Below, piece after piece: positions 1-64,000 of a stretch of 64,000 nucleotides of DNA. Source of the DNA: Nitrosopumilus piranensis (GTDB lineage Archaea; Thermoproteota; Nitrososphaeria; Nitrososphaerales; Nitrosopumilaceae); assembly GCF_000875775.1 (NCBI RefSeq), contig NZ_CP010868.1, forward strand, positions 372,001 through 436,000, given 5' to 3'. Below the pieces are notes generated by a model. That model made no database searches and had not been told where the DNA came from. It was given only the letters and a program-made list of their open reading frames with translations. The stretch's first letter is position 1. Each line of letters begins with the position of its first letter. The position numbers were made by a program, and so were the translations under genes.

Positions 1-2
1 TT

Positions 3-257
3 TATACAGAAAATGAATCAGAATTAGAGTTTTTCACCTGGTACAGGCAAAATGACAAGCCTGAAGGAACCTGCACATTTGAAGTACAAGATATTGGAGA
101 AAGTAAACTTGAGGTTGAGGGTTCTGGTTTTGGAAGTAGTGAACATGTAATTGAGAGATTAAATCATTATGTTTGTAGTGCTGGCTTGTTTGATGAGAAT
201 GGTAATCCTAAACCAAGTTGGAGTGAATTTAAAAATCAAATTCAAATGATAAACTAA
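3..257 (+). CDS. Hypothetical protein, C-terminal 84 residues
   Basis: An open frame runs from the window edge to a TAA at 255-257, so only the end of the protein is visible. It is acidic with scattered aromatic residues (FFTWYRQ near the left edge, HYVCSAG later) and no motif I recognise. The stop lies one base before the start of the Nep1 gene, which suggests the two genes are co-transcribed. No function is proposed. Confidence 0.7.
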   Translation, partial: YTENESELEFFTWYRQNDKPEGTCTFEVQDIGESKLEVEGSGFGSSEHVIERLNHYVCSAGLFDENGNPKPSWSEFKNQIQMIN

Positions 258-258
258 A

Positions 259-927
259 ATGATTTCTTTAATTTTAGCTGAATCGGCATTAGAGCTTATC
301 CCCTCTGAATTAAAACACCATCCATCAGTAATTTCACATGCACAAAAATTAGGAAAACTCTCATCTGAAATTCTATTAGATAATTCATGGCACTTTGCAG
401 CTATGAAAGGAATTGATAATGAGTTAAAAAGAGGACGCCCAGATCTTGTACATTTTTCAATACTTGAAGCTACAACCATTCCACTTTATACCAAAAACAA
501 ACTCAAATTTTATGTTCATACAGTTGATGATAAGGTAATTTCCTTTGGTCCAAATGTACATGTGGCAAAGTCTTATCATAGATTTGCAGGATTGATTGAA
601 AAATTATACAAAGAAAAACAGATAACTGCAAATAACGAAGTTCTTCTTGAAATCAAAGACAAGACATTTTCAGAACTAGTTGATGAAATTAATCCATCCA
701 AAGTACTTGGATTTTCAACTAAAGGTAACCTGAATTCATATGAAAAAATTGCCACAGAGATTTCAAATGATTCTTGTCTAGTATTTGGAGGATTTCAAAA
801 GGGACACTTTTCAGACATGATTGAAAAAAAATTCACTACAATGTATTCTGTTGGTGATGAATCCTTTGAAGGTCATACTGTGGTTGCCAGAATGCTCTAT
901 GAGTATGAAAAAACCATTTTTATGTAG
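259..927 (+). CDS. nep1: 16S rRNA pseudouridine N1-methyltransferase Nep1 (Emg1)
   Basis: A SPOUT-class methyltransferase that methylates N1 of a pseudouridine in small-subunit rRNA and assists ribosome assembly. The 222-residue length fits archaeal Nep1. The family signature KRGRPDLVHFSILEA is at about residues 54-68, with the N-terminal LILAESALELIP strand-helix and the later SF.PNVHVAKSYHRF stretch. It follows a truncated hypothetical gene by one base and precedes tRNA-Gly and an RNase P protein gene, so the neighbourhood is devoted to stable RNA. The ATG at 259 is the natural start because the preceding gene ends at 257. Confidence 0.93.
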   Translation: MISLILAESALELIPSELKHHPSVISHAQKLGKLSSEILLDNSWHFAAMKGIDNELKRGRPDLVHFSILEATTIPLYTKNKLKFYVHTVDDKVISFGPNVHVAKSYHRFAGLIEKLYKEKQITANNEVLLEIKDKTFSELVDEINPSKVLGFSTKGNLNSYEKIATEISNDSCLVFGGFQKGHFSDMIEKKFTTMYSVGDESFEGHTVVARMLYEYEKTIFM

Positions 928-949
928 GCACAAAAATTTGCACTCTGTT

Positions 950-1023
950 GCAGTCATAGTATAGCCTGGTTAGTATTCGGGGTTTCCAACCCTGTGACGC
1001 GGGTTCGAATCCCGCTGACTGCA
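950..1023 (+). tRNA. tRNA-Gly (anticodon TCC)
   Basis: A full cloverleaf can be folded by eye. The acceptor stem GCAGTCA (950-956) pairs with TGACTGC (1016-1022), followed by an A discriminator. The anticodon stem CGGGG/CCCTG (978-982 and 990-994) closes the loop TTTCCAA, giving anticodon TCC. The T arm is GCGGG-TTCGAAT-CCCGC (999-1015). The D stem (959-962 with 973-976) is weak, with two G-T pairs. No intron is seen and the CCA end is not encoded. Confidence 0.95.
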
Positions 1024-1063
1024 TTTCTTTGATTCTAATAAGAAGTAATTTTTAGGTGTAACT

Positions 1064-1378
1064 TTGGAAATTATTGTGAAACCTGCAGTAAGAAAACTTG
1101 CAATGGAGAGAATGCACATTCTAATTAAAAATGCAATCAGTAATGCAAAAACAGATCCCAAATTATCTCAGCACCAAGCACTACTTGCTCGTAGGATTAG
1201 TACTAGACATAAAATTCGAATGCCTTATGAACTTAGAATGGTTTTTTGCAAAAAATGTAAATCGTTTATTGCTCCTGGAGTAAATTCTAGAATCCGTTTG
1301 GGCAGATCATCTGTCAAGGCAGTTAGAATATCTTGCTACTTGTGTGGACATACTTATCGCAAAATAATATCTAACTAG
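1064..1378 (+). CDS. rnp4: Ribonuclease P protein component 4 (Rpp21/Rpr2 family)
   Basis: Protein subunit of archaeal RNase P, which removes the 5' leader from pre-tRNA. The 104-residue protein has the expected helical N-terminus (AMERMHILIKNAIS) and a zinc ribbon made of CKKCKSF at about 62-68 and CYLCGH at about 91-96, separated by the basic RIRLGRS segment typical of the family. The start is TTG at 1064, since no ATG gives the full N-terminus. It sits 40 bases after tRNA-Gly, so substrate and enzyme subunit may share a transcript. Confidence 0.93.
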   Translation: MEIIVKPAVRKLAMERMHILIKNAISNAKTDPKLSQHQALLARRISTRHKIRMPYELRMVFCKKCKSFIAPGVNSRIRLGRSSVKAVRISCYLCGHTYRKIISN

Positions 1379-1448
1379 TCCTTTAATCTCTTTGAATTGT
1401 ATCTTGTCTTAACTATTTGAGATAAAGTTTTCAGATAATGCCGTCTTA

Positions 1449-2109
1449 CTATGGATTTTGTATAATTATATTTAGAGGTGCACCTGTTTTGCCTGCAAAT
1501 ACATTCAAACTTGCTGAAGCATCTGCATCAATTGAAGTGATTTTACCTTGTGGTATTTGGGTATACAATCATTCTATCACCTGGGTTGAGTGCAACTGGT
1601 GCTGAAGCTTGCATAAGACATAATGTTTCTTTTGTTCCTACATCACCAAAATCAATCTCTAATGTTGTGTTATCTGGAGTTGTACATGATATTGTTACAG
1701 AATCACCTGTATCCAGAGTATCTTTCATTAATGTACCTGCTCCACTTGTTCCAGTATGTTCATACAAACCCTGGAAGTTAATTACAGATACTCTAGTTTG
1801 ATCCTTATCAAAATACCAATTTGATAACGGTACTGTAACACCTCTAACTTGAATGGTCTCTATTGAAACAATTTTTTTACCATTGTTTCTGACTCCAGCT
1901 GTTCCCCATGCATCACCCAATGAATCAGTAGCATTTACCCACAAATTCATTCCTAAGACTACTATGCTGTCTTGTTGTACTGAAGTCTGAAACAGACTAG
2001 TTCCATACAAACCCGAGCTAGCACCTAGTACGACAGATGCAACCAAAATAATTACAGTTGTAAGTACTGTACTAATTGCCCTTCGTCTATTCAGAACGCA
2101 GTTTCTCAT
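1449..2109 (-). pseudogene. Type IV pilin-like secreted protein, interrupted by a frameshift
   Basis: The N-terminus RRRAISTVLTTVIILVAS has the basic stretch followed by a hydrophobic helix seen in archaeal pilins and archaellins (class III signal peptide). The remainder is beta-rich and presumably extracellular. The frame beginning at 2109 stops at 1543, but the next frame continues without a stop to TAG at 1449-1451 with convincing family-like sequence (IPQGKITSIDADAS, then FAGKTGAP). Removing one base from GGG at 1559-1561 (plus strand) joins the frames into about 219 residues. Either this is a real single-base insertion or an assembly error. It is divergent from rps19e. Confidence 0.7.
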
Positions 2110-2283
2110 ACTAACAAAAGTTCTAAAAATTACATCTCATCTAGTATGTAATTTTTTAAAATTACTCTAAACCACACATGAATTCATGAATGCAAAAAAC
2201 TCCAATTTTCATTATTTGACAAAATCAGCGATCTGAGAAATTTACGCTGAAGTTTGTTTAGAAACCAGACACAATATCTCAAT

Positions 2284-2292
2284 GATTTATAA
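2284..2292 (+). promoter_or_regulatory. TATA box for the S19e-PDCD5 transcript
   Basis: ATTTATAAG lies about 28 bases before the ATG at 2317, the spacing expected for an archaeal promoter giving a leaderless or near-leaderless mRNA. Confidence 0.6.
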
Positions 2293-2316
2293 GACGATTC
2301 TCAATTTTTTGTCTTC

Positions 2317-2769
2317 ATGGCAAAGGTGTACGACGTACCAGCAGATGTATTGATAGGAAAATTAGCTGATGTTCTAAAAAATGAGGATATTCCAGCACCT
2401 TCTTGGATTCCATTTGTAAAAACTGGAGCTCATGCAGACAAGCCCCCACAAAACCGTGATTGGTGGCATACTAGATGTGCTTCAATTATGAGAAAGATTT
2501 ACCTTCATGGACCAATCGGAATTAATGAATTAAGAAAAGATTATGGTGGTGGTAAACCATCTGGCTATGGAGCAGCTCATCACAAAGACGCTGGTGGCGC
2601 AATTATTAGGAATGCCATACATGGATTAGAAAAATTAGGCTATCTTGAAAAAGTTGAGAAGAAAGGTCGTGTAATTTCTAAACAAGGAATGCAAAAACTT
2701 GATAGACTGTCAACAGAAATTCTAAAAGAGATGATTGTTGAGAATCCTCAATTGAAAGTATACACTTAG
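2317..2769 (+). CDS. rps19e: Small ribosomal subunit protein S19e
   Basis: An archaeal/eukaryotic ribosomal protein needed for small-subunit maturation. The 150 residues match family length. Signature segments are WWHTRCASIMRKIYLHGP at about 50-67, YGGGKPSGYGAAHH at about 77-90 and GGAIIRNAIHGLEKLGYLEK at about 94-113, followed by GRVISKQGMQKLD. It begins a two-gene unit with the PDCD5-like gene seven bases downstream, an arrangement common in archaea. The start is supported by the TATA box at 2284-2292. Confidence 0.96.
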   Translation: MAKVYDVPADVLIGKLADVLKNEDIPAPSWIPFVKTGAHADKPPQNRDWWHTRCASIMRKIYLHGPIGINELRKDYGGGKPSGYGAAHHKDAGGAIIRNAIHGLEKLGYLEKVEKKGRVISKQGMQKLDRLSTEILKEMIVENPQLKVYT

Positions 2770-2776
2770 ATTCAAA

Positions 2777-3058
2777 ATGAGCTTCCCTGAATCAAACGAT
2801 CAACCTCAAGACAATACAAATCATGAACTAGCTGCACAAAAAGAACAAATTCTTAAACAGATTCTTGTACCTGAAGCAAGAATGAGATTAAACAATATTA
2901 AAATGGTAAAGCCAGAGTTGGCCGATCTTGTGGAACAATATTTGATAGGAATGGCAACGCAGGGAAAGATACCTGGTCAAATTTCTGACGATCAATTAAA
3001 GCAAATTTTGCTTTCTACCCAACAACCAAAACGAGATTTTAAGTTCAATCGCGTCTGA
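2777..3058 (+). CDS. PDCD5-like DNA-binding protein (TFAR19 family)
   Basis: A small (93-residue) helical protein of the PDCD5 family, often annotated as DNA-binding in archaea; its cellular role there is not settled. It shows the core ILKQILVPEARMRLNNIKMV and then VEQYLIGMATQGKIPGQIS, and ends with the usual basic tail (KRDFKFNR). It follows rps19e by seven bases and is probably translated from the same mRNA. Confidence 0.92.
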   Translation: MSFPESNDQPQDNTNHELAAQKEQILKQILVPEARMRLNNIKMVKPELADLVEQYLIGMATQGKIPGQISDDQLKQILLSTQQPKRDFKFNRV

Positions 3059-3100
3059 TCTCAGATAAAATATAATTATGGGCAAGTAGCGGGTTATTTC

Positions 3101-4177
3101 ATGAAAGCCGTTGTATACAATGAATATGCACCAGATGATAATTACGCTAAGATCCTTAAAGTCCAGGATATAGACGAACCAAAACCAAAACCAGATGAGG
3201 TTATTTTTACAAATAAAGCATCTGCCCTAAATTATAATGATATTTGGGGAATGAGAGGAGTGCCAGTTGCAGTTCCTCTTCCACATGTTTCTGGTTCTGA
3301 TGTAGCTGGAGATGTTATCGCCGTAGGCGAAGATGTACAAAATTTCAAAGTAGGTGATAGAGTTGTCTCTCATTCTAATTTAGCATGCAGAGTTTGTAAA
3401 GCATGTACTGATGGAAGAGAATTTGATTGTACCAAAAGACAAGTTTGGGGTTTCCAGACTGGACCTCTTTGGGGTGCATACTCTGAACAAATTCATTTAC
3501 CAGAAGTTAATGTTTCAAAAATCCCTGACAGTGTTTCATATGAAGATGCAGCAGCAGCTTCAATGACCCTTCTAACTTCATGGCACATGTTAGTTGGTAG
3601 AGCAAACATTACTCCAGGACAAACAGTACTTGTAATGGGTGGTGGTTCTGGTGTTGGAAGCTTTGCAATCCAAATTGCAAAATTATACAACTGTGATGTA
3701 ATTGCAACTGCTAGTCCAGACAAATTAGATAAATGTCTAGAACTTGGTGCAGATCATGCAGTAGATCATAGAAAAGACGACTGGCAAAAAGAAGTCTTTA
3801 AGATATCAAAAGAACTAGCAAAAACCAAAGGTGAAGCACCCGGAATTGATATTGCATTTGATCATATTGGTCAAACTCACTTCAACAAACAACTAACCTT
3901 ACTCAAGTATGGTGCAACTCTTGTCTCTTGTGGTGCAACAACAGGTTATGATGCACAAATAGATCTTAGACACATATTCTTCAAAGGAATTAACGTCCTA
4001 GGTTCAACACAAGGAACAAAAGCTGAACTTGATCAAGGATTGTATTGGATGGGTCAAGGAAAACTAAAGTCTATTGTTGACTCTGTTTACACATTTGAGC
4101 AAGCCGCAGAGGCTCACACAAAAATGTTACAGGGTAAATTCTTTGGCAAAATCTTAATGAAGCCTGAAGGCGCTTAG
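3101..4177 (+). CDS. Zinc-type medium-chain dehydrogenase/reductase, possibly acyl-CoA (acryloyl/crotonyl-CoA) reductase
   Basis: An MDR-superfamily oxidoreductase of 358 residues. It has a GroES-like N-terminus (residues 1-130) with the structural zinc site CRVCKACTDGREFDC near 98-112, and a Rossmann domain with VLVMGGGSGVGSFAIQIAK at about 177-195. The layout resembles enoyl/acryloyl-CoA reductases of the hydroxypropionate-hydroxybutyrate carbon fixation cycle, but alcohol dehydrogenase or quinone reductase roles cannot be excluded. A close paralogue is at 46781-47854, and both are followed within a few kilobases by a TPR gene. A CitE-like gene begins seven bases after the stop, suggesting an operon. 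Confidence 0.85.
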   Translation: MKAVVYNEYAPDDNYAKILKVQDIDEPKPKPDEVIFTNKASALNYNDIWGMRGVPVAVPLPHVSGSDVAGDVIAVGEDVQNFKVGDRVVSHSNLACRVCKACTDGREFDCTKRQVWGFQTGPLWGAYSEQIHLPEVNVSKIPDSVSYEDAAAASMTLLTSWHMLVGRANITPGQTVLVMGGGSGVGSFAIQIAKLYNCDVIATASPDKLDKCLELGADHAVDHRKDDWQKEVFKISKELAKTKGEAPGIDIAFDHIGQTHFNKQLTLLKYGATLVSCGATTGYDAQIDLRHIFFKGINVLGSTQGTKAELDQGLYWMGQGKLKSIVDSVYTFEQAAEAHTKMLQGKFFGKILMKPEGA

Positions 4178-4184
4178 TCATTTA

Positions 4185-5039
4185 ATGACTCAGCTCTTCA
4201 GAAGTCTTATTTTTGTTCCTGGCAACAACCCTAGGTTTCTTGAAAAAGCAAAAAAACTACAGGCTGATATTGTTTGCTTTGATTTAGAGGACTCTGTACC
4301 AGATAATGAAAAAGTAAATGCAAGAAAATTAATCAAATCTGCACTTAAATCTAGAAAATCATACGAGTCTTCAATTTTTGTTCGTACAAATTCTCCTTTG
4401 TCTAGCAAAATTCCGTCTGATCTTAAAGAGATTGTTCAAAAAGGAATCGATGGAATTGTTATTCCTAAAGTCAATAATAAACAAGAATTGAAAAAAATTG
4501 AAAATATAATTTCAGGATTGGAGAAAACGCGAAAACTAAAACCAATACAACTAATTCCTTCAATAGAATCTGCTGAAGGTGTTGTTAATACATATCAAAT
4601 TGCTTCTAGTAGTAAAAGAATCGTTGCAGTAGTTTTTGGTGTATTTGATCTTCTTAATGATCTTGGTGTGGAGTACACTAAAGATTCTGAAGGAGCAAAA
4701 TACTCTAGACGAAAAATCCCTGTAGATGCACATGCTGCAGGTGTTGTAGCAATAGATGCCATTTGGCAAGATCTCAAAGACTCGAAGGGATTAGAAAAAG
4801 ATTGTAAAGTTGGAAAAAGTTTAGGTTATTCAGGAAAAAGTATCATTCATCCAGATCATATTTCTGTAACTCATAAATTATTTCATCCAAACAAAAGTGA
4901 AATTTTGTGGGCAGAAAAAGTTTGTAAAACCTATCTTGCATCAACAAAAAAAGGAAAAGGTGCTACTACCGTTGATGGAAAAATGATTGATGAAGTTCAT
5001 TTTAAACAAGCAAAGGCACTCCTTGATCTTGTTAAATAG
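4185..5039 (+). CDS. CitE-like CoA-ester lyase (HpcH/HpaI aldolase family)
   Basis: A TIM-barrel, metal-dependent lyase related to citrate lyase beta subunit and malyl-CoA lyase, 284 residues. Visible motifs are RSLIFVPGNNPRFLEKA at the N-terminus, CFDLEDSVPDNEK (metal-binding acidic pair) near 31-43, IPSIESAEGVVN near 124-135 and YSGKSIIHPDHIS near 215-227. Directly downstream of the MDR reductase gene, so both may work on CoA esters. The exact substrate cannot be read from sequence; alternatives are malyl-, citramalyl- or beta-methylmalyl-CoA. Confidence 0.85.
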   Translation: MTQLFRSLIFVPGNNPRFLEKAKKLQADIVCFDLEDSVPDNEKVNARKLIKSALKSRKSYESSIFVRTNSPLSSKIPSDLKEIVQKGIDGIVIPKVNNKQELKKIENIISGLEKTRKLKPIQLIPSIESAEGVVNTYQIASSSKRIVAVVFGVFDLLNDLGVEYTKDSEGAKYSRRKIPVDAHAAGVVAIDAIWQDLKDSKGLEKDCKVGKSLGYSGKSIIHPDHISVTHKLFHPNKSEILWAEKVCKTYLASTKKGKGATTVDGKMIDEVHFKQAKALLDLVK

Positions 5040-5040
5040 G

Positions 5041-5434
5041 CTATTCTAGATTTTTAATAATTGATTTCATTACAGTGCTATTTTCAAATATTTTTTTACT
5101 TACAATTGCACTTACTGTAAATTTCTCCTTTTTGACATCAATTAAAATTTCTTGGAAAACGCATTGAATTTTTGATATTTTCTTACTTTCACTTTTTAAA
5201 AGACTAGGAATAATTTTCCTAATTTCGTCATTTCCAAATACATCAAAAATAAAGTGAACTAGTTTTGAATCAATAATAGTAATTTGATAATTTTCTTTTA
5301 TTTTTTTTTACTTGGAATATTTCTTCTAAACATTCTTTTTCTAGTTTATTGATATCTAATTTAGAATTTTCTTTGATAACTTTTAACGATATTTGAAAAT
5401 GTTCTGTTGAAAGCTTGCCTATCGGTTCTAGAGT
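5041..5434 (-). pseudogene. Remnant of an unidentified gene (frameshifted and 5'-truncated)
   Basis: Read on the minus strand, this stretch gives about 130 residues of protein-like sequence ending TVMKSIIKNLE at TAG (5041-5043). It is broken once, at a run of nine A on that strand (plus 5310-5320), where the frame changes. There is no acceptable start codon before an upstream in-frame stop (plus 5435-5437). The sequence is not one I recognise. It abuts the response-regulator fragment, so this interval looks like decayed DNA. Confidence 0.5.
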
Positions 5435-5450
5435 TTATGCAATTAAGTAA

Positions 5451-5588
5451 ATTCGAGAGAATGAACCTAAAGTACGAATCATTGCAGTTACAGCTGATAC
5501 AAGTAGTCAAACTGAAGAAAAATTAAACGTACCTGTAATTCAAAAACCATTTAATATTGAACACGTTATTTCACGCATAAATGATTAA
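5451..5588 (+). pseudogene. C-terminal fragment of a CheY-like response regulator
   Basis: A 45-residue open stretch translates to the last third of a receiver domain: KVRIIAVTADTS (beta-4 with the conserved T/A), then VPVIQKPFN with the invariant lysine-proline pair, then a final helix. The phosphoacceptor half is missing. Immediately before it an in-frame TAA (5448-5450) interrupts sequence that would otherwise continue the helix. No start codon is present, so it is a dead fragment. Confidence 0.75.
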
Positions 5589-5648
5589 TTCCCATTTTTG
5601 GGATATTTCATATAGTTATATATTATAATTATCATAAATTAGTATAAG

Positions 5649-5792
5649 ATGGCTAAACGAGTAACCATAATGATTGATGACGACATAGACAAGAAACTAC
5701 GACTTCGTCAAGCAAAATTGATTCAACAAGAACAAGCATCTTACAGTTATTCCAAAGTCTTAAACGATACCATTCGTAAGGTCTTAAAATAA
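5649..5792 (+). CDS. Small ribbon-helix-helix-like DNA-binding protein (47 aa)
   Basis: ATG at 5649 opens a 47-residue protein with the beginning KRVTIMIDDDIDKKLRLRQ and a later helix YSKVLNDTIRKVLK. This is the strand-helix-helix pattern of ribbon-helix-helix (CopG/MetJ-type) regulators. An AT-rich promoter-like stretch with TATATTATAATTA lies just upstream (about 5616-5630). It is probably a small transcription regulator or orphan antitoxin-like protein; no toxin gene is adjacent. Confidence 0.8.
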   Translation: MAKRVTIMIDDDIDKKLRLRQAKLIQQEQASYSYSKVLNDTIRKVLK

Positions 5793-5856
5793 CTAAAAAT
5801 ATTTTCCTCTTTTAGAATAGGTTAAAGATAATGAATTTTTATTCTAATTATTAGAA

Positions 5857-6561
5857 ATGGTAAATCTGTTAGATCCCAGTAATGTAATTACTAGAATGTT
5901 TAATGCAGGAAAATACGAGGAGATGTGTAACTATTGTAAAGGTCTACTTGAAAAAATCCCTAATGATATGGTTGCACTACAAAATCTCTGTCTGGCTTTG
6001 ATTCATTTAAAAAAGTATCAGGAGGCCATAACATATTGTGACAAAGTTCTTGAAATCAAAGAATTTGATACATATGCATTAAAAAATAAAATTTATGCTC
6101 TAGAAAGCCTGAATCAATATGAACAAGTTTTAAAATTATGTGATCAAATTCTATCCTCCAACCCACATGATACTTGGGCACTTAACAGTAAGGGATTGTC
6201 CTTGAATGAATTAAATCGACATGAGCATGCCCTTGAATATTATGATAAAGTACTAGCGATAGATCCAAACGATGTCACAGCCTTGATGAATAAGGCTATA
6301 TCTCATAGCCATTTGGGAAATTATGAAACTGCCATAGACTTTTACGATCAAGCACAACTAGTTGATTCTGGACTAAAAGAGATACCACCTGCTAAATCTA
6401 AATTATTTGAAAAATTGGGTCAGAGTGATAATGCATTTTTGGCAGCACAAGGAATTCTTAACAAAGATATGGAAAAAATTAAGATGGATGCAAAAGAAAA
6501 CAAATGTTCTCTTTTCCATCAAGTTTGTGAAAATGAATTTAAGAAATTAGATAAAAAATAA
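5857..6561 (+). CDS. Tetratricopeptide-repeat protein
   Basis: A 234-residue protein made almost entirely of TPR units from about residue 15 to 170. Recurrent signatures are ALQNLCLALIHLKKYQEAI, ALNSKGLSLNELNRHEHAL and ALMNKAISHSHLGNYETAI, each followed by YCDKVLEI/YYDKVLAIDPN. Such proteins act as protein-binding scaffolds; the partner is unknown. The C-terminal 60 residues are outside the repeat and carry two cysteines. A second TPR protein of the same style is at 47851-48459. Confidence 0.88.
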   Translation: MVNLLDPSNVITRMFNAGKYEEMCNYCKGLLEKIPNDMVALQNLCLALIHLKKYQEAITYCDKVLEIKEFDTYALKNKIYALESLNQYEQVLKLCDQILSSNPHDTWALNSKGLSLNELNRHEHALEYYDKVLAIDPNDVTALMNKAISHSHLGNYETAIDFYDQAQLVDSGLKEIPPAKSKLFEKLGQSDNAFLAAQGILNKDMEKIKMDAKENKCSLFHQVCENEFKKLDKK

Positions 6562-6615
6562 ACTTAAATTAAAATTATCTAAATCATTTTATACATGAAT
6601 TTGTAGATAGTTTTA

Positions 6616-7200
6616 TTGTTTACAGGTATTATTGAAGGAATAGGCAAGATCGAAAAAATTTCTAAAAATACAAAAAATAGAAGTGCAATTCAAATGACTG
6701 TGAATTTAGGAAAGCATGCCAAGGGGTTAAAAATTGGTCAAAGTGTTGCATTAAACGGTGTTTGCCTAACGGCAACAAAATTATCAAAATCTAATTGTAT
6801 GTTTGAAATGATTGAAGAGACAACAAAAAAAACTGATCTTGGAAATCTTAAAGTTGGTGGGATTGTAAACATTGAACGCAGCTTAAAATCTGGAGATAGA
6901 TTAGAAGGTCATTTTGTTTTAGGTCATGTTGATGGAGTAGGAGTAGTCAAAAAAATTTCAAAAAAACCTAAAGAAGTTCAAGTTTGGTTTGAAATACCTA
7001 AGAAATTAGCAAAATATGTTGTCAAAAAAGGCTCTATTGCAGTTGATGGAATTAGTTTGACTGTAGTTGATATTAAAAATAATCTTGCATCTGTTTCATT
7101 AATCCCTCATACAATTGAAGTTACAAATTTTCAAACCAAGAAAGTAGGCGACAAAGTTAATATTGAAACTGACATTCTTGGGAAATACATTCTAAAATAA
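6616..7200 (+). CDS. ribE: Riboflavin synthase, bacterial-type (lumazine-binding repeats)
   Basis: Catalyses the dismutation of two 6,7-dimethyl-8-ribityllumazine molecules to riboflavin. The 194 residues contain two lumazine-binding repeats: MFTGIIEGIGKIEKI at the N-terminus with GVCLTATKL near 50, and HFVLGHVDGVGVVKKI near 97 with GISLTVVDI near 148. It starts with TTG at 6616, which gives the invariant MFTGII. Methanogens use an unrelated enzyme, so this bacterial-type gene is notable. It stands just ahead of the ribB-ribH-arfA-arfC cluster with a separate promoter between. Confidence 0.95.
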   Translation: MFTGIIEGIGKIEKISKNTKNRSAIQMTVNLGKHAKGLKIGQSVALNGVCLTATKLSKSNCMFEMIEETTKKTDLGNLKVGGIVNIERSLKSGDRLEGHFVLGHVDGVGVVKKISKKPKEVQVWFEIPKKLAKYVVKKGSIAVDGISLTVVDIKNNLASVSLIPHTIEVTNFQTKKVGDKVNIETDILGKYILK

Positions 7201-7248
7201 ACATAATAATCTACCATTTTAGTAGTAATTACCAATTTTTTAGTAAAC

Positions 7249-7256
7249 TTTATAAT
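7249..7256 (+). promoter_or_regulatory. TATA box of the ribB operon
   Basis: TTTATAAT lies 27 bases upstream of the ATG at 7279. This spacing favours 7279 rather than the upstream TTG at 7261 as the ribB start and implies a leaderless mRNA. Confidence 0.6.
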
Positions 7257-7278
7257 CAGTTTGAAGATTTTTTTGTTT

Positions 7279-7944
7279 ATGTCTCTTGAATCTGCATTAC
7301 AATCTCTAAAAAGAGGTGAGTTTGTACTTTTGTTTGATTCTGCTGGAAGGGAAAATGAGATTGATATGGTAGTAGCTGCAGAATTTGTAACCTCAGAACA
7401 TGTTGCTAGAATGCGTCAGCATGCTGGTGGATTGCTTTGTATTGCAATAGATAATAATTTTGCAAAATCACTTGAATTAAAATACATGCATGAAATTCTA
7501 TCTGATTCCTCAATACCAAACAAGGAAATGATTATGGGATTAGCTCCTTATGGTGATCACCCCACCTTTTCATTATCTGTAAATCACTATCAGACGTATA
7601 CTGGAATTACTGATAATGACAGATCTTTAACAATACGTGAAATGGCAAATATCTACAATGTTGAAAATAAACAGAAAAAATTTGCATCGTCTTTTAAAAC
7701 TCCAGGACATGTTCCCTTGCTGATCGCATCAAAAGGCTTGTTGGCTGCACGTCAAGGGCATACAGAAATGTCTGTATATCTTGCACAAATTGCTGGTTTG
7801 ACTCCAGTAACTGCAATATGTGAAATGATGGATGCTGAAACATATACTGCATTATCAGTTGATAAAGCAGAAAAATTTGGAAAACAAAATGGAATTCCAT
7901 TAATTGATGGAAAAGAACTATTAGAATACGCTAAGGTGCATTAA
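7279..7944 (+). CDS. ribB: 3,4-dihydroxy-2-butanone-4-phosphate synthase
   Basis: Converts ribulose 5-phosphate to the four-carbon unit used by lumazine synthase. About 221 residues, single-domain, without the GTP cyclohydrolase II partner found fused in many bacteria. The substrate/metal loop SAGRENEIDMVVAAEF is near 22-37, RQHAGGLLCIA near 48, YTGITDNDRSLTI near 100 and the distal GHTEMSVYLAQIAG near 154. Start at 7279 was chosen from the TATA spacing. It heads an operon with ribH two bases downstream. Confidence 0.95.
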   Translation: MSLESALQSLKRGEFVLLFDSAGRENEIDMVVAAEFVTSEHVARMRQHAGGLLCIAIDNNFAKSLELKYMHEILSDSSIPNKEMIMGLAPYGDHPTFSLSVNHYQTYTGITDNDRSLTIREMANIYNVENKQKKFASSFKTPGHVPLLIASKGLLAARQGHTEMSVYLAQIAGLTPVTAICEMMDAETYTALSVDKAEKFGKQNGIPLIDGKELLEYAKVH

Positions 7945-7946
7945 TT

Positions 7947-8363
7947 TTGAATATTGCGATAGTGATCTCGGAATTCAATGACAAAGTGACATCTAGAATG
8001 CTTTTGGTGGCACAAGAAAAAGCAGATTCTTTAAAATTAAAAATAATTCATACCTGTTCTGTACCTGGTGCCTATGACATGCCTATTATTGTTGATGCCC
8101 TTTTGCAGAAAAATGATGTTGATGCTGTAGTCACTTTGGGTGCAATTATCAAGGGACAAACAAAACATGATGAGGTTATCTCTCATGCAGCTGCTCAAGC
8201 ACTTACTGATTTATCTATAAAATACAAAAAACCTGTATCTTTAGGAATTTCTGGTCCTGGAATGCAAGAAAGACATGCACATGCCAGGATAAGACCAGTA
8301 GCTGAACGTGCAGTAGAAGCAGTATTGAAAATCTCCTCAGAACTAAAAAGGATTCAAAAATGA
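7947..8363 (+). CDS. ribH: 6,7-dimethyl-8-ribityllumazine synthase
   Basis: Condenses the RibB product with the ribitylaminopyrimidine to form the riboflavin precursor. The 138-residue length is normal. Motifs: ISEFND (residues 7-12), VPGAYDMPI near 38, and LGAIIKGQTKHDEVISHAAA near 67, which contains the catalytic histidine region. TTG at 7947 is the start. It lies between ribB and arfA and overlaps arfA by four bases, so translation is probably coupled. Confidence 0.94.
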   Translation: MNIAIVISEFNDKVTSRMLLVAQEKADSLKLKIIHTCSVPGAYDMPIIVDALLQKNDVDAVVTLGAIIKGQTKHDEVISHAAAQALTDLSIKYKKPVSLGISGPGMQERHAHARIRPVAERAVEAVLKISSELKRIQK

Positions 8364-9112
8364 TTCAACTAAGTATTTTGAAAATAACTGGTTATGGTCC
8401 ATGGACATTAACTCTGGGTAGTGACAGAGAACATGAACTACAAATGCTTCAGGCTTCTCTATACAAACAAGTACAAAAATTATTTTCTGAAAAAAATTGC
8501 CTTGTTTTTCTTAATAGGTCTGATGAATTTTTTGCTGTTTCAAATGGCCTTGGATTAGAAGATCATATCCAAATTCAAAAAATACTAGAAAAATCCTTTG
8601 ATATACGCCTTACCATTTCAATTGGATTTGCTGAGTCTCCCTTTGATGCAAATTTGAAGGCATATGAGGGAAAGAAAAATGAAATTGTTTTAGATAAACA
8701 ATACAACATTTTTGGTTTTGTAAATGAGACAACTGATTCTACTGTTACTATAATGCATTTGGATGTAGATGATCTTACTTCTAAAAGAACAACAAATTCA
8801 CCATATGAAATTTCATCAATAATTTTTCAACTTTACTCCAAAATGTCAACATATTTTCTACAAAAAAATTCACTTACATTTTTCATGGGTGGTGATAATT
8901 TTATGGTGGTTGCAAGTAATGATGCAAAAAACTCTGTGCAAGATTTTATTAATATGATAAAAAATGACGATAAAATTTCTTTGAATTGTGGAATTGGTAA
9001 TGCAAAAACATGTAGAGATGCTGTAAAATTAGCCACAAAATCATTAGATACAATTCGTGAAATTCGAGATTCAGGGAAAGAAAAACCTGAAGTTTATGAA
9101 TTATCATGTTAA
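8360..9112 (+). CDS. arfA: GTP cyclohydrolase IIa (ArfA, GTP cyclohydrolase III)
   Basis: First committed step of archaeal riboflavin (and F420 chromophore) synthesis: GTP to a formylaminopyrimidine nucleotide. The 250-residue protein begins with the family signature LKITGYGPWTLTLGSDREHELQ, and shows the repeated nucleotidyl-cyclase-like halves, with CLVFLNRSDEFFAVSNGL near 48 and LTFFMGGDNFMVV near 172. It overlaps ribH by four bases and the amidohydrolase gene by seven, in a tight operon. Confidence 0.95.
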   Translation: MIQLSILKITGYGPWTLTLGSDREHELQMLQASLYKQVQKLFSEKNCLVFLNRSDEFFAVSNGLGLEDHIQIQKILEKSFDIRLTISIGFAESPFDANLKAYEGKKNEIVLDKQYNIFGFVNETTDSTVTIMHLDVDDLTSKRTTNSPYEISSIIFQLYSKMSTYFLQKNSLTFFMGGDNFMVVASNDAKNSVQDFINMIKNDDKISLNCGIGNAKTCRDAVKLATKSLDTIREIRDSGKEKPEVYELSC

Positions 9113-10296
9113 TCAAAAACATCAGTACTCTTTTAGGAAAAGAATTAGACTATATTTCTGAAACAAATATTCAAATCCAAAATGGAAAATTTAAACAAAT
9201 TCAACCCAACATTAAACCTAATGTTAAAGAAGAGTTTATTGATTGTCAAGGGCTTTTACTAATTCCTGGATTCATTAATGCACATACTCATATTGGTGAT
9301 TCTATTGGAAAAGATGTTACACTAGATAGTTCAGTAGACAAAAAAATACATCCAGTTTTTGGGGCTAAATCAAAAATTCTAAAAAATACTCCTCCTGAGA
9401 ATCTTACTGATTTTATGAAAAATACTTGTCACTCCATGATTAGAAAAGGAATCACCACTTTTGTTGATTTTAGGGAAGGTGGCTTAGATGGTGTTCTTTT
9501 ATTAAAAAAAACATTATCTGAAATTCCTATACGTTCAATTATTTTGGGGCGAGTAGATTTTTATCAAAACCCAACTGAAATCAAAAAAAATCTACCTATT
9601 TCTAAAGAAAAATCTAAGGAATTACCACTAATCCTTCAGAAATGTGATGGAATTGGAATCAGTGGCGCAAATGAGAATAGTAACTCAGTTCTAAATCACT
9701 ATTCAAAAACATCAAAGATTAGAGCAATTCATTCTTCTGAAACCAAACAAAGTGTTTCTAGATCCAAAAAAATGACTGGAAAATCTGAAACAATTAGGGC
9801 ATTATCCCTCAAGCCTCATTTTCTTGTTCACATGACTCATGCATCAAAAAATGACCTTCATGTTGCAGCAAAAAAAATTAGAGGAATTGTCATTTGTCCA
9901 AGGGCTAATTCTTCGTTGGCTGAAGGAATTCCTGACATTACTTTAATGCAAAATGCTGGTTGTACTCTAGCATTAGGCACAGATAATGTCATGATAAACT
10001 CACCTGATATGTTTAGAGAAATGGATTATATTTGGAAAGTAACAATGGGCATTCATAAAAAAAGAATCAACCCTAAAGATATTCTAAAAATGTCTACCGT
10101 AAATGGTGGAAAAATATTGAAAAAAGATATCGGAATTATTGAAACAGGAAAAATTGCAGATTGTATATTTCTTAACAAACATGCATTAGACTTGGAACCA
10201 ATGCATGATCCATACGCATCAATTGTTCATAGAGCATCTGAATCTACAATAAAAGCAGTAATGATTGGAGGGAAAATTGTACATGGAAAACTCTAG
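9106..10296 (+). CDS. Amidohydrolase-superfamily enzyme within the riboflavin operon
   Basis: A 396-residue metal-dependent hydrolase or deaminase. The entry motif GFINAHTHIGDS (two metal-ligand histidines) is near 57-68, a further histidine in RAIHSSET near 204, VHMTHAS near 241, and the catalytic/metal aspartate in LALGTDNVMINSPD near 290. It is embedded between arfA and arfC with overlaps on both sides. The pathway step between those two enzymes is a deformylation, and a later step is a deamination, both chemistries known in this superfamily. A role in riboflavin synthesis is therefore an inference from position; other purine/pyrimidine deaminase roles are possible. Confidence 0.85.
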   Translation: MLIKNISTLLGKELDYISETNIQIQNGKFKQIQPNIKPNVKEEFIDCQGLLLIPGFINAHTHIGDSIGKDVTLDSSVDKKIHPVFGAKSKILKNTPPENLTDFMKNTCHSMIRKGITTFVDFREGGLDGVLLLKKTLSEIPIRSIILGRVDFYQNPTEIKKNLPISKEKSKELPLILQKCDGIGISGANENSNSVLNHYSKTSKIRAIHSSETKQSVSRSKKMTGKSETIRALSLKPHFLVHMTHASKNDLHVAAKKIRGIVICPRANSSLAEGIPDITLMQNAGCTLALGTDNVMINSPDMFREMDYIWKVTMGIHKKRINPKDILKMSTVNGGKILKKDIGIIETGKIADCIFLNKHALDLEPMHDPYASIVHRASESTIKAVMIGGKIVHGKL

Positions 10297-10939
10297 ACCT
10301 CGCATAATTCTTAGTACAGCAATATCCATTGATGGAAAGATTGCAACTAAAACAAATGATTCAAAACTTTCATCAAAAGAAGATATTAAAAGACTACATA
10401 AATTACGTTCTAAAGTAGACGCAATTCTTGTTGGAAAAAATACTGTCTCTCGTGATGATCCAATTTTAACTGTTCGATATGCTAAAGGAAAAAATCCAAT
10501 TAGAATTATTTTAGATTCTCAAGGAACTATTTCAAAAAAATCAAAAATTTTACAATCATGTGATAAAATTCCAACTATAATTGCAGTATCAAAAAAAATT
10601 CCACAAAAAAATCTTGAAAAGTTACAGAAATTTCCTATTGAGATAATTATTACTGGAAAAGATTATGTTAATCTAAAATTATTATTAAAAAAACTATCAA
10701 AAAAGAAAATCAAAACAATACTAGTTGAAGGTGGGGGAACTGTAAATTGGGAATTTGTTAAACACAAACTTTTTGATGAAATGATAGTGACTCTATCTCC
10801 ATTCTTAGTTGGCGGTGAAGATGCTATTTCCTATGTAGGTGGTTCAGGATTTAGTAAAATTTCCAATTCCCCAAATCTTAGACTTAAATCTGTAAAGAGG
10901 CTCAAAAATCATCTAGTTTTACATTACGAAAAGCTCTAA
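10283..10939 (+). CDS. arfC: 2,5-diamino-6-ribosylaminopyrimidinone 5'-phosphate reductase (ArfC, RibD C-terminal type)
   Basis: Reduces the ribosyl group to ribityl in the archaeal riboflavin pathway, using NAD(P)H. The protein is DHFR-like: ILSTAISIDGKIAT at the start, LRSKVDAILVGKNTVSRDDP near 47-66, and the nucleotide-binding TILVEGGGTVNWEFV near 149. No deaminase domain is fused to it, so the deaminase must be a separate protein. An in-frame ATG at 10265 exists, but 10283 gives the usual N-terminus and a shorter (14-base) overlap with the amidohydrolase gene. Confidence 0.93.
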   Translation: MENSRPRIILSTAISIDGKIATKTNDSKLSSKEDIKRLHKLRSKVDAILVGKNTVSRDDPILTVRYAKGKNPIRIILDSQGTISKKSKILQSCDKIPTIIAVSKKIPQKNLEKLQKFPIEIIITGKDYVNLKLLLKKLSKKKIKTILVEGGGTVNWEFVKHKLFDEMIVTLSPFLVGGEDAISYVGGSGFSKISNSPNLRLKSVKRLKNHLVLHYEKL

Positions 10940-10943
10940 GTTC

Positions 10944-10950
10944 TTATACT
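10944..10950 (+). promoter_or_regulatory. TATA-like box before the lysine-rich protein gene
   Basis: TTATACT lies about 28 bases before TTG at 10976. That spacing supports 10976 (product starting MAVKKKTT) over the earlier TTG at 10955. Confidence 0.45.
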
Positions 10951-10975
10951 TTATTTGAAATACAACTACAAGAAA

Positions 10976-11212
10976 TTGGCGGTAAAAAAGAAAACAACCA
11001 AAAGAAAAACTACCACAAAAAAGAAGGCAGCACCAAAAAAGAAATCTACTAAATCAAAAGCAAAGAAACCAGCATTTGGCGGATATGCTATTAGTTTTGC
11101 AGGTCGCAAAGAAACTGCTGAACAAATATTTGGTAAAAAACCAATTGCCCCTAGTGAAATGACCAAAAAGATTTGGGCATTTGTAAAATCAAAAAGCCTT
11201 TCTAATCGTTAA
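10976..11212 (+). CDS. Lysine-rich protein with a SWIB-like C-terminal segment
   Basis: About 78 residues. The first 35 form a histone-H1-like basic tail of lysine, threonine, alanine and proline. The rest includes EQIFGKKPIAPSEMTKKIWA, which resembles the first helices of SWIB/MDM2-type domains (core pattern GKK, a turn, then a VVKKIW-like helix), but the domain's second half is absent. Likely DNA- or chromatin-associated; this is inference from composition and weak similarity. It follows the riboflavin operon but has its own TATA-like box. Confidence 0.75.
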   Translation: MAVKKKTTKRKTTTKKKAAPKKKSTKSKAKKPAFGGYAISFAGRKETAEQIFGKKPIAPSEMTKKIWAFVKSKSLSNR

Positions 11213-11307
11213 ACCCATTTGTTAACGAATTATCGTTAACTAATTTCTATATTTTAATTATTTTTAAAAAAATAAGATATAGATACTGGAATTAATTTGA
11301 ATTTATT

Positions 11308-11865
11308 ATGTCAACTACATCATTAAGACGTGATCATGATTTAATTGAAAAAGTTATCAAAGCAATGGACGCAACCATTCAATTATTAAATGAAAATAAA
11401 AAAATTCCTGAATCTATTCTATTACCTGTTATTGATTTTTCAAAAAACTTTACAGATGTATGTCATCATAGTAAAGAAGAAAATTCTTTATTTCCTGCCC
11501 TAGAACAAGCTGGAATGCCAAAAAACATGGGTCCAATTGCAATGATGTTGATGGATCATGAACGTTCTAGAGAAATTGGAGCAAACATGGAAGCATCTGC
11601 AAAAGAATATCTTTCTTCAGGCGATTCTTCAAAATTAGTTAGTGATATGCAGCAGTATGTTGAACATATTACAGAACATCTCTGGAAAGAAAATAATCGC
11701 TTGTTCATGATGGCAGAAGCTCGCTTGCAATATGTTGCACAAAAAGTCGATGGTCAATTAAACGAGATTGAAGCAGAAAAACTCAAAGACTTGGGAAAAT
11801 CCCGCAAACACTATGAAGAACTTGCTGAAAATCTCACCCGAGATGTTGCTGCTCAAGGAAACTAG
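11308..11865 (+). CDS. Hemerythrin HHE-domain protein
   Basis: A 185-residue helical protein with histidine/glutamate positions typical of a di-iron HHE cation-binding domain: RRDHDLIEKV near residue 7, CHHSKEENSLFPAL near 53, MDHERSREIG near 83 and HITEHLWKENNRLF near 118. Such proteins bind oxygen or sense iron, oxygen or nitric oxide. In an ammonia oxidiser a nitric-oxide or oxygen related role is plausible but not shown. The acidic gene at 11868 begins two bases after its stop. Confidence 0.9.
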   Translation: MSTTSLRRDHDLIEKVIKAMDATIQLLNENKKIPESILLPVIDFSKNFTDVCHHSKEENSLFPALEQAGMPKNMGPIAMMLMDHERSREIGANMEASAKEYLSSGDSSKLVSDMQQYVEHITEHLWKENNRLFMMAEARLQYVAQKVDGQLNEIEAEKLKDLGKSRKHYEELAENLTRDVAAQGN

Positions 11866-11867
11866 GC

Positions 11868-12158
11868 TTGACTCATAGTATATTTGGTCAAGTAATTGCT
11901 GTAAGAAAATTTGCCAATGGAGATATTGAGGTAGATTTCTATCATGATGATCAGGTTACAGAGTATAGATATTCATCTGATACTGGCCGCTTGGGAAATT
12001 TTCCAAAAGAATTGGTCGAATCTTTAGCATCTACATTGGCCACTGATATTTGTATTGAAATCTTCTTTGCTGATGATGGAACCCCAACTCATGTAGAATT
12101 AGAAGAATGTGAAGATGATGAAGAGTATGACGAGGACCTTGTCCCAGAGGAATCATGA
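11868..12158 (+). CDS. Hypothetical acidic protein
   Basis: A 96-residue product from TTG at 11868, two bases after the hemerythrin stop, hence likely the same transcript. The first 75 residues look like a small beta-rich domain (FGQVIAVRKFANGDIEVDF); the end is a strongly acidic tail (EECEDDEEYDEDL). I do not recognise the family. Its position suggests a partner or accessory of the HHE protein. Confidence 0.7.
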   Translation: MTHSIFGQVIAVRKFANGDIEVDFYHDDQVTEYRYSSDTGRLGNFPKELVESLASTLATDICIEIFFADDGTPTHVELEECEDDEEYDEDLVPEES

Positions 12159-12165
12159 ACCCTGG

Positions 12166-12261
12166 ATGTATTTCAAAGCTCAAGGCGTTCCCAAAGATCT
12201 CTTTGATCTTCACTCAACAATACACGTCATCGAGTGTCCTCGTCAGTATATAGTGCGCTAA
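12166..12261 (+). CDS. Possible small ORF (31 aa)
   Basis: ATG at 12166 opens a 31-residue frame ending TAA at 12259-12261. Its sequence (MYFKAQGVPKDLFDLHST, then a CPRQY element) looks more protein-like than random AT-rich DNA, and it starts eight bases after the previous gene. No family is recognised. It could equally be the end of an untranslated tail. Confidence 0.35.
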   Translation: MYFKAQGVPKDLFDLHSTIHVIECPRQYIVR

Positions 12262-12302
12262 AATTATACTTAAAGGGTACTCATAATTTCAATTATAGAA
12301 AA

Positions 12303-13694
12303 TTATTCTACGTAATGATGATGTGTTAAGTTGTCATAGAATCTAACTGATTTTAGATTTACAAATTCCAGCATTCCATATCTGGATAGCTCTCTTCCAA
12401 AACCACTATGTTTTATTCCGCCGAATGGAATTCTTGGATCTGAAATAACTACATTATTTACACTAACAATTCCAGATTCAATTCTTCTTGACATTTTATC
12501 TGCTTTTGCAAGATCTTTTGTCCAAATACTTGCACCCAATCCAAATTCACTATCATTTGCTAATTTGATTGCCTCGCTTTCGTTTTCAACAATTGTTATT
12601 GGTGCAACTGGTCCAAATGTTTCCTCTTTTGCAATTCTCATATCGGGTTTAATGTTTGTAAGAATTGTTGGTTGGTAGAAATATCCATTACCTTCAATCT
12701 TGTCTCCTCCTAGTAACACTTTAGCACCCTTTGCCTTTGCATCTTCAACAATTCCAGAAATTGTCTCTAACCCGCCTTTACTGGATATTGGACCGACATC
12801 TGTATCCATTGACATTGGATCTCCTACTTTGAGTTGAGATGCTTTTTTGATAAATAATTCAATAAAGTCTTTAGCTATATTCTTGCCTACAAAAAATCTT
12901 TTAGATGCTACGCAACTTTGCCCACAATTGATAAACCTGCCTTTGACTGCCCCTTCAGCAGCTTTTTCGATAATTGCATCATCTAAAACTATGAATGGAT
13001 CACTTCCCCCTAATTCTAAAACACATTTCTTTAGATTCATGGCGGCCCTTTCCCCCACTTTTGCTCCTGCATTAGTACTACCAGTAAATGTTACAGCATT
13101 AACATCTGAATCAATAAGATGATTTGCAGAATCTACACTTCCTACTACGGTTGAAAACACTCCTTCTGGTATCCCTGCTTCTGTGAATGCTTTTTCAATT
13201 TCGATTCCTGATTGCATAGTAATTCTTGATGGTTTCATCACAATTACATTTCCTGCCATCAAACATGGAGCTGCAAATCTCAGAGCTTGCCAATATGGAA
13301 AATTCCATGGCATAATAGAACCAATTACCCCTAATGGCTCAAAAGTCAGAAAACTCTTTCTTGCATCTGTGTTTAATACTTCATCAGAAAGGAAGCTATC
13401 TCCATGATCTGCATAAAATTCCAATGCCCAAGCACATTTTTCAACTTCACCAATTGATTCTTTGAGCGCTTTTCCCATTTCACTAGTTGCAATTTTTGCT
13501 AACTCTGTTTTGTTTTTCTTTAGATATTCAACTAAATTGTAAATGTAACTTCTACGCTTTTCATAATCTTTTTTCCACTCAGGAAATGCTCTTTTTGCTT
13601 TTCTAACTAATTCAAAAACCTGATCTCTACCCATTGGTGAAAATGTATTGATATTCTCACCTGTTGCAGGATTGACTGTAGTGATCTGACTCAA
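12303..13694 (-). CDS. NAD(P)-dependent aldehyde dehydrogenase, succinate-semialdehyde dehydrogenase-like
   Basis: A 463-residue ALDH-superfamily enzyme. The substrate channel and cofactor segment MPWNFPYWQALRFAAP is near 128, the general-base region LELGGSDPFIV near 229, and the catalytic cysteine is in NCGQSCVASKR near 260-270. Overall similarity is to GabD-type succinate-semialdehyde dehydrogenases. The N-terminus SQITTVNPATGE is typical. Possible substrate overlap with the hydroxybutyrate part of the carbon fixation cycle is inference. It stands alone, convergent with the hemerythrin unit. Confidence 0.9.
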   Translation of the reverse strand: MSQITTVNPATGENINTFSPMGRDQVFELVRKAKRAFPEWKKDYEKRRSYIYNLVEYLKKNKTELAKIATSEMGKALKESIGEVEKCAWALEFYADHGDSFLSDEVLNTDARKSFLTFEPLGVIGSIMPWNFPYWQALRFAAPCLMAGNVIVMKPSRITMQSGIEIEKAFTEAGIPEGVFSTVVGSVDSANHLIDSDVNAVTFTGSTNAGAKVGERAAMNLKKCVLELGGSDPFIVLDDAIIEKAAEGAVKGRFINCGQSCVASKRFFVGKNIAKDFIELFIKKASQLKVGDPMSMDTDVGPISSKGGLETISGIVEDAKAKGAKVLLGGDKIEGNGYFYQPTILTNIKPDMRIAKEETFGPVAPITIVENESEAIKLANDSEFGLGASIWTKDLAKADKMSRRIESGIVSVNNVVISDPRIPFGGIKHSGFGRELSRYGMLEFVNLKSVRFYDNLTHHHYVE

Positions 13695-13732
13695 GGTTTT
13701 TTGAGAATGATTTCTCCTATTTAATTTGTAAC

Positions 13733-14137
13733 TTAATCTTCAAAGTTAGTACTAAAATTTGAAAGTGATTTTGAGTATGAATCCATCATAATATGCACAA
13801 ATTGATCATATGATTTCATGCCTGAAATTCTCATTTGAGAGTACCATTTCAGATAATTATCATAATTATCAATCTGCTTTATCCAAAAATCTGTTAGACT
13901 ATCAGAAAATGACTTTATATTTTTCATAGAGTTTTTGTCAGTATTCATTTTTTCAAAAAATTCTTTTTCAGAAATTATACATGTTCCAAATATGTCATCT
14001 AATAGATGTAGATATTCTTTATACATGTCTGAATATATTTGAAAATGAGACGGAATTTGCATTTCTAATTTATTGATTATTTTAGATGAATTATCTTTGA
14101 AAATATTACAAACTGATGATTCTGAATCTTGAGACAT
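13733..14137 (-). CDS. Hypothetical helical protein
   Basis: A 134-residue product rich in aromatic and charged residues with several helices (FQIYSDMYKEYLHLLDDIF, then WIKQIDNYDNYLKWYSQMR). It looks all-alpha, faintly like PHA-synthase-associated (PhaE/phasin) proteins found elsewhere in this window, but without the repeated WQK motif. No signal peptide or membrane segment. Function unknown. Confidence 0.65.
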   Translation of the reverse strand: MSQDSESSVCNIFKDNSSKIINKLEMQIPSHFQIYSDMYKEYLHLLDDIFGTCIISEKEFFEKMNTDKNSMKNIKSFSDSLTDFWIKQIDNYDNYLKWYSQMRISGMKSYDQFVHIMMDSYSKSLSNFSTNFED

Positions 14138-14182
14138 AAAAAAACTACCCTAACTTTCTATTTAACTTATTTCCAAAAATGC

Positions 14183-14698
14183 TTAGAAAATCTGCTGCAT
14201 ATCTTTTTTGATTTCATCAATTTTCTTTTGATATGCCTTTTTAGACTTATCGTTCTTTTTTAGATTTAGAACATTTCCGCATGATGGACATTTGAACATA
14301 CCTTCAAGTGCATCTTCAAAGGTTACTCTTGGACAATCTTCATTTCCACAATGATAAAAATCAGATGCATTTTCATAATCTAATCTTTGTTGTAATCTCT
14401 CTTCAATTTTCTTTTTCTGATTTTCAATAAAATGTTCAACTTCTTCTCTTCTTGTTCTCCATCTGTAAACAAACCACCCCTTTCTCTCATCTTTTACTCT
14501 AATCCCTGTGATTAGGGATTTTCCAAAAAGATCATACAATACTTTTCTTACCATATTGATTCTAAGCCCTGTTGAACTTGCAATTTCTTCATCAGTTGCA
14601 TCTTCTGCTTTTAGTAATGAACGAGCTACTTTGAGATATTCATCTCCTCCAATCATTGAGGCTATTCTAACAAAAGGATCTTCGTATTTGTCTACCAA
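14183..14698 (-). CDS. tfe: Transcription initiation factor TFE (TFIIE alpha homologue)
   Basis: Assists promoter opening by archaeal RNA polymerase with TBP and TFB. The 171 residues contain an N-terminal extended winged helix (residues 10-90, with DEEIASSTGLRINMVRKVLY and GKSLITGIRVKDERKGWFVY), a coiled linker (EEVEHFIENQKKKIEERLQQ) and a C-terminal zinc ribbon, CGNEDCPR...CPSCG at about 118-142. It is followed on the same strand by other genes upstream (Trm56 and HflX), a layout often seen in this phylum. Confidence 0.96.
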   Translation of the reverse strand: MVDKYEDPFVRIASMIGGDEYLKVARSLLKAEDATDEEIASSTGLRINMVRKVLYDLFGKSLITGIRVKDERKGWFVYRWRTRREEVEHFIENQKKKIEERLQQRLDYENASDFYHCGNEDCPRVTFEDALEGMFKCPSCGNVLNLKKNDKSKKAYQKKIDEIKKDMQQIF

Positions 14699-14725
14699 CT
14701 CTAATCTTTTCCCAATTTTCTATTA

Positions 14726-15259
14726 TTAATCCCTTGTTTCCTTTACTTGTACATTTTTACCTACTTTTGTGGGTATAATCTTCCGTTTTGCATCTGGAAA
14801 TTCTTTCTCAAATTGTTGACCTTCTTGAATTCGATCTAAAAGTATGGCAAGAGCACTTATTTCAGAATGAGGCTGACTCCCAATTCCTATGTTATAATCT
14901 GCCATCTCATAAATTTCTCTGGGTACTTTTTCTGCCCCTACCACCACTAACAATTTTTTTTCTTTTCGAATTTTTTCTTGAGCATCATTAATTTTTTCAC
15001 CATACATTGAAAGATGAATTATCTTGAAATTTTCCTCTTTTTTCTTTTTAATAATTGGTTTCCATTTTTCAATAAATTCAACTGAGAAATTCCCTCCCCA
15101 TGTTTCATTGATTTTTCTCAAAGTATCTTTTATCTCTGGATTAATTTCTGTCATGAAGATTTTTTTGGCTCCAAATGCTCTTGATACTAATGCCACATGT
15201 GTTGTAACTCTATCATCTCTTACTAGTCTTTGACCAATTCGGACTACTTCAATTTCCAT
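14726..15259 (-). CDS. trm56: tRNA (cytidine-56 2'-O)-methyltransferase Trm56
   Basis: A SPOUT-family enzyme, archaea-specific, that methylates the ribose of C56 in the T loop of tRNA. The start [20 protein letters not shown] and [20 protein letters not shown] near 39 are diagnostic, and the knot region appears as [20 protein letters not shown] near 107 with [19 protein letters not shown] near 128. Length 177 residues is normal. Its start overlaps the end of hflX by 11 bases. Confidence 0.95.
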
Positions 15260-16364
15260 ATGTTTTTTCAGCCCCTAACCTATTTTCAAATACGTGTGAA
15301 TCATAACTTTCCAAAATATCTTTAATCAATTCTTTTAGTTGTTTTACATTTTTACCAGTTTTTGCAGAAACTGGAATCCATTTTTTATTATCTACTAAAT
15401 TTAATGTCTCTATTTTTTCTTCAATTTCATTTTCTTTTAGTAAATCTGATTTATTTAATGCGTAAATCATTCTGTCTTTTTCAACCCCTAGTTCACTTAA
15501 TGTTCTCATACAACTAGAAAATTTCTTTTTTAATTCAAATAATGGATCACTGATATCAATTATTACAATGATGATATCTGTATGACCTAATTCCTCTAAT
15601 GTAGATTTGAATGCATCAATCATGTAAGCTGGTAATTTACTGATAAAACCAACTGTATCTGAAATTAAAAATGGTACTTGGTTAATCGTAACTCGTCTTG
15701 TAGTAGTTGAAAGTGTTGTAAACAATTCACTACTTTGATCTCTTGTTTCTCCTGTCATCTTGTTAAACAAGGTTGTTTTTCCTGCTGAAGTATAACCTGC
15801 AAGTGAAATTGTTTTGAATCCCATTCTTTTTCGTCCTTGTCTGTGTAACTCTCTTTGCTTTCCAGCTTTTTCTAGCTTAGATCTAATTGTCTGCATTCTA
15901 TGTTTAATGTCATTATAGTAAACATCAACTTCAAATTTTCCTATTCCCATAAACCCTGGTTGCTCTCCCATACTTGAAAGTCGAACTTTTTCTTTTGCTC
16001 TGGCCATCTCATACCTTAATTGAGCTAACTTTACTTGCAATTTTGATTCTGCACTTGATGCCCTACTTTCAAAAATTTCAAGAATCAGTGCTTCTCTATC
16101 TAAAATTTCTCTGTGTAAAACTGATGCTAAGTTATAATTTTGACTTGGTTTTAAAACCTCATCAAACACAATCACATCTGGTCTAATTTTTTCTGAAATC
16201 TCTTCCAGATTCTCTAAAATTCCACCGCTTATGCCATACTTTGGCTTTTTCAAAAATTTCTGCTTAATTGTATGGACTACCTGTAATCCTGCTGCATCAC
16301 AAAGCCCTTTTGCTTCATTAATTATGTCATCTTTATCATATGTGATTAAAATAGCCGATTTCAT
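15249..16364 (-). CDS. hflX: Ribosome-associated GTPase HflX
   Basis: A 371-residue GTPase that binds the large ribosomal subunit and splits stalled ribosomes. N-terminal HflX domain (residues 1-170) with a coiled glycine-poor linker containing [20 protein letters not shown], then the G domain: P-loop [13 protein letters not shown] near 188, the threonine-rich switch [10 protein letters not shown] near 215, [10 protein letters not shown] (G3) near 235 and NKSDLL (G4) near 303. It overlaps trm56, so the two translation-related genes are likely co-expressed. Confidence 0.95.
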
Positions 16365-16420
16365 TTTGATTCTATGGTTCTACTATAATTTGGGTTAAAG
16401 ATTCTACCTGTTTTGAAAAT

Positions 16421-17467
16421 CTATACTGCTTTCTTGATTGTTTTTTCGATATTCATATTCAGGACTATTTCTGCAATATCGCTGGCATATTCTGAAACTC
16501 TTCTTATATTTTCAGTCATTCTTCTAACTCTATAAATCTCCTCGTCGTCTTTGAGTGATTTTGAGGCATCTCTGACTTTTTTCTCATATTTTGCAATATT
16601 GTTTGTTTTTTCAATGGTTTTTTCAGCCTGTAAATAATCTTCTTTAAACAATGCAAGGCAAGCATCATCTAGTACTGATAAACAAAATTCATTCATGTCT
16701 TGTAATTTATCTAAAATCTCCTTTTTCACTGATTTCTTGAATTCCAGAAGATCTTTTGCAATAAATGCTGCATGATCTCCTGCTCTTTCAATATTTTTTA
16801 CAACTAATCTATATCCCAAACAATTTCTCGGATTTCTAAAACCCATTTCTTTTAACATGTGTTCATTTTGAATTGCGATTTTTAATTGACGAATAATATA
16901 AAAGCCAAATCTGTCTACCTCGTCATCTGTGTTGATTACCTCTTGTGCCAAATCTAGATTGTTTTCTTTTACAGCTAAGATTGCATCACTAGACATTGAT
17001 TTTGCCAAATGGATCATTCTTTTGAATGCCCCGTCTACTGATAACTCTAATAAATTAACTAGAACTTGTACTGTAATGCCTACACTGGAATCAGAAATAA
17101 TTTCTGATCCCATCAACATTCGTTTAACGGCCTCTTTTACTGTATTTCTCTGAACAGGACTTAACCTTCCATCTTTTGGTTTTACATTAATTGTCTTAAA
17201 CCCTAAAAAATAAAGTGAAACTAATTTTCTAACAATTGAGGATGCCTTTTCTTCTGGATTAATTTCAATTATCGCTTCTTCTTTTTTCGGATTTCGTGAT
17301 TCAAATTTTGGAGGATATAGTTCTAGTGTTGATGAACCTTTTCTTACCATTCTAATTTGATCCCCTTGTTTTAAGCCTAAATCCATAATCCATTGTTTTG
17401 GTAATGAAACTATGTATGATGATTTACCTGTAAACTGGATTTTCCTTGTTTCCTCCCTTTCTTCCAT
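16421..17467 (-). CDS. AbrB/SpoVT-PhoU domain phosphate-uptake regulator
   Basis: A 348-residue fusion. The N-terminal AbrB-type swapped-hairpin DNA-binding domain is seen as IQFTGKSSYIVSLPKQWIMD with GLKQGDQIRMVRKG following (residues 9-45). Two PhoU-type helical bundles follow, with VDGAFKRMIHLAKSMSSDAI near 148 and IERAGDHAAFIAKDLLEF near 226, plus the terminal YASDIAEIVLNM helix. In archaea this architecture is associated with phosphate-responsive transcription control. No phosphate transporter lies beside it in this window. Confidence 0.9.
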   Translation of the reverse strand: MEEREETRKIQFTGKSSYIVSLPKQWIMDLGLKQGDQIRMVRKGSSTLELYPPKFESRNPKKEEAIIEINPEEKASSIVRKLVSLYFLGFKTINVKPKDGRLSPVQRNTVKEAVKRMLMGSEIISDSSVGITVQVLVNLLELSVDGAFKRMIHLAKSMSSDAILAVKENNLDLAQEVINTDDEVDRFGFYIIRQLKIAIQNEHMLKEMGFRNPRNCLGYRLVVKNIERAGDHAAFIAKDLLEFKKSVKKEILDKLQDMNEFCLSVLDDACLALFKEDYLQAEKTIEKTNNIAKYEKKVRDASKSLKDDEEIYRVRRMTENIRRVSEYASDIAEIVLNMNIEKTIKKAV

Positions 17468-17558
17468 AAACTAAAGAGAAAAAGCCATTCTATATAGTTT
17501 TAATATTTTGATATGTATAATCATTGAACTAATATTTAGAATCAATTGAAGGCAAAAT

Positions 17559-18032
17559 ATGGACCATGTTTTAAAACTCCGTAATTCTATTGATGCCTTG
17601 TTTGGAAGTGGTGTTTCTAAATTCCTGCCTAAAGATATTGAAATGACTTTTTCAAGGAAAACTGGCAGAATTAGAACTGTTCTACATGAAGGAAAACTAT
17701 TATGCACATTAAGAATTGATGGTGGTTTGGCAATTAGTCCTTATCTTGCACAAATACTCTTGAAGAGTAAAACGTTTAGAGAGAATTGTGTAGAGATAAA
17801 CAAAGATGCAGCGTCTTTTGTACAAGAAGGAAGATCTGTATTTTGTAAACATGTTGTAAAATGTGGAAAAAATGTTAGAATCTCAGGTGACACCCCTGTT
17901 TTATTCAAAAATAAAGTAATTGCAGTAGGTAGGGCTGTTTTATCATATGAAATGATTTCTGATTTTGATCGAGGTGTGGCTGTAAAGGTTAGAGATAGTT
18001 TAAAAAGTCGTAAAGAGGAAAAAGAATTATGA
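17559..18032 (+). CDS. PUA-domain RNA-binding protein
   Basis: A 157-residue protein: an N-terminal small domain (MDHVLKLRNSIDALFGSGVS) followed by a PUA domain at about 75-150, seen as VEINKDAASFVQEGRSVFCK, then KNVRISGDTPVLFKNKVIAVGRAVLS. PUA domains bind structured RNA in tRNA and rRNA modification enzymes, but no catalytic domain is present here. It overlaps the start of the aNAC gene by four bases, linking it with translation. Divergent from the PhoU-like regulator. Confidence 0.88.
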   Translation: MDHVLKLRNSIDALFGSGVSKFLPKDIEMTFSRKTGRIRTVLHEGKLLCTLRIDGGLAISPYLAQILLKSKTFRENCVEINKDAASFVQEGRSVFCKHVVKCGKNVRISGDTPVLFKNKVIAVGRAVLSYEMISDFDRGVAVKVRDSLKSRKEEKEL

Positions 18033-18370
18033 TGCGCGGAGGCAATCGCGAAATGCGAAGGATGATGGATAAGATGGGTCTTGATATGAATGAACTTTCT
18101 AATGTCCAGGAAGTTATCATAAAGACTGATAAAAAAGAGATTATTATTTCGAAACCTTCTGTTACTGAAATGAAAGCTAAAGATAATTCAATTTTTACTG
18201 TAACTGCTGATAGTTATGAGGAGAGAGAATTAGAGGTTCCTATCTTCTCTGAAGAAGATATTCAACTTGTCAGTCAGCAAGCAGGTGTTGATGAAGAAAA
18301 GGCTAAAAATGCATTAGAAGAAGCAAAAGGCGATCTTGCTAGGGCAATTTTGCTATTGACTACTGGATGA
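18029..18370 (+). CDS. nac: Nascent polypeptide-associated complex protein (archaeal NAC)
   Basis: Binds nascent chains at the ribosomal exit tunnel as a homodimer. The 113 residues start with the typical basic glycine/arginine/methionine stretch (MRGGNREMRRMMDKMGLD), continue into the NAC domain (VQEVIIKTDKKEIIISKPSV near 26) and finish with a UBA domain (IQLVSQQAGVDEEKAKNALE near 77). The ATG overlaps the stop of the PUA gene. Confidence 0.95.
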   Translation: MMRGGNREMRRMMDKMGLDMNELSNVQEVIIKTDKKEIIISKPSVTEMKAKDNSIFTVTADSYEERELEVPIFSEEDIQLVSQQAGVDEEKAKNALEEAKGDLARAILLLTTG

Positions 18371-18401
18371 CCTTTTATTTTGTGCCTAAAATTGACCTAA
18401 A

Positions 18402-18443
18402 AATGAATGATTTAATTAATGGAATTGCTGAAATTCGAGTGTA
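18402..18443 (+). other. Possible 13-codon leader ORF
   Basis: ATG at 18402 opens MNDLINGIAEIRV, ending with TAA at 18441-18443 immediately before the ATG of the next gene at 18444. Such direct abutment could allow coupled translation. It may also be chance. Confidence 0.25.
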
Positions 18444-18776
18444 ATGAGTATGGCAGAATCCAAAGTCACTGGAATTATCAAATCTCTAAATGTCTTAGAA
18501 GATAAAATTGATTCCTTAAACAGTAAAGTTGGAGATATGAAAAAACAACTTTCAGTAAAGGCTCAAAACGAAATAGATTTTCTCATGGAAAAAACCAGAG
18601 AGATGGCAACCAAAGAAGCCGAAGTTTTGATAAATGCTTCAAAAGAAAAAGCAACTGCTGAATCTGCAAAAATTGCTCAAGAAGGTGAGGCTAAATTATC
18701 TGAAATCCAATCAAAAATTGATGCAAATTTTGATGAAGCAGTGAAACATGTCGTGTCAACTGTTTTGAAGGCATAA
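18444..18776 (+). CDS. Coiled-coil protein, possibly A-type ATPase subunit H-like
   Basis: A 110-residue, almost wholly helical protein with heptad-like spacing (IIKSLNVLEDKIDSLNSKVG) and an alanine/glutamate/lysine-rich stalk-like middle (EAEVLINASKEKATAESAKI). Length and composition resemble peripheral stalk subunit H of archaeal A-type ATP synthases, but other ATPase genes are not adjacent. Treat the assignment as a suggestion. The start could also be ATG at 18450. Confidence 0.55.
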   Translation: MSMAESKVTGIIKSLNVLEDKIDSLNSKVGDMKKQLSVKAQNEIDFLMEKTREMATKEAEVLINASKEKATAESAKIAQEGEAKLSEIQSKIDANFDEAVKHVVSTVLKA

Positions 18777-18797
18777 CCCTAAATCCTATATTTCATT

Positions 18798-19460
18798 TTG
18801 TCAAATATCGATCCCTTACTTAATTCTCGTATTGGAATTGCCACTTCTTACGGTAAACCGTACTATAGATTTTCAACATATCTGAAGGCACTTAAACTAT
18901 CATTTGATTCAATTTTACCTGAAGAAATACAAAACTATTCAGGTCATCTTGTTCTAACAACTCGTAAGGAATCCCCAAAAACTTGTGAAACCCCACTTCT
19001 TCACGAGGATATTTTTGAGCATCATCCTACTGTCATTAGGGGACTAATGATGCAAAAACTAAATCTTGATTTTGAGGAAGATGATCTGATTCTAGGAATT
19101 GATCCTGGAGAAAGAACTGGTTTATCTATATTTTACTATGGGAAAGAAATTGAGAGCTCATTTCATCCATCTGCAGAGAAATTAGTTATTCATATTATTC
19201 GGGTTCTAGGTGGTCTTAGGGCTAAAAGAAAAATCGTTAAGATTGGAAATGGTAATATGGGAATTGCAAAACAAATTGTAGCTATGCTAAATATACAATT
19301 TTGTTCATCTTTTGAATTAGAATTTGTTGATGAAAGGAAGACCAGTATGAAAATCAAGAATTTTAATCAAAGAGGAAAACGAGATATGTTATCTGCAAAA
19401 TACATCTCTCAACGAGATGGTTACCGCCATTCCATTTTGCCTTTGTCTATTACTGGTTAG
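18798..19460 (+). CDS. Probable RNase H-fold (RuvC/YqgF-like) protein
   Basis: A 220-residue protein starting with TTG at 18798. The centre has LILGIDPGERTGLSIFYYG (about 97-115), the beta-strand with catalytic aspartate and glycine turn typical of RuvC/YqgF folds. Later ELEFVDERKTSMKI (about 174-187) supplies the DER acidic pair, and GKRDMLSAKYISQR (about 193-206) the last acidic helix. Together they fit a three-carboxylate nuclease core. The N-terminal 90 residues are unfamiliar. Catalysis and substrate (Holliday junction, RNA or other) are inference. Confidence 0.65.
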   Translation: MSNIDPLLNSRIGIATSYGKPYYRFSTYLKALKLSFDSILPEEIQNYSGHLVLTTRKESPKTCETPLLHEDIFEHHPTVIRGLMMQKLNLDFEEDDLILGIDPGERTGLSIFYYGKEIESSFHPSAEKLVIHIIRVLGGLRAKRKIVKIGNGNMGIAKQIVAMLNIQFCSSFELEFVDERKTSMKIKNFNQRGKRDMLSAKYISQRDGYRHSILPLSITG

Positions 19461-19748
19461 TTATCTACCCTTGGTTTCGAATTTTTAGTAATACTATATG
19501 AATTTCTTCTATTTTTTAAGAAAAACTGAAATTTTTTATCAAACAACTATATTGATACATATCATTTTTTCAAAAAAACCGAAATTCAAACAAGCTATAC
19601 ATATTTATTGATGATTTCTTGTTTTTCCTTGAAACTAATTCTACTGATCGTAAAATTATGTAAAATTATTACAACTTTCTGATACTTTTTTTCTAAATTT
19701 TATCGATCCATCCTTATATACTTATGAATTCTATATTAAATTACCAAG
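19461..19748 (+). other. Non-coding AT-rich interval with an imperfect direct repeat and a TATA box
   Basis: No credible gene is seen. Two related stretches, at about 19522-19560 and 19575-19612, share AACYGAAATT followed by AAACAA and CTATA elements. A TATA box (CTTATATAC, about 19713-19721) serves the zinc-finger gene at 19749, with the mRNA start expected a few bases before the ATG. The repeated part may hold regulator-binding sites. Confidence 0.4.
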
Positions 19749-20192
19749 ATGACTTGTAAAGGAATTTGTGTAAGATATAAGGCTCAAAAGCCTGTTGGAA
19801 CTGGAAGATATGCTTCTGGACAACGTCGATGTCAAATTTGTGAAATATTCATCAAATGGGAAGGACTATGGTGTCCATGCTGTGGCTATAGATTAAGAAC
19901 TAAACCACGTAATTTGAAATACAAAGCCAAACTACGTGCAAGAGTTGAGGCTGATTCTATTGAAGCAAAATCAGTTACAGAAGTTCAACCAGAAGTTGAA
20001 GAAATTGCAGTAAAAGCAAAATCCAAAGCAAAAACTGCAAAAACTAAAACAACAAAGTCTAAGGAAAAAACTCCATGCAAATACTGTGAAAAATTATTTG
20101 TCTATCCAGACAAACATGAAAAGAACTGCAAGAAAAATCCTACTTTGCTTGATGCTTCCCAAGAAAGTGAATCAATAGCAATAAAAGCATAA
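19749..20192 (+). CDS. Zinc-finger protein with basic, low-complexity linker
   Basis: A 147-residue protein. The N-terminal zinc cluster contains CKGICVRYKAQKP, then RCQICEIFIKWEG and WCPCCGYRLRTKPRN (residues 3-57). A low-complexity linker of Ala/Lys/Val/Thr follows, and a second C2HC-like finger CKYCEKLFVYPDKHEKNC is near 112-129. Proteins of this type are common in the phylum and may be transcription or translation factors. An upstream promoter is clear, suggesting strong separate expression. Confidence 0.8.
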   Translation: MTCKGICVRYKAQKPVGTGRYASGQRRCQICEIFIKWEGLWCPCCGYRLRTKPRNLKYKAKLRARVEADSIEAKSVTEVQPEVEEIAVKAKSKAKTAKTKTTKSKEKTPCKYCEKLFVYPDKHEKNCKKNPTLLDASQESESIAIKA

Positions 20193-20209
20193 GACTTGTT
20201 CATAGCTTA

Positions 20210-20551
20210 TTGAACTCTCCAAATGGATTTTTCCAAAAATTGGTAAATTTGGAGGGCCGAAATTTTTCTTTAAACATTCAAAAATTTGAAAATGGATATT
20301 TTATTTCTATATCTGAGGGTTCTAATAAAATAGGCTCTATGGTGGCTTCAATGGCCACTGGTCCTACTCCTGTTACAACTACCATAATTCCTTCTAGAAC
20401 CGAATCTCTTTTTCTGAAACTTGTTGCTGAACGAATTAGTACTAGAATGCGAGGAATTGCATTAGTTTCTGCATTTATACAAAAAGAATTAGAACCTAAT
20501 ACTGCAAAAGACTTAATGTCTGAAATTATGGAGATGATTGAGAATGAGTGA
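20210..20551 (+). CDS. Hypothetical protein, possible proteasome-assembly chaperone 4 (Pba4)-like fold
   Basis: A 113-residue protein from TTG at 20210. It has a beta strand with ENGYFISISEGSNKIGSMVA, then TPVTTTIIPSRTESLFLKLV, then a helix and a strand (MRGIALVSAFIQKELEPN). The order (short strand, glycine turn, small residues, a VTTT/LLG-like strand, helix, VSxxL strand) recalls PAC4-type proteasome chaperones. This is pattern resemblance only. It overlaps ubiD by eight bases. Confidence 0.6.
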   Translation: MNSPNGFFQKLVNLEGRNFSLNIQKFENGYFISISEGSNKIGSMVASMATGPTPVTTTIIPSRTESLFLKLVAERISTRMRGIALVSAFIQKELEPNTAKDLMSEIMEMIENE

Positions 20552-21875
20552 CTTAAGAAATTATATTTCTAAAATTAAGAAAAATAAGGAACTTAAAATT
20601 GTAAAAACCAAAGTTTCAACAAAATATGAAATTGCTGGAATCATTGCTAAAGTAGACGGTTCGCATGCAGTGTTATTTGAAAATATCAAAGAAAGTAATT
20701 TCCATTTAATTGCTAATCTAGTTGGAACTAGAAAGAGATTTGCTCTTGCAGTTGGTGGAACAGAAAATAACATTCATGAGAAAGTAATTTCAGCTATAAA
20801 CAAAGCAAGACCCCCTAAAATTATTTCATCAGGGAAATTCCAAGAAAACAAATCAAAAAATCTCTTTTCTATGCCTATTGTTACTCATTTTGAGAAGGAA
20901 TCAGGCCCATTTATCACATCTTCAATTGCATATGTCAAGAATCCCGAAACTGGAAAACAAAATTCATCGTTTCATAGAATGATGCCAATTGACAAAAACC
21001 ATTTTTCAATAAGAATGGTTGAAGGTCGTCATTTACATCGATGTTTTGTTGATGCTAAAGAACATGGGGAAGATCTAAAAATTGCGATTACTGTTGGTGT
21101 TCACCCTGCAATTTCTATTGCTGGTGCATATCAAGCACAATGGGGCAAAGATGAGATTGCTATTGCCAATTCATTATTGGGTGGAAAATTAACTTTGACA
21201 AAACTTCCGTATACTGGACTAAATGTGCCATCTGGTTCAGAAATTGTTATGGAAGGAAAAATTCTTCAGGATAAAACTCATCCTGAATGGATGGTTGAAA
21301 TGCTCCAAACCTATGATCATAAAAGATCTCAACCTATTTTTGAACTTGAAAATTTGTATTTTAGAAATAACCCAATTTTTCATGATGTATTATCTGGTTA
21401 TTCAGAACATCGATTGTTAATGGGAATGCCAATTGAATCAAAATTAAATGGGGATTTGAAAAAAGCATTCAAACAAACACAACAAGTTTCCATGACCAAT
21501 GGTGGGTGTAATTGGTTGCATGCAGTTGTTCAAATAAAAAAGAAAAATGAATCTGATGCAAAAAAAATAATTAAAAAAACATTTGAATCGCATCGTTCAT
21601 TAAAACAAGTTACAGTAGTTGATGATGATATTGATCCTAATGATGCAGAATCTGTGGAATATGCAATGGCTACAAGATTCCAAGCAGATAAAGATCTTGT
21701 AATTCTCAAAAATGTACGTGGTTCTAGCCTTGATCCATCAAGTAATCAAAAGAAATTACAAACTGCAAAAATGGGTATTGATGCAACCAGATCTCTATCA
21801 AAACGTCCTGAAGGATTTGAATTGGCAAAAATTCCAAAAATCAATAAAATTAAACTTGAAAAATATTTGAAATAA
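20544..21875 (+). CDS. UbiD-family decarboxylase
   Basis: A prenylated-FMN-dependent (de)carboxylase of about 443 residues. Typical segments are GTRKRFALAVGG near 55, ESGPFITSSIAYVKNPETGK near 115, MVEGRHLHRCF near 155 and ITVGVHPAISIAGAYQAQWG near 178, with the conserved glutamate region near PSGSEIVMEGKI. The start is ATG at 20544 (an upstream TTG at 20538 would add only two residues). The partner prenyltransferase UbiX is not in the window. Substrate unknown; archaeal members act on aromatic or isoprenoid acids. Confidence 0.9.
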   Translation: MSDLRNYISKIKKNKELKIVKTKVSTKYEIAGIIAKVDGSHAVLFENIKESNFHLIANLVGTRKRFALAVGGTENNIHEKVISAINKARPPKIISSGKFQENKSKNLFSMPIVTHFEKESGPFITSSIAYVKNPETGKQNSSFHRMMPIDKNHFSIRMVEGRHLHRCFVDAKEHGEDLKIAITVGVHPAISIAGAYQAQWGKDEIAIANSLLGGKLTLTKLPYTGLNVPSGSEIVMEGKILQDKTHPEWMVEMLQTYDHKRSQPIFELENLYFRNNPIFHDVLSGYSEHRLLMGMPIESKLNGDLKKAFKQTQQVSMTNGGCNWLHAVVQIKKKNESDAKKIIKKTFESHRSLKQVTVVDDDIDPNDAESVEYAMATRFQADKDLVILKNVRGSSLDPSSNQKKLQTAKMGIDATRSLSKRPEGFELAKIPKINKIKLEKYLK

Positions 21876-21929
21876 TCAAAATCAACTGATTAAATTAAAT
21901 TTGGATAAATTAGAATTATTCTAGGTAAA

Positions 21930-22415
21930 ATGTCGTCTGAATCTAATCTTAGAGAAAAGAACCCATCTGAATCCCATGCTGAAGTAATTGTTAGAATGTT
22001 TCCTTCTGATGCAAATCCAGCTGGAAATGTATTTGGTGGTGAAATTTTAAAACATATTGACATGGTTGCTGGAATTGTTGCTCAAAGACATTCACAGTCA
22101 AATGCTGTTACTGTATCTATGGATAGTGTAAATTTTCTAAAACCTGTTTTTGTTGGAAATGTTCTTTCATTAAATGCTAGAATAAACTATGTTCATAATT
22201 CTTCTATGGAAATAGAAGTTAGAGCGGAGGCTGAAGATATTGTTACTGGAATTAGAACTGTAACTGGAACTGCTTTTGTAACCTTTGTAGCCTTGGATAA
22301 AAATGGAAAGCCTATGCATGTTCCAAAGCTTTCTTTAAAAACAGATGAAGATCGAGTCAAATTTGAAGAAGGAAAAATCCGAATGGAAAAAAGATTAAAA
22401 AATCGACAAAAATAA
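21930..22415 (+). CDS. Acyl-CoA thioesterase, hotdog fold
   Basis: A 161-residue hotdog protein of the cytosolic acyl-CoA hydrolase (YciA/BFIT) type. The signature NPAGNVFGGEILKHIDMVAG is near residues 28-47, with SMDSVNFLKPVFVGNVL near 68 and a beta strand SSMEIEVRAEAED near 92. It presumably cleaves acyl-CoA thioesters. It is followed by a phasin-like gene. Confidence 0.9.
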   Translation: MSSESNLREKNPSESHAEVIVRMFPSDANPAGNVFGGEILKHIDMVAGIVAQRHSQSNAVTVSMDSVNFLKPVFVGNVLSLNARINYVHNSSMEIEVRAEAEDIVTGIRTVTGTAFVTFVALDKNGKPMHVPKLSLKTDEDRVKFEEGKIRMEKRLKNRQK

Positions 22416-22468
22416 TTTTTTTAATTCTTAGGGAACCATTTAAGAATAATGAATACCATCTTCAGTTA

Positions 22469-22882
22469 ATGTCTGAACAAGAAAAAAATAATGAGTGGGA
22501 TTCATTATGGCAAGAATATACAAAATCTCTTGAAAATTGGAAATCTCTTTTTGAGCAAATTCAAACTGCCAGTAATGAAATGCAATCTAAATTTAATGAA
22601 GTTTGGGAAAAAGCTAGTATTGAATCTAGTAATGAAACCATGAAATTATTTGTAGAGAACTGGCAAAAAGCAATGACCGATGCTGGAATGAATTCTTTCA
22701 AAGAATTTAGTGAGAATTGGCAAAAAGCTCTCAATGACAGTAACATGTCAACTTTCAAACAATTTGTTGAAAATTGGCAAAAGAGTCTAAGTTCATCTGG
22801 ATTGGAACAGATGAATGCATATGGTGAAATGATGAAAAAATTCACTGAAACATGGGGCTCAATGTGGCCAAAATCCACATAA
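22469..22882 (+). CDS. Phasin-like protein with repeated ENWQKA motif
   Basis: A 137-residue helical protein. Three to four repeats of about 20 residues are seen, each containing FVENWQKAM, FSENWQKAL or FVENWQKSL (starting near residues 61, 81 and 101), with a looser copy (MMKKFTETWGSMW) at the end. Repeated amphipathic helices with Trp/Phe are typical of phasins or PhaE-type PHA granule proteins. No polymer synthase gene is adjacent, so the granule role is inference. A lysine-tailed relative is at 26257-26745. Confidence 0.7.
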   Translation: MSEQEKNNEWDSLWQEYTKSLENWKSLFEQIQTASNEMQSKFNEVWEKASIESSNETMKLFVENWQKAMTDAGMNSFKEFSENWQKALNDSNMSTFKQFVENWQKSLSSSGLEQMNAYGEMMKKFTETWGSMWPKST

Positions 22883-22922
22883 ATCTTGAAAGAATAAAAA
22901 TATCAACTATTCTTAATTTTTT

Positions 22923-23588
22923 ATGACCATTTCTCAAAATGAATGCTTTGTTGAATTAGCTAGTTTTGATGATTTGGCACGATATGCTTGTGCTTTTAGA
23001 GAATATCCACAACGAGTTTATTCACAGGAATTTGGTGGGGAAAGAGTTGTTTCATGTAGTGTGATTCTTGCTAATACTCTGTTGATTTTTTATACTCCTC
23101 TAAAAAAATCTGGACGATACATATCTTATCAGATAACAGGCAGAAAAGAAATTTGTGAAATTGTAGAGTCGACAAAAAATATTTCTCATTATGCTCCTAT
23201 TGTGCATATGGAATCAGAAATTTCTCCCTTGCCTGAAAAAGAAGAAAAAATCATAGATCAGTTTCATCCCATTCATGTAAAAGATCTAGGTAGTCTAGCT
23301 AGGCTAACATATGATCCTGAATTTCCAGATGAACAAAATTTGACATTATTTGCATTACCTAGAAAAAAATCTTGGGTACTTGGTTACATTACTTCTTTAG
23401 ACATGGATGAAGTTTATTATAATTTCAATTATGTTGAATTAGACTCAGAACCCACAAAAAATTTCTTAAAGTATCAAGGTAATCAAGGAAAAAATCCTGA
23501 ATTCTCAGATACTATTGATCATGGTTTTTCATATTTTCCAATAATTAAAATAAAAAATGAACATCCCATTTTTGGTTTTTTAGATTAA
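22923..23588 (+). CDS. Hypothetical protein
   Basis: A 221-residue protein without signal peptide or membrane segment. It has an alpha/beta look: VSCSVILANTLLIFYTPLKK (about 43-62) and KSWVLGYITSLDMDEVYYNF near 149, and no motif I can match. It lies between a phasin-like gene and two convergent unknown genes. Function unknown. Confidence 0.7.
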   Translation: MTISQNECFVELASFDDLARYACAFREYPQRVYSQEFGGERVVSCSVILANTLLIFYTPLKKSGRYISYQITGRKEICEIVESTKNISHYAPIVHMESEISPLPEKEEKIIDQFHPIHVKDLGSLARLTYDPEFPDEQNLTLFALPRKKSWVLGYITSLDMDEVYYNFNYVELDSEPTKNFLKYQGNQGKNPEFSDTIDHGFSYFPIIKIKNEHPIFGFLD

Positions 23589-23589
23589 T

Positions 23590-24267
23590 TTAATCCCAAT
23601 TTGTTAATTCTTTAATTTTTTTCCTTGACTCTTCAACTATTCGTTCTAATACTGGAATGTAAATTTCTGCTGCATATGCAATTTCAAAAACATCTTCAAC
23701 ACCAATAAATGCTGAAGTGATTACTTGATTTTCACCTACGCTAGGCTCACTTTTTTCTTTTCTTTTGTGATTAATTACCTCTAAAAATAATGGTAATTGT
23801 CTTTTCATCTCAATTTTCAATTCCTCTTTTGAACGTAATTTCTCATGACTTAATCCAACCATGATTTGTTGATTAATATCATCCTCATATCGATCTTGAG
23901 CTCTCATCATAATTTTTATTTCAGGCAATGTGTTATGATATTTTTTTAAGTCACAAATTTTTTTTATCATTTTTGGAAGTTTACTACTATGTTCTTGATT
24001 AAATTTATCTTTATACCATTCTGAAAATCTAACTGCTTTAACATCGTTCTTTGTTTTTGCTTTTTGATGAAATCCTTCATACGATATTTTTTCTGTTATG
24101 AATAGCCCAAAATCTCTGTTTGCTTCTTCAAAAATACCTTCTAAAATTATATTTACAGAATCTATGAATTTATTGAAAAAATGCTTAACGTAAAATGGAT
24201 CAGGATCATATTGTTTTATCTGATTTAGATAAATTTTACAATCATCAAGTGCCTTTTCAATATTCAT
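23590..24267 (-). CDS. Hypothetical alpha-helical protein
   Basis: A 225-residue protein with mainly helical charged sequence. Segments include FYVKHFFNKFIDSVNIILEG near 25 and FEIAYAAEIYIPVLERIVEE near 192. No recognised domain, signal peptide or transmembrane helix. It overlaps the next minus-strand gene (24264-24671) by four bases, so the two form an operon and probably work together. Confidence 0.7.
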   Translation of the reverse strand: MNIEKALDDCKIYLNQIKQYDPDPFYVKHFFNKFIDSVNIILEGIFEEANRDFGLFITEKISYEGFHQKAKTKNDVKAVRFSEWYKDKFNQEHSSKLPKMIKKICDLKKYHNTLPEIKIMMRAQDRYEDDINQQIMVGLSHEKLRSKEELKIEMKRQLPLFLEVINHKRKEKSEPSVGENQVITSAFIGVEDVFEIAYAAEIYIPVLERIVEESRKKIKELTNWD

Positions 24268-24671
24268 TGATTATTGCCAGATTCAAGATTTTTAAATTTT
24301 GATTGTGATTTTAAACTAATTGCCAATTCTTTGAAAATTTTGTTTACACTTACATCCACTAAATTTATTGTAGCATTTTCTTTGACTATTTGTTTTTCAA
24401 ATTTTTCTTTTATTGCAAATGATACTGATGACCAATGTAGTATTCCTTTTAGTTGCTCTTCAACTGTAGCATTTGTTGTTGGAAAATTTGCAGGTGAGAA
24501 GACGATTCCATTTGTCCATTGCATTGTAGGAATTGCACCCCCCGATGATCTACTGCTAAATGCTATTTGCTTTACCCAATCATCAAATTTGTATTCAATT
24601 ACTTCATGAATTATTAGTTTTTTCCATGGTTCTACAGAAATCTCCATTTGAATATTGTTTTGTAAAACCAA
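24264..24671 (-). CDS. Hypothetical protein, operon partner of the downstream helical gene
   Basis: A 135-residue protein. The middle has GGAIPTMQWTNGIVFSPANF (about 44-63) followed by a helix EEQLKGILHWSSVSF. The end is a charged helix. Not recognised. Four-base stop/start overlap with the gene at 23590-24267 indicates coupled translation. Confidence 0.65.
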   Translation of the reverse strand: MVLQNNIQMEISVEPWKKLIIHEVIEYKFDDWVKQIAFSSRSSGGAIPTMQWTNGIVFSPANFPTTNATVEEQLKGILHWSSVSFAIKEKFEKQIVKENATINLVDVSVNKIFKELAISLKSQSKFKNLESGNNQ

Positions 24672-24756
24672 TTATAATCTTATTTTTTAGGTCCAAACAC
24701 TGATTATTTTGATTTAGACTCGCTTATTTACTAGAAAATAATCACTATTTTTTATA

Positions 24757-26247
24757 ATGGATAAATGGGCTGACTATCTAATTTCTGAGGTCAGTTATGA
24801 TACACAACACTTGATTTCGATTGCTATTAGACATAGAGATACAGATCAAGGCATAACTAAAGGAAAACCTATTGATCGACTTGCTATTTCATCTGATATA
24901 AAAAATGGTATTTCTTATGTAACAATTTACAGTACAAAAAACTCTTGGAAAAAAGGACACAAAATTCAAACCTTTTCAATAGATGGTGAACCATTTTTAC
25001 GAATTGATGGAAACAAAGTCAAATTAGATTATTTAGGCGATCTACCTAATGTGTCTAATCTGGGATTGCTTGAACCAGAATTAGCACCAGAACCTGTTGT
25101 TGAACAAGAAAAAATTCCAGAACCACCTCCACCAAGTCCTAGAGGTTCATTACCAAAAGAATCTGTAGAAGAGCTTCCTCAGGAACTTGATTTAGCACCA
25201 GAACCTGTTGTTGAACAAGAAAAAATTCCAGAACCACCTCCACCAAGTCCTAGAGGTTCATTACCAAAAGAATCTGTAGAAGAGCTTCCTCAGGAACTTG
25301 ATTTAGCACCAGAACCTGTTGTTGAACAAGAAAAAATTCCAGAGATAAAAGAGGAAGAAGCTACTCCTGAACAACTAGCTAGATTCGAACAATTAGAAAA
25401 ACAAATTCAAGAATTAGAATCACGACCCAAACCTGAACCTGAAGAAGAAGCTACTCCTGAACAACTAGCTAGATTCGAACAATTAGAAAAACAAATTCAA
25501 GAATTAGAATCACGACCCAAACCTGAACCTGAAGAAGAAGCTACTCCTGAACAACTAGCTAGATTCGAACAATTAGAAAAACAAATTCAAGAATTAGAAT
25601 CACAGCCACCTCCACCAAATCCTAGAGGTTCATTACCAAAAGAATCTGCAAAAGAAGTTTTTGAAGAAATAGAACATGCTACAGAAGCAATTTATGAACC
25701 TGAAGAAGCTACTCCTAAACAATTTGCACAATTAGATGAACTTCAGAAACAAATTGATGAATTAGAAACAAAACTATCTAACAAGCCAATCCCTAAAATC
25801 AAATCTGAACCCAAAGAGGAACCTGAATCTGAACAAATTTCTGAAATTGATGATCTACAAGATCAAATTGATGAATTGGAAAATGAATTATTTTCAAAAT
25901 TGCATCCTCCATCTGATGAACCTACACAAGAACAGATTTCAAAAGTACATGAATTAGAAAAAGAAATTGAAAAATTGGAATCTGCAGATATTGAACATGA
26001 AATCATTCAAACATTACAAAAACAAAATAAAAAATTAGATGACATTGAGAAAAGGCTTGATAGTCATTCCAACAAAGTTTCTCTAAACTCCAATTCTCTT
26101 GAGGCTTATTGTGTTAAATGTAGAGCAAAGAGAAAAATCAAAAACCCTGAAGAAACAACTATGAAAAATGGAAGACCTGCCATGAAAGGATTTTGTTCTA
26201 TTTGTAATTGCAAAGTATTTCGTATTGTAAAAATGAAAAAGTCATAA
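24757..26247 (+). CDS. Repeat-rich coiled-coil protein with DUF3892-like N-terminus and zinc-ribbon C-terminus
   Basis: A 496-residue protein of three parts. Residues 1-95 (WADYLISEVSYDTQHLISIA, later YSTKNSWKKGHKIQTF) resemble the small DUF3892 domain. Residues 105-435 are low complexity: a proline-rich 37-residue repeat, then a 30-residue EEATPEQLARFEQLEKQ coiled-coil repeat, then degenerate copies. The C-terminus has CVKCRAKRKIK...CSICNCKVF, a DUF5679-type zinc ribbon. The repeats are near-identical at DNA level, so they expanded recently. It may bridge partners, as coiled coil and zinc ribbon suggest; function unknown. Confidence 0.85.
   Translation: MDKWADYLISEVSYDTQHLISIAIRHRDTDQGITKGKPIDRLAISSDIKNGISYVTIYSTKNSWKKGHKIQTFSIDGEPFLRIDGNKVKLDYLGDLPNVSNLGLLEPELAPEPVVEQEKIPEPPPPSPRGSLPKESVEELPQELDLAPEPVVEQEKIPEPPPPSPRGSLPKESVEELPQELDLAPEPVVEQEKIPEIKEEEATPEQLARFEQLEKQIQELESRPKPEPEEEATPEQLARFEQLEKQIQELESRPKPEPEEEATPEQLARFEQLEKQIQELESQPPPPNPRGSLPKESAKEVFEEIEHATEAIYEPEEATPKQFAQLDELQKQIDELETKLSNKPIPKIKSEPKEEPESEQISEIDDLQDQIDELENELFSKLHPPSDEPTQEQISKVHELEKEIEKLESADIEHEIIQTLQKQNKKLDDIEKRLDSHSNKVSLNSNSLEAYCVKCRAKRKIKNPEETTMKNGRPAMKGFCSICNCKVFRIVKMKKS
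25081..25341 (+). repeat. Tandem 111-bp coding repeat (two full copies plus part of a third)
   Basis: Units start at 25081, 25192 and 25303. The first two are identical over 111 bases by eye, and the third matches for about 39 bases before diverging. Each encodes 37 residues beginning LAPEPVVEQEKIPE. Confidence 0.9.
25351..25614 (+). repeat. Tandem 90-bp coding repeat (three copies)
   Basis: Units start at 25351, 25441 and 25531 with nearly identical DNA. Each encodes 30 residues with EQLARFEQLEKQIQELES. The third copy ends in the proline-rich segment of the other repeat family, so the two repeat types have recombined. Confidence 0.9.
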
Positions 26248-26256
26248 TTTTTAAAA

Positions 26257-26745
26257 CTACATTTGACCTGATTGCCATGCTTGGTTGAATTTCTTTATGG
26301 CTTCTTGATATGCCGTGATTGAATCATCTCCTGAGGTTTTAAGGAATTTTTCCCACTGATCATTAAATTTTTTGATTGATTCAATGTTGGTTTCTTTGAA
26401 TATGTTTTCAATCATTTTTGTTTGCTGTTTGATATATTCAGGACCAATTTCTTCCCAAGTACTTTCCCAACTTGAACTAACTTTTTTCAAAAGTTCTGCA
26501 TCTGACTCAACTGCTTTTTGACATGCATCATGATATGTCATTAAAGTCTCATTGGTGGCTTTTTGCCATTGTGCTAGAGATTCTTTCCATCCATTTAATG
26601 CAGAATTATATTCTTTCCAGGCTTTTTCAAACTCTGGTTTTTTTGAAGAAGATTTTGTTGTAGTTTTAGATTTTGTAGTTTTTGGTTTGGAAATTGTTTT
26701 TTTGACTGGCTTCTTTTTTGTTTTGGTTTTTTTCTTAATAGCCAT
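26257..26745 (-). CDS. Lysine-tailed phasin-like protein
   Basis: 162 residues. The first 35 are a highly basic Lys/Thr/Ser/Pro tail, which could bind DNA or RNA. The rest is a helical domain with tryptophans in pairs (EKAWKEYNSALNGWKESLAQ near 39, SSWESTWEEIG near 85, FNQAWQSGQ at the end) much like the phasin-like protein at 22469. Bacterial phasins with basic tails tether PHA granules to the chromosome; here this is inference. It is convergent with the coiled-coil repeat gene. Confidence 0.7.
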   Translation of the reverse strand: MAIKKKTKTKKKPVKKTISKPKTTKSKTTTKSSSKKPEFEKAWKEYNSALNGWKESLAQWQKATNETLMTYHDACQKAVESDAELLKKVSSSWESTWEEIGPEYIKQQTKMIENIFKETNIESIKKFNDQWEKFLKTSGDDSITAYQEAIKKFNQAWQSGQM

Positions 26746-26815
26746 ATGTTAGTTTAAAAATAGTAGATGTTAAATCTTTCAATAATTTTAAAATTTGAAA
26801 ATATTCAGATTGAAT

Positions 26816-26974
26816 TCATTTGAGTTCTGAGGCCTTAGTAAAAAATGTCATGTGTTCTTTATCCTTATTTTGAAACAATTTCAAGTGTTCTTTGCAAAGA
26901 TTTCTAGTTTCTCTAAAACTAATCTTTACTGTCTGAATTGCTTTTGATTTACATTCTGAAATACTACACTGCAT
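26816..26974 (-). CDS. Small zinc-finger-like protein (52 aa)
   Basis: ATG on the minus strand at 26974 opens a 52-residue frame ending TGA at 26816-26818. Cysteines at positions 3, 8 and 29 with histidine 32 (CSISEC then CKEH) make a likely zinc site, and the product is lysine-rich. It lies alone between the lysine-tailed phasin-like gene and the gene at 27047. Confidence 0.6.
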   Translation of the reverse strand: MQCSISECKSKAIQTVKISFRETRNLCKEHLKLFQNKDKEHMTFFTKASELK

Positions 26975-27015
26975 GATAATCAAATAATTGATAATTTCTT
27001 AATAAAACTTTGAAA

Positions 27016-27023
27016 TTATATAA
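27016..27023 (+). promoter_or_regulatory. TATA box before the gene at 27047
   Basis: TTATATAA lies about 27 bases before TTG at 27047, supporting that TTG as a leaderless start rather than ATG at 27068. Confidence 0.45.
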
Positions 27024-27046
27024 TTACCTACTACAGATTTTTATCA

Positions 27047-27277
27047 TTGAATTATGTGACAAAAATCATGAATGACGATGAGAAAGGAAAACGATTCTTA
27101 GAATTAATTGATGAGCAAAATAATGTTCAATGGAACATTGTTGCAAAACTGTCTGCGTTAATTTCATCAAAATGGAATTCAACTGAATTACAAAATGAAC
27201 TTGAGGAATTAGTTAACAAACACACTACAATCACAAAAGAGCTTAATAGTTTAGATGAAAATAGTAGTATCTTATAA
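27047..27277 (+). CDS. Hypothetical short helical protein
   Basis: A 76-residue acidic, helical product (MNDDEKGKRFLELIDEQNNV, then a coiled LQNELEELVNKHTTITKEL). No domain recognised. The last bases overlap the end of the convergent heme O synthase gene by six bases. Confidence 0.65.
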   Translation: MNYVTKIMNDDEKGKRFLELIDEQNNVQWNIVAKLSALISSKWNSTELQNELEELVNKHTTITKELNSLDENSSIL

Positions 27278-28204
27278 TGCAGAATCAACCATTAATGCAA
27301 TAAACAATACTGCCAAATATGGACTAGAAAATTTAAACAAAGTCCATGATGCCTTTTCCATAGGTTTTACAATTACCCATATTGATAATGCAATCATCAA
27401 AGCACCTGATGCAATTGCAGTCCATAGATAAACTCCTCCTACCATCTCCTCTCCACTTTGAGTGGTTATGAAAAATGGTGCAATTGAAAATAATACCATA
27501 ACTACTGTTGATCCAGCTATTGCTCTTGCAGATGTTTTTTCTGATTGTACTGCTGTCAGCATTGGAACATTTACTTTATTGTAATCATCTTTGAAATGTA
27601 ATGTTAGTGCCCAAATATGCATTGGAATCCAAATGAAAACTAATCCTGCCATTGCAAGTCCCATAGTCCACAAGTCTGACATTGTTACTGCAACCCATCC
27701 AATCATTGGTGGTGAACCACCACATAATCCTCCTAAAATTATGTTAGTCCTTGAATTTCGTTTTAATGCATAAGAGTAAACAAGAACATTGTTTAGTAAT
27801 CCAAATGCTATGAATGCAGTTGCCCATGTTCCTTGTTCTAATGTGGTTGTAAATGAAATTCCAAATGCTAATACCAGTGAAATTCCAGCTAATGCTAATC
27901 CAAAATTTCGTGCTTTGACTGCAGGATAAATCCTTTTTGATGGAAGTGGTCTACCTTTTGTTCTTTCCATAATTGCATCGATATCTCTATCGTGATAATT
28001 TGTCAAAGTATTAGCTGCAGCAGAACCTGCAGCAACTGAAAATAACATTAGTGCCCATGTTGATGGGGCAATTTCAATCCCGTAAATATTAGATGCTGTT
28101 AAAGCAGCTCCAAATGCAGTAAATACCAACAAGTACCAAATTTTGGGCTTTGTTAACTCATAGTATACTGCAACCCTGGATTCTGACTTTTGTTTCTGCA
28201 ACAT
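27272..28204 (-). CDS. ctaB: Protoheme IX farnesyltransferase (heme O synthase)
   Basis: A polytopic membrane UbiA-family prenyltransferase that makes heme O, on the way to heme A for terminal oxidases. The first aspartate-rich motif NYHDRDIDAIMERTKGRPLP is near residues 69-88, ELTKPKIWYLLVFTAFGAAL at the N-terminus, and the second motif region HFKDDYNKVNVPML is near 202. Eight or so hydrophobic helices are visible. It starts at the stop of the Lrp gene, forming a two-gene unit. Confidence 0.94.
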   Translation of the reverse strand: MLQKQKSESRVAVYYELTKPKIWYLLVFTAFGAALTASNIYGIEIAPSTWALMLFSVAAGSAAANTLTNYHDRDIDAIMERTKGRPLPSKRIYPAVKARNFGLALAGISLVLAFGISFTTTLEQGTWATAFIAFGLLNNVLVYSYALKRNSRTNIILGGLCGGSPPMIGWVAVTMSDLWTMGLAMAGLVFIWIPMHIWALTLHFKDDYNKVNVPMLTAVQSEKTSARAIAGSTVVMVLFSIAPFFITTQSGEEMVGGVYLWTAIASGALMIALSIWVIVKPMEKASWTLFKFSSPYLAVLFIALMVDSAL

Positions 28205-28671
28205 TAATCACTATCCTTTGATGGCATATATGGCATTGCTTTGGCACGTGATTTCATCTCAATAAACGACTCTGAAGACTGAATGCCTTCAATCCTTCCA
28301 ATTCTCTCTGAGACCATTTTATGCATCTGATCCAATGATTTTGAATACATTGTAACAAGAATATCAAATCTTCCAGTAACTTCTGCCACTTCTCTTACTC
28401 CGTCAATCTTGAATAATTCTGAAATTATATGATCACGTTTTTTTGTGTCCATATTGATTCCAGTTAATGCTTTAACATTGTATCCCAACTCAGCATCATT
28501 TACAACAATTGTAAATCGTTCAATTAATTTTCTTTTTACTAATCTTTTGATTCTTGAATATACTACTGATGAGTTTACATTGATTTTTTTTGATAAACGT
28601 GGAACTGAAATAGATGCATCGTTAGATAATTCTGATAAAATCTGAAGATCTAGATCGTCTACTTTTGCCGT
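28204..28671 (-). CDS. Lrp/AsnC-family transcription regulator with an abnormal start
   Basis: The frame gives a full Lrp protein: an N-terminal HTH (VDDLDLQILSELSNDASISV and SVVYSRIKRLVKRKLIERF) and a RAM/ligand domain (TGINMDTKKRDHIISELFKI and VTGRFDILVTMYSKSL). No ATG, GTG or TTG precedes the HTH in frame after the TAG at 28672-28674. The first codon after that stop is ACG (28671). GTG at 28680 would fit the TATA spacing but is followed by TTT and the TAG. Shorter calls from the internal TTG would remove the whole HTH. It precedes ctaB directly. Confidence 0.8.
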   Translation of the reverse strand, partial: TAKVDDLDLQILSELSNDASISVPRLSKKINVNSSVVYSRIKRLVKRKLIERFTIVVNDAELGYNVKALTGINMDTKKRDHIISELFKIDGVREVAEVTGRFDILVTMYSKSLDQMHKMVSERIGRIEGIQSSESFIEMKSRAKAMPYMPSKDSD

Positions 28672-28704
28672 CTAAAACACCTGAGTCGTTCTAGATTTCT
28701 GGTT

Positions 28705-28713
28705 CTTATAAAG
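28705..28713 (-). promoter_or_regulatory. TATA box of the Lrp-ctaB unit
   Basis: On the minus strand this reads CTTTATAAG. An mRNA start about 26 bases downstream falls near 28683, a few bases before the GTG at 28680 and the ACG at 28671. Confidence 0.5.
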
Positions 28714-28741
28714 TTATTATTGAAAAAATTGCAAAAAAAAT

Positions 28742-29818
28742 CTAAATCTTGCCCTTTTTGTATAACATTTCAGCTAATAACACTGCGCCTTTTGCTGAAC
28801 CCATTTTTTTGTTATGTGAAAACAGCATGTATTTTAGTCCCTTGTCAAACAATTCTTCTTTTTCAACTCTACCAATCGTTGTGGTCATTCCATCACCAAC
28901 TTCTCTTTCCATTCTTGGTTGAGGTCTTGTTGGATCTTCATGGAATGCATAGTATTCTTTTGGAGCTGAAGGTAACCCTTCTACTGATATTTCTTTATTG
29001 TAATTATTGTAAAGCTCTTTTGCTTTTGCTGGGTCAATATATTCAGTAGTTTCAACAAAGACTGATTCTGTATGTCCATCAATTACTGGAACTCTAGTAC
29101 ATGTGCAGCTAACTCTAATGTCTGCATCTTCAATTTTACCGTCTTTGAGTTTTCCAAGAATTTTTCTTGTTTCTAACCTTACTTTGCCTTCCTCTTTTGG
29201 AATGTAAGGCAAGATATTATCTGTAATTCCCATTGCAGAAACCCCTGACTTTCCACCACCTGAAATTGCTTGCATTGAAGTCATCATGACTTTTTTTGCA
29301 CCATATTTTTCAAGTAATGGTTTTAGTGTAATTGCTAAACCTGTAGTTGTACAGTTTGGTAGTGGTGCTACAAATCCTTTCCAGTTACGGTTTTTCTTTT
29401 GAGTCTCAAGCAGTTCAGCCTGCTCATCGTTTACACCTGGAATAAGAATTGGAACATCTTCTTCGTATCTGTATGCAGAACTAGTTGAAACTACCGGTAA
29501 TTCTGCTGCCATTTTGGTTTCAATGTCTCTTGCAGCTTGAGATTCAACTGCTGAAAATATTAGATCTAACTGTGATGTATCAAGCTCGTCAATTCTTTTA
29601 ACAGTCATTTCTTTGATATAATCTGGGATCTCGCCGCCAACATCCCACATGATAATTCCACCTTCGTTTCTGATAGCATCAAGATACTTTTTGCCTGCAG
29701 AACGCTCAGAAGCTGCAATTTGGGTTACCTCAAACCATGGGTGGTTATTCAAAGACTGTACGAATTCTTGTCCTACAGAACCTGTGACTCCTATTATTGC
29801 AACTCTTTTCTTCTCCAT
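28742..29818 (-). CDS. Aspartate-semialdehyde dehydrogenase or malonyl/succinyl-CoA reductase
   Basis: A 358-residue Rossmann-type dehydrogenase: nucleotide loop VAIIGVTGSVGQEFVQ at residues 6-21, the catalytic cysteine in PLPNCTTTGLAITLKPL near 154, and the core SMQAISGGGKSGVSAMG near 182. The family is aspartate-semialdehyde dehydrogenase, but in archaea with the hydroxypropionate-hydroxybutyrate cycle close homologues act as malonyl-CoA or succinyl-CoA reductases. Sequence alone does not decide; no lysine or threonine synthesis genes are beside it. Stands alone with its own upstream region. Confidence 0.85.
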   Translation of the reverse strand: MEKKRVAIIGVTGSVGQEFVQSLNNHPWFEVTQIAASERSAGKKYLDAIRNEGGIIMWDVGGEIPDYIKEMTVKRIDELDTSQLDLIFSAVESQAARDIETKMAAELPVVSTSSAYRYEEDVPILIPGVNDEQAELLETQKKNRNWKGFVAPLPNCTTTGLAITLKPLLEKYGAKKVMMTSMQAISGGGKSGVSAMGITDNILPYIPKEEGKVRLETRKILGKLKDGKIEDADIRVSCTCTRVPVIDGHTESVFVETTEYIDPAKAKELYNNYNKEISVEGLPSAPKEYYAFHEDPTRPQPRMEREVGDGMTTTIGRVEKEELFDKGLKYMLFSHNKKMGSAKGAVLLAEMLYKKGKI

Positions 29819-29901
29819 GAATTAACTACTGATCGGTTTCAATTAATAATCGTTATTCAAATTACCAAAAGATACTATATCGCCTGTTCCTATTTTGTAA
29901 T

Positions 29902-30980
29902 GTGAAAATTCGGACAAAAACAAGCATTACTGAACATCACCCAATATCTCATGGAGGTAGATTTTCTGGAGGAAATCGCCATATTGATGTCTTAGATTTT
30001 AGCTCAAATACTAGTCCTGCCGGTATGCCCTCTTCTGTAAAATCTGCTATGAAAAAAAGACTGGATGAAATGGGACATTACCCTGATACAGATTCCATCA
30101 ATTTACTCTCTAGCCTCAAAAAATACACTAGATTATCAGACTCTCACATAGTTGTTGGCAATGGCGCAATTGAGATACTCTATAATTTTTGCAATACCTT
30201 TTTGTCTAAAAAACGTGTTTTAATTCCAACTCCGACTTTTAGTGAATACGAATCTGCATCAAAACTTGCTGATTGTAAATTTACTTTTTTTAAAACAATG
30301 GATCTTTCTAAAAACCTAGATTCATTTATTTTACAAATCCCTACTAATGGATGTGTCTTTGTATGCAATCCAAATAATCCTACTGGAACTATACTACCAA
30401 AAAAACAATTAATAAAAATAATTTCATCTGCAAAAAATAAATCTTGTCTTGTGTTTGTTGATGAATGCTTTATTGAATTAGTTCCTGAATCAAATCAATC
30501 TATAATAAATTTAGTAAAAAAATATGATAATCTCTTTGTTCTAAGATCACTAACAAAATCATATGGATTGGCAGGAATTAGAATTGGATATGGTATAGGT
30601 TCGAAAACAATTATTGAAATTCTAAAAAAATAAAAATTCCTTGGAGTGTAAATGCATTAGCTCAAGAAGCAGGAATTATGGCAATTAAAAATAAATCTCA
30701 TCTAATAAAATCAAAATCAATTATTAAGAAAGAATCAAATTTTCTAAAAAAGAAAATCGCTGAAATTCCTGGTTTTGAATGCTATAATTCAGCAACAAAT
30801 TTTGTTTTAATAAAAACAAAACAAGATTCAACAAAAATTCAAAAAAAATTACTAAAACATAAAATATTGATTCGTGATTGTAAAAATTTCCGTGGATTAA
30901 ACAATCACTATATTAGAATTGCAATAAAGTCTCATAAAGATAATCTAAAACTTGTAAATGCAATAGAGGCAATTGCATGA
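29902..30980 (+). pseudogene. cobD: Cobalamin-cluster aminotransferase (threonine-phosphate decarboxylase/HisC-like), frameshifted
   Basis: A fold-type I PLP enzyme: FSSNTSPAGMPSSVK near 34, NPNNPTGT near 156, VDECFIELVP near 188 and the PLP lysine in RSLTKSYGLAGIRIGYG near 213. The frame from 29902 stops at 30631-30633 and the second half resumes in another frame, where a separate call from 30678 begins. Adding one A to the A7 run at 30624-30630 gives one protein of about 359 residues through to TGA at 30978-30980. Adjacent CobQ, CbiB, CobS and CobY point to L-threonine-phosphate decarboxylase, giving the aminopropanol arm. Either real decay or an assembly error. Confidence 0.85.
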
Positions 30981-31816
30981 AGTCTTTAATGATTCAGGGT
31001 ACATCATCAGGTGCTGGAAAAACAACATTGGTTGCAGCACTGTGTAGGATCTTTGAACAAAAAGGATACCTTGTGGCTCCGTTCAAATCTCAAAACATGT
31101 CGAATTTTGGTTATGCCACGCCTGATTTTGAGATTTCTCGTGCCCAAGCAATCCAAGCCATTGCTGCAAGATGCCCAATCGAGCCTGATTTGAACCCAAT
31201 TATGCTTAAACCACTGGGAAATTACTATAGTGCAGTCTACCTTAATGGAAAATATTACATGAAAATGCATGCAAAAGATTACTATGCAAAATTTGTAAAA
31301 TCAAAAGGCATCAAAGCAGCTACTACTTCATTATCAAAACTGCAAAAAAATTATGAGCTAGTAATTTTAGAAGGTGCAGGTTCTCCCGCTGAAATCAACT
31401 TACAAAAATATGACATTGCAAATATGCAAATTGCTCAAAAAGCAAATGCATCTGTGTTATTGGTTTCAGATATTGATAAAGGTGGATCATTTGCAAGTTT
31501 GATAGGGACCATGGACTTAATTGAAAAAAAATATCAAAAATTGGTAAAGGGATTCATATTAAATAAATTCAGAGGAGACATTGATGTTCTAAAGCCAGGT
31601 TTTAGAAAAATAAAACAGCTTACCAAAATTCCTGTAATTGGAACCATTCCTATGATGAAAATGAATCTACCTGAAGAAGATTCACTTAATGCTAAAGCAA
31701 AACAAATTGCATGGACCAAAAACAATATTTCAAAAATTGATAAAGAATTAGATAAACTTGCAAAAGTTGTAAAAAATAACTTAGATATCAAAGTAATTGA
31801 GAGGATGATAAAATGA
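30977..31816 (+). CDS. cobQ: Cobyric acid synthase, short form lacking the glutamine amidotransferase domain
   Basis: The N-terminal synthetase domain is clear: P-loop IQGTSSGAGKTTLVAALCRI at residues 5-24, then PFKSQNMSNFGY near 36, LEGAGSPAEINL near 131 and VSDIDKGGSFASLIGT near 165. Normal CobQ is about 480-500 residues with a C-terminal GATase; this one ends at 279 after a helical tail. The next gene (cbiB) overlaps its end, so there is no room for the missing domain. It may amidate with free ammonia or use a separate glutaminase. Confidence 0.88.
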   Translation: MKSLMIQGTSSGAGKTTLVAALCRIFEQKGYLVAPFKSQNMSNFGYATPDFEISRAQAIQAIAARCPIEPDLNPIMLKPLGNYYSAVYLNGKYYMKMHAKDYYAKFVKSKGIKAATTSLSKLQKNYELVILEGAGSPAEINLQKYDIANMQIAQKANASVLLVSDIDKGGSFASLIGTMDLIEKKYQKLVKGFILNKFRGDIDVLKPGFRKIKQLTKIPVIGTIPMMKMNLPEEDSLNAKAKQIAWTKNNISKIDKELDKLAKVVKNNLDIKVIERMIK

Positions 31817-32784
31817 TTTTAGAATCTTTGATAGTTGTAGGATTTGCATTGATACTTGATCTCGTATTTGGTGATCCCAAGAATAAATATCATCCAACTG
31901 CTTGGATAGGTGAACTTGTTGCCAAATTAACCCCACTTGGACAAAATCCAAATCAAAAAATTGAAAGACTAGGTGGAATATTTGTAGTTAGTATTCCTAT
32001 AGGAATTACTGTTACATTACTATTGATATTAGATTTTGGTATTTCATTTCTTACAACTGATTGGATAACGTTGATAGTTTCAGTTTTGATTGGTATCTTG
32101 CTACTAAAGACTACTATTGCAATAAAAGGGATGGAACACTATGCAATGGCCGTAGTTGAATCTCTTGAGATGGATAATCTAGATTCTGCCAGAACAAATC
32201 TCTCTATGATTGTTAAACGAAAAACTTCCAATTTAGATAAAAATCACATAATTTCAGGCGTACTTGAAAGCGTAAGTGAAAATACAGTAGATGGGATTAC
32301 TGGTCCTCTGTTTTATTATGCAATTTTTGGACTTCCTGGAGCATTTGTGTATAGAATAATTAATACTGCTGACTCTATGATAGGATATAAAACAGATATT
32401 TTCAAAAATTTGGGCTGGTTTGCAGCTACATGTGATACTGTATTAAATTACATTCCATCAAGACTTACTGGATTTGTAATGATCATTTCGGCTGCTGTTT
32501 TACAACATAATTGGAAAGCGTCTTACAAGATAATGATTCGTGATGGGAAAAAAACCGAGAGCCCTAATGCAGGATATCCTATGGCTGCATTAGCAGGAGC
32601 ACTTGGTACAAAATTTGAAAAAATAAATCATTACAAATTAGGTAATGGGGAAATTACTCTCACAAAAGAACATGTTATCTCTGCAATATCTATGATGAAA
32701 TTAACTTCAATTCTTTTCTTTGGAATTGTAATTATTCCAATCATTTCTGTTTTAACATTAATTGGATGGTGGATTCATGCTTAA
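31813..32784 (+). CDS. cbiB: Adenosylcobinamide-phosphate synthase CbiB
   Basis: Membrane enzyme that attaches aminopropanol (or its phosphate) to adenosylcobyric acid. The 323 residues have several hydrophobic helices, the N-terminal DLVFGDPKNKYHPTAWIG motif, and further conserved SGVLESVSENTVDGITGPL near 155 and NTADSMIGYKTD near 185. It overlaps cobQ by four bases and cobS by eight in a compact operon. Confidence 0.95.
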   Translation: MILESLIVVGFALILDLVFGDPKNKYHPTAWIGELVAKLTPLGQNPNQKIERLGGIFVVSIPIGITVTLLLILDFGISFLTTDWITLIVSVLIGILLLKTTIAIKGMEHYAMAVVESLEMDNLDSARTNLSMIVKRKTSNLDKNHIISGVLESVSENTVDGITGPLFYYAIFGLPGAFVYRIINTADSMIGYKTDIFKNLGWFAATCDTVLNYIPSRLTGFVMIISAAVLQHNWKASYKIMIRDGKKTESPNAGYPMAALAGALGTKFEKINHYKLGNGEITLTKEHVISAISMMKLTSILFFGIVIIPIISVLTLIGWWIHA

Positions 32785-33502
32785 GGAAATAGGTTCTGTT
32801 TTTTCTTTCTTGACAATATTTCCATCATCAAATGCAACTTTGGAAAATATTGCAAAATACATGTATATTTTTCCTATAGTTGGAATTGCAATTGGACTTT
32901 TAGTTGGCTCTTTTGGATTTGGATTATCTTTCTTTTTTGATCCACTGCTTGTTAGTCTCTTAGTTGTTGCATCTATTGCAATTGTTACTGGCATACATCA
33001 TGCCGATGGATTGGCAGATTTTGCAGACGGACTTATGGTAAAGGGGACAAAAGAAAAAAAACTCAAAGCAATGAAAGATCTTTCTACTGGTTCAGCAGGA
33101 ATTGTTGGACTTGTTTTGTATCTTGTTGGTTTGATAATTACGATCTCACTTACTAGTGGGTTTGATTTGTTTAAAGCAATTTTGATTAGTGAAATTCTAG
33201 CTAAATTCTCAATGGTGCTTTTGGCAAGCTTGGGAAAATCTGCTACACTAGGCTCAAATTCACCTTTCGTGCATGTCATGAAAGACAAGAAAAAATTAGC
33301 AGCAGCTTTTATCATCATGCTCATCCCTGTAACTTTGATAGGCGAGACTACTGGATTGATAATGCTAGGAGTTACTATCGCTTTGACACTATTCCTATTG
33401 GGAGTATCTACTCGTAGTTTTGGTGGAATAACTGGTGATGTAATTGGTGCTACCAATGAACTTACAAGATTAGCCTCTTTGATGGTGTTTGTATCAATAT
33501 GA
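32777..33502 (+). CDS. cobS: Adenosylcobinamide-GDP ribazoletransferase (CobS)
   Basis: Integral membrane cobalamin synthase that joins the nucleotide loop to adenosylcobinamide-GDP. About 241 residues with multiple hydrophobic helices; the signature HHADGLADFADGLMVKG is near 74-90 and GGITGDVIGATNEL near 217. ATG at 32777 (rather than TTG at 32762) gives the usual MLKEIGSVFSFLTIFP start. It overlaps cbiB before it and cobY after it. Confidence 0.95.
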   Translation: MLKEIGSVFSFLTIFPSSNATLENIAKYMYIFPIVGIAIGLLVGSFGFGLSFFFDPLLVSLLVVASIAIVTGIHHADGLADFADGLMVKGTKEKKLKAMKDLSTGSAGIVGLVLYLVGLIITISLTSGFDLFKAILISEILAKFSMVLLASLGKSATLGSNSPFVHVMKDKKKLAAAFIIMLIPVTLIGETTGLIMLGVTIALTLFLLGVSTRSFGGITGDVIGATNELTRLASLMVFVSI

Positions 33503-34083
33503 TTGGTATTGTTATGGCTGGTGGCAAAGGTTCTCGTATGAATTTAGATGATGAAAAATTACTATTACAATACAAAAAGCCGATTATTCTACACGTAATT
33601 GATTCATTAAAAAATTCAAATTATTTTTCTAAAATTATTGCAATAACTAGTCCAAACTCCCCTAAAACAAAAACACTATTAGAAGAAAATAATATTGAAA
33701 TTTTTGATACTTCTGGAATAGGATATGTAGAAGATCTAAATTCTGTATTACAGAAATTCAATGATTCAATTTTAGTTGCATCTGGTGATATGCCTTTATT
33801 GGATAATGAAATTATTCAAACAATTGTAAACCACTATGACTCTCAAAAAACCTGGACAAGTATTCTTGTCACCGATAGACTGCTAACGTCTATTGGAATT
33901 AAGTCTGATTATTCTATTATTCATAATCAACAAAAATGTCATTTTACAGGAATTTCATTAATTAATTCCCAAAAAATTAACTCACTTGAAAATGTAGAAG
34001 AAAATTATGTTGTAATTGATGATAAGAGAATTGCACTTAATCTAAATACTAAACAAGATTATGATTTACTCAGCACTACCTGA
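33499..34083 (+). CDS. cobY: Adenosylcobinamide-phosphate guanylyltransferase (CobY)
   Basis: The archaeal non-orthologous replacement of CobU guanylyltransferase, making adenosylcobinamide-GDP. MobA-like fold: nucleotide loop GIVMAGGKGSRMNLDDEKLL at the N-terminus (residues 3-22) and metal-binding LVASGDMPLLDNEI near 92. 194 residues. It overlaps cobS by four bases, and its last 18 bases overlap the convergent rps27e gene. Confidence 0.9.
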   Translation: MIGIVMAGGKGSRMNLDDEKLLLQYKKPIILHVIDSLKNSNYFSKIIAITSPNSPKTKTLLEENNIEIFDTSGIGYVEDLNSVLQKFNDSILVASGDMPLLDNEIIQTIVNHYDSQKTWTSILVTDRLLTSIGIKSDYSIIHNQQKCHFTGISLINSQKINSLENVEENYVVIDDKRIALNLNTKQDYDLLSTT

Positions 34084-34263
34084 GATTTTCCCATTAATTT
34101 TTGCTTTAGAGCCTGTTGCCTCTGCAATTGTGTTTCCACATGAATTGCATGCAATTTGTGTTGATGCATGTGAATAAACAATTTGTAGTTCACCACATTC
34201 ATTGCAATTAACTTTTTGAAATTTACTTGATGGTTTTGGAATCTCAACGTGATCTTTTTTCAT
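34066..34263 (-). CDS. rps27e: Small ribosomal subunit protein S27e
   Basis: A 65-residue zinc ribbon ribosomal protein. Zinc ligands are CNECGELQIVYSH (about 20-32) and CNSCG (about 39-43), followed by the small glycine/lysine-rich end. Its start overlaps rpl44e by four bases (34260-34263); the L44e-S27e pair is conserved in archaea. Confidence 0.94.
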   Translation of the reverse strand: MKKDHVEIPKPSSKFQKVNCNECGELQIVYSHASTQIACNSCGNTIAEATGSKAKINGKISGSAE

Positions 34264-34541
34264 GCTGCCACCAACTCAAATTTCTTAATTCTAACCCCTA
34301 GTTTATTGTATTTCTTTTTACACACGGTACATGTCATAATTGGAGTAACTTTTTTTGTTACTTTGGCTGGTTTTGCTAATTTTGGGAATTTTTGTCCACC
34401 ATAACCATGTTTACGTTCAGCATGTCTTCGTTCACCCCTTGCAGAACCACGCCTTTTTCCAGCCTTGTAAATGGAGACCTTTTGTTCAGTATGTGTCTTA
34501 CATTTTGCACAATACTTGCGGATCACCTTTGGTATGTTCAT
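34260..34541 (-). CDS. rpl44e: Large ribosomal subunit protein L44e
   Basis: A 93-residue basic ribosomal protein at the tRNA exit site. Signature: KYCAKCKTHTEQKVSIYKAG at the start, the basic SARGERRHAERKHGYGGQK near 33, and the second zinc pair CTVCKKKYNK near 72-81. It is cotranscribed with rps27e and divergent from the adenine deaminase-like gene. Confidence 0.95.
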   Translation of the reverse strand: MNIPKVIRKYCAKCKTHTEQKVSIYKAGKRRGSARGERRHAERKHGYGGQKFPKLAKPAKVTKKVTPIMTCTVCKKKYNKLGVRIKKFELVAA

Positions 34542-34611
34542 ATCAACAAAACCTTCTCAACCGTAATTTAAGCATTGAATCTATAATAGGCGCAAAATCT
34601 AATTTAAAATC

Positions 34612-36375
34612 GTGACTTCGAGCCTAGCAAATTCGATCTCTTCCTTGAATTCAGTAGCTATGGGTGAAAAAAAAGCAGATCTAATTTTGAAAAATTGTAA
34701 TTTACTTTCTGTTTATACTCGTGAAATCATTCCAAAAACTCAGATTGCAATAATTGGTGATAGAATTGCATATGTTGGTCCAGATGCAACACATGCACAA
34801 GGTCCTAAAACCAAAATTGTTGATGTAAAAAACAATTATGTTGGTCCTGGTTTTGCAGATCCTCATTTACATATTGATCAATTTGTTCTTCCTTCAGAAT
34901 TTGCAAAACAAGCACTTCTTTGCGGCGTAACTTCTCTTTTCTCTGATCCTATTGATGTTGTTAGTGTAGGTGGGTACAAGGGATTTCAAGAATTTTTAAA
35001 ATTAGGAGAAGATCTTCCAGTAAGAATTTTTCAAGTTGTACCTGGTGGACTACCTGTTGATGCAAAATTTAGTAACAGTAAAACTCTTACTTTGTATCAA
35101 GAAAAATCTGCAGTAAAACATCCTCATGTTCTTGGATTGGGTGAGGTTTTCTCTTGGACAAAGGTTACTCTTCGTGAACCAAAAACAATGAAATCTCTTT
35201 CAACAATGCTAGAATGTGATTGCATTATCAATGGACACACTGCTGGCGCAAGTGAAAAAAAATTGAATGCCTATGTTTCTTCTGGAATTCTTTCTTGTCA
35301 TGAACCAATCAATTTTGATCAAGTATTGGAGAGATTACGTCTTGGAATGTGGATTATGATTAGAGAAGGCTCTATAAGACGTGATTTGAAAGAAATTATT
35401 CCAAGAGTTTTGTCTCATGGCACATATCTCAACCGATTAATGTTTTGCTCAGATGGTCTTGATCCAAAGGATATCTCAAAATTTGGTCATATTGATCATT
35501 GTATTCGTGAATCAATCAAACTTGGCTTAGAGCCAATTGATGCAGTAACTATGGCATCAAAAAATAATTTTGATTACTATAACATGGGAAAAGATCTTGG
35601 TGGAATTGCACCTGGTAAATTAGCTGATATTCTAATTTTTAATGATTTGAAATCATTTAAACCTAAAACTGTGTTTGTAGGAGGAAAACTTGCAGTATCT
35701 AATGGAAAAATTGTTTTTCCAATAAAGAAAAAAACAATATCTCCTTGGATCAAAAATACTGTCAAACTACAAAAATTCTCAAAAGATGATTTTCAAGTAA
35801 AGTCTAAAAAGAAAGATGTTGTGGCAAATACTATTTTTATGCAAACAGAAATAATTACAAAGATAGGTTCAGCTCAACTTCAGTCAAAAAATGATCTTGT
35901 TTCTGCATCTTTGGATTCAGATGTATGGAAAGTTGCTGCTTTTGATAGAACCCATGGAACGAATAGGCATGCTATAGGATTTCTTGAAAATTTTGGTGCA
36001 GATATTGGGGCATTTGCTTCTACGTGGAGTTTTCATGAAAACGATATGATAGTTATTGGTTCAAATGACTCTGATATGGCGTTTGCATCAAATCACTTAA
36101 TCAAAAATCAGGGTGGACTTGTTGTAGTAAAATCTGGCGAAGTTCTTGCTTCTTTACCTCTACAGTTTGCAGGGATCGTTTCAACAGATTCATTTGACAA
36201 AGTATCATCTAATTTTGAAAAAATCAATAACTCAATTGTTGATTCTGGATGTAAATTTTCCAGACCTCATCTAATTCCTTTGTTTTTGCCTTTTTTGGCT
36301 TTACCTTCTGTTAGAATCCTTTCAGGTGGTATTGTTGATGTAAAAAAACGGAGTTACATCTCACCGATCAACTAA
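34612..36375 (+). CDS. ade: Adenine deaminase-like amidohydrolase
   Basis: A 587-residue enzyme with the two-part layout of adenine deaminase (metal-dependent TIM-barrel plus C-terminal ADD domain). The first metal motif appears as GFADPHLHIDQF near 75-86, GLGEVFSW near 170, CSDGLDPKDIS near 282 and GKLADILIFNDLKSFKPK near 333. In familiar members the segment after the first motif reads ADPHEIANV; here it is SDPIDVVSV, with loss of that histidine, so substrate or metal use may differ. GTG at 34612 is chosen because a TATA-like CTATAATAGG lies 27 bases ahead. Confidence 0.85.
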   Translation: MTSSLANSISSLNSVAMGEKKADLILKNCNLLSVYTREIIPKTQIAIIGDRIAYVGPDATHAQGPKTKIVDVKNNYVGPGFADPHLHIDQFVLPSEFAKQALLCGVTSLFSDPIDVVSVGGYKGFQEFLKLGEDLPVRIFQVVPGGLPVDAKFSNSKTLTLYQEKSAVKHPHVLGLGEVFSWTKVTLREPKTMKSLSTMLECDCIINGHTAGASEKKLNAYVSSGILSCHEPINFDQVLERLRLGMWIMIREGSIRRDLKEIIPRVLSHGTYLNRLMFCSDGLDPKDISKFGHIDHCIRESIKLGLEPIDAVTMASKNNFDYYNMGKDLGGIAPGKLADILIFNDLKSFKPKTVFVGGKLAVSNGKIVFPIKKKTISPWIKNTVKLQKFSKDDFQVKSKKKDVVANTIFMQTEIITKIGSAQLQSKNDLVSASLDSDVWKVAAFDRTHGTNRHAIGFLENFGADIGAFASTWSFHENDMIVIGSNDSDMAFASNHLIKNQGGLVVVKSGEVLASLPLQFAGIVSTDSFDKVSSNFEKINNSIVDSGCKFSRPHLIPLFLPFLALPSVRILSGGIVDVKKRSYISPIN

Positions 36376-36419
36376 GTAATGTTAAAAAGGGGGATTCAAG
36401 GGATTGAAGCTGAATCTAA

Positions 36420-38048
36420 ATGGCATCAATTCAACAAGGACCAAATGGACCTGTTTTAGTACTCAAAGAGAGTGCGTTACAACAAAAAGGTAAAGACGCT
36501 CAACAAAATAACATTGCAGCAGCAAAATTAGTTGCAGAATTAGTAAAAACCAGTCTCGGACCAAGAGGTCTTGATAAAATGTTAGTTGATTCTTTAGGTG
36601 ACGTTACTATTACGAACGATGGAGCAACAATTCTCAAAGAAATTGATGTCCAACATCCAGCAGCCAAAATGATGGTTGAGATTTCTAAAACTGTAGATAA
36701 TGAAGTTGGGGATGGTACAACTTCTTCTGTAGTTTTTGGAGGTACACTATTAGCAAAAGCAGAAGAGCTTCTCAAAAAGGATGTTCATTCTTCTACAATT
36801 GTTGATGGCTATCAAATTGCAGCAGAAAAAACTCTTGAAATTTACTCTGAATTATCAAAGAAAATCAAACCTGATGATAAAGAATCACTCATAAAAATCG
36901 CTACAACAAGTATGCAATCAAAATTAATCTCAGAAGATAGTGGCATATTGTCAAAAGTTGTGGTTGATGCTATTCTTAGTATTGTTACTAAGAAGGGCGA
37001 AGACTATTTTGTTGACCTTGAAAATATCAAGGTTGAAAAGAAAGCTGGTGCATCAATCCAAGATACTCAAATTGTTAAAGGAATTGTTTTAGATAAAGAA
37101 ATTGTTCATAGTGGAATGCCTACAAAAATAGATGGAGCCCATATTGCTTTGCTTAATTCAGCACTTGAAATTGAAAAAACTGAAATGAGTTCTGAAATAA
37201 GAATTTCAGATCCAACTCAAATGCAGATGTTCTTAGAAGAAGAAAATAGAATGCTAAAGACAATGGTTGATAAATTACATGATATTGGAGTCAATGTCCT
37301 AATCTGCCAAAAAGGAATTGATGATATTGCACAACACTATCTTGCAAAAAATGGAATCATGGCAGTACGTCGTGTAAAAGAAAGTGATATGATTAAACTA
37401 GCAAAGGCTACTGGAGGTCGCGTAATTACTAACCTAGATGATCTATCTGAAAAAGATCTTGGTTCTGCTAATTTAGTTCACCAAAAGAAAGTTGAATCTG
37501 ATAAATGGGTATTCATTGAAGGATGTAAAAATCCACAATCCGTTACAATGTTAATTCGTGGTGGCTCTCAGAGAGTAATTGATGAAGTTGACCGTTCCAT
37601 TCATGACTCCCTTATGGTAGTAAAAGATGTAATTGAAAAGCCTGAAATTGTTGCAGGTGGAGGTGCGCCAGAAGCTTATGCAGCCTCACAACTCAAAGAT
37701 TGGGCTGATAATTTTGATGGACGAGAACAACTTGCAATTAAGAAATATGCTGAAGCATTAGAGGTAATTCCATTAACAATTGCAGAAAATGCAGGAATGG
37801 ATCCAATTGATACCATGGCAAATCTACGAGCAAAACAAAATCAAGGTCGTAAATGGACTGGTATTGATGCTAGAAATACAAAGATTGCAGACATGCTTTC
37901 AATTGATGTTGTAGAACCTGTTGCTGTTAAAGAACAAATTATTAAATCTGCGACAGAAGCTGCATGTATGATTCTTAGAATTGATGATGTAATTGCTGTC
38001 TCTGGTGGTCCAGGTGGTACCGGCGGTGGCATGCCTCCAATGGGATAA
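36420..38048 (+). CDS. thsA: Thermosome subunit (group II chaperonin)
   Basis: An ATP-dependent protein-folding chaperonin of 542 residues. Motifs: [20 protein letters not shown] near 41, [20 protein letters not shown] near 63, [12 protein letters not shown] near 93 and the apical and lower nucleotide-domain segments, e.g. [12 protein letters not shown] near 413. The C-terminus is the typical GGP..GGM tail. Co-located with housekeeping genes; a promoter-like GTTAAAAAGG is about 35 bases ahead of the ATG. Only one subunit is seen in this window. Confidence 0.96.
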
Positions 38049-38085
38049 TTAATTAAAACTTAAGCATTCTACTTTTCATACGTTA

Positions 38086-38955
38086 TTGTTGTACAAGCTA
38101 GGTATTGATTTAGGTGGAACAAAAACTGAAGCAATTCTATTGGATGATTCGTTAAACGTTTTAGAAAGAAAGAGAGTTGCCACTCCAAAAGAAAATTATT
38201 CTAAAATAGTTGATACAATTTCAAACCTAGTCTCAGAAATTTCACGAGATGTTTCGGATTTTTCTGTGGGAGTTTGTACACCTGGTACAATTTCAAAACA
38301 AACTGGTCTGATAAAAAATAGCAATACTCAATGTCTTATTGGAAAACCATTAAAAGAAGATCTAGAAGAAAAATTACATAAAAAAATCTCTATAGAAAAT
38401 GATGCAAATTGTTTTGTAATGGCTGAATCAAAACTGGGCGCTACAAAAGAATTTGATTTTGTTTTTGGTGTAATTATGGGAACTGGCGTTGGTGGAGGGA
38501 TTGTTATCAATGGAAAACTACATTCAGGAAGAACTAACATTGCAGGAGAATGGGGACATCATATGTTATATCGTAATGGAAATCTATGTTATTGTGGAAA
38601 AACTGGTTGTGTTGAGACCTATATTAGCGGTCCTGCATTAGAGAAAAAATGGACATTGCTTACGGGACAAACAAAATCCATGCCTGAGATTCTCTCTGAA
38701 ATTAATAGTGATGCTGGGAAAAAATGGAAAAACGAATTTTTAGAGAATTTTGGATTTGGTTTGGCAAATGTAATTGATATCTTAGATCCTGATGCAATTG
38801 TTCTTGGCGGTGGCCTGTCAAATATTAATTTCTTGTATTCAGAAGGAAAAAAATCAGTTTATGATAAAGTGTTTTCAGATTTAGTTGGTACGCCTATCTT
38901 AAAAAACGAATTAGGTGATTCTGCTGGTGTTTATGGTGCTGCTTTACTAAATTAA
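38086..38955 (+). CDS. ROK-family sugar kinase
   Basis: A glucokinase/N-acetylhexosamine kinase-type ROK protein of 289 residues starting with TTG at 38086. Phosphate loop GIDLGGTKTEAILLDD (residues 5-20), catalytic region ENDANCFVMAESKLGA near 105, MGTGVGGGIVINGKLHSG near 130, and the zinc motif CYCGKTGCVETY near 168. Substrate cannot be told from sequence; glucose, mannose or an amino sugar are candidates. The gene stands one base before the convergent DUF2024 gene. Confidence 0.92.
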   Translation: MLYKLGIDLGGTKTEAILLDDSLNVLERKRVATPKENYSKIVDTISNLVSEISRDVSDFSVGVCTPGTISKQTGLIKNSNTQCLIGKPLKEDLEEKLHKKISIENDANCFVMAESKLGATKEFDFVFGVIMGTGVGGGIVINGKLHSGRTNIAGEWGHHMLYRNGNLCYCGKTGCVETYISGPALEKKWTLLTGQTKSMPEILSEINSDAGKKWKNEFLENFGFGLANVIDILDPDAIVLGGGLSNINFLYSEGKKSVYDKVFSDLVGTPILKNELGDSAGVYGAALLN

Positions 38956-39225
38956 TTACTCAGGGCATCCTTCCATCTTTGAAATGAAATAACCATTAGT
39001 CATTATCTCAATTTCCATATCTTCTGGAACTGATTGAGTATGACAGAATTTACATTCTTCAGTTGTTACTTTGGAATCTCCTTCTCCAATTGTATTGAGC
39101 CACTCCTTTGCATAGGAAATTGCTTTTTGTACATCACTGTTATCAGTGACTACATCAAAATGCATTGTATGGCCATCTTTTGCTTTAACATATGTGTCAA
39201 AAACATGAAAATCCATATTCATCAC
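38956..39225 (-). CDS. DUF2024-family protein
   Basis: An 89-residue protein with FHVFDTYVKAKDGHTMHFDV at the N-terminus, the diagnostic DUF2024 start, a helical middle (AISYAKEWLN) and a CKFCHTQ zinc-like pair near 58-64. The family is of unknown function. The first residues (MMNMD) may be leader; ATG at 39216 is an alternative start. Confidence 0.85.
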   Translation of the reverse strand: MMNMDFHVFDTYVKAKDGHTMHFDVVTDNSDVQKAISYAKEWLNTIGEGDSKVTTEECKFCHTQSVPEDMEIEIMTNGYFISKMEGCPE

Positions 39226-39231
39226 AAATAA

Positions 39232-39594
39232 TTACGAGTATTTATTTTTGATTTTCAAAACTTTTTCTACTATTTCATTAACATCTGCATCTAGTTCTGT
39301 ACTGATCAAAATTAATCCAGCACCACCGATTGGAATGGTCACTCTATAGATTTTTTCATATTTTGCTAGTGCAAAAATTGGCTTTCCAATTTTATTTGAT
39401 GTCTTTTTGCGTGTAGACCAACGATAAACTGCTTGAGATAATGATAATTCTGTTTCTTCCCTTGATAGATAATTTTCTGCGTCAGCACGCATTTTATCAT
39501 ATAATTCTCCGTAATCATATACTCCAACATATCTAATTTTTTTATCGCTTTCTAAAACTTCATTACAAATTTTTTCATATTCCAAATTTCTCAC
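39232..39594 (-). CDS. Hypothetical protein (profilin/PAS-like small domain)
   Basis: A 120-residue protein. KKIRYVGVYDYGELYDKM near 18 and KIYRVTIPIGGAGLILIST near 83 give alternating strands and helices like a small sensor or profilin-like domain, with DADVNEIVEKVLKI at the end. Similar proteins are widespread in this phylum and have no assigned role. It lies next to guaA on the same strand. Confidence 0.7.
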   Translation of the reverse strand: MRNLEYEKICNEVLESDKKIRYVGVYDYGELYDKMRADAENYLSREETELSLSQAVYRWSTRKKTSNKIGKPIFALAKYEKIYRVTIPIGGAGLILISTELDADVNEIVEKVLKIKNKYS

Positions 39595-41118
39595 CTATTG
39601 GGGCTCAATTGTTGCTGGAGGCTTGCTTGAAATTGTATATGTGACCCAAGTGACATCTTCAATTTCATTTGTTATTCTATTGCTCATCTTTTCTAAAATC
39701 CCATGTGGTAATCTTGTCCAGTCAGCAGTCATTGCATCAATTGAATCTACAACTCTAATCATCACTATATTTCCGTATCTGCGTTCATCCCCTACAACTC
39801 CAACTGCTCTATCATCTCCCACTGCTGCATAAGCCTGCCATACTTTTCCATATAGTCCAGCTTCTACTAATTCATCTTCCACAATTTTACTTGCAACTTT
39901 TGCAATCTGTAGCTTTGTTGGTGTAACTTCGCCGATAATTCTAACAGCTAATCCCGGACCTGGAAATGGATGTCTCATGAAAAGTTTTTCTGGAACTTTG
40001 AGAATTTTTGCAATCATTCTAACTTCATCTTTGTATAATTCTCTTAATGGCTCTAAAATTTCTAAATTAAGCCAGTCAGGTAATCCTCCTACATTATGAT
40101 GTGATTTTATAACATCTGCAGGTCCTTTTGAAACACCGCTCTCAATTACATCTGGATAAAGAGTTCCTTGTGCCAACCATTTGAATGGACCATTTTTTTC
40201 AGCAAATTCTGTAAATACATTGATGAATTCCTCACCTACAATCATTCGTTTTTTCTCAGGATCTTCTACTCCCTTGAGTTTTCCAAGAAACTTGTCTACT
40301 GCATTAATTGATGTAAAATTTACATTGAAATTTTCTTTGAACATAGTCTCAATTTCTGTTTCTTCATTTAATCTCAATAGTCCATTATTTACAAAAACAC
40401 ATTTGAGTCGGTCTCCAATAGCTTTGTGAATCAATAATGCGGCAACAGTAGAATCTATGCCTCCACTGACACCACAAAGCACATTTCCATCAATTTTTGA
40501 GATTTTTTCAACTGCTGAATCAATAAAACCCTCCATAGTCCAATCTTGCTTTGCTCCACAAACCTTCAAAACAAAATTCTTGAGTATTTCTGTACCTTGT
40601 TCAGTATGAACTACTTCTGGATGAAATTGAATTCCATATACTGACTTTTCATGTGAAGCTATTGCTGCTGCTTTTGCACTCTCAGTATGTCCTATGATTT
40701 GAAAACCAGGAGGAATTTCTTCTGCTTCATCTCCATGACTCATCCATGCTCTTACTGATTCACCTACACCACTTAACAAATCTTTATCATTGTCAATTGT
40801 TAGTAGTGATGAACCATATTCTTTATTTGCCCTTTTTACCTTACCTCCATACTTGTTAACAATTAACTGATGGCCATAACAAATTCCAAGCAATGGTAAA
40901 TTCATCTCAAAAATTTTATTTTCTGGAACTGGCGCATCTGAATTATACACACTAGATGGACCTCCTGAAAAAATAATCCCTTTAGGATTATGTTTTTGTA
41001 ATTCTTCATAACTAATATCAAATGGAACCAATTCTGCATATACTGAAAATTCTCTGATTCTTCTACAAATCAAATGGCTGTACTGCGACCCAAAATCTAA
41101 AACTACAATTTTATCCAT
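39595..41118 (-). CDS. guaA: GMP synthase (glutamine-hydrolysing)
   Basis: Converts XMP to GMP. The single 507-residue chain has both domains: glutamine amidotransferase with GICYGHQ nucleophile near 78-84 and QFHPEV near 164, then the ATP-pyrophosphatase P-loop GVSGGIDSTVAALL near 212, and the dimerisation C-terminus. Many archaea split the two activities between genes; here they are fused. The upstream gene at 41123 is four bases away. IMP dehydrogenase lies about 2.3 kb further right. Confidence 0.96.
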   Translation of the reverse strand: MDKIVVLDFGSQYSHLICRRIREFSVYAELVPFDISYEELQKHNPKGIIFSGGPSSVYNSDAPVPENKIFEMNLPLLGICYGHQLIVNKYGGKVKRANKEYGSSLLTIDNDKDLLSGVGESVRAWMSHGDEAEEIPPGFQIIGHTESAKAAAIASHEKSVYGIQFHPEVVHTEQGTEILKNFVLKVCGAKQDWTMEGFIDSAVEKISKIDGNVLCGVSGGIDSTVAALLIHKAIGDRLKCVFVNNGLLRLNEETEIETMFKENFNVNFTSINAVDKFLGKLKGVEDPEKKRMIVGEEFINVFTEFAEKNGPFKWLAQGTLYPDVIESGVSKGPADVIKSHHNVGGLPDWLNLEILEPLRELYKDEVRMIAKILKVPEKLFMRHPFPGPGLAVRIIGEVTPTKLQIAKVASKIVEDELVEAGLYGKVWQAYAAVGDDRAVGVVGDERRYGNIVMIRVVDSIDAMTADWTRLPHGILEKMSNRITNEIEDVTWVTYTISSKPPATIEPQ

Positions 41119-41122
41119 GTTA

Positions 41123-41695
41123 TCACTTGTTGATATTTTCTAGCATTCTTGATAATGACCATCCTGCTGTATTGATTAGCTCATTAACTCTTTCTTTTTG
41201 CCTATAGTTTTTGATGATAATTTCTCTAATATCGGAACCGTTTTTATTAATTATATAATCAATTATTGATTCTCTTTGTATTTTTCCATTTTCTACGTCT
41301 GCTGAATCTTTCTTTTTCATTTCTCCAATAATTCTATCTAGAAAAAATGATTTGAAAGGTGGTGTATCGGCATTAATCTCAACATTGTCGTCTAATACTA
41401 TTGAGACTTGTTCAGGCGTAACAAATGCCTTGGCAATGATCTTTCCATCTTTTCCTTGTTTAATTGGAATTGAATTTTTTACTTCTTTGATTGTCTCTGT
41501 AGCTTCTTGAGGTTCAATTTTTTTTGATGGTGTTAATTGTGATGCCTTGGTAAAACTAGATTCTTTTAAGAACAGATCCAAAATTGTAATATCTTTTTCT
41601 AAATTCTCTATTGATTCATGATGCTTATCTATTTGCTCGATTAAACTTTCTCTCAAAGTAACAATCCCCTTCATCTGTTCCTCTGAAAATTTCAT
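41123..41695 (-). CDS. Hypothetical coiled-coil protein upstream of guaA
   Basis: A 190-residue protein. The N-terminal third is a charged helix with heptad character (LIEQIDKHHESIENLEKDIT), the centre a beta-like segment (DGKIIAKAFVTPEQVSIVLD), the end basic and helical (DIREIIIKNYRQKERVNELI). Not recognised. Its stop lies four bases before the guaA start, so co-translation with guaA is likely. Confidence 0.7.
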   Translation of the reverse strand: MKFSEEQMKGIVTLRESLIEQIDKHHESIENLEKDITILDLFLKESSFTKASQLTPSKKIEPQEATETIKEVKNSIPIKQGKDGKIIAKAFVTPEQVSIVLDDNVEINADTPPFKSFFLDRIIGEMKKKDSADVENGKIQRESIIDYIINKNGSDIREIIIKNYRQKERVNELINTAGWSLSRMLENINK

Positions 41696-41730
41696 AATTT
41701 GATAAATGAGGAATGGGTATTAAATGCATT

Positions 41731-42471
41731 CTAGGTAATTATAATATCCAGGTCTTTGTATGCTATTTTTTTAAATCCCTTGATTTGCATTGAAGTTGTA
41801 AATAATTCAGATTTTGTTTTAGTGGCTAACCATTCTAAGAGTGATTTTCCTTTTTTTAATTTCATCAACTTTATTTTTCTTTCTGACTTTTTTGTATTTG
41901 AGAACTTGCCTATTCTATTTCCAAAATCCATTCCAAATAGAATGATTTTCTTTGCACCATAATGACTTGCTAGAAACACACCTCTATCACCATCAGTAAA
42001 CCCTCCAAAGTTTTGTATTTTGTTAAATGGTTTTGTTTGTGTAGTTCCAATACAATTTTTAAATTCTTTTATCATATTCAATTTTTCAATGTTGTCTCCA
42101 TGTGCATGAACAACAAAGATAGCTTTTTTTGAAATTTTTTTAAATGAATCTTTGTCCCCATCTAAATCAGTTACAACAATTTCTGGAACAATTCCATTTT
42201 CTAATAATGGTTTAAGTGAACTGTCTGCTGCAATTTTGATTCCTTTTAGTTTCTTTATTTTTGGGATTGCAAATGACAGTGAGGGTCCAGAACCTATTAC
42301 AAATACTGTTTTATCATGAACTAAACTATGAATTTTTTTATCAACACTGGATTTTTTTAGAATCGAGTTTAACAATATGGCTGATTTTTTGTCTTTATTC
42401 TCATTATAGTTGAATTCTTTTAAAATATCCGAATACTTGATTTTCCAACCTGAAATCATCATATGACTCAA
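41731..42471 (-). CDS. mptE: 6-hydroxymethyl-dihydropterin diphosphokinase MptE-like
   Basis: An archaeal enzyme (DUF115 family) that activates 6-hydroxymethyl-7,8-dihydropterin with diphosphate, replacing FolK. 246 residues: VFVIGSGPSLSFAIPKIK near 56, IVPEIVVTDLDGDKDSF near 93, HAHGDN near 120 and GGFTDGDRGVFLASHYGAKK near 155. It is divergent, 14 bases apart, from the FolP-like gene at 42485, giving two successive pterin pathway enzymes head to head. Confidence 0.9.
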   Translation of the reverse strand: MSHMMISGWKIKYSDILKEFNYNENKDKKSAILLNSILKKSSVDKKIHSLVHDKTVFVIGSGPSLSFAIPKIKKLKGIKIAADSSLKPLLENGIVPEIVVTDLDGDKDSFKKISKKAIFVVHAHGDNIEKLNMIKEFKNCIGTTQTKPFNKIQNFGGFTDGDRGVFLASHYGAKKIILFGMDFGNRIGKFSNTKKSERKIKLMKLKKGKSLLEWLATKTKSELFTTSMQIKGFKKIAYKDLDIIIT

Positions 42472-42484
42472 ATTGTATTAGTTT

Positions 42485-43348
42485 TTGATAAACCATGTGA
42501 CTAAAATTGCAAATGTTGGTGTAGGTGGGAAAAATCCTGTTCGAATCATGGGTATTTTGAATACTAGTCCTGAATCCTTTTACAAAAAATCTATTCGCAC
42601 TACCAAAACTCAGATAAAGAACTCTATAAAAGAAATGGAAAATGATGGCGCTGATTTTATTGATGTAGGTGGCATGTCTACTGCACCCTACTTATCTACT
42701 GTCATATCTGAAAAAACTGAATCAAAAAGAATTCTTGAAGCAGTAAAAATTATTCAAAGCGTATCTAATATTCCAATATCTGTTGATACTTGTAGAGCAA
42801 AACCTGCTAAAGATGCTTTAGAGCACGGTGTTGAAATCATTAATGACATTTCTGGATTAAAATATGATAAAAAAATGAAAGATGTTGTTGCAGAGTTTTT
42901 ACCATCTCTAATTTTATGTGCTTTTGACTCAAAAACTGTGATTGGTAACACAGTAACGGTAACAAAAAAATTACTTCAAGACAGTTTGAAAATTGCAAAA
43001 AAATCACATGTCTTGCCCAACAAAATTGTATTAGATCCCTCTATTGGATTTTTTAGAAAAGATGGAAAAGGACCATTTTTTACAAAAATCAAATCTGATT
43101 GGATAAAAAGAGATCTGACAATTATCCAAAATTTGAATTCTATAAAGGGAAATTATCCTGTTTTGATCTCAGTTTCAAACAAGTCTTTTCTTGGGAATCT
43201 TTTACAACAAAAAGATCCGTCTGATCGACTATATGGTTCAATTGCAACTGAGGCAATTTGTGTGATTAATGGTGTTGATATTATACGCACTCATAATGTA
43301 AAGGCTACAAAAGATGTAGTGACTATTGCATCAAATCTGAAAAAATAA
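42485..43348 (+). CDS. folP: Dihydropteroate synthase-like protein (FolP family)
   Basis: TIM-barrel pterin-binding enzyme that joins activated pterin to p-aminobenzoate. 287 residues from TTG at 42485 (GTG at 42497 is an alternative). Motifs: MGILNTSPESFYKKS near 21, DGADFIDVGGMSTAP near 52, PISVDTCRAKPAKDAL near 97 and NDISGL near 119. The standard GGESTRPG loop reads GGMSTAPY here, and the C-terminal SNKSFLG and RTHNV regions are present. Next to mptE, a pterin role is likely. The altered loop leaves room for a different acceptor. Confidence 0.88.
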   Translation: MINHVTKIANVGVGGKNPVRIMGILNTSPESFYKKSIRTTKTQIKNSIKEMENDGADFIDVGGMSTAPYLSTVISEKTESKRILEAVKIIQSVSNIPISVDTCRAKPAKDALEHGVEIINDISGLKYDKKMKDVVAEFLPSLILCAFDSKTVIGNTVTVTKKLLQDSLKIAKKSHVLPNKIVLDPSIGFFRKDGKGPFFTKIKSDWIKRDLTIIQNLNSIKGNYPVLISVSNKSFLGNLLQQKDPSDRLYGSIATEAICVINGVDIIRTHNVKATKDVVTIASNLKK

Positions 43349-43393
43349 CACAAAGGCTTATAATCAATATTCAACTTTCTTAACAAGGTTTCA

Positions 43394-44824
43394 TTGGAAT
43401 TCAAAGAAGGATTAACTTTTGATGACGTTCTTCTTGTACCCAAATATTCAGATATTACAAGTAGAAGTCAGACCGATCTTAGCACAAAATTATCTCGAAA
43501 TATCACAATTAACATCCCTTTTGTTAGTGCGAATATGGATACTGTAACTGAGTCATCTATGGCAGTAGCAATGGCTCGTGCTGGAGGTATAGGAATTATT
43601 CACAGATTCTTGACCATTCAAGAGCAGGCAAATGAGGTGCTAAAGGTGAAACGTTCAGGTAGTGTTATGATAGAGAACCCGTATTCTATTCCATCAGATA
43701 AATCCATTCAAGATGCTTTGGATTATGCTGAAGATAAAGAAATTTCTGGCTTGTTAGTTGTTGATTCAAACTCTAAATTGGTAGGAATTGTTACTGAAAG
43801 AGATTTACTTTTTGCTAATCCGAATGGAAAAATTTCTGATGTAATGACAAAAGATGTTGTTACTGCAAAACCTGGAGTTACTTTGGATGAAGCAAAAGAA
43901 ATTTTGCATAAACATAGAATTGAAAAACTCCCAATTGTTGATGACTCTGGAATTATCAAAGGATTGATTACAAGTAAAGACATTACAAATAATACTGATT
44001 ATCCAAATGCATCAAAAGATAAAAAAGGCAGACCTTTGGTTGGTGCTGCAGTTGGCGTCAAAGGTGACTTTTTAGAGAGAAGTGAATCTCTATTGGATGC
44101 AGGAACTGATGTTCTTGTTGTTGATATTGCACATGGTCATAGTGAAAATGCAATCAGTACTGTTCGTAATATTAAAAAAGCATTTCCTGATTGTGAATTA
44201 ATTGCAGGTAACATTGCAACTGCTCAAGGTGCTGAAGATTTGATTAAAGCTGGTGTTGATGCAGTTAAAGTTGGTGTAGGTTCTGGCTCGATTTGTATCA
44301 CTAGAGTGATTACAGGTTCTGGTGTTCCACAGCTGACTGCAGTGATGGATTGTGCAAAAATTGGCAATGATCATGGAGTTCCAATTATTTCTGATGGTGG
44401 AACAAGAACCTCTGGTGATGCAACAAAAGCATTAGCTGCTGGTGCTTCATCTGTAATGGTAGGAAGTATGCTTGGTGGAACTGATGAATCCCCTGGAACA
44501 GTTTTGACAAAAAATGGTAAACGATTCAAAGTTTATCGTGGTATGGCTTCTCTTGCTGCTTCTATTGGAAGAAAATCAAAAGAAACGGGTTCAATTTCGC
44601 TTGATGATGATTTGAATGATTATGTTGCAGAAGGAGTTGAGGCTATGGTTCCTTACAAGGGGACAGTTGTTGACATTCTAAAACAACTTTCAGGTGGCGT
44701 ACGCTCAGGTTTGAGTTATTGTGGGGCCCACACAATTACACAAATGCAAGAAAATGCAGAATTTATCAAAATGTCAAGAGCTGGGTTTGCAGAAAGTCAG
44801 CCTCATGACGTTTCTCTAATGTAG
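43394..44824 (+). CDS. guaB: IMP dehydrogenase
   Basis: Oxidises IMP to XMP, the step before GMP synthase. 476 residues from TTG at 43394: start [19 protein letters not shown], a pair of CBS domains at about 90-210, catalytic cysteine loop [15 protein letters not shown] near 294-308, and [18 protein letters not shown] near 335. Standard length, all domains present. With guaA to the left, it brackets the pterin pair, and GTP is the precursor of pterin. Confidence 0.96.
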
Positions 44825-44859
44825 ATAATTTTTTAAGCAGTATCAGAATTGATTGAATC

Positions 44860-45327
44860 ATGTTATCAAAGCGAACTATAATTGGACTAGTCGTTGGTAG
44901 CATAATTATTGGAATAGGTGGATATTCATTAATCACTCATATTGGAACAATAACAATAAACGAAAATTATATTGTTGATGTTGGAGATTCTACCGTGTAT
45001 ACAATTCCTGCACCTGATGGAACTCCACAAATGATGAAAATTATTGGTGATTCTTTTGATTTAGAAATGACCAGTCCTGCAGATGGATTACAAATTCCTA
45101 AAACATCATACAAAAAGGAATTAGCCATAGATTGGATTCATTTAGCAGATGGTGAAACAAGAATCAAAATTCAAAATACTGGAAATACTGAATTAGAAAT
45201 TACAGGTACCTTGATTAGGAGTTCTGATCCGATTTGGTTTACTTTTGATCTCATGGTAATTATCTCTGGTATGGTAATTATTGGATTTAGTATGGGTTTT
45301 ACATTAAGAAAACCTAAAGGCTTTTAG
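44860..45327 (+). CDS. Hypothetical membrane protein
   Basis: A 155-residue protein with an N-terminal transmembrane helix (RTIIGLVVGSIIIGIGGYSL) and a C-terminal one (WFTFDLMVIISGMVIIGFSM), the latter followed by a short basic cytoplasmic tail. The middle, about 95 residues, is beta-rich and probably outside the cell. No family is recognised. Its stop overlaps the convergent pheA by four bases. Confidence 0.75.
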   Translation: MLSKRTIIGLVVGSIIIGIGGYSLITHIGTITINENYIVDVGDSTVYTIPAPDGTPQMMKIIGDSFDLEMTSPADGLQIPKTSYKKELAIDWIHLADGETRIKIQNTGNTELEITGTLIRSSDPIWFTFDLMVIISGMVIIGFSMGFTLRKPKGF

Positions 45328-46139
45328 CTTAGTTTTGCTGAAGGATACGATCCCAAAACTTTCAAAAATAATGTATCTTGCTTAATTTTTTCTAACATTT
45401 CTGAAATTTTAGAATCTTTTTGATGTCCTTCAAAATCTACATAGAAATTATACTCCCAAGTGTTTGTTCTAGTAGGTCTAGATTCAATCTTTGTTAGATT
45501 TACCTCGTTTTTATGAAAATTCTCTATTATTCTGTACAATGATCCAGGTTCATGTTTTATTGAAAAAATTATTGAAGTCTTATCATTTCCTGTACTTGGT
45601 GATTCATTCTTTGATAATATCAAAAATCTTGTGTAATTATTCAAGTTATTTGCAATGTTTTCTTCAATTATAGGCACTTGGTAAATTGTTGAGGCTGTTT
45701 TGCTTGCAATGCAGGCACAATTTTTCTTGTTCAATTCCTTGATTATTTTTACACTACCTGCAGTATCATATGCAGGAATTGTTTTCATTTTATGTTGTTC
45801 AATAAATTTTCTACATTGACCCAGAGCCTGTGGATGTGAATAAATTGTATCTACTTCATCAATTTTACCAATTCCAATTAGGCAATGCTCTATCCTGTGA
45901 TATATTTCACCTGTTGCATTTAGAGATGTTGAATACAATAAATCATAACTTTCCCCAACACTTCCTTCTAATGAATTCTCTACAGGCAAAACTGAGTATT
46001 CTGTTTTATCTTTAGATGTATTTTCTAAAACTTCGGCAAATGTTGCAAATGGTACTGTTTCAATGTTTTCATCAAAAAACGATCTTGCTGCTGCCTCACT
46101 ATATGCGCCTCGTTCACCTTGGAACGATACATTAATCAT
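45324..46139 (-). CDS. pheA: Prephenate dehydratase
   Basis: Forms phenylpyruvate for phenylalanine synthesis. A 271-residue monofunctional enzyme: N-terminus VSFQGERGAYSEAAARSFF, ENSLEGSVGESYDLL near 56 and the catalytic NNYTRFLILSK near 168. A C-terminal ACT regulatory domain with GSLYRIIENFHKNEVNLTKI and ESRPTR (about 196-222) indicates feedback control by phenylalanine. Two bases separate it from csl4 on the same strand. Confidence 0.95.
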   Translation of the reverse strand: MINVSFQGERGAYSEAAARSFFDENIETVPFATFAEVLENTSKDKTEYSVLPVENSLEGSVGESYDLLYSTSLNATGEIYHRIEHCLIGIGKIDEVDTIYSHPQALGQCRKFIEQHKMKTIPAYDTAGSVKIIKELNKKNCACIASKTASTIYQVPIIEENIANNLNNYTRFLILSKNESPSTGNDKTSIIFSIKHEPGSLYRIIENFHKNEVNLTKIESRPTRTNTWEYNFYVDFEGHQKDSKISEMLEKIKQDTLFLKVLGSYPSAKLS

Positions 46140-46141
46140 TT

Positions 46142-46693
46142 TTATTCTCTCAGTTTAACAAAATCACTTTTGCCAAAGTCTGTAGATAGTTTTCTCTCAT
46201 CGATCCATGAACATTCTGTACATTTTATAGCATCTCGCATTGGAACCACTTTTTCACCACACTTTCGGCATTTTGTAAAGAGTATTCCTAAATTTGGCTC
46301 ATTAATTGTTGCATGAATAGTACCATTGAGATGATTTAAAATTTTTAATTTCGCTATATCATTTACAAGTGCAATATTTCTTTTTCTGATATTCCTTGTT
46401 GAACACACACATTCCACTTTTGATGTGGTAGGGTTACCATTTATGTAATCAATTGAGACTGCAATCATAGATGACATTACTGCTGCAACAGTTCCAATCA
46501 CAATATCTCCTACTTTTGGTATGGATAGATCTTTTGGATGCTTGATGTTGGCAGTTCTAGTAGTTTTATCAATGTCTTTTTTGCCAATAGTTGCTGCTCT
46601 GACCATGTCTCCATCATCAAAAGCATTGTATCCAGCTTCATATTCTTCAATAGCTGCTATTTTTTCACCTGGAAATGTAGCATTCTCAGACAT
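46142..46693 (-). CDS. csl4: Exosome RNA-binding subunit Csl4
   Basis: A cap protein of the archaeal RNA exosome. 183 residues: N-terminal FPGEKIAAIEEYEAGYNAF, a central S1 domain (VGDIVIGTVAAVMSSMIAVS near 83) and a C-terminal zinc ribbon CRKCGEKVV...CTECSW near 140-160. Order and length fit the family. It is transcribed with pheA, which is two bases away. Confidence 0.95.
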   Translation of the reverse strand: MSENATFPGEKIAAIEEYEAGYNAFDDGDMVRAATIGKKDIDKTTRTANIKHPKDLSIPKVGDIVIGTVAAVMSSMIAVSIDYINGNPTTSKVECVCSTRNIRKRNIALVNDIAKLKILNHLNGTIHATINEPNLGILFTKCRKCGEKVVPMRDAIKCTECSWIDERKLSTDFGKSDFVKLRE

Positions 46694-46752
46694 GCTAAAA
46701 TTTTTGTTTTTATGATTATAATTGTTTGTGGTAAAAACGATCTTGATAAATC

Positions 46753-46758
46753 ATATAT
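46753..46758 (+). promoter_or_regulatory. TATA box of the second MDR reductase gene
   Basis: ATATAT lies about 26 bases before ATG at 46781, which supports that start over the ATG at 46769 and far-upstream alternatives. Confidence 0.45.
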
Positions 46759-46780
46759 CTCCTCAAATATGAAAAAAATC

Positions 46781-47854
46781 ATGAAAGCCTTGGTTTATGA
46801 TGAATATACTACAGATGATGATTTTTCAAAAATTTTAAAAATCAAAGATATTCCAATCCCTGAGCCTAAATCAAATGAAGTAGTTTTCAAAGTAAAGGCT
46901 GCATCTCTAAATTATGATGATATTTGGGGAATGAGGGGCAAACCTTTGGCTATTCCTCTGCCTCATATTTCTGGAACTGATGCGGCAGGTGAAGTAACTG
47001 CAATTGGAAGTGATGTAAAAAATATCAAAGTAGGTGATAGAGTAGTTTCTCATGGAAACATGTCTTGTAGAGTTTGTAAAGTATGTACTGATGGCAGAGA
47101 ATATGATTGTAAAAAACGAACCATTTGGGGATTTGAAACAGGTCCTCTTTGGGGTGGATATTGTGAATACACGCATCTTCCAGAAGTAAACGTTGTAAAA
47201 ATTCCTGACAGTGTTTCATACAATGAGGCAGCAGCTGCATCAATGACTATGTTAACGTCATGGCATATGTTGGTTGGTAGAGCAAAAATTCAACCAGGAC
47301 AATTAGTTTTGATAATGGGTGGGAGCTCAGGTGTTGGGAACTATGGAATTCAAATTGCAAAACTTTTTGGTTGCACAGTAATTGCAACTGCTAGTCCTGA
47401 AAAATTAGACCAATTATTGGAACTTGGTGCTGATTATGCAATTGATCACAGAAAAGATGATTGGCATAAAGAAGTAAGATCAATTGCAAAAAAAATACCA
47501 AAACAACATGGAGACATTCCTGGAGTTGATGTTATTTTTGAACACATTGGAGGTTCACATTGGAACAAAGAACTAACTCTTCTAAATTATGGTGGAACTA
47601 TTGTTACTACCGGTGCTACAACAGGATATGATGCCAAAACTGATCTGCGACACATTTTCTTTAAAGGAGTCAACATTTTAGGCTCAACTCAAGGAACAAG
47701 AGCCGAACTTGAACAAGGATTCTATTGGATGTCTCAAGGAAAAATAAAATCTATAATAGATTCAGTTTTTCCACTTGAGAGAGCAGCAGAAGCACATACT
47801 AAAATGCTAAAAGGTAAAGGACTTTTTGGAAAAATCATAATGAAGCCAAGTTGA
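46781..47854 (+). CDS. Zinc-type medium-chain dehydrogenase/reductase, paralogue of the enzyme at 3101
   Basis: About 357 residues. It is highly similar throughout to the 3101-4177 protein, including the start (MKALVYDEYTTDDDFSKIL), zinc site CRVCKVCTDGREYDC near 98, Rossmann loop VLIMGGSSGVGNYGIQIAK near 177, and the GATTGYDA and GSTQGT segments. Both may reduce a CoA-linked enoyl substrate such as acryloyl- or crotonyl-CoA. ATG at 46781 is chosen by alignment to the paralogue and by the TATA box. The TPR gene overlaps its stop by four bases. Confidence 0.85.
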   Translation: MKALVYDEYTTDDDFSKILKIKDIPIPEPKSNEVVFKVKAASLNYDDIWGMRGKPLAIPLPHISGTDAAGEVTAIGSDVKNIKVGDRVVSHGNMSCRVCKVCTDGREYDCKKRTIWGFETGPLWGGYCEYTHLPEVNVVKIPDSVSYNEAAAASMTMLTSWHMLVGRAKIQPGQLVLIMGGSSGVGNYGIQIAKLFGCTVIATASPEKLDQLLELGADYAIDHRKDDWHKEVRSIAKKIPKQHGDIPGVDVIFEHIGGSHWNKELTLLNYGGTIVTTGATTGYDAKTDLRHIFFKGVNILGSTQGTRAELEQGFYWMSQGKIKSIIDSVFPLERAAEAHTKMLKGKGLFGKIIMKPS

Positions 47855-48459
47855 CTAAAACAGATGATCCTAAAATAAATTCTATTTTAGATGAAGGAAA
47901 TAGATTATTCTTAAAAGGAAAATTCAAAGAAGCGATTTTATATTATGATCAAATTCTTGATGAAAATCCAACACATCTTAGTTCCCTTAATAATAAAGGA
48001 TATGCTTTAAGTAAACTAAAGGATTTTGCTAATGCCTTAAAATGCTATGATGCTGCCCTTGAAAATCATCCTGAAGATCTTTCTGTATTAATAAACAAAA
48101 TTTCTTCTTTTCGAAAACTTGGTAAATTTGATGAGGGATTATCATTATGTAATAAAATTTTAGAGCAAAATCCAAAATATAACATTGCATTATATCATAA
48201 AGAAAGAATATTATTTTCTATGAGTCAATATGTTGATTCTATACTATGTTGTGATGAAATTTTAAAAGATTATCCTAACAATGGTGATGTTTTATTTGAT
48301 AAATCCTGTAACCTTGCAATGCTTTCGAAAATTAATGACTCCTTACTTGTACTTGCAAAGGCAATTTCTCAGGGAGCTCAATACAAAATTAAAGCAAAAA
48401 CATCTAAATCTTTTGAAAATTTTTCTAATGATCCTCTATTCCAAAAATTGATATCATAG
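47851..48459 (+). CDS. Tetratricopeptide-repeat protein
   Basis: A 202-residue protein with about five TPR units from residue 10 to 170: LFLKGKFKEAILYYDQILDE, SLNNKGYALSKLKDFANALK and LINKISSFRKLGKFDEGLSL are typical. It is the same style as the TPR protein at 5857. It is coupled to the reductase by a four-base overlap and its last six bases overlap dph2 on the opposite strand. Likely a protein-binding scaffold. Confidence 0.87.
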   Translation: MTKTDDPKINSILDEGNRLFLKGKFKEAILYYDQILDENPTHLSSLNNKGYALSKLKDFANALKCYDAALENHPEDLSVLINKISSFRKLGKFDEGLSLCNKILEQNPKYNIALYHKERILFSMSQYVDSILCCDEILKDYPNNGDVLFDKSCNLAMLSKINDSLLVLAKAISQGAQYKIKAKTSKSFENFSNDPLFQKLIS

Positions 48460-49449
48460 CCAATGTGGAATTTCTAAATATCCTTCAATACTTTCATTTC
48501 GAAGAATTTTTAGTAATGCATTTGCCTGAGGTGAAGACAGAACAGGCTTGTCAAATTGATTATCTGTAGAAATTCGTGGGCATGCTACTTGAATAAAGGC
48601 ATCAATTCCTTTTAGATTCCTTAATCTGTCATTTGTAATGTCAGTAAGTGCAAATAATTGAACTTCTTTTCCTTCTGCTTCTAATTCTTCTTTAATTTTT
48701 AATGCAAACACCTTTGATAGCTGACCTTCCTTTAATCCAACTATTACTCCAAAGCTTTTTGCTTCAGCTGCTTTGTAGATTGCAAGAGTTGCCTTCTTTT
48801 TTAATTTCTGCGCAAAGTCTGTTACCTCCCTTACCTCATTAAAGTAAGGATCCAAAACATATGTTGGTAAATTAGTAGATAATGCAATTCCAGAAGCATG
48901 GAAGTTACTTTGTCCTAGGAAGACATATGCATCAACTTCCCTCTTGAGATCTGTTGCAGGATAAAATTCACAGCCAAATACTTGTCCGTCATTTAATTGT
49001 CCCTTACCTTTCCCGATCTTTACTGTAATTCCATTTTCTGTTAGAATCTTTTCAACTTTGTCTACTTGATGTAAATGCTGACTGTCTGTAACCAACGAAA
49101 TTATTTTTCCTTTTAGTATGTTGATACATTTTTTTGCAACACTGTCAAATTCTACATCATCATATGCATCAATGAGAATCAAATTCTTTTCATATGTCTC
49201 AGTATTTATTGTATGACCAATATTGAATTGAATTTCTGCTCCAAGTACTTTGGAACCATTTGAGTTCAAATCACATGTTCCCCAAGTGGTATCAGCTAAA
49301 ACATATGCGGGAATCCCGAATTTTTTAGTTATATTTTTTGCAGCTTCTTGCACTTGTGGCAAAATACCATCTGGACCATTTAATGAAACTGATGCAGGAT
49401 TTTTTGCTTTAATTTCCTGAAAAATTCTTTCCTCATCTATAACTATCAA
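48454..49449 (-). CDS. dph2: 2-(3-amino-3-carboxypropyl)histidine synthase (Dph2)
   Basis: A radical-SAM-like Fe-S enzyme performing the first step of diphthamide formation on elongation factor 2. 331 residues in the three-lobed family layout. The three cluster cysteines are probably those in WGTCDLNSNG near 58, FGCEFYPATD near 161 and QVACPRISTD near 290. It is divergent from tiaS; both modify translation components. Confidence 0.92.
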   Translation of the reverse strand: MIVIDEERIFQEIKAKNPASVSLNGPDGILPQVQEAAKNITKKFGIPAYVLADTTWGTCDLNSNGSKVLGAEIQFNIGHTINTETYEKNLILIDAYDDVEFDSVAKKCINILKGKIISLVTDSQHLHQVDKVEKILTENGITVKIGKGKGQLNDGQVFGCEFYPATDLKREVDAYVFLGQSNFHASGIALSTNLPTYVLDPYFNEVREVTDFAQKLKKKATLAIYKAAEAKSFGVIVGLKEGQLSKVFALKIKEELEAEGKEVQLFALTDITNDRLRNLKGIDAFIQVACPRISTDNQFDKPVLSSPQANALLKILRNESIEGYLEIPHWL

Positions 49450-49506
49450 TTTAGCTTGAAATATTATTTTATTAATTTAAACCAACTGCATTTACAACAA
49501 CTAAAA

Positions 49507-50859
49507 ATGTCTGAATTAATTAAAGAAATTATGACACAAAAAACTGTTCTTAATATCGGTTTTGATGATACTGATTCTCCAAAAGGGATGTGTACTACTT
49601 TTTTAGCATACAAAGTAGTTAATTTGCTTAAAAAACAAAAAATAGAATTTCTTGATTTTCCAAAATTAATACGATTTAATCCAAATATCCCATGGAAAAC
49701 TCGGGGAAATGGTGCTGTCTCTATTAGAATTAAGACTAGTAATCCATCAAAAATAAAACACCAAATCAAAAATCTTGTCTCAAAATACTCTGATACTAAA
49801 AATGGTGCAAATCCTGGATTGGTTTTTTTTGAAAGTGAGTCTATTCCTTTTGAATTTACAAAATTTAGCAATTTAGCTTTATGGCAATTGATTAATCGAG
49901 ATAGTGCAAAAAAATTTGCTCAAAAAAATAATCTTGAGTATTTTTACAAAGGAAATGGACAAGGACTTGTTGGCGCAATTGGTGCAATAGGATATTCTTT
50001 TCATGATCATACACTAGAATTATTGAGTTATCGTAAGAAACAAAAATTTGGAAAAGAAAGAAAGATTTCAATTAACAGTGTCAAGGAGATGCAAGAAAAA
50101 ACATATCCTGATACATTCAACAGTTTTGATACAAAAAAAGGACGAGTTTTGATTACTCCTCATGGTCCTGATCCTGTTTTTTTTGGTATCCGTGGAGAGA
50201 ATGTAGATTCACTAGTTTATGCTTCTAAGCTTTTGAAAAGTAAAGAAAAATTAGATGGTTATATGATCTTCAAGTCAAATCAAGGTACGGGTGATCATTT
50301 GAAAAATGAACTCACTGCTGAAACTATGAAGCCATATGCATCTGGAAAACTAACTGGCATTGTATCAAATTCTCCTAAAATTGTTAAGGGAGGTCATGTT
50401 TTTTTCAAAATACTTTCAAACAATAATGAATTTTGGTGTGCAGTTTACAAACCAACAGGCATGTCTGTTGTTGCATCTAATTTGATCCGAGGCGATAAAA
50501 TCTCTGTGGGAGGAGGAGTGAGAAGGGCTACAAAAAATTTTCCTAGAGTCATAAATCTTGAATTTATTGAAATCATTTCTCTTAAAAATCAAATTAAAAC
50601 ATCAAATCCAATATGTAAAAAATGTAATAAAAAAATGAAATCTAAAGGTAAAGGACAGAGATTTCAATGTATACGTTGTGGAAAAAAATCCTTGAAAAAA
50701 ATTACTGAGAAAATCTCTAGACCCCTTCACCGGCAATTTTATCTGCCAAAAGTTTCTGCTCATAGACACCTCACACGCCCTCAACAAAGATTTGGTATTA
50801 CAAATAAATCAAATAATTTTAAAAATTCACGACCTTGGTTTTGTGTTTATGATAACTAG
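49507..50859 (+). CDS. tiaS: tRNA(Ile2) 2-agmatinylcytidine synthetase (TiaS)
   Basis: Attaches agmatine to C34 of tRNA-Ile(CAU) so that it reads AUA. About 450 residues: TCKD-like start VLNIGFDDTDSPKGMCTTF near residue 13, WKTRGNGAVSIRIK near 70, the FGIRGEN and DGYMIFKSNQGTGDH regions near 220-255, and a C-terminal zinc ribbon CKKCNKKMKSKG...CIRCGKK near 375-400. ATG at 49507 is preferred because a TATA-like TTAATTTAAA (49472-49481) lies about 30 bases upstream; ATG at 49531 is possible. Confidence 0.93.
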   Translation: MSELIKEIMTQKTVLNIGFDDTDSPKGMCTTFLAYKVVNLLKKQKIEFLDFPKLIRFNPNIPWKTRGNGAVSIRIKTSNPSKIKHQIKNLVSKYSDTKNGANPGLVFFESESIPFEFTKFSNLALWQLINRDSAKKFAQKNNLEYFYKGNGQGLVGAIGAIGYSFHDHTLELLSYRKKQKFGKERKISINSVKEMQEKTYPDTFNSFDTKKGRVLITPHGPDPVFFGIRGENVDSLVYASKLLKSKEKLDGYMIFKSNQGTGDHLKNELTAETMKPYASGKLTGIVSNSPKIVKGGHVFFKILSNNNEFWCAVYKPTGMSVVASNLIRGDKISVGGGVRRATKNFPRVINLEFIEIISLKNQIKTSNPICKKCNKKMKSKGKGQRFQCIRCGKKSLKKITEKISRPLHRQFYLPKVSAHRHLTRPQQRFGITNKSNNFKNSRPWFCVYDN

Positions 50860-50893
50860 TAAATTCTTTTAATCTCATTTTGCTTATTTTTTT

Positions 50894-50907
50894 GCACATT
50901 GATGTGC
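50894..50907. promoter_or_regulatory. Perfect inverted repeat upstream of mtnA (possible operator)
   Basis: GCACAT-TG-ATGTGC, a 14-base palindrome with a two-base centre, lies just before a TATA-like TTTTTAAAAA (about 50915-50924). Position and symmetry suit a dimeric repressor site. Confidence 0.4.
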
Positions 50908-50942
50908 CATTAGTTTTTAAAAAGCTATTTTTGAGATTATCT

Positions 50943-51998
50943 ATGACTGAAAATTTGATCGATTCATCACTTAGAACTGTTGAATGGAAAAATAACAAAG
51001 TTGTAATGATTGATCAAACAAAACTTCCAAATGAACTTGTATTTGTAGAATATGATGATTTTAATCAAATTGCAAATGCCATCAAAACCCTGATTGTTAG
51101 AGGAGCTCCTGCAATAGGAGTTTCTGGAGCTTTTGGTTTGGCATTGGCTGTTTTACAAAGTAAAGCCACTACAAAGGATGAACTTATTTCTGATCTTGAA
51201 GAAGCAAGAAAAATTCTTTTTGCTACTAGACCTACTGCCGTAAATCTTGGTTGGGGATTAGAAAAAATAATGACTATTGCAAAAACAGGAGATTCAATTG
51301 AACAAATTAAGGAATTGGTAATTTCTACTGCCAAAAAAATGGCAGATGAAGATATCGAAATAAACAAAGCTATGGGAAAAAATGGTTCTGCTCTTTTTGA
51401 TGATAATGATACTATAATGACTCATTGTAATGCTGGTGCCTTAGCAACTGTTGCATATGGAACAGCACTTGGTGTAATTAGAGCAACAAGAGAGAGTGGA
51501 AAAAATGTCAAAGTTATAGCGACTGAAACTAGACCTATTCAACAAGGTTCAAGACTAACTGCATTTGAATTAAAACATGATGGATTTGATGTCAGTTTAG
51601 TTCCTGATACTGCTGTAGGTTACTCCATGGCAAATGGTCTAGTCAACAAAGTTGTAGTTGGTGCAGATCGAATTGTAAAAACAGGTCATGTTTTCAACAA
51701 AATTGGTACTTATCAAGTAGCTACGATGGCAAAACAACATGGAATCCCATTTTATGTTGCAGCACCATTATCTACAATTGACTTGGAAACAAAAGCTGAA
51801 GATGTAATAATTGAGATGCGTAAAGGTAGTGAAGTTACTGGAATAGGTGATAAAAAAACTGCTCCTGATGATATAGGAGTAATCAATCCTGCATTTGATA
51901 TGACTCCTCCAGAACTAATTTCTGGAATAATTACTGAAAAAGGCGTGGCTACTGCACCATATGAGGAATCTATTCCAAAATTATTTGAAGCTAATTAA
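50943..51998 (+). CDS. mtnA: Methylthioribose-1-phosphate isomerase (MtnA, eIF2B-like)
   Basis: Isomerase of the methionine salvage pathway, in the eIF2B alpha/beta/delta superfamily. 351 residues: SLRTVEWKNNKVVMIDQTKL at the N-terminus, IVRGAPAIGVSGAFGLAL near 52, the catalytic cysteine in THCNAGALATVAYGTALG near 161 and the catalytic aspartate in VGADRIVKTGHVFNKIGTY near 240. A ribose-1,5-bisphosphate isomerase role is possible for related archaeal proteins. ATG at 50943 suits the TATA box about 25 bases upstream. Confidence 0.92.
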   Translation: MTENLIDSSLRTVEWKNNKVVMIDQTKLPNELVFVEYDDFNQIANAIKTLIVRGAPAIGVSGAFGLALAVLQSKATTKDELISDLEEARKILFATRPTAVNLGWGLEKIMTIAKTGDSIEQIKELVISTAKKMADEDIEINKAMGKNGSALFDDNDTIMTHCNAGALATVAYGTALGVIRATRESGKNVKVIATETRPIQQGSRLTAFELKHDGFDVSLVPDTAVGYSMANGLVNKVVVGADRIVKTGHVFNKIGTYQVATMAKQHGIPFYVAAPLSTIDLETKAEDVIIEMRKGSEVTGIGDKKTAPDDIGVINPAFDMTPPELISGIITEKGVATAPYEESIPKLFEAN

Positions 51999-52037
51999 TA
52001 GAAAGTTTTTATTGTTTTTCAAATTGCTTTTAACAAT

Positions 52038-52676
52038 ATGAGTACAATTTCTCCACAGGCAATTGAAGATTCTTTGAAACAATGTATGGATCCTGAAGTT
52101 CCTCTAAATATTGTAGAAATGGGTTTAATCTATGGAATTGATGTGGCTGAAAATAATGATGTAAATATTAAAATGACAATGACTACACAAGGTTGCCCAC
52201 TACATGAAACTCTAGTTTCTGATGCAACAAGATTTGTCAAAAAAGTTCCTGGAGTAAATAATGTAAATATCGATATTGTATGGGACCCCCCTTGGTCTAT
52301 GGATAAAATGTCTGAGGAGGCAAAAATCAAAATCAAAAATATGGGGGCTGGTATGAATACCCCTGCACCAATCAATTATGAAACAGCATTACCTCAAGGA
52401 GTTGGAAAACTAGTTCAACAAGAAGATGGTTCAATGGTGTTGGCAAATGAACATGATCAAGGATTTATGGTAAATCAAGCAATTGTTGATTTTTGGAAAT
52501 CATGTAATGGACAACGTAAAGTTACAGACTTGGTAGAAATTTTTGCACAACAAACAGGGCTACAACGAAATCAAGTAGAAAAAGAAGTAATGCAATTGTT
52601 ACAACAACTGCGTGATGGTGGCCTAATTGCAATTGCAGGTCAACCTGATACCCCAAATGTTGAATTTAAAAAATAG
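52038..52676 (+). CDS. MIP18/DUF59 Fe-S assembly factor with PqqD-like C-terminus
   Basis: A 212-residue protein. The N-terminal MIP18-like (DUF59, SufT/PaaD-type) domain is seen as CMDPEVPLNIVEMGLIYGID near 15-34, TTQGCPLHETLVSDATRF near 49 and WDPPWSMDKMSEEAK near 82. The C-terminal part (VNQAIVDFWKSCNGQRKVTD and QVEKEVMQLLQQLRDGGLIA) is like a PqqD wing. The reactive cysteine in QGCPL is present. It probably helps load Fe-S clusters. Confidence 0.88.
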   Translation: MSTISPQAIEDSLKQCMDPEVPLNIVEMGLIYGIDVAENNDVNIKMTMTTQGCPLHETLVSDATRFVKKVPGVNNVNIDIVWDPPWSMDKMSEEAKIKIKNMGAGMNTPAPINYETALPQGVGKLVQQEDGSMVLANEHDQGFMVNQAIVDFWKSCNGQRKVTDLVEIFAQQTGLQRNQVEKEVMQLLQQLRDGGLIAIAGQPDTPNVEFKK

Positions 52677-52678
52677 TT

Positions 52679-53326
52679 TTAGAAAATATAATTCGAATTT
52701 GCACCATCAAAGTTTATTGTGACACCTGACAAATACTTTATCTTATTTTGAATAATTGACTTTACAAAATTCCCTATCTCTTCTGGTTCTCCTAGTCTTT
52801 TCATAGGTAGTGATTTTTTGAATTCTTCAACATTTTCTATTAGTTCTTGAGTTCTATCAGTGTTTATTGGTCCTGGTGCAATATTGATACAACTAATTTG
52901 ATTTTCAGCAAATTCTTTACTTAATACTTTGAATACTTCTGCAAACGCTGCACGATATGCTGATGAAATTATCAATTTTGAATTTGGCTCTTTGATTACA
53001 TTTGAACTGATAAGAAAGATGTACCCGTTGTCATTTATTTTGATATTTTGTAATATTGTGCAAAATCCTAAGAATAATTGATTGTGATATAATTTCCAAT
53101 CTTCTTCTGTAATTGTTTTAAATGGTTTTGGGGCAGGTCCTCCTGTATTTAGCACCAAAATATCTACTTGATTATGATCTTTTACAAATTCTCTTACACT
53201 AGACAAATCTGATGTATCTACATCATTTTTTGATGCTGCAAAAACATCAATTTCTAATGTTTTTAGTGATTCTGAGATTGCCTTTCCTATTCCTCTTGAA
53301 CCGCCTAGAACAATTGCACTAGTCAT
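52679..53326 (-). CDS. Short-chain dehydrogenase/reductase-like protein with altered active site
   Basis: A 215-residue Rossmann protein with TSAIVLGGSRGIGKAISESL at the N-terminus, LNTGGPAPKPF near 58 (NAG position as NTG), and ISSNVIKEP near 106 for the serine. The catalytic YxxxK is not apparent: the expected helix reads SSAYRAAFAEVFK, with arginine and phenylalanine around. Proteins of this sort are common in the phylum. It may bind nucleotide without classical catalysis. It is the last chromosomal gene before the integrase. Confidence 0.8.
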   Translation of the reverse strand: MTSAIVLGGSRGIGKAISESLKTLEIDVFAASKNDVDTSDLSSVREFVKDHNQVDILVLNTGGPAPKPFKTITEEDWKLYHNQLFLGFCTILQNIKINDNGYIFLISSNVIKEPNSKLIISSAYRAAFAEVFKVLSKEFAENQISCINIAPGPINTDRTQELIENVEEFKKSLPMKRLGEPEEIGNFVKSIIQNKIKYLSGVTINFDGANSNYIF

Positions 53327-53410
53327 ATCATTTTAAAATAAGATTGATAATTAAATTTCTTTAGCTACCCTTTTTGTTCTTATTAAATTAAAAATAATAC
53401 TCTATACAAC

Positions 53411-54499
53411 TTGAAAACTCTCCAAAAGAACCTCAGAAAGACTCTCACAAGGGATGAATTCATTGAAAAGTTCTACAACAAATCCAAGTCTTCAGGTTCT
53501 AGAACAGTTTTACTTGCTGTGCTGAAGAAATTTGACAGTTTTTGTACTGAAGTATATGGTCAGGATTCAGAGTCACTAATTGTGGAGCTTAGAGGCGATC
53601 TGAGTGATGCATTGTACAACTTTCTACAGGATTTTGTAAATTATATGGAAAACAAGGAGCTAAATCCCAAGACAATCGCATCATACTTCAGCACATTACG
53701 TACATTTCTTCGAAGTCAGGGAATCAAGATTAGCTCAGATGACATAAAGGACTTGATTCGATTACCTGAAATAATTCAGGAACTTCGAGAACCACTAACC
53801 AAAGATCAACTGAAGTTATTGTTGGATTACTCAAAACCAGACAGAAAAGCTCTGTATCTGACATTACTAAGCTCAGGCATGAGAATTGGTGAAGCGTTAT
53901 CACTACGAAAAAAGGACTTTGATTTAGCCTCAAAAACCATTCAAATCACCATTCCTGGTAGATTCACAAAGACAAAGCAGACCCGCCAAACCTACATTTC
54001 TAGTGAGGCAAAAGAAGCAGTACTGAGAATTTTAGAAGAAAAACAAGATGATGATCTGGTATTTGGAAAATCTGAAAATTTGATAATGGCAAAACTATCT
54101 GAAGAAAGAACATTTGACAATCTTCGAAAGAGATGTGGTTTGACTGAAAAATATTCAGACAGCAACAGACACAAAGTTAACATCCACTCTATGAGAGCAT
54201 TCTTTCACACCCAAGCTTCAATTGTTCATGATGAGCAGTATGCAAACGCTATGGATGGACATCAAGGGTATCTGATGCAGTATTATCGTCTTTCCCCAGA
54301 CAAAAGATTAGAATTGTATCTGGAATTGGAACCAAGCTTGCTGATTTATCAACATACAGATTATCATAAATCACAAAAAGCATTACAGACTAAGGTCCAG
54401 GAACTTGAAGAAAGAAACAAGGAATTGATGAATCTAAAGGATGATCTTGATAAGATTAAACAAAAGTTGTCTATTTCTGAAAAATATCAAAAGGATTAA
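53411..54499 (+). CDS. Tyrosine recombinase / integrase
   Basis: A site-specific DNA integrase of 362 residues. N-terminal SAM-like arm-binding domain (LRGDLSDALYNFLQDFVNYM near 60), catalytic domain from about 127: first arginine in SSGMRIGEALSLR near 159, lysine in RFTKTKQTR near 189, HSMRAFFH near 255 (HxxR-type), GHQGYL near 279 and the nucleophile in QYYRLSPDKR near 287. A coiled-coil tail of 50 residues follows. TTG at 53411 is a probable leaderless start with a TATA-like TTAAAAATAATAC about 25 bases before. It defines the element boundary. Confidence 0.93.
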   Translation: MKTLQKNLRKTLTRDEFIEKFYNKSKSSGSRTVLLAVLKKFDSFCTEVYGQDSESLIVELRGDLSDALYNFLQDFVNYMENKELNPKTIASYFSTLRTFLRSQGIKISSDDIKDLIRLPEIIQELREPLTKDQLKLLLDYSKPDRKALYLTLLSSGMRIGEALSLRKKDFDLASKTIQITIPGRFTKTKQTRQTYISSEAKEAVLRILEEKQDDDLVFGKSENLIMAKLSEERTFDNLRKRCGLTEKYSDSNRHKVNIHSMRAFFHTQASIVHDEQYANAMDGHQGYLMQYYRLSPDKRLELYLELEPSLLIYQHTDYHKSQKALQTKVQELEERNKELMNLKDDLDKIKQKLSISEKYQKD

Positions 54500-54503
54500 T
54501 CCG

Positions 54504-54511
54504 CTTAAATA
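54504..54511 (+). promoter_or_regulatory. Possible TATA box for the hairpin array
   Basis: CTTAAATA after CCG resembles BRE plus TATA. Expected mRNA start is near 54533, ahead of the first hairpin unit. An AATAGTT (54508-54514), inverted copy of the unit leader, overlaps it. Confidence 0.35.
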
Positions 54512-54552
54512 GTTATTTTGTAATAATATGTTGTATGAATAATTTAGAAAAT

Positions 54553-54716
54553 GGAACTATTCTAAAAGTTCAAAAATTGAACTTTACAGAGACGGAACTA
54601 TTTTCAAAGTTATCAGTGATAAGTTTTCAAAAGAGGAACTATTCTGAAAGCTCTATGATAGAGCTTTTACAAAGAAGAACTATGTTGAAAAGTACGGTCA
54701 CCGCACTTTTCAACAT
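54553..54716 (+). repeat. Array of four 41-bp hairpin units
   Basis: Units start at 54553, 54594, 54635 and 54676, spacing exactly 41. Positions 1-8 are GGAACTAT (AGAACTAT in the fourth). A stem-loop sits at the same place in each: AAAGTTCAA/TTGAACTTT with loop AAA; AAAGTTATC/GATAAGTTT (one mismatch) with loop AGT; AAAGCTCTA/TAGAGCTTT with loop TGA; and a longer 14-base stem in the fourth, GTTGAAAAGTACGG/CCGCACTTTTCAAC (one mismatch) with loop TCA. Stem sequence varies while pairing is kept, so selection acts on structure in DNA or RNA. It lies behind the integrase. Confidence 0.85.
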
Positions 54717-54739
54717 CTAAAAAAATTCTAAATTTTCCA

Positions 54740-54756
54740 AATAGTTCCTTTAAACA
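54740..54756 (+). promoter_or_regulatory. Promoter of the small-protein operon with inverted copy of the array leader
   Basis: AATAGTTCC (54740-54748) is the exact reverse complement of the unit leader GGAACTATT and touches the TATA-like TTTAAAC (54749-54756). The ATG at 54777 lies about 25 bases beyond, as expected for a leaderless start. A protein that binds the leader would sit at this promoter. Confidence 0.5.
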
Positions 54757-54776
54757 ACTTAATCTGTTTAATCTTC

Positions 54777-54899
54777 ATGAATTCAAAATCATACCATATC
54801 GTTGTATCAGAATTCAACTATGAGAAACTCAAAAAATTAGGCTCTAAAGGTGATTCATTTGATGATATAGTAACTAGGCTCTTGGAGGCTCAAAAATAA
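54777..54899 (+). CDS. Small VapB-like antitoxin or RHH-type regulator (40 aa)
   Basis: ATG at 54777 gives 40 residues. It starts with a strand (KSYHIVVSEFNYEKLKKLG) and contains DSFDDIVTRLLEA, a helix pattern shared by VapB-type antitoxins (SFsDVIxRLL). No PIN toxin follows directly. The stop overlaps the next ATG (TAATG), indicating coupling. It may be a DNA-binding regulator of its own operon. Confidence 0.7.
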   Translation: MNSKSYHIVVSEFNYEKLKKLGSKGDSFDDIVTRLLEAQK

Positions 54900-55120
54900 T
54901 GGATTTTATGCCTGTTTTTCACTGTAAATGTAAAAAGTCCAAGACAAATCGTCTAATTCTAGATGGTGGCTCTGAAGGGAATTACATCCTTGAACTATGT
55001 CCAAAATGCTACAAAAATCAAGATTGTAAGTTTGTAATAAAAAAAGAAATCATTACTGAATCTATTGATCCGGGAAGGTCACATTCAAACTCAGTAACGG
55101 GGTTGATTACAACTGGTTAA
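54899..55120 (+). CDS. Zinc-ribbon micro-protein (73 aa)
   Basis: CKCKKSKTNR near residue 9 and LCPKCYKNQDC near 33 supply four to five cysteines for one zinc ribbon; no other domain is visible. It is linked to the 40-residue gene by a TAATG overlap. Unknown role, but small zinc proteins of this sort are typical in archaeal viruses. Confidence 0.7.
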   Translation: MDFMPVFHCKCKKSKTNRLILDGGSEGNYILELCPKCYKNQDCKFVIKKEIITESIDPGRSHSNSVTGLITTG

Positions 55121-55268
55121 TGTTGAGATACCAATAAAAGATTCCAAAATTTCTTTCTTACTTTGTAATATATGTAAAGAAAACAAGGGTCGTTCAAGAA
55201 AGTTTCATTCTAAACATGCATTGAAATGGCATTTGACTCATGAACATGGAGATGAAGTTGTACGATGA
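55107..55268 (+). CDS. C2H2-type zinc-finger ORF without a normal start codon
   Basis: In the frame open from 55107 (after TGA at 55104-55106) the product contains LLCNICKENKGRSRKFHSKH then LKWHLTHEHGDE, a C-x2-C...H-x-H type zinc finger. No ATG, GTG or TTG precedes the finger in frame; CTG at 55113 is the only near-match. It ends TGA (55266-55268), overlapping the next ATG. It might be translated by re-initiation after the gene that stops at 55120, or the start may have been lost. Confidence 0.5.
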   Translation, partial: LQLVNVEIPIKDSKISFLLCNICKENKGRSRKFHSKHALKWHLTHEHGDEVVR

Positions 55269-55489
55269 GCTTGGTAATGTCATTTCGTTGTGTAATCTGT
55301 ATGTTGTTTTACAATGACAAGACAATTCATGCAAGTAGAAATCAAGCTGCATCTCACATCTATTATGATCATGATTATCATGACAAGCTTAGAACTGGAA
55401 GAATTGTTGGAATCATAAAAGAACATGAAAAAAGAAGTGCTTGGTGGCTATCTGAAAATCTAGCTGAACTATCTTTCAAACAGGAGTAA
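55265..55489 (+). CDS. C2H2-like zinc-finger protein (74 aa)
   Basis: FRCVICMLFYNDK near residue 8 gives the cysteine pair, and HIYYDHDYHDK near 31 the histidines, forming a single classical-style finger; the C-terminus is basic and helical (GRIVGIIKEHEKRSAWWLSE). It starts within the stop of the preceding finger ORF (ATGA overlap), the third step in a chain of translation-coupled micro-proteins. Confidence 0.7.
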   Translation: MSLVMSFRCVICMLFYNDKTIHASRNQAASHIYYDHDYHDKLRTGRIVGIIKEHEKRSAWWLSENLAELSFKQE

Positions 55490-55562
55490 TGGAAATTGAA
55501 TCACACAAATCTCCTTTCCTTAAATAAATTATCTCTCTCACCCACACAGCTAGGAGAATATT

Positions 55563-56120
55563 ATGTCTAAGCTTACTTCAAAGAAAAAGGCAGTTTATCT
55601 CCAGATAATTATTAGTCGTGATGGTTTCAAATGTTTTTACTGCAAGCAATCATTTGTAAAAAATAACTGGATTTACGAACACTTAGACAATAATCCTAAT
55701 CATTCTGAAGTAGAAAACATAGTACTTGCTCATCAATCCTGCAACTTAAAGAAAAGAAATGACTGTGATATGCAAATTATGGCTATGGAAAAACTCAAGC
55801 TAAATCACCAAGTGAACTTATCGTGTGAGAGAGAAAGTGTAGAACTCGAAGGGCCCACTTTGAGTCCAGAAATGGATACAAACATGCAAAATTTTGAGAT
55901 AACTGAGCAATATATCACCGAAATAATCCAAACTGATACCTCAATTGAGGCTAAAAATGCCATAAATGCTGCAGCCATGCTTTGTCATAAAAAAACAGGC
56001 AGTGGAAGTACTGTGGCCATAAGACGATATATTGACATGCTAACTTCAAGTGAAGGCCCATTTATGTTTGCCAAAAATGATGAAGGGAAAAAGATTATTA
56101 TAAAAAGGAGTGGAAAATAA
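55563..56120 (+). CDS. HNH-family endonuclease
   Basis: A 185-residue protein. The HNH core is CFYCKQSFVKNNWIYEHLDN near 24-43 and SEVENIVLAHQSCNLKK near 48-64: two zinc cysteine pairs with the EHLD histidine and the N/H positions of the beta-beta-alpha metal fold. The C-terminal 110 residues, with helix AKNAINAAAMLCHKKTGSGS, are unfamiliar. It may be a virus-encoded nuclease, homing-type or packaging-related. Confidence 0.8.
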   Translation: MSKLTSKKKAVYLQIIISRDGFKCFYCKQSFVKNNWIYEHLDNNPNHSEVENIVLAHQSCNLKKRNDCDMQIMAMEKLKLNHQVNLSCERESVELEGPTLSPEMDTNMQNFEITEQYITEIIQTDTSIEAKNAINAAAMLCHKKTGSGSTVAIRRYIDMLTSSEGPFMFAKNDEGKKIIIKRSGK

Positions 56121-56172
56121 AATTTGAAACTACCAAAACTTTCTTTGGGAAAGAAGAAATGATTTCATTCAT

Positions 56173-56185
56173 GCATAAACTATGC
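56173..56185. promoter_or_regulatory. Inverted repeat overlapping a TATA-like box
   Basis: GCATA-AAC-TATGC (13 bases, perfect palindrome) lies about 20 bases before ATG at 56197, covering GCATAAAC, a poor TATA-like sequence. It may be an operator for self-regulation by the HTH protein. Confidence 0.3.
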
Positions 56186-56196
56186 GGAGTACAGTC

Positions 56197-56673
56197 ATGA
56201 ACAATGCATTACAAATTGAGTGTTTTTCATTACATCTAAGAGATTATTCTCAAGCTGAAATAGCAAAGAAACTCAACATAGATCAATCTACTGTGTCTAG
56301 AGCTCTTAACAAAGTAAAAAAATCAAGTGAATATGAACTTGGAACTGTATCCATTACAACATTTTTGGATACTTTTAAAAAAGCAGAACAGTATTGGAAA
56401 GAATCAAACAAAGAATATCGGGAACTAATTGAACAATTACAACAATTGCCAGATGAATCAGATCTTGATGGAAATGGAGAACGTCTACATAAATCAAAAT
56501 ATGATAAAACTGTAGGTAAGGTTGATCTCATCTCCAAACTAAAACAACAACAAGACAAGAACATGGAGAGAATTCTCACTCTAGCTCAGCAGGGAGAAGT
56601 AGTTCTTGCACTAAAGACAGCTAGAAACATTATTTCAAAACATGTTCCTCAAGAACCAATTATCTTAGAATAA
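56197..56673 (+). CDS. HTH-domain protein, possibly terminase small subunit-like
   Basis: About 158 residues (ATG at 56182 is five codons further upstream). A clear helix-turn-helix is YSQAEIAKKLNIDQSTVSRALNKV (split here only for reading: YSQAEIAKKLN, IDQSTVSRALNK). The remainder is charged helical (YWKESNKEYRELIEQLQQLP) with a C-terminal helix (EVVLALKTARNIIS). HTH followed by helical oligomerisation region is the layout of small terminase subunits, but it could be a simple regulator. Confidence 0.65.
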   Translation: MNNALQIECFSLHLRDYSQAEIAKKLNIDQSTVSRALNKVKKSSEYELGTVSITTFLDTFKKAEQYWKESNKEYRELIEQLQQLPDESDLDGNGERLHKSKYDKTVGKVDLISKLKQQQDKNMERILTLAQQGEVVLALKTARNIISKHVPQEPIILE

Positions 56674-56763
56674 ATTTTATTTTTATTTGAATTGATTTTT
56701 AGTTGACAATTACTTTGTGTGTTTCCAATAATGATCTTTATTCATTCAATTTTCTAATCTAAT

Positions 56764-58158
56764 TTGCGTAAACATGTCAAAGGAGACGTAAACTCTCTTT
56801 GTACTAAACTTTCTTTGGGTGGTATCTACAATACTTGTATGATGCGTGGCAGAGGCTCAACAAGAAAAATTGTAGAAGTTAGTAATCAAACTCAATCTGC
56901 TCATTCTTCAGCTCAAAATAAACACAGACTTTCTAGTGGCGGACAATATGAAAATGAAGACGGATTATCTGATGGATTAGGCTCAAAATCAACACAATAT
57001 CCTCAGAAATATCCAGCTCTCCCTTTGGGAGATTTGGATGGCTCTCATGACATTGACATTGATTTAACAAGAGCAAGAGCTCACGTTACAAAATTCAGAC
57101 TCACTGGAAATTTAACAATCACAATATCTAATCCTCCTCCAATTATCGAAGGCATGTTAATTTTTGTTGAAATTACTCAAGATGAAATTGGTTTTCATAC
57201 AATAATTTGGCCTTCCTCTGTCAAGGGAAATCCACAACCTGATTCTACACCCAATTCAAAATCTTTGATTGCATTATTTACTACTGATCAAGGTCAGGTG
57301 TTCCATACCCAAATTATGGGATCTTCTGGAGGAGGTCAAAATAGTGGGGATGATTTAGGAAATCATATTCAAATTCAACATCTAAACGCAGCAGAATTTG
57401 ATCACAATAACCTGAATAAAATACATTTCAAATCTGTTATTGATTCTTTACAGATTGCAAGAGGTGGGGGAAATGGGTTTGATAAATTAGATTATGAATC
57501 TGTTGAAGGACATCAATTCTATGTTAAAAAAACTGTAAATCCAAATCCTAGATTTATTATTTTGGAAAATTCTGTAGAATCTAACATTCCACTTGTACTG
57601 AATGATGAAGAGATTGATAAAGTTCTTCGAATAAAATTTGGAGCTAATGGAAATGAAGGTACGATTGATTCTGATTCTACTGGTATTGCAATTAATGCAA
57701 ATGTAAATGATTCAATCAAACTAAAATCTGGTGGTAAAACAAAAATGAAGATAGATGATGCTACTGGTGATCTTGTTATTACTGGATTGGATACTACTAT
57801 TGAAGGAGGAAGAATTTTCACAGTAAGAGATAGTACTAATAGTAAAAGCCTTCAAGTTTTTCATTTGTTTGGAGAACAGGTAATCAACGTTAGTGACTCA
57901 TTACATCTACAAAGAGGTGGAACTGACTTGATGGAACTTGATACTAGGATTAGAGGTAAAGTGGATTATGACGCAGGAGATAATGATTTTTTGAATATTA
58001 AAACACTTCAAGTCAAAGAACTCTTCCATGCTGGATTTGCCCCTTCCGGAATCACTGATAATGCTGTATTGTTTTGTAGACCTGATAGTTCTGGAAAAAC
58101 AGAATTACGTGTAAAATTTGTTAGTGGAAATTCTGTTTTGTTAGCAAAAGAACCCTGA
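56764..58158 (+). CDS. Beta-rich tail-fibre-like structural protein
   Basis: About 464 residues from TTG at 56764 (ATG at 56839 is an alternative). It is glycine, asparagine and aspartate rich with short beta strands (LTGNLTITISNPPPIIEGML near 112, KSGGKTKMKIDDATGDLVIT near 321, DTTIEGGRIFTVRDSTNSKS near 344), as in trimeric phage tail fibres and baseplate proteins. The end VLFCRPDSSGKTELRVKF resembles a fibre tip. No transmembrane helix. It is the best evidence that the element is viral; specific family unrecognised. Confidence 0.7.
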   Translation: MRKHVKGDVNSLCTKLSLGGIYNTCMMRGRGSTRKIVEVSNQTQSAHSSAQNKHRLSSGGQYENEDGLSDGLGSKSTQYPQKYPALPLGDLDGSHDIDIDLTRARAHVTKFRLTGNLTITISNPPPIIEGMLIFVEITQDEIGFHTIIWPSSVKGNPQPDSTPNSKSLIALFTTDQGQVFHTQIMGSSGGGQNSGDDLGNHIQIQHLNAAEFDHNNLNKIHFKSVIDSLQIARGGGNGFDKLDYESVEGHQFYVKKTVNPNPRFIILENSVESNIPLVLNDEEIDKVLRIKFGANGNEGTIDSDSTGIAINANVNDSIKLKSGGKTKMKIDDATGDLVITGLDTTIEGGRIFTVRDSTNSKSLQVFHLFGEQVINVSDSLHLQRGGTDLMELDTRIRGKVDYDAGDNDFLNIKTLQVKELFHAGFAPSGITDNAVLFCRPDSSGKTELRVKFVSGNSVLLAKEP

Positions 58159-58206
58159 TCGCTTCATTAATTATCAGAAGCTTTTATGTGAATCTCATAC
58201 TCTTGA

Positions 58207-58959
58207 TTGTTATTGGATAAGTTTCTCTTTGTTTTCTTTTCATTATTTGCATTAACCCTAGTCACTCCTGTTTATGCAGATTTTTCTATATCTATTGAAA
58301 CAGATAAAATTCAATATGATTTTGGAGATACAGTTGTAGTTTCTGGTAATATTGATGGTTCAACTGAGAATGAATTCATTGAATTTATGATCATTGGACC
58401 TTCTGGAAGTTTAGTTGAGATTGGTAGAGCAAACATTTTTGATAATGGTAATTTTGACTATTCTTTTGTTACAGGTGGACCTTCAATAAACTCTGAAGGA
58501 AAATATGTTATCAAAGCTGGATTTTCTGAAGACAATCTGTTTGAAACAAAATTCTTCATTGGGGAAATTATGGATGATGTTCCTGTTGAAACAGAAGTTG
58601 ATGAATCTAATTTGTATCAATGTGAATCCGAAATGTGCGTAGAAGAATGTGAACAAGATCCTAATTGTACTGTGTTTGAAGAACTTGAATCTCAAGTCAT
58701 ATTCCCATTATCTTTTGTGGATCCTATTATAGATCCTCAATTCTATGTAGATAGATACAACAATGAATTAGAATACAAAGAATGGTTCGATAGAAACTAT
58801 CCTGATTTTACAATCTATCAAGCTGTTGGATTGTCTGAACCTATTCCTGAATGGGTACGTGGTGTTTTTGCATTCTGGGCTGACGGACAAATATCTGATG
58901 AAGATTTGAAAAATGCAATCAAGTTTTTGGTTGATTCAGGCATAATTATATTGGATTGA
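58207..58959 (+). CDS. Secreted beta-sandwich protein
   Basis: A 250-residue protein from TTG at 58207. The signal peptide is FVFFSLFALTLVTPVYA ending near residue 25. The first domain (DKIQYDFGDTVVVSGNIDG and GRANIFDNGNFDYSFVTGG) is Ig-like. A cysteine cluster C-x4-C-x3-C-x4-C (about 139-153) is near the middle, and the end PEWVRGVFAFWADGQISDED with AIKFLVDSGIIILD is seen in other archaeal extracellular proteins of this phylum. It may be a surface or virion protein. Confidence 0.75.
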   Translation: MLLDKFLFVFFSLFALTLVTPVYADFSISIETDKIQYDFGDTVVVSGNIDGSTENEFIEFMIIGPSGSLVEIGRANIFDNGNFDYSFVTGGPSINSEGKYVIKAGFSEDNLFETKFFIGEIMDDVPVETEVDESNLYQCESEMCVEECEQDPNCTVFEELESQVIFPLSFVDPIIDPQFYVDRYNNELEYKEWFDRNYPDFTIYQAVGLSEPIPEWVRGVFAFWADGQISDEDLKNAIKFLVDSGIIILD

Positions 58960-58964
58960 ATATT

Positions 58965-59216
58965 ATGGATTTGGACTCAAACTCTGAATTTATGATATAT
59001 CCACTAGGTCCTCCAACACTTCAAAGATGTTGTTCTAATTGTGATAATCCTGACTATCAGAAATTGATATTGCTTAGAACATTCAAGGTTGCTGACTCTC
59101 AATCTATTTGGAAAGTTTGTTCTGATCACAAGGATGATCCTGATTTTAGTGGAACATCTAATGTAGTAAAATCTTCTTTAATACGGGAATCGATTTGTAC
59201 TGATGAACGCCAATGA
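58965..59216 (+). CDS. Hypothetical cysteine-rich protein
   Basis: An 83-residue product from ATG at 58965 (TTG at 58956 also possible). Zinc ligands are probable at RCCSNCDNPDYQK near 22-34 and VCSDHKDDPDF near 51-61. No further domain is seen. It is on the same strand right after the secreted protein. Confidence 0.6.
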   Translation: MDLDSNSEFMIYPLGPPTLQRCCSNCDNPDYQKLILLRTFKVADSQSIWKVCSDHKDDPDFSGTSNVVKSSLIRESICTDERQ

Positions 59217-59231
59217 ATACTTTGTTGTAAT

Positions 59232-59479
59232 TTGAAACCTTTGAGAATTTTTCTGGATTCAAGAGATTGGATTATTCTTGCTAGAGTCCATCTTGGGAAA
59301 GAAAAGTCAAGTCTAATGATATGGTTGATATTAATCATCTATCTGGTGCTATACCTTATTGCGATATTGTGGTAGTTGAAAAAATGTTTGCAAATTTAAG
59401 TAAGAAACAGAAATTAGATAAAAAATACAATTGTATTATTTGCAATTCTCTTCAGGAACTTGATCAGGTTATGTCTTAA
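59232..59479 (+). pseudogene. PIN-like small protein remnant with frameshift
   Basis: Frame one (from TTG at 59232) reads LRIFLDSRDWIILARVHLGK, like the first strand and helix of a PIN-like nuclease. The sequence then continues in another frame, open from 59285 to TAA at 59477-59479, with IPYCDIVVVEKMFANLSKKQ and a CIIC segment. The two halves look like one protein of about 80 residues with a frameshift between about 59290 and 59345. Neither half alone is a normal gene. Confidence 0.45.
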
Positions 59480-59535
59480 ACAATTATCTTTTCTTATGAG
59501 AATTATAAAATAATAGATTATCTTCTGAATTATGA

Positions 59536-60705
59536 ATGATTGGAAAAAATATTCTTGATATTTCCTTTGATGATATTGAATTTCTTTTAAAAAATAGGAT
59601 TGATGAAAGTGATGTTCTAGACTATAAGGAAAAATTGGTAAAAGAACAAGATTTAGTCAAACATGTATGTGCATTTGCAAATACTCGTGGAGGTCATATT
59701 GTTTTTGGAATTAAAGAATCTGGCCAAGGCGGATATCCAGTAGAAATAACTGGATTGCTCACATCTGATCTGAATAAAGAAAAACTTGAACAAATTGTTT
59801 TATCAAATATTGTTCCTAGATTAGATGTAAAAATAAAATCTATAATCATTCCAGATTCTGATAAGTCTATTTTAGTTGTACAAATACCTGATAGTTCTCA
59901 AAAACCTCATCAAAGTAATCATTCTAAAAAATTCTACAAACGTTTTCAATTTGAATCTGCTGAAATGACCGAAAATGAGGTTTCAGATTGTTATAGAAGA
60001 CGTTTCTTCAACTACAAGCAAGTTAATCAATACATCAATGAAACATTAGTTGATGTTAAAGAAGACACGGTAACTTTGAATGTCCTTGTTGTTCCATCTA
60101 ACATGCAATATAGAATGATAGACACATCAAATTATGAAGAAATTGAAAAAATTCAATCTATAAAGTATCCTCTTTATTTTCCACAGAACAGTCTCCCAAA
60201 TTATCCTTTACACCCATTTGCTCATGGATTGACTTCCAAATACCCTTTCAATAATAGGCCTGAAGAATTACAAATTCATCGTAATGGCTCTGTTCTTTAT
60301 GTTGGGTATTATGATCATAAAAACGAAAATTCTGAAATAAACATTCCATATGAGAAAGTAGCTACAAAAATAATGCAAACTCTTATTTTTTCACATACTC
60401 TCTTATCCAATCATAACTATTTTGGCGATGTAATGATTGTTGTAACTACAAAATGTTTGTCCCAAAGTGTATTGCCAAATAAAAATGGCTATCTTTCTGA
60501 TTATCCTCACTTGGATACTCTAAACGCAATAATTGAAAGAGAACATTCAATGCCTTATGTAGAAACAAAATATGAAGAAATTACATCATCTATGATGAAT
60601 GAAATTTTTAATCATTATGGAGAATTCAGATGTCCATTATTTGATGAGCAAGGAAATTATAATGGATATGGTGGACGTAAAAGAAGACAGCAGCAATCAA
60701 AATAA
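59536..60705 (+). CDS. AlbA_2 (Schlafen-type) domain DNA-binding protein
   Basis: A 389-residue protein. The N-terminal AlbA_2 domain contains DVLDYKEKLVKEQDLVKHVC then AFANTRGGHIVFGIKESGQG (residues 27-66), ITGLLTSDLNKEKLEQIV and HQSNHSKKFYKRF near 125, the standard phosphate-handling pattern. The C-terminal 220 residues are unfamiliar and end basic (GGRKRRQQQSK). Such proteins include divergent AAA-ATPase regulators and defence effectors. Here it is alone, so role is open. Confidence 0.85.
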   Translation: MIGKNILDISFDDIEFLLKNRIDESDVLDYKEKLVKEQDLVKHVCAFANTRGGHIVFGIKESGQGGYPVEITGLLTSDLNKEKLEQIVLSNIVPRLDVKIKSIIIPDSDKSILVVQIPDSSQKPHQSNHSKKFYKRFQFESAEMTENEVSDCYRRRFFNYKQVNQYINETLVDVKEDTVTLNVLVVPSNMQYRMIDTSNYEEIEKIQSIKYPLYFPQNSLPNYPLHPFAHGLTSKYPFNNRPEELQIHRNGSVLYVGYYDHKNENSEINIPYEKVATKIMQTLIFSHTLLSNHNYFGDVMIVVTTKCLSQSVLPNKNGYLSDYPHLDTLNAIIEREHSMPYVETKYEEITSSMMNEIFNHYGEFRCPLFDEQGNYNGYGGRKRRQQQSK

Positions 60706-60773
60706 TTCTGTTTTAGAATAAATTTTAATTCATGTGTCACCAATGTTAAAAGACATGATTATGCCTTGTTTAC

Positions 60774-61073
60774 ATGTCAAAACATCTGGGTGGTCTCGCA
60801 GGATCTGCCTTTCTTGAAGGATTATTCCTGGCGATCCAAACAAAAACTGGTCAAGATGTATCGCCAACTGGATTGATTTTACTCATTTTTGATTCCTTAG
60901 ATTCCATTATTGTACCGGAAATACGTCCTCAAGTTGAGATTTTCAAGATTGTAATCATCATAATTCCCTTTGTTTACACTTTCTTTGGAATAATTATTGT
61001 AGGATGGAAGCTTGGACTTGCAATCTTTGTTCCCATTTTGATCGGAAGCTATATTCTTTTTATTTCCATATGA
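60774..61073 (+). CDS. Small membrane protein
   Basis: A 99-residue protein with hydrophobic segments at about 8-22, 52-72 (IFKIVIIIIPFVYTFFGIII) and 75-98 (GWKLGLAIFVPILIGSYILF), two or three transmembrane helices. No family. It starts a series of three membrane-associated genes. Confidence 0.7.
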   Translation: MSKHLGGLAGSAFLEGLFLAIQTKTGQDVSPTGLILLIFDSLDSIIVPEIRPQVEIFKIVIIIIPFVYTFFGIIIVGWKLGLAIFVPILIGSYILFISI

Positions 61074-61085
61074 TAACAAACAATA

Positions 61086-61559
61086 TTGTCTGAAGATATT
61101 GCCAACAAGTCTGACAAACATCATTGTCGTTGTTTTAGAATAAATCCTTCTGACATTGAAATTTGCAAAACTCGTCTTGAGGAATGGGGATTTGAACTTC
61201 AGCCTGGAGGTGAAGAAGATCACGGACAAGTGTTCGGATTAAGGCGTAAGTTGATGGAATTGTTGCAAATACATTTCAAAGTCATGCCTAATGGAATAAT
61301 AGAATCTGAATTAGAACCTCCTCCAGAATATCCTGGTGCACATCTAAATCAAAAACACAGTTACCCTCCACATGATGGAATTCCAATCTTACTGGATAAA
61401 ATTGGGATAGGTTATTCCATAATTCCGCCAATACCTGATACATGCAATCTTCCTAAAATTATCAAGCCTGATGGACCTTTGAAATGGTGGGAGATGCTAT
61501 TGATTGGTGTAGCTGCAGTAGGGATAGGATACTTAATACTTCAGATATTCAAAAAATAA
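61086..61559 (+). CDS. Tail-anchored hypothetical protein
   Basis: A 157-residue protein from TTG at 61086. The soluble N-terminal part has HHCRCFRINPSDIEICK near 12 and proline-rich YSIIPPIPDTCNLPK near 110. The single C-terminal helix WWEMLLIGVAAVGIGYLILQ anchors it in the membrane with a short basic end. Unrecognised; it may belong with the preceding membrane gene 12 bases away. Confidence 0.7.
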   Translation: MSEDIANKSDKHHCRCFRINPSDIEICKTRLEEWGFELQPGGEEDHGQVFGLRRKLMELLQIHFKVMPNGIIESELEPPPEYPGAHLNQKHSYPPHDGIPILLDKIGIGYSIIPPIPDTCNLPKIIKPDGPLKWWEMLLIGVAAVGIGYLILQIFKK

Positions 61560-61697
61560 AAAATTTTATTTTTTCATATTTTTTTGATTTTTAAGCCTAT
61601 TTTGAATATGTTAAATTAAATTCTAAGTGACAAATTATTTTATTCAAAACATATTTTATTCAATTAATTTAATATCTATAAAATAATTTTACTAGTA

Positions 61698-62303
61698 TTG
61701 AAAATTACTGAAAAAAATAGACTATATGTTTGGCTTAGTATTCTTTTTGGAACTAGTTTCATAGCTGGAATAATTTTGCATTTTGGAATTTTCCCTAATT
61801 TTGATATTAAAATAGAGAATGATTTTCCTAATTGGTCTACATTACTAGTCGAAATAATTGTTGGTATTGGAATAGCACTAATTATTTATGATCATACTAA
61901 AAAAATTGAATCTCGTGAAGCTGAAGATCTTAAACTTGCAATACGTGGAACTTACTATTCAATATGGAATCTTTACCATGCTATTCTTCCTTATTCTAAA
62001 TCTGAAGAAATTCGTTCAGATAGATTAACAGGTCTCCAAATTCTTACTATCTTGCAAACCATTAGAACTACTCTTTCAAAGTGTGCACAAAGCATAGATG
62101 GAACACAAATTGAAACAATTCAAGTTGATCTTTTGGAAATACAAGAAATTGTGCGTTCATCCACTGATCCTCGTGCAGATATAGAAAAATTATGGACTAG
62201 TAATAGTTCTAGATTTATTACTGCTATGGTTGAAATTAAGGATATTACAAAAAATAATTTTGAACCATTAATACCTAAAACTAGCAGAGCAAAATGGTTA
62301 TGA
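61698..62303 (+). CDS. Two-helix membrane protein with cytoplasmic domain
   Basis: A 201-residue protein from TTG at 61698. Hydrophobic helices: LYVWLSILFGTSFIAGIILH (about 9-28) and LLVEIIVGIGIALIIYDHTK (about 48-67). The remainder is a soluble helical domain, RGTYYSIWNLYHAILPYSKS near 83, ending basic. A two-helix membrane plus soluble domain suggests a sensor or effector, but no motif is recognised. A 138-base AT-rich gap (61560-61697), in which I see nothing else, precedes it. Confidence 0.7.
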   Translation: MKITEKNRLYVWLSILFGTSFIAGIILHFGIFPNFDIKIENDFPNWSTLLVEIIVGIGIALIIYDHTKKIESREAEDLKLAIRGTYYSIWNLYHAILPYSKSEEIRSDRLTGLQILTILQTIRTTLSKCAQSIDGTQIETIQVDLLEIQEIVRSSTDPRADIEKLWTSNSSRFITAMVEIKDITKNNFEPLIPKTSRAKWL

Positions 62304-62336
62304 TATTAAAATATCATATTCATAATTAAAAGTAGA

Positions 62337-62345
62337 GTTAAAAAC
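62337..62345 (+). promoter_or_regulatory. TATA-like box before the zinc-ribbon gene at 62367
   Basis: GTTAAAAAC is about 26 bases before the GTG at 62367, giving a leaderless start there. Confidence 0.4.
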
Positions 62346-62366
62346 TAGACTTGGATGTAATTATTT

Positions 62367-62861
62367 GTGTCTGAAATTACTGAGTGTCCATTTTGCGGTC
62401 ATGATGATGTTTCATCATTTACTTCTTATCACGACTTGTTGGAAAATGGTAAAAACAAATTTCCAGAAATTGACACACCTGATGGACCAATTGTCATTTC
62501 ATCAAACCCTAGACCAAAAAACTTCCATAAATGCTGTAATTGCATAATGGAATTTTCATTTATTGAAATTGATATTGAAGAATTGATCAAAAATACTCGT
62601 GGAGAAATTGAAATTGCTGTATTATTAAAACACCATTATCCAAGAGGACCACCTATGGCAACATTGATTAGAAATCACCGTACTGCTGTATTGAAAAAAC
62701 CTAGGCATGCATCATCATACTTATCAGACGATGAGGTAAATCGTATGATAATAATACCCTTTATTTATCAAGGAATTCGAACCTATGGTACCTTTATGCA
62801 AGAAAAAGCATCAAATACCTACAAAATAAATGGATTAGTGAGGTTAAAGATCAATGAGTGA
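62367..62861 (+). CDS. Zinc-ribbon hypothetical protein
   Basis: A 164-residue protein from GTG at 62367. ECPFCGHDD near residue 6 and KCCNCIMEFSF near 54 form one zinc ribbon interrupted by about 45 residues. The rest is alpha/beta. It overlaps the following SocA/YwgA-like gene by eight bases, so the three genes at the right edge form a unit. Confidence 0.7.
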   Translation: MSEITECPFCGHDDVSSFTSYHDLLENGKNKFPEIDTPDGPIVISSNPRPKNFHKCCNCIMEFSFIEIDIEELIKNTRGEIEIAVLLKHHYPRGPPMATLIRNHRTAVLKKPRHASSYLSDDEVNRMIIIPFIYQGIRTYGTFMQEKASNTYKINGLVRLKINE

Positions 62862-63414
62862 AAAAACATTTTCTCTAGAAGAATTAGATAATCTTAGAGA
62901 GTCTCAGGATGCTGATTTCAAATATACTTTATCCGATGTAATTTTGTTTTTACTCTATGCAGAAAAAGATTATCCAATCAAAGGAAAAATCAAACAAATG
63001 AAAGAAGTATTTCTAACGTTGCAACAAGTTTTTAAAAATGAGAATGTTCAACCTGTGTTTTTTAGGAAATATCGATTTGGACCGTATAGTGAAGAAGTTG
63101 AAAATACAATTGATCAACTTGCATTTCTTAATCTAATTAGTCTTCGTGGTAAAAAGACTTCAAATAATTTTGCCATTGAAATTAACGATAAAGGACAAAA
63201 ACTAATTCATGAAGAATTTGTTAAGTTACCAGAAAATATTAGAAACCTGTTACAAGCTAAACGTCTTAGTTGGGACACACATATTCCACAAGGAATGCTT
63301 AAACTAGTTTATCGTGATTATGAACATTTCTTGGAAAACTCTGTCTTTAAACAAAGATATCAAACATTAGACTGGAATGATGAAACGCAGAGGCCATTAG
63401 AATATGATTCTTGA
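62854..63414 (+). CDS. SocA/YwgA-like winged-helix protein
   Basis: A 186-residue protein. The core LSDVILFLLYAEKDYPIKGK near 26-45, then KYRFGPYSEEVENTIDQLAF near 71-90 and FLNLISLRG, fit the helix and YGPFS pattern of YwgA-type and SocA/Panacea (DUF4065)-type proteins, some of which are antitoxins. Translation-coupled to genes on both sides (62367 gene overlaps it; the next starts at 63404 before its stop). Confidence 0.7.
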   Translation: MSEKTFSLEELDNLRESQDADFKYTLSDVILFLLYAEKDYPIKGKIKQMKEVFLTLQQVFKNENVQPVFFRKYRFGPYSEEVENTIDQLAFLNLISLRGKKTSNNFAIEINDKGQKLIHEEFVKLPENIRNLLQAKRLSWDTHIPQGMLKLVYRDYEHFLENSVFKQRYQTLDWNDETQRPLEYDS

Positions 63415-64000
63415 AGATGTAAGATTACGTGATACTGTTCAAGATAATGATAACAGTCCTTATTTTTATCGTAGTAGAATTGTAGATATTACAACTGATA
63501 AAGGAACATTTTCCACCCCGAATCGTGTGTTGGCTCGTTCAGAATATTTAGCACGTTCTGGAGCAGTTCTTGCAAAACCATTACAAACTGAACTTACTAT
63601 TGATTTCAGAAATCTAAGTGATTCACAAGTATCAGGATTACTGAATAAAAATAAAGTTGGAGAAAAGATGGTTGGAGTAACTAAACAATATAATGATATT
63701 ACACAACGTGCATTATTCAAAATATCTGTTTTTCAGCCTCCACTTTCAACTCTCCGCGATATGCCTCTTACTCAGAAAAAAGAATTTGCTGATGCACAAG
63801 CAGATTATTTACAACGCCGATTGGGCACAAATTTAATTACTTATCCATACTTAGAATTAAACTCAACTGATTATATTGATTTTATTGATTCACACTATAG
63901 GCGAGATGAAAATAATTCTGTAATCTTCACTTTGTCTTTGGGAATGGATAGAAATTCCTTACAAGAGATACTTGATCACTTAATTGCAAAACAAGATCCT
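63404..64000 (+). CDS. Hypothetical protein, N-terminal 199 residues (cut by window edge)
   Basis: ATG at 63404 opens a frame that runs to the window end without a stop. It overlaps the end of the SocA/YwgA-like gene by 11 bases. The start MILEDVRLRDTVQDN, then a beta-rich stretch with RIVDITTDKGTFSTPNRV and later SVIFTLSLGMDRNSLQEIL near 180, suggests an alpha/beta enzyme. I do not recognise the family. If the upstream gene is an antitoxin, this could be its partner; that is speculation. Confidence 0.75.
   Translation, partial: MILEDVRLRDTVQDNDNSPYFYRSRIVDITTDKGTFSTPNRVLARSEYLARSGAVLAKPLQTELTIDFRNLSDSQVSGLLNKNKVGEKMVGVTKQYNDITQRALFKISVFQPPLSTLRDMPLTQKKEFADAQADYLQRRLGTNLITYPYLELNSTDYIDFIDSHYRRDENNSVIFTLSLGMDRNSLQEILDHLIAKQDP

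Follow-up and report, generated by a model that had tools for sequence, protein, structure and literature searches.

A riboflavin operon containing an amidohydrolase gene

The window analysed here, a 64,000-nt stretch of the Nitrosopumilus piranensis genome (G000; 1.71 Mb on one contig, 99.9% complete), carries a riboflavin operon in the order ribE-ribB-ribH-arfA-AHY-arfC, with every gene on the + strand. We use AHY for the amidohydrolase encoded between arfA and arfC. The operon consists of the following genes:

6616..7200, + strand: ribE, bacterial-type riboflavin synthase (Lum_binding; Pfam and NCBIfam)
7261..7944, + strand: ribB, DHBP synthase (NCBIfam)
7947..8363, + strand: ribH, lumazine synthase (NCBIfam)
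8360..9112, + strand: arfA, GTP cyclohydrolase III/IIa (GCH_III; PF05165, 4.4e-51)
9106..10296, + strand: AHY, 396-aa amidohydrolase-superfamily protein (ATZ/TRZ-type), proposed 2,5-diamino-6-ribitylamino-4(3H)-pyrimidinone 5'-phosphate deaminase
10284..10939, + strand: arfC, stand-alone RibD_C reductase without a deaminase domain (PF01872, 3.6e-52; TIGR01508 over cut-off)

The AHY open reading frame spans exactly 9106-10296 (+) from an ATG start and overlaps arfA by 7 nt and arfC by 13 nt, the latter gene likely starting at the ATG at 10284 within a longest frame that opens at 10265. These overlaps bear out the arrangement described in a sequence-only reading of this DNA, as does the absence from the operon of a creatininase-like ArfB: no creatininase gene was found among the operon's open reading frames.

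Three further observations concern the surrounding sequence. The riboflavin synthase at 6616-7200 is the bacterial-type ribE, and that of the comparable Bathyarchaeota operon described below is the archaeal type (TIGR01506 ribC_arch). Directly after arfC lies an 85-aa Lys-rich open reading frame (10955-11212) with no Pfam match. A second amidohydrolase in the window, a separate gene at 34840-35691 within a 590-aa open frame, is adenine deaminase-like by sequence.

AHY and its relatives form one archaeal clade

The Pfam matches of AHY are Amidohydro_1 (1.4e-38) and Amidohydro_3 only, with no match to the creatininase family (PF02633), and the cytidine-deaminase zinc-binding domain (PF00383) was not found by Pfam in either AHY or ArfC. 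The bacterial RibD N-terminal domain and the fungal Rib2 deaminase, which act at the pathway step equivalent to the one proposed here for AHY, have the cytidine-deaminase fold (PF00383), which is unrelated to that of AHY. The best NCBIfam model for AHY is the equivalog NF005552/PRK07213 (328.3 bits against a curated cut-off of 294); this model describes AHY's own family, and its name, 'chlorohydrolase', conveys no function. AHY fell under the cut-offs of the SAH/MTA/5'-deoxyadenosine deaminase (MtaD/DadD) models, scoring 105 bits against PRK07228 (cut-off 522) and 58.7 bits against PRK15493 (cut-off 779).

Crenarchaeal AHY members with the same gene context score 120-212 bits, under the NF005552 cut-off, and at loose thresholds this model also pulls in SAH-type paralogues. 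A profile built from alignment A4 separates the family from its paralogues, with 88 of the 89 members taken from its score table at 219-447 bits and paralogues at 178 bits or less; the remaining member, a divergent 396-aa protein of genome G074 (170 bits), was counted as AHY because the tree places it inside the family. In that maximum-likelihood tree, built from 51 family members together with 20 SAH/MTA-type paralogues from archaea and bacteria, the AHY family forms one side of a branch with 100/100 support. AHY and its relatives thus make up one archaeal clade among the ATZ/TRZ-type deaminases, distinct from the SAH/MTA deaminases, and several SAH-type paralogues share a genome with AHY. 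One AHY-family protein (L075, 227-1489), with Arg at the position of K88 and His at that of N268, lies on a contig binned as Gemmatimonadetes, reflecting either transfer or an archaeal contig inside a bacterial bin.

The predicted active site is of the deaminase type

The AlphaFold2 model of AHY (pLDDT 95.3) is a TIM barrel with a composite beta-sandwich that matches ATZ/TRZ-type structures over its full length. Its best solved match is 4F0S (Z 43.6, rmsd 2.2, 374 aligned), followed closely by TM0936 (1P1M; Z 43.4), and the ranked matches place adenosine/MTA/SAH deaminases best and guanine and isocytosine deaminases next. The HxH, HxxE, His and Asp of ATZ/TRZ-type catalytic sites are all kept, and the set H60, H62, H209, E212, H242 and D293 is invariant in the 51 family members. 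Codons of the catalytic residues and of several family-specific ones lie at these positions:

9283..9291, + strand: codons of H60-x-H62, the metal-binding HxH motif; no variation among 51 family members and 20 paralogues
9298..9300, + strand: codon of D65; invariant in the AHY family, always Met in SAH/MTA-type paralogues
9361..9363, + strand: codon of G86; Glu in 20/20 paralogues (equivalent to TM0936 Glu84)
9475..9477, + strand: codon of E124; AHY family-specific, mostly Phe in paralogues
9730..9741, + strand: codons of H209-x-x-E212, a metal-binding His and the Glu that shuttles protons in this deaminase group; invariant
9829..9831, + strand: codon of H242, catalytic His; invariant
9901..9903, + strand: codon of R266, family-specific Arg (94%)
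9982..9987, + strand: codons of D293 (metal/catalytic Asp) and N294 (family-specific); invariant

Although the fold (Z 43-44) and the full catalytic set are those of the SAH/MTA deaminases TM0936 (1P1M), 4F0S and 4GBD, AHY differs from TM0936 in having Gly86 for Glu84 and Asp65 for Met60, and from TM0936 and its relatives in its new Glu124, Arg266, Asn294 and Arg376, as well as in forming a separate clade. The family-specific positions are accordingly D65, G86, E124, R266, N294 and R376. At position 86, counted on the alignment, the family has mostly Gly, with Ser in family f21; the Glu found there in SAH/MTA deaminases is absent from AHY. Glu84 of TM0936 presumably contacts ribose, and if so, its loss would fit a substrate whose ribityl chain is open. 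The added family-specific Arg residues could bind phosphate, R266 being one possible ligand. Guanine deaminase and the isocytosine deaminase Vcz (2I9U, 7WW2, 8IS4) share the AHY fold at about 17-20% identity, and they carry out the same chemistry as that proposed for AHY, the removal of the 2-amino group from a 2-amino-4-pyrimidinone, but on free bases, whereas AHY would presumably act on a ribityl phosphate. Fold and catalytic residues do not by themselves fix the substrate.

AHY co-occurs with ArfC

Among 251 Thermoproteota genomes, in which AHY was called by the A4 family profile and ArfC by PF01872 at 100 bits or more, 87 had both proteins, 2 had AHY only, 13 had ArfC only and 149 had neither (Fisher p about 2e-50, on counts that ignore phylogenetic relatedness). 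ArfC was therefore present in 87 of the 89 AHY-bearing genomes of this sample, and one of the two exceptions is 76% complete. The same held for each of the 20 named archaeal genomes drawn from the AHY loci, among them Methanosarcina, Methanoculleus, Methanoperedens, Lokiarchaeota and Altiarchaeales. At E <1e-45, NF005552 matched proteins in all four archaeal controls (M. jannaschii, Hfx. volcanii, S. acidocaldarius, M. acetivorans) but none in ten bacterial controls.

Several archaea that need the deamination step have AHY and no protein of the cytidine-deaminase fold: PF00383 was not found in M. jannaschii or S. acidocaldarius, nor in the complete genomes G067, G081, G173 and G095, all of which have ArfC and AHY. 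The N. piranensis genome has one PF00383 protein, a ComEB/dCMP-deaminase-like sequence below cut-off and unlinked to rib genes, which could in principle act at the riboflavin deaminase step. The 13 sampled genomes with ArfC and no AHY (G050, G093, G159, G052, G131, G232, G080, G094, G130, G148, G115, G160 and G218) imply that at least one other solution exists in some lineages. In four of them (G232, G115, G160 and G218) PF00383 was likewise not found, and these may have a further deaminase type, or may take up riboflavin and retain remnant genes.

AHY is linked to riboflavin and F420 genes across archaea

At loci reaching far enough, the arfA-AHY-arfC arrangement persists throughout Nitrososphaeria, even where identity falls to about 40%, which argues that it is not due to chance. 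A Bathyarchaeota JdFR-04 contig (L067) encodes ribC-ribH-arfA-AHY-arfC-creatininase. The gene follows ribB...ribH-arfA in family f21 (L033, L038, L040-L043, L045-L047) and arfA in family f34 (L044), adjoins arfC in families f35, f30, f37 and f17, and in family f18 ends the run arfC-arfA-ribB-ribH-AHY beside a convergent creatininase gene (L057, L050, L054). On an Altiarchaeales contig (L119) AHY abuts ribB, and in Methanothrix and Methanosarcinaceae it adjoins arfC or lies 1.5 kb away.

Unexpectedly, linkage extends to the F420 genes cofG and cofH. The order AHY-arfC-cofG-cofH occurs in a Lokiarchaeote (L102; CofG and CofH assigned by equivalog models) and in genomes G109 (L051) and G019 (L052), and a second Lokiarchaeote (L105) has AHY with arfC-cofG-cofH and one 509-aa open reading frame between. 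Genome G182 (L032) carries AHY-arfC-creatininase-cofG-cofH, AHY is convergent with cofH-cofG in G121 and G127, and G234 (L053) has a run of cofH, AHY and a HAD phosphatase gene; the cof genes of G109, G019, G182, G121 and G127 were assigned by phmmer matches to CofH and CofG proteins. The substrate of CofH is 5-amino-6-(D-ribitylamino)uracil, and the clustering of AHY with cofG and cofH thus points to a role in the trunk common to flavin and F420 synthesis.

Other neighbours were also noted. The G234 HAD-family hydrolase gene (L053, 9768-10376, - strand; 203 aa) overlaps the AHY gene, and its product is a candidate for the pathway phosphatase (EC 3.1.3.104). A universal stress protein gene follows AHY in Methanosarcina, Methanoperedens and a further euryarchaeote (L096, 8031-9462; L103, 3857-4324; L121, 5595-6914), as does a gene for a four-CBS-domain protein in Methanosarcina and the further euryarchaeote; we know of no link between either neighbour and flavins.

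AHY as the probable deaminase common to riboflavin and F420 synthesis

After ArfA, ArfB and ArfC, two steps are left in the common flavin/F420 trunk, deamination and dephosphorylation. The gene runs of L067 and G182 hold all other enzymes up to ribitylaminouracil, leaving the deaminase or the phosphatase for AHY. From its operon position, co-occurrence, clade, predicted fold and conserved catalytic residues, we infer that AHY is the deaminase that archaea use for both riboflavin and F420 (FO) synthesis, acting on the ArfC product, a reading to which we give a probability of about 0.88.

AHY would then be a TIM-barrel hydrolase with a single metal, a member of the ATZ/TRZ (guanine/SAH deaminase) group, and would hydrolytically remove the 2-amino group from 2,5-diamino-6-ribitylamino-4(3H)-pyrimidinone 5'-phosphate, yielding 5-amino-6-ribitylaminouracil 5'-phosphate and ammonia, with family-specific Arg and Lys residues contacting the phosphate; a phosphatase would next produce the substrate of RibH and CofH. 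A metal and proton-shuttle mechanism is established for relatives in this deaminase group. By analogy, water would be activated by a single metal on the HxH, H209 and D293 ligands, E212, H242 and D293 would shuttle protons, and the activated water would attack C2 of the pyrimidinone, from which ammonia departs.

The sequence-only reading had given the operon amidohydrolase two possible roles, supplying the deaminase or replacing ArfB. The first has strong support from the active site and fold, both of the deaminase type, from the co-occurrence with ArfC and linkage to riboflavin and F420 genes, and from the genomes that need the step and have no cytidine-deaminase-fold protein, whereas the second did not stand, as set out below.

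Alternative functions of AHY

AHY might instead deaminate before ArfC, on 2,5-diamino-6-ribosylaminopyrimidinone 5'-phosphate, as in bacteria, which we regard as improbable. The gene order arfA-AHY-arfC would suit this sequence of steps, but the loss of the Glu84 equivalent (G86) suits an open-chain ribityl substrate, provided that this Glu holds ribose, as we presume. Bacterial RibD deaminates first (PMC13028884), but archaeal ArfC uses the diamino compound, so that reduction comes first (PMC13028884 and PMC3403918, citing Graupner 2002). It is this published work on ArfC that places AHY after ArfC in our proposal.

Replacement of ArfB, with AHY deformylating the ArfA product 2-amino-5-formylamino-6-ribosylaminopyrimidinone 5'-phosphate, is very unlikely. 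The amidohydrolase superfamily is capable of amide hydrolysis and the operon in the window is without a creatininase gene, but a whole-genome search for a creatininase-type ArfB found one creatininase-family protein, encoded at C1:511015-511653 (178 bits to PF02633). This ArfB candidate, present in single copy, recurs throughout the order, where its orthologues form a supported clade, and it likely acts as ArfB. Its score against the classical ArfB model NF033501 is weak (39.8 bits; cut-off 180), which would favour replacement, and the creatininase tree has long branches and low support between it and the rib-linked creatininases. Against replacement, all 24 AHY-bearing genomes tested have at least one creatininase-family protein, and, decisively, AHY and a creatininase gene share one gene run in L067 and in G182 (L032), where AHY is encoded besides ArfC and a creatininase-type ArfB, and in L067 besides ArfA as well. 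Creatininase-type proteins perform the deformylation in archaea (ArfB) and in S. meliloti (BrbF; PMC9478397), and the deaminase would remain missing. We therefore rejected AHY as an ArfB substitute.

It is just as unlikely that AHY is a SAH/MTA/5'-deoxyadenosine salvage deaminase that lies in the operon by happenstance. Adenosine and SAH deaminases are its closest structures, but the 100/100 separation from archaeal and bacterial SAH-type paralogues, the family-specific residues (five counted) and the recurrent clustering with rib and cof genes led us to reject this role, and the coexistence of several SAH-type paralogues with AHY in one genome also speaks against it. Least probable of all, and likewise rejected, is that AHY is the pathway phosphatase (EC 3.1.3.104), a step that also has no assigned gene in the riboflavin account of the Haloferax re-annotation (PMC8305020), but the active-site set is of the aminohydrolase type, AHY overlaps a HAD-family phosphatase gene in G234, and genomes without PF00383 would be left with no deaminase candidate.

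Relation to earlier predictions and significance

AHY and its relatives would constitute a branch, specific for one substrate, of an already known group of deaminases, and their role has probably been predicted before. In its account of riboflavin synthesis, including Table 6, the 2021 Haloferax re-annotation (PMC8305020) gives three remaining gaps, with candidates for two from Rodionova et al. 2017: HVO_1235 for arfB, and HVO_2483, 34% identical to MJ0699; EC 3.1.3.104 was, by that account, still without a gene in Haloferax. With arfB taken by HVO_1235 and EC 3.1.3.104 open, HVO_2483/MJ0699 would, by elimination, be the proposed deaminase. These proteins are probably of the same family as AHY: M. 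jannaschii and Hfx. volcanii each have an NF005552-type protein (E <1e-45), a match seen per organism rather than per locus. A 2026 review draws the archaeal riboflavin/F420 deamination without a named archaeal enzyme (PMC13028884), NCBIfam as of June 2026 names the AHY family 'chlorohydrolase' and gives it no riboflavin function, and the literature searched reports no activity assay of the family. The present analysis adds the clustering with F420 genes, the test of the clade and the evidence from Asgard archaea and Nitrososphaeria.

We consider it likely, if less so than the assignment of AHY itself, that an amidohydrolase-fold deaminase unrelated to RibD serves flavins and F420 in most archaea, including Asgard, probably from early on, and that in some lineages a HAD protein encoded next to it would supply the missing phosphatase. 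If true, this would assign a missing enzyme in two essential coenzyme pathways throughout Archaea, correct the annotation of the 'chlorohydrolase' family NF005552 and show RibD/Rib2 replaced by a non-homologous enzyme, and the HAD neighbour would offer a lead for the phosphatase, the last step without an assigned enzyme.

Follow-up and report, generated by a model that had tools for sequence, protein, structure and literature searches.

A tandem array of four hairpin units lies behind the integrase of an integrated element in Nitrosopumilus piranensis. Comparison with related elements shows that the stem sequence is free to change while self-pairing is kept, usually with a 3-nucleotide loop, which points to a selected, undescribed structured DNA or RNA signal. 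The array travels with a pair of small genes encoding a VapB/RHH-like and a CxC protein, and not with one integrase lineage. Our tentative explanation, held at somewhat less than even confidence, is that the array is a cis-acting, hairpin-forming DNA that would be bound through its leader by a protein of the element. Little is known of how the integrated elements of ammonia-oxidising archaea, most of them cryptic, are replicated and controlled (PMC6563490). An array that covaries and is linked to a regulator-like module of two genes offers a concrete way to test how such elements are controlled or copied.

The array and the element that carries it

The window, that is the whole 64,000-nucleotide stretch of DNA analysed, covers C1:372001-436000 of a complete 1.71-Mb genome (G000). 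The integrated element begins with a tyrosine integrase at 53411 and, judged from its gene content, ends past the window at a window coordinate of about 69.7 kb; direct repeats or attachment-site repeats were looked for at its ends and none were found. It encodes the integrase, an HNH protein, AlbA_2 and many unknowns. Thaumarchaeal cryptic integrated elements have been described as an integrase with mostly uncharacterised genes, without a virion or conjugation signature (PMC6563490). The junction between an SDR gene and the integrase (window 53326-53411, with L145 and L147) is common to G000, G097:C26 and G126:C16; despite this, the DNA downstream of the integrase in G126:C16 differs from that in G000. 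The features around the array are listed below with covariance-model (CM) scores, which for units 1 to 4 are not independent because the model was built from nine units including these four, the inverted fifth unit being outside the training set.

53411..54499, + strand: tyrosine integrase, first gene of the integrated element (Phage_integrase PF00589, 6.4e-13)
54504..54512, + strand: TATA-like box CTTAAATAG, directly after the integrase stop (read from sequence only)
54553..54593, + strand: unit 1, leader GGAACTATTCTA and hairpin 54565-54585 (9 bp, loop AAA, CM 44.5 bits)
54594..54634, + strand: unit 2, leader GGAACTATTTTC and hairpin 54606-54626 (loop AGT, CM 43.1 bits)
54635..54675, + strand: unit 3, leader GGAACTATTCTG and hairpin 54647-54667 (9 bp, loop TGA, CM 48.1 bits)
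54676..54716, + strand: unit 4, leader AGAACTATG and long hairpin 54682-54716 (loop TCA, CM 38.6 bits)
54718..54748, - strand: weak, inverted fifth unit, GGAACTATTTGG and AAAATTTAGAATTTT (CM 24.4 bits)
54740..54755, + strand: inverted leader AATAGTTCC abutting TTTAAAC, the putative TATA-like box of the next gene
54777..54899, + strand: 40-aa VapB/RHH-like protein (PF02697 1.7e-5, slightly below the gathering score; two helices predicted)
54899..55120, + strand: 73-aa CxC...CxxC zinc-like protein, overlapping the VapB/RHH-like gene and conserved with it in relatives
55563..56120, + strand: HNH endonuclease-like protein

The first-pass annotation had described four units in exact 41-base register with a common leader, and direct reading bears this out: the units start at 54553, 54594, 54635 and 54676, and in each of them the leader GGAACTATTnTn, present as GGAACTATT in three units and as AGAACTATG in unit 4, is joined directly to a hairpin with a 3-nucleotide loop. 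The hairpins are AAAGTTCAA/AAA/TTGAACTTT in unit 1 (9/9 pairs), AAAGTTATC/AGT/GATAAGTTT in unit 2 (8/9 pairs, one G.G), AAAGCTCTA/TGA/TAGAGCTTT in unit 3 (9/9 pairs) and ATGTTGAAAAGTACGG/TCA/CCGCACTTTTCAACAT in unit 4 (15 bp, one A.C mismatch). That all hairpins sit at the same position is exact for units 1 to 3 and true to within one base for unit 4, where the stem is much longer and the loop is one base off register. Likewise, the statement that the stems differ and still pair with themselves holds completely for units 1 and 3, and with the one mispair each in units 2 and 4. The inner 13 nucleotides differ among all four units. In the RNA fold, the leader complement of the fifth unit, a unit overlooked by the first-pass annotation, is able to pair with the leader of unit 3.

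The array is not a product of chance, because its Tandem Repeats Finder score is 116, GGAACTATT occurs six times in the window (0.72 expected), the RNA fold of 54530-54760 has z = -8.2 on the + strand and -6.4 on the - strand with no shuffle equally stable, and 54500-54776 contains three strong hairpins, compared with 0.27 in shuffles (maximum 2; 500 shuffles). Coding is not the reason for it either, as had been stated at the first pass: a 61-aa ORF (54535-54720) spans the array, but consecutive units lie in different frames of it and no conservation of the ORF was found in the relatives read. Whole-genome searches of G000 found only the one array cluster.

The HNH endonuclease-like gene is also present in the G083 and G097 elements and was not found in the G217 element; against the IscB model its product gives a weak match in the HNH part (E 6.8e-5, far below the cut-off). 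Further downstream, at 59321-59479, a truncated-looking 52-aa frame resembles the C-terminal end of a protein of 319 aa from the G217 element (L144:637-1596). Elsewhere in the window, 25081-25603 holds two perfect tandem repeats (111 bp x2.4 and 90 bp x2.8, 100% identical) with periods that are multiples of three.

Related arrays and a second leader

The first-pass annotation had pointed to a covariance-model search of archaeal genomes, and homologous units are now known from at least four other elements and two genera. They are all in Nitrosopumilaceae elements (G217:C15, from another genus, G097:C26, G083:C1 and G126:C23), and five carriers of the leader are firmly known. The relatives were found mainly via synteny, with a search for the CxC protein leading to G217:C15 and G083:C1 and an integrase search to G097:C26; the unit in G126:C23 was found by DNA search. 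G217:C15 has three direct units with a spacing of 48 and 39 and a fourth hairpin, for which the inverted reading gives the degenerate leader AGAAGTATTATC. Two units 58 bp apart in G097 and one unit in G083 are inverted relative to the integrase. In G126:C23, a single unit is located within the N-terminal extension of a 417-aa frame, about 60 nucleotides in and behind a TATA-like box, and the homologue of this frame in G149 starts just past the unit position; the 8.5-kb contig of G126:C23 has no RHH/CxC pair. All nine aligned units, from two genera, have an identical leader core, GAACTAT, while integrases and spacers have diverged. In the weaker units (G097, G083 and unit 4 of G217) both palindrome length and loop vary, making a rigid dimer operator in duplex DNA unlikely.

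In 250 family and 400 class genomes, the covariance model gave confident matches only in G000, G126, G217 and G097; scores independent of the training set are those of the inverted units and of a match in G007. The match in question (G007:C192; 25.4 bits) may plausibly be a further unit, though unproven: at 1485-1540 of its locus (L156), a palindrome of AGAACTATTACTC and GTTCCCTAGGGAAC, closed by an inverted leader, has a dehydrogenase gene on one side and an HTH gene on the other, and no integrase was seen at the locus. Of the weaker matches, part of which were inspected, one in G034:C24 (31.9 bits) was dismissed since it is inside a coding frame. The 250 family genomes, viral contigs and genome contigs were also scanned for the leader followed by AAAG-N13-CTTT, and the matches inspected beyond G000, G126:C23 and G217:C15 were chance-like or coding-like, with poor pairing. 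Nothing was found in integrase, HNH and CxC searches of viral contigs or in distant DNA searches of phages and plasmids.

A second array, with the unrelated leader ACTTTTGTGACTA, consists of three units directly behind an integrase in G047:C42. Its hairpins, ATCTGTAACAA/CAG/TTGTTACAGAT, TATGACAT/AAT/ATGTCATA and ATCTGCGAAAG/GTT/CTTTCACAGAT, have stems of 11, 8 and 10 bp and 3-nucleotide loops, an architecture as in G000. It was identified by scanning some 1.0 Mb of fetched loci with a motif-free detector, which also recovered the known arrays. A similar detector applied to 1.4 Mb of element-bearing DNA returned the G000, G217 and G047 arrays and a few weak matches, which are meaningless because shuffled sequence gave 6 matches. 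Arrays are rare among the integrase neighbourhoods sampled, and hairpins behind other integrases are single and mostly ordinary. Since this second array has another leader, the architecture would seem to recur and not to be a one-genome curiosity. Behind the integrase of another locus (L255, G122:C2) there is a cluster of palindromes containing TATCGATA.

Covariation of the stems

Nine units were aligned and the 9-bp stem was counted, with 500 shuffles as control. In these rows, which come from four genomes and include related units of one array, a kinship that remains in the shuffle control, 88.9% of the stem cells were paired (64.1 +/- 3.6% in shuffles). Seven of the nine stem pairs had changes on both sides, and the total of two-sided changes was 17, compared with 4.9 in shuffles. 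The covariation score of 0.633 (0.166 in shuffles), for a stem structure derived partly from the same sequences, was reached by none of the 500 shuffles, and every measure was reached by at most three of them. Sliding the stem partners against each other lowered pairing to 33-56%, leaving a sharp peak at zero slide. A natural control is provided by 17 chance genome matches to leader-AAAG-N13-CTTT: they pair at 5.6 of 9 positions on average, of which 4 are forced, and their inner positions are paired in about 33%, compared with 41 of 45 inner cells in the nine units. The first-pass annotation had proposed selection for structure, to be checked by aligning related elements for compensatory changes; related arrays exist and their stems covary, and the proposal is supported.

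Association with a small RHH-like module

The leader accompanies the VapB/RHH-like and CxC pair in G000, G217, G083 and G097, and suspicion thus shifts from the integrase to the RHH-like module, by a correlation over few elements. In the G097 assembly the RHH-like gene is broken by a frameshift, and this row was left out of the alignment. Structure prediction gave two helices for the RHH-like protein (pLDDT 82). PDB sequence and fold searches with this protein gave no significant match, the fold search being uninformative. The predicted structure of the CxC protein has low confidence (pLDDT 70). A small frame that looks RHH-like by eye only is located near the array in G047.

The inverted leader is also found at the promoter of the gene pair. 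TAGTTC directly precedes TTTAAA at 3 of 260 TTTAAA sites examined, and all three are in this module, one in G000 and two in G083; one further site has TAGTT only. The two sites of G083:C1 (L071 1238 and about 1345) read AATAGTTC and AATTAGTTCC, each directly before TTTAAA, and looser forms of the inverted leader lie beside TTTAAA at the promoter of the pair in G097 and G217. With two clear cases, part of this promoter arrangement may be due to chance.

A proposed protein-bound DNA array and its alternatives

In the explanation we tentatively favour, the leader would be the sequence-specific recognition site of a DNA-binding protein encoded by the element, with the RHH-like protein as first candidate. 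In negatively supercoiled or single-stranded DNA the adjoining palindrome would form a hairpin, and several such protein-hairpin sites might regulate the gene pair, or the replication or mobilisation of the element. DNA is favoured over RNA because the orientation of the array relative to the RHH-like gene varies (same in G000 and G217, opposite in G097 and G083), both strands fold about equally well, leaders lie beside TATA-like boxes and there is no wobble bias, since the mispairs of the leader-sense strand, counted by eye, are two G.T and two A.C. Several observations speak against this explanation. Transcription from the TATA-like box at 54504 would take in the array, and the G126:C23 unit, in the 5' portion of a reading frame, would fit an RNA role as well. 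The RHH assignment falls slightly short of the Pfam cut-off, in G097 the RHH-like gene is disrupted, the contig of G126:C23 lacks the pair and there are few firm carriers. The arguments on RNA versus DNA are weak on both sides, and the triloop is no more an argument for DNA than for RNA. Possibly, though with a little less confidence than we give the DNA explanation itself, the arrays belong to a new class of site, serving regulation or replication, at which protein and nucleic acid interact in the mobile elements of archaea. In it, units of a sequence-specific leader and a structure-specific triloop hairpin would be arrayed, with leaders differing between element lineages; two leader types have been seen so far.

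Nearly as likely as the DNA explanation is that the array is part of a small non-coding RNA. Judging by the position of the box at 54504, about 45 nucleotides upstream of unit 1, a putative transcript would start near 54534 and include the array, so that consecutive hairpins parted by single-stranded GGAACUAUU could serve as a protein decoy or an antisense regulator. The stable fold of the + strand and the position of the G126:C23 unit would fit such an RNA, and covariation is a classical sign of structured RNA but equally expected of a DNA hairpin. However, the orientation relative to neighbouring genes flips between elements, there is no consistent promoter before the arrays, no G.U bias is seen on either strand, no Rfam family matches at threshold, and transcription from a promoter would not normally cover the leader complement next to its TATA box.

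Single-stranded DNA hairpins acting in replication or transfer of the excised element, as priming, origin or mobilisation sites, are an unlikely explanation. A structure kept while its sequence varies, 3-nucleotide loops, a sequence-specific leader adjoining the hairpin and an array with strand-neutral orientation inside the element would all suit them, but the scanned neighbours include no recognisable Rep, relaxase or primase, and most other sampled integrase neighbourhoods have no array, which is thus not a general requirement.

The first-pass annotation had also considered the neighbouring integrase as binder. This reading lost ground because the same leader accompanies two integrase lineages with about 24-25% identity between carriers, whereas no such array is seen in the roughly 1.4 kb downstream of the closest sampled integrase, that of G126:C16 (75% identical). 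That the adjacent tyrosine integrase binds or recombines at the array, for example at folded sites like attC, would agree with the position of arrays, which have two different leaders, right behind integrases from three lineages; the weak match to the integron integrase model, the lack of cassettes and the lack of paired core sites at both unit ends make it very improbable. Equally remote is a functionless palindrome-rich leftover kept by mutation (template-switch correction) and gene conversion: quasi-palindrome correction can yield two-sided changes and some stems retain mismatches, but the GAACTAT core is invariant despite diverged integrases and spacers, and the architecture is repeated with an unrelated leader.

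Comparison with known systems

The first-pass annotation knew of no matching family, and this agrees with our searches. Rfam gave no match at the gathering score (best TD-2, 29.5 bits, threshold 48.7), literature searches found no paper describing such arrays, and the word hairpin is absent from the main text of a survey of thaumarchaeal integrated elements (PMC6563490). Type III antitoxin RNAs such as ToxI and CptI, suggested at the first pass, are tandem structured RNA repeats beside a gene (PMC8860590), and the array resembles them in having tandem structured repeats adjoining a gene. The suggestion was not supported: no member of the ToxN/CptN/TenpN endoribonuclease family was found next to the array or among the element ORFs scanned with Pfam, NCBIfam and PADLOC, a scan that took in part of the small ORFs. 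Moreover, the repeats are not near-identical, since the inner 13 nucleotides and the stems vary by unit, and they are simple triloop hairpins, not pseudoknots.

Integron attC sites are repeated palindromic sites near a tyrosine recombinase in which structure is kept and stem sequence varies (PMC2727003), and the array is similar in both respects. However, the integrase is not of the IntI type (TIGR02249, 28.5 bits, cut-off 265), and the units of about 41 bp are contiguous, with no gene cassettes and no complementary core sites at their ends. The nearest described DNA triloop hairpins with partly variable stems known to us are the promoters used by the virion RNA polymerase of phage N4. These short hairpins in DNA have a 3-nucleotide loop and both conserved and variable stem bases, and are extruded under negative supercoiling (PMC4496689). 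This is an analogy only: N4 has three promoters, not in a tight array, with conserved loop and stem bases, and no N4-type polymerase was seen in the G000 element.

REP sequences, associated with TnpA_REP proteins of the IS200/IS605 type, have a short conserved foot followed by a hairpin, and the direct joining of a short conserved leader to a hairpin is common to both. REP sequences are dispersed and similar in sequence, whereas the G000 array is a single cluster in its genome with no TnpA seen nearby. The operator and centromere arrays of plasmid RHH proteins (omega, ParG, CopG) are plain double-stranded repeats without covarying hairpins. As in the G000 array, a short motif is repeated ahead of a small gene of RHH-like type; the G000 array adds the covarying hairpins.
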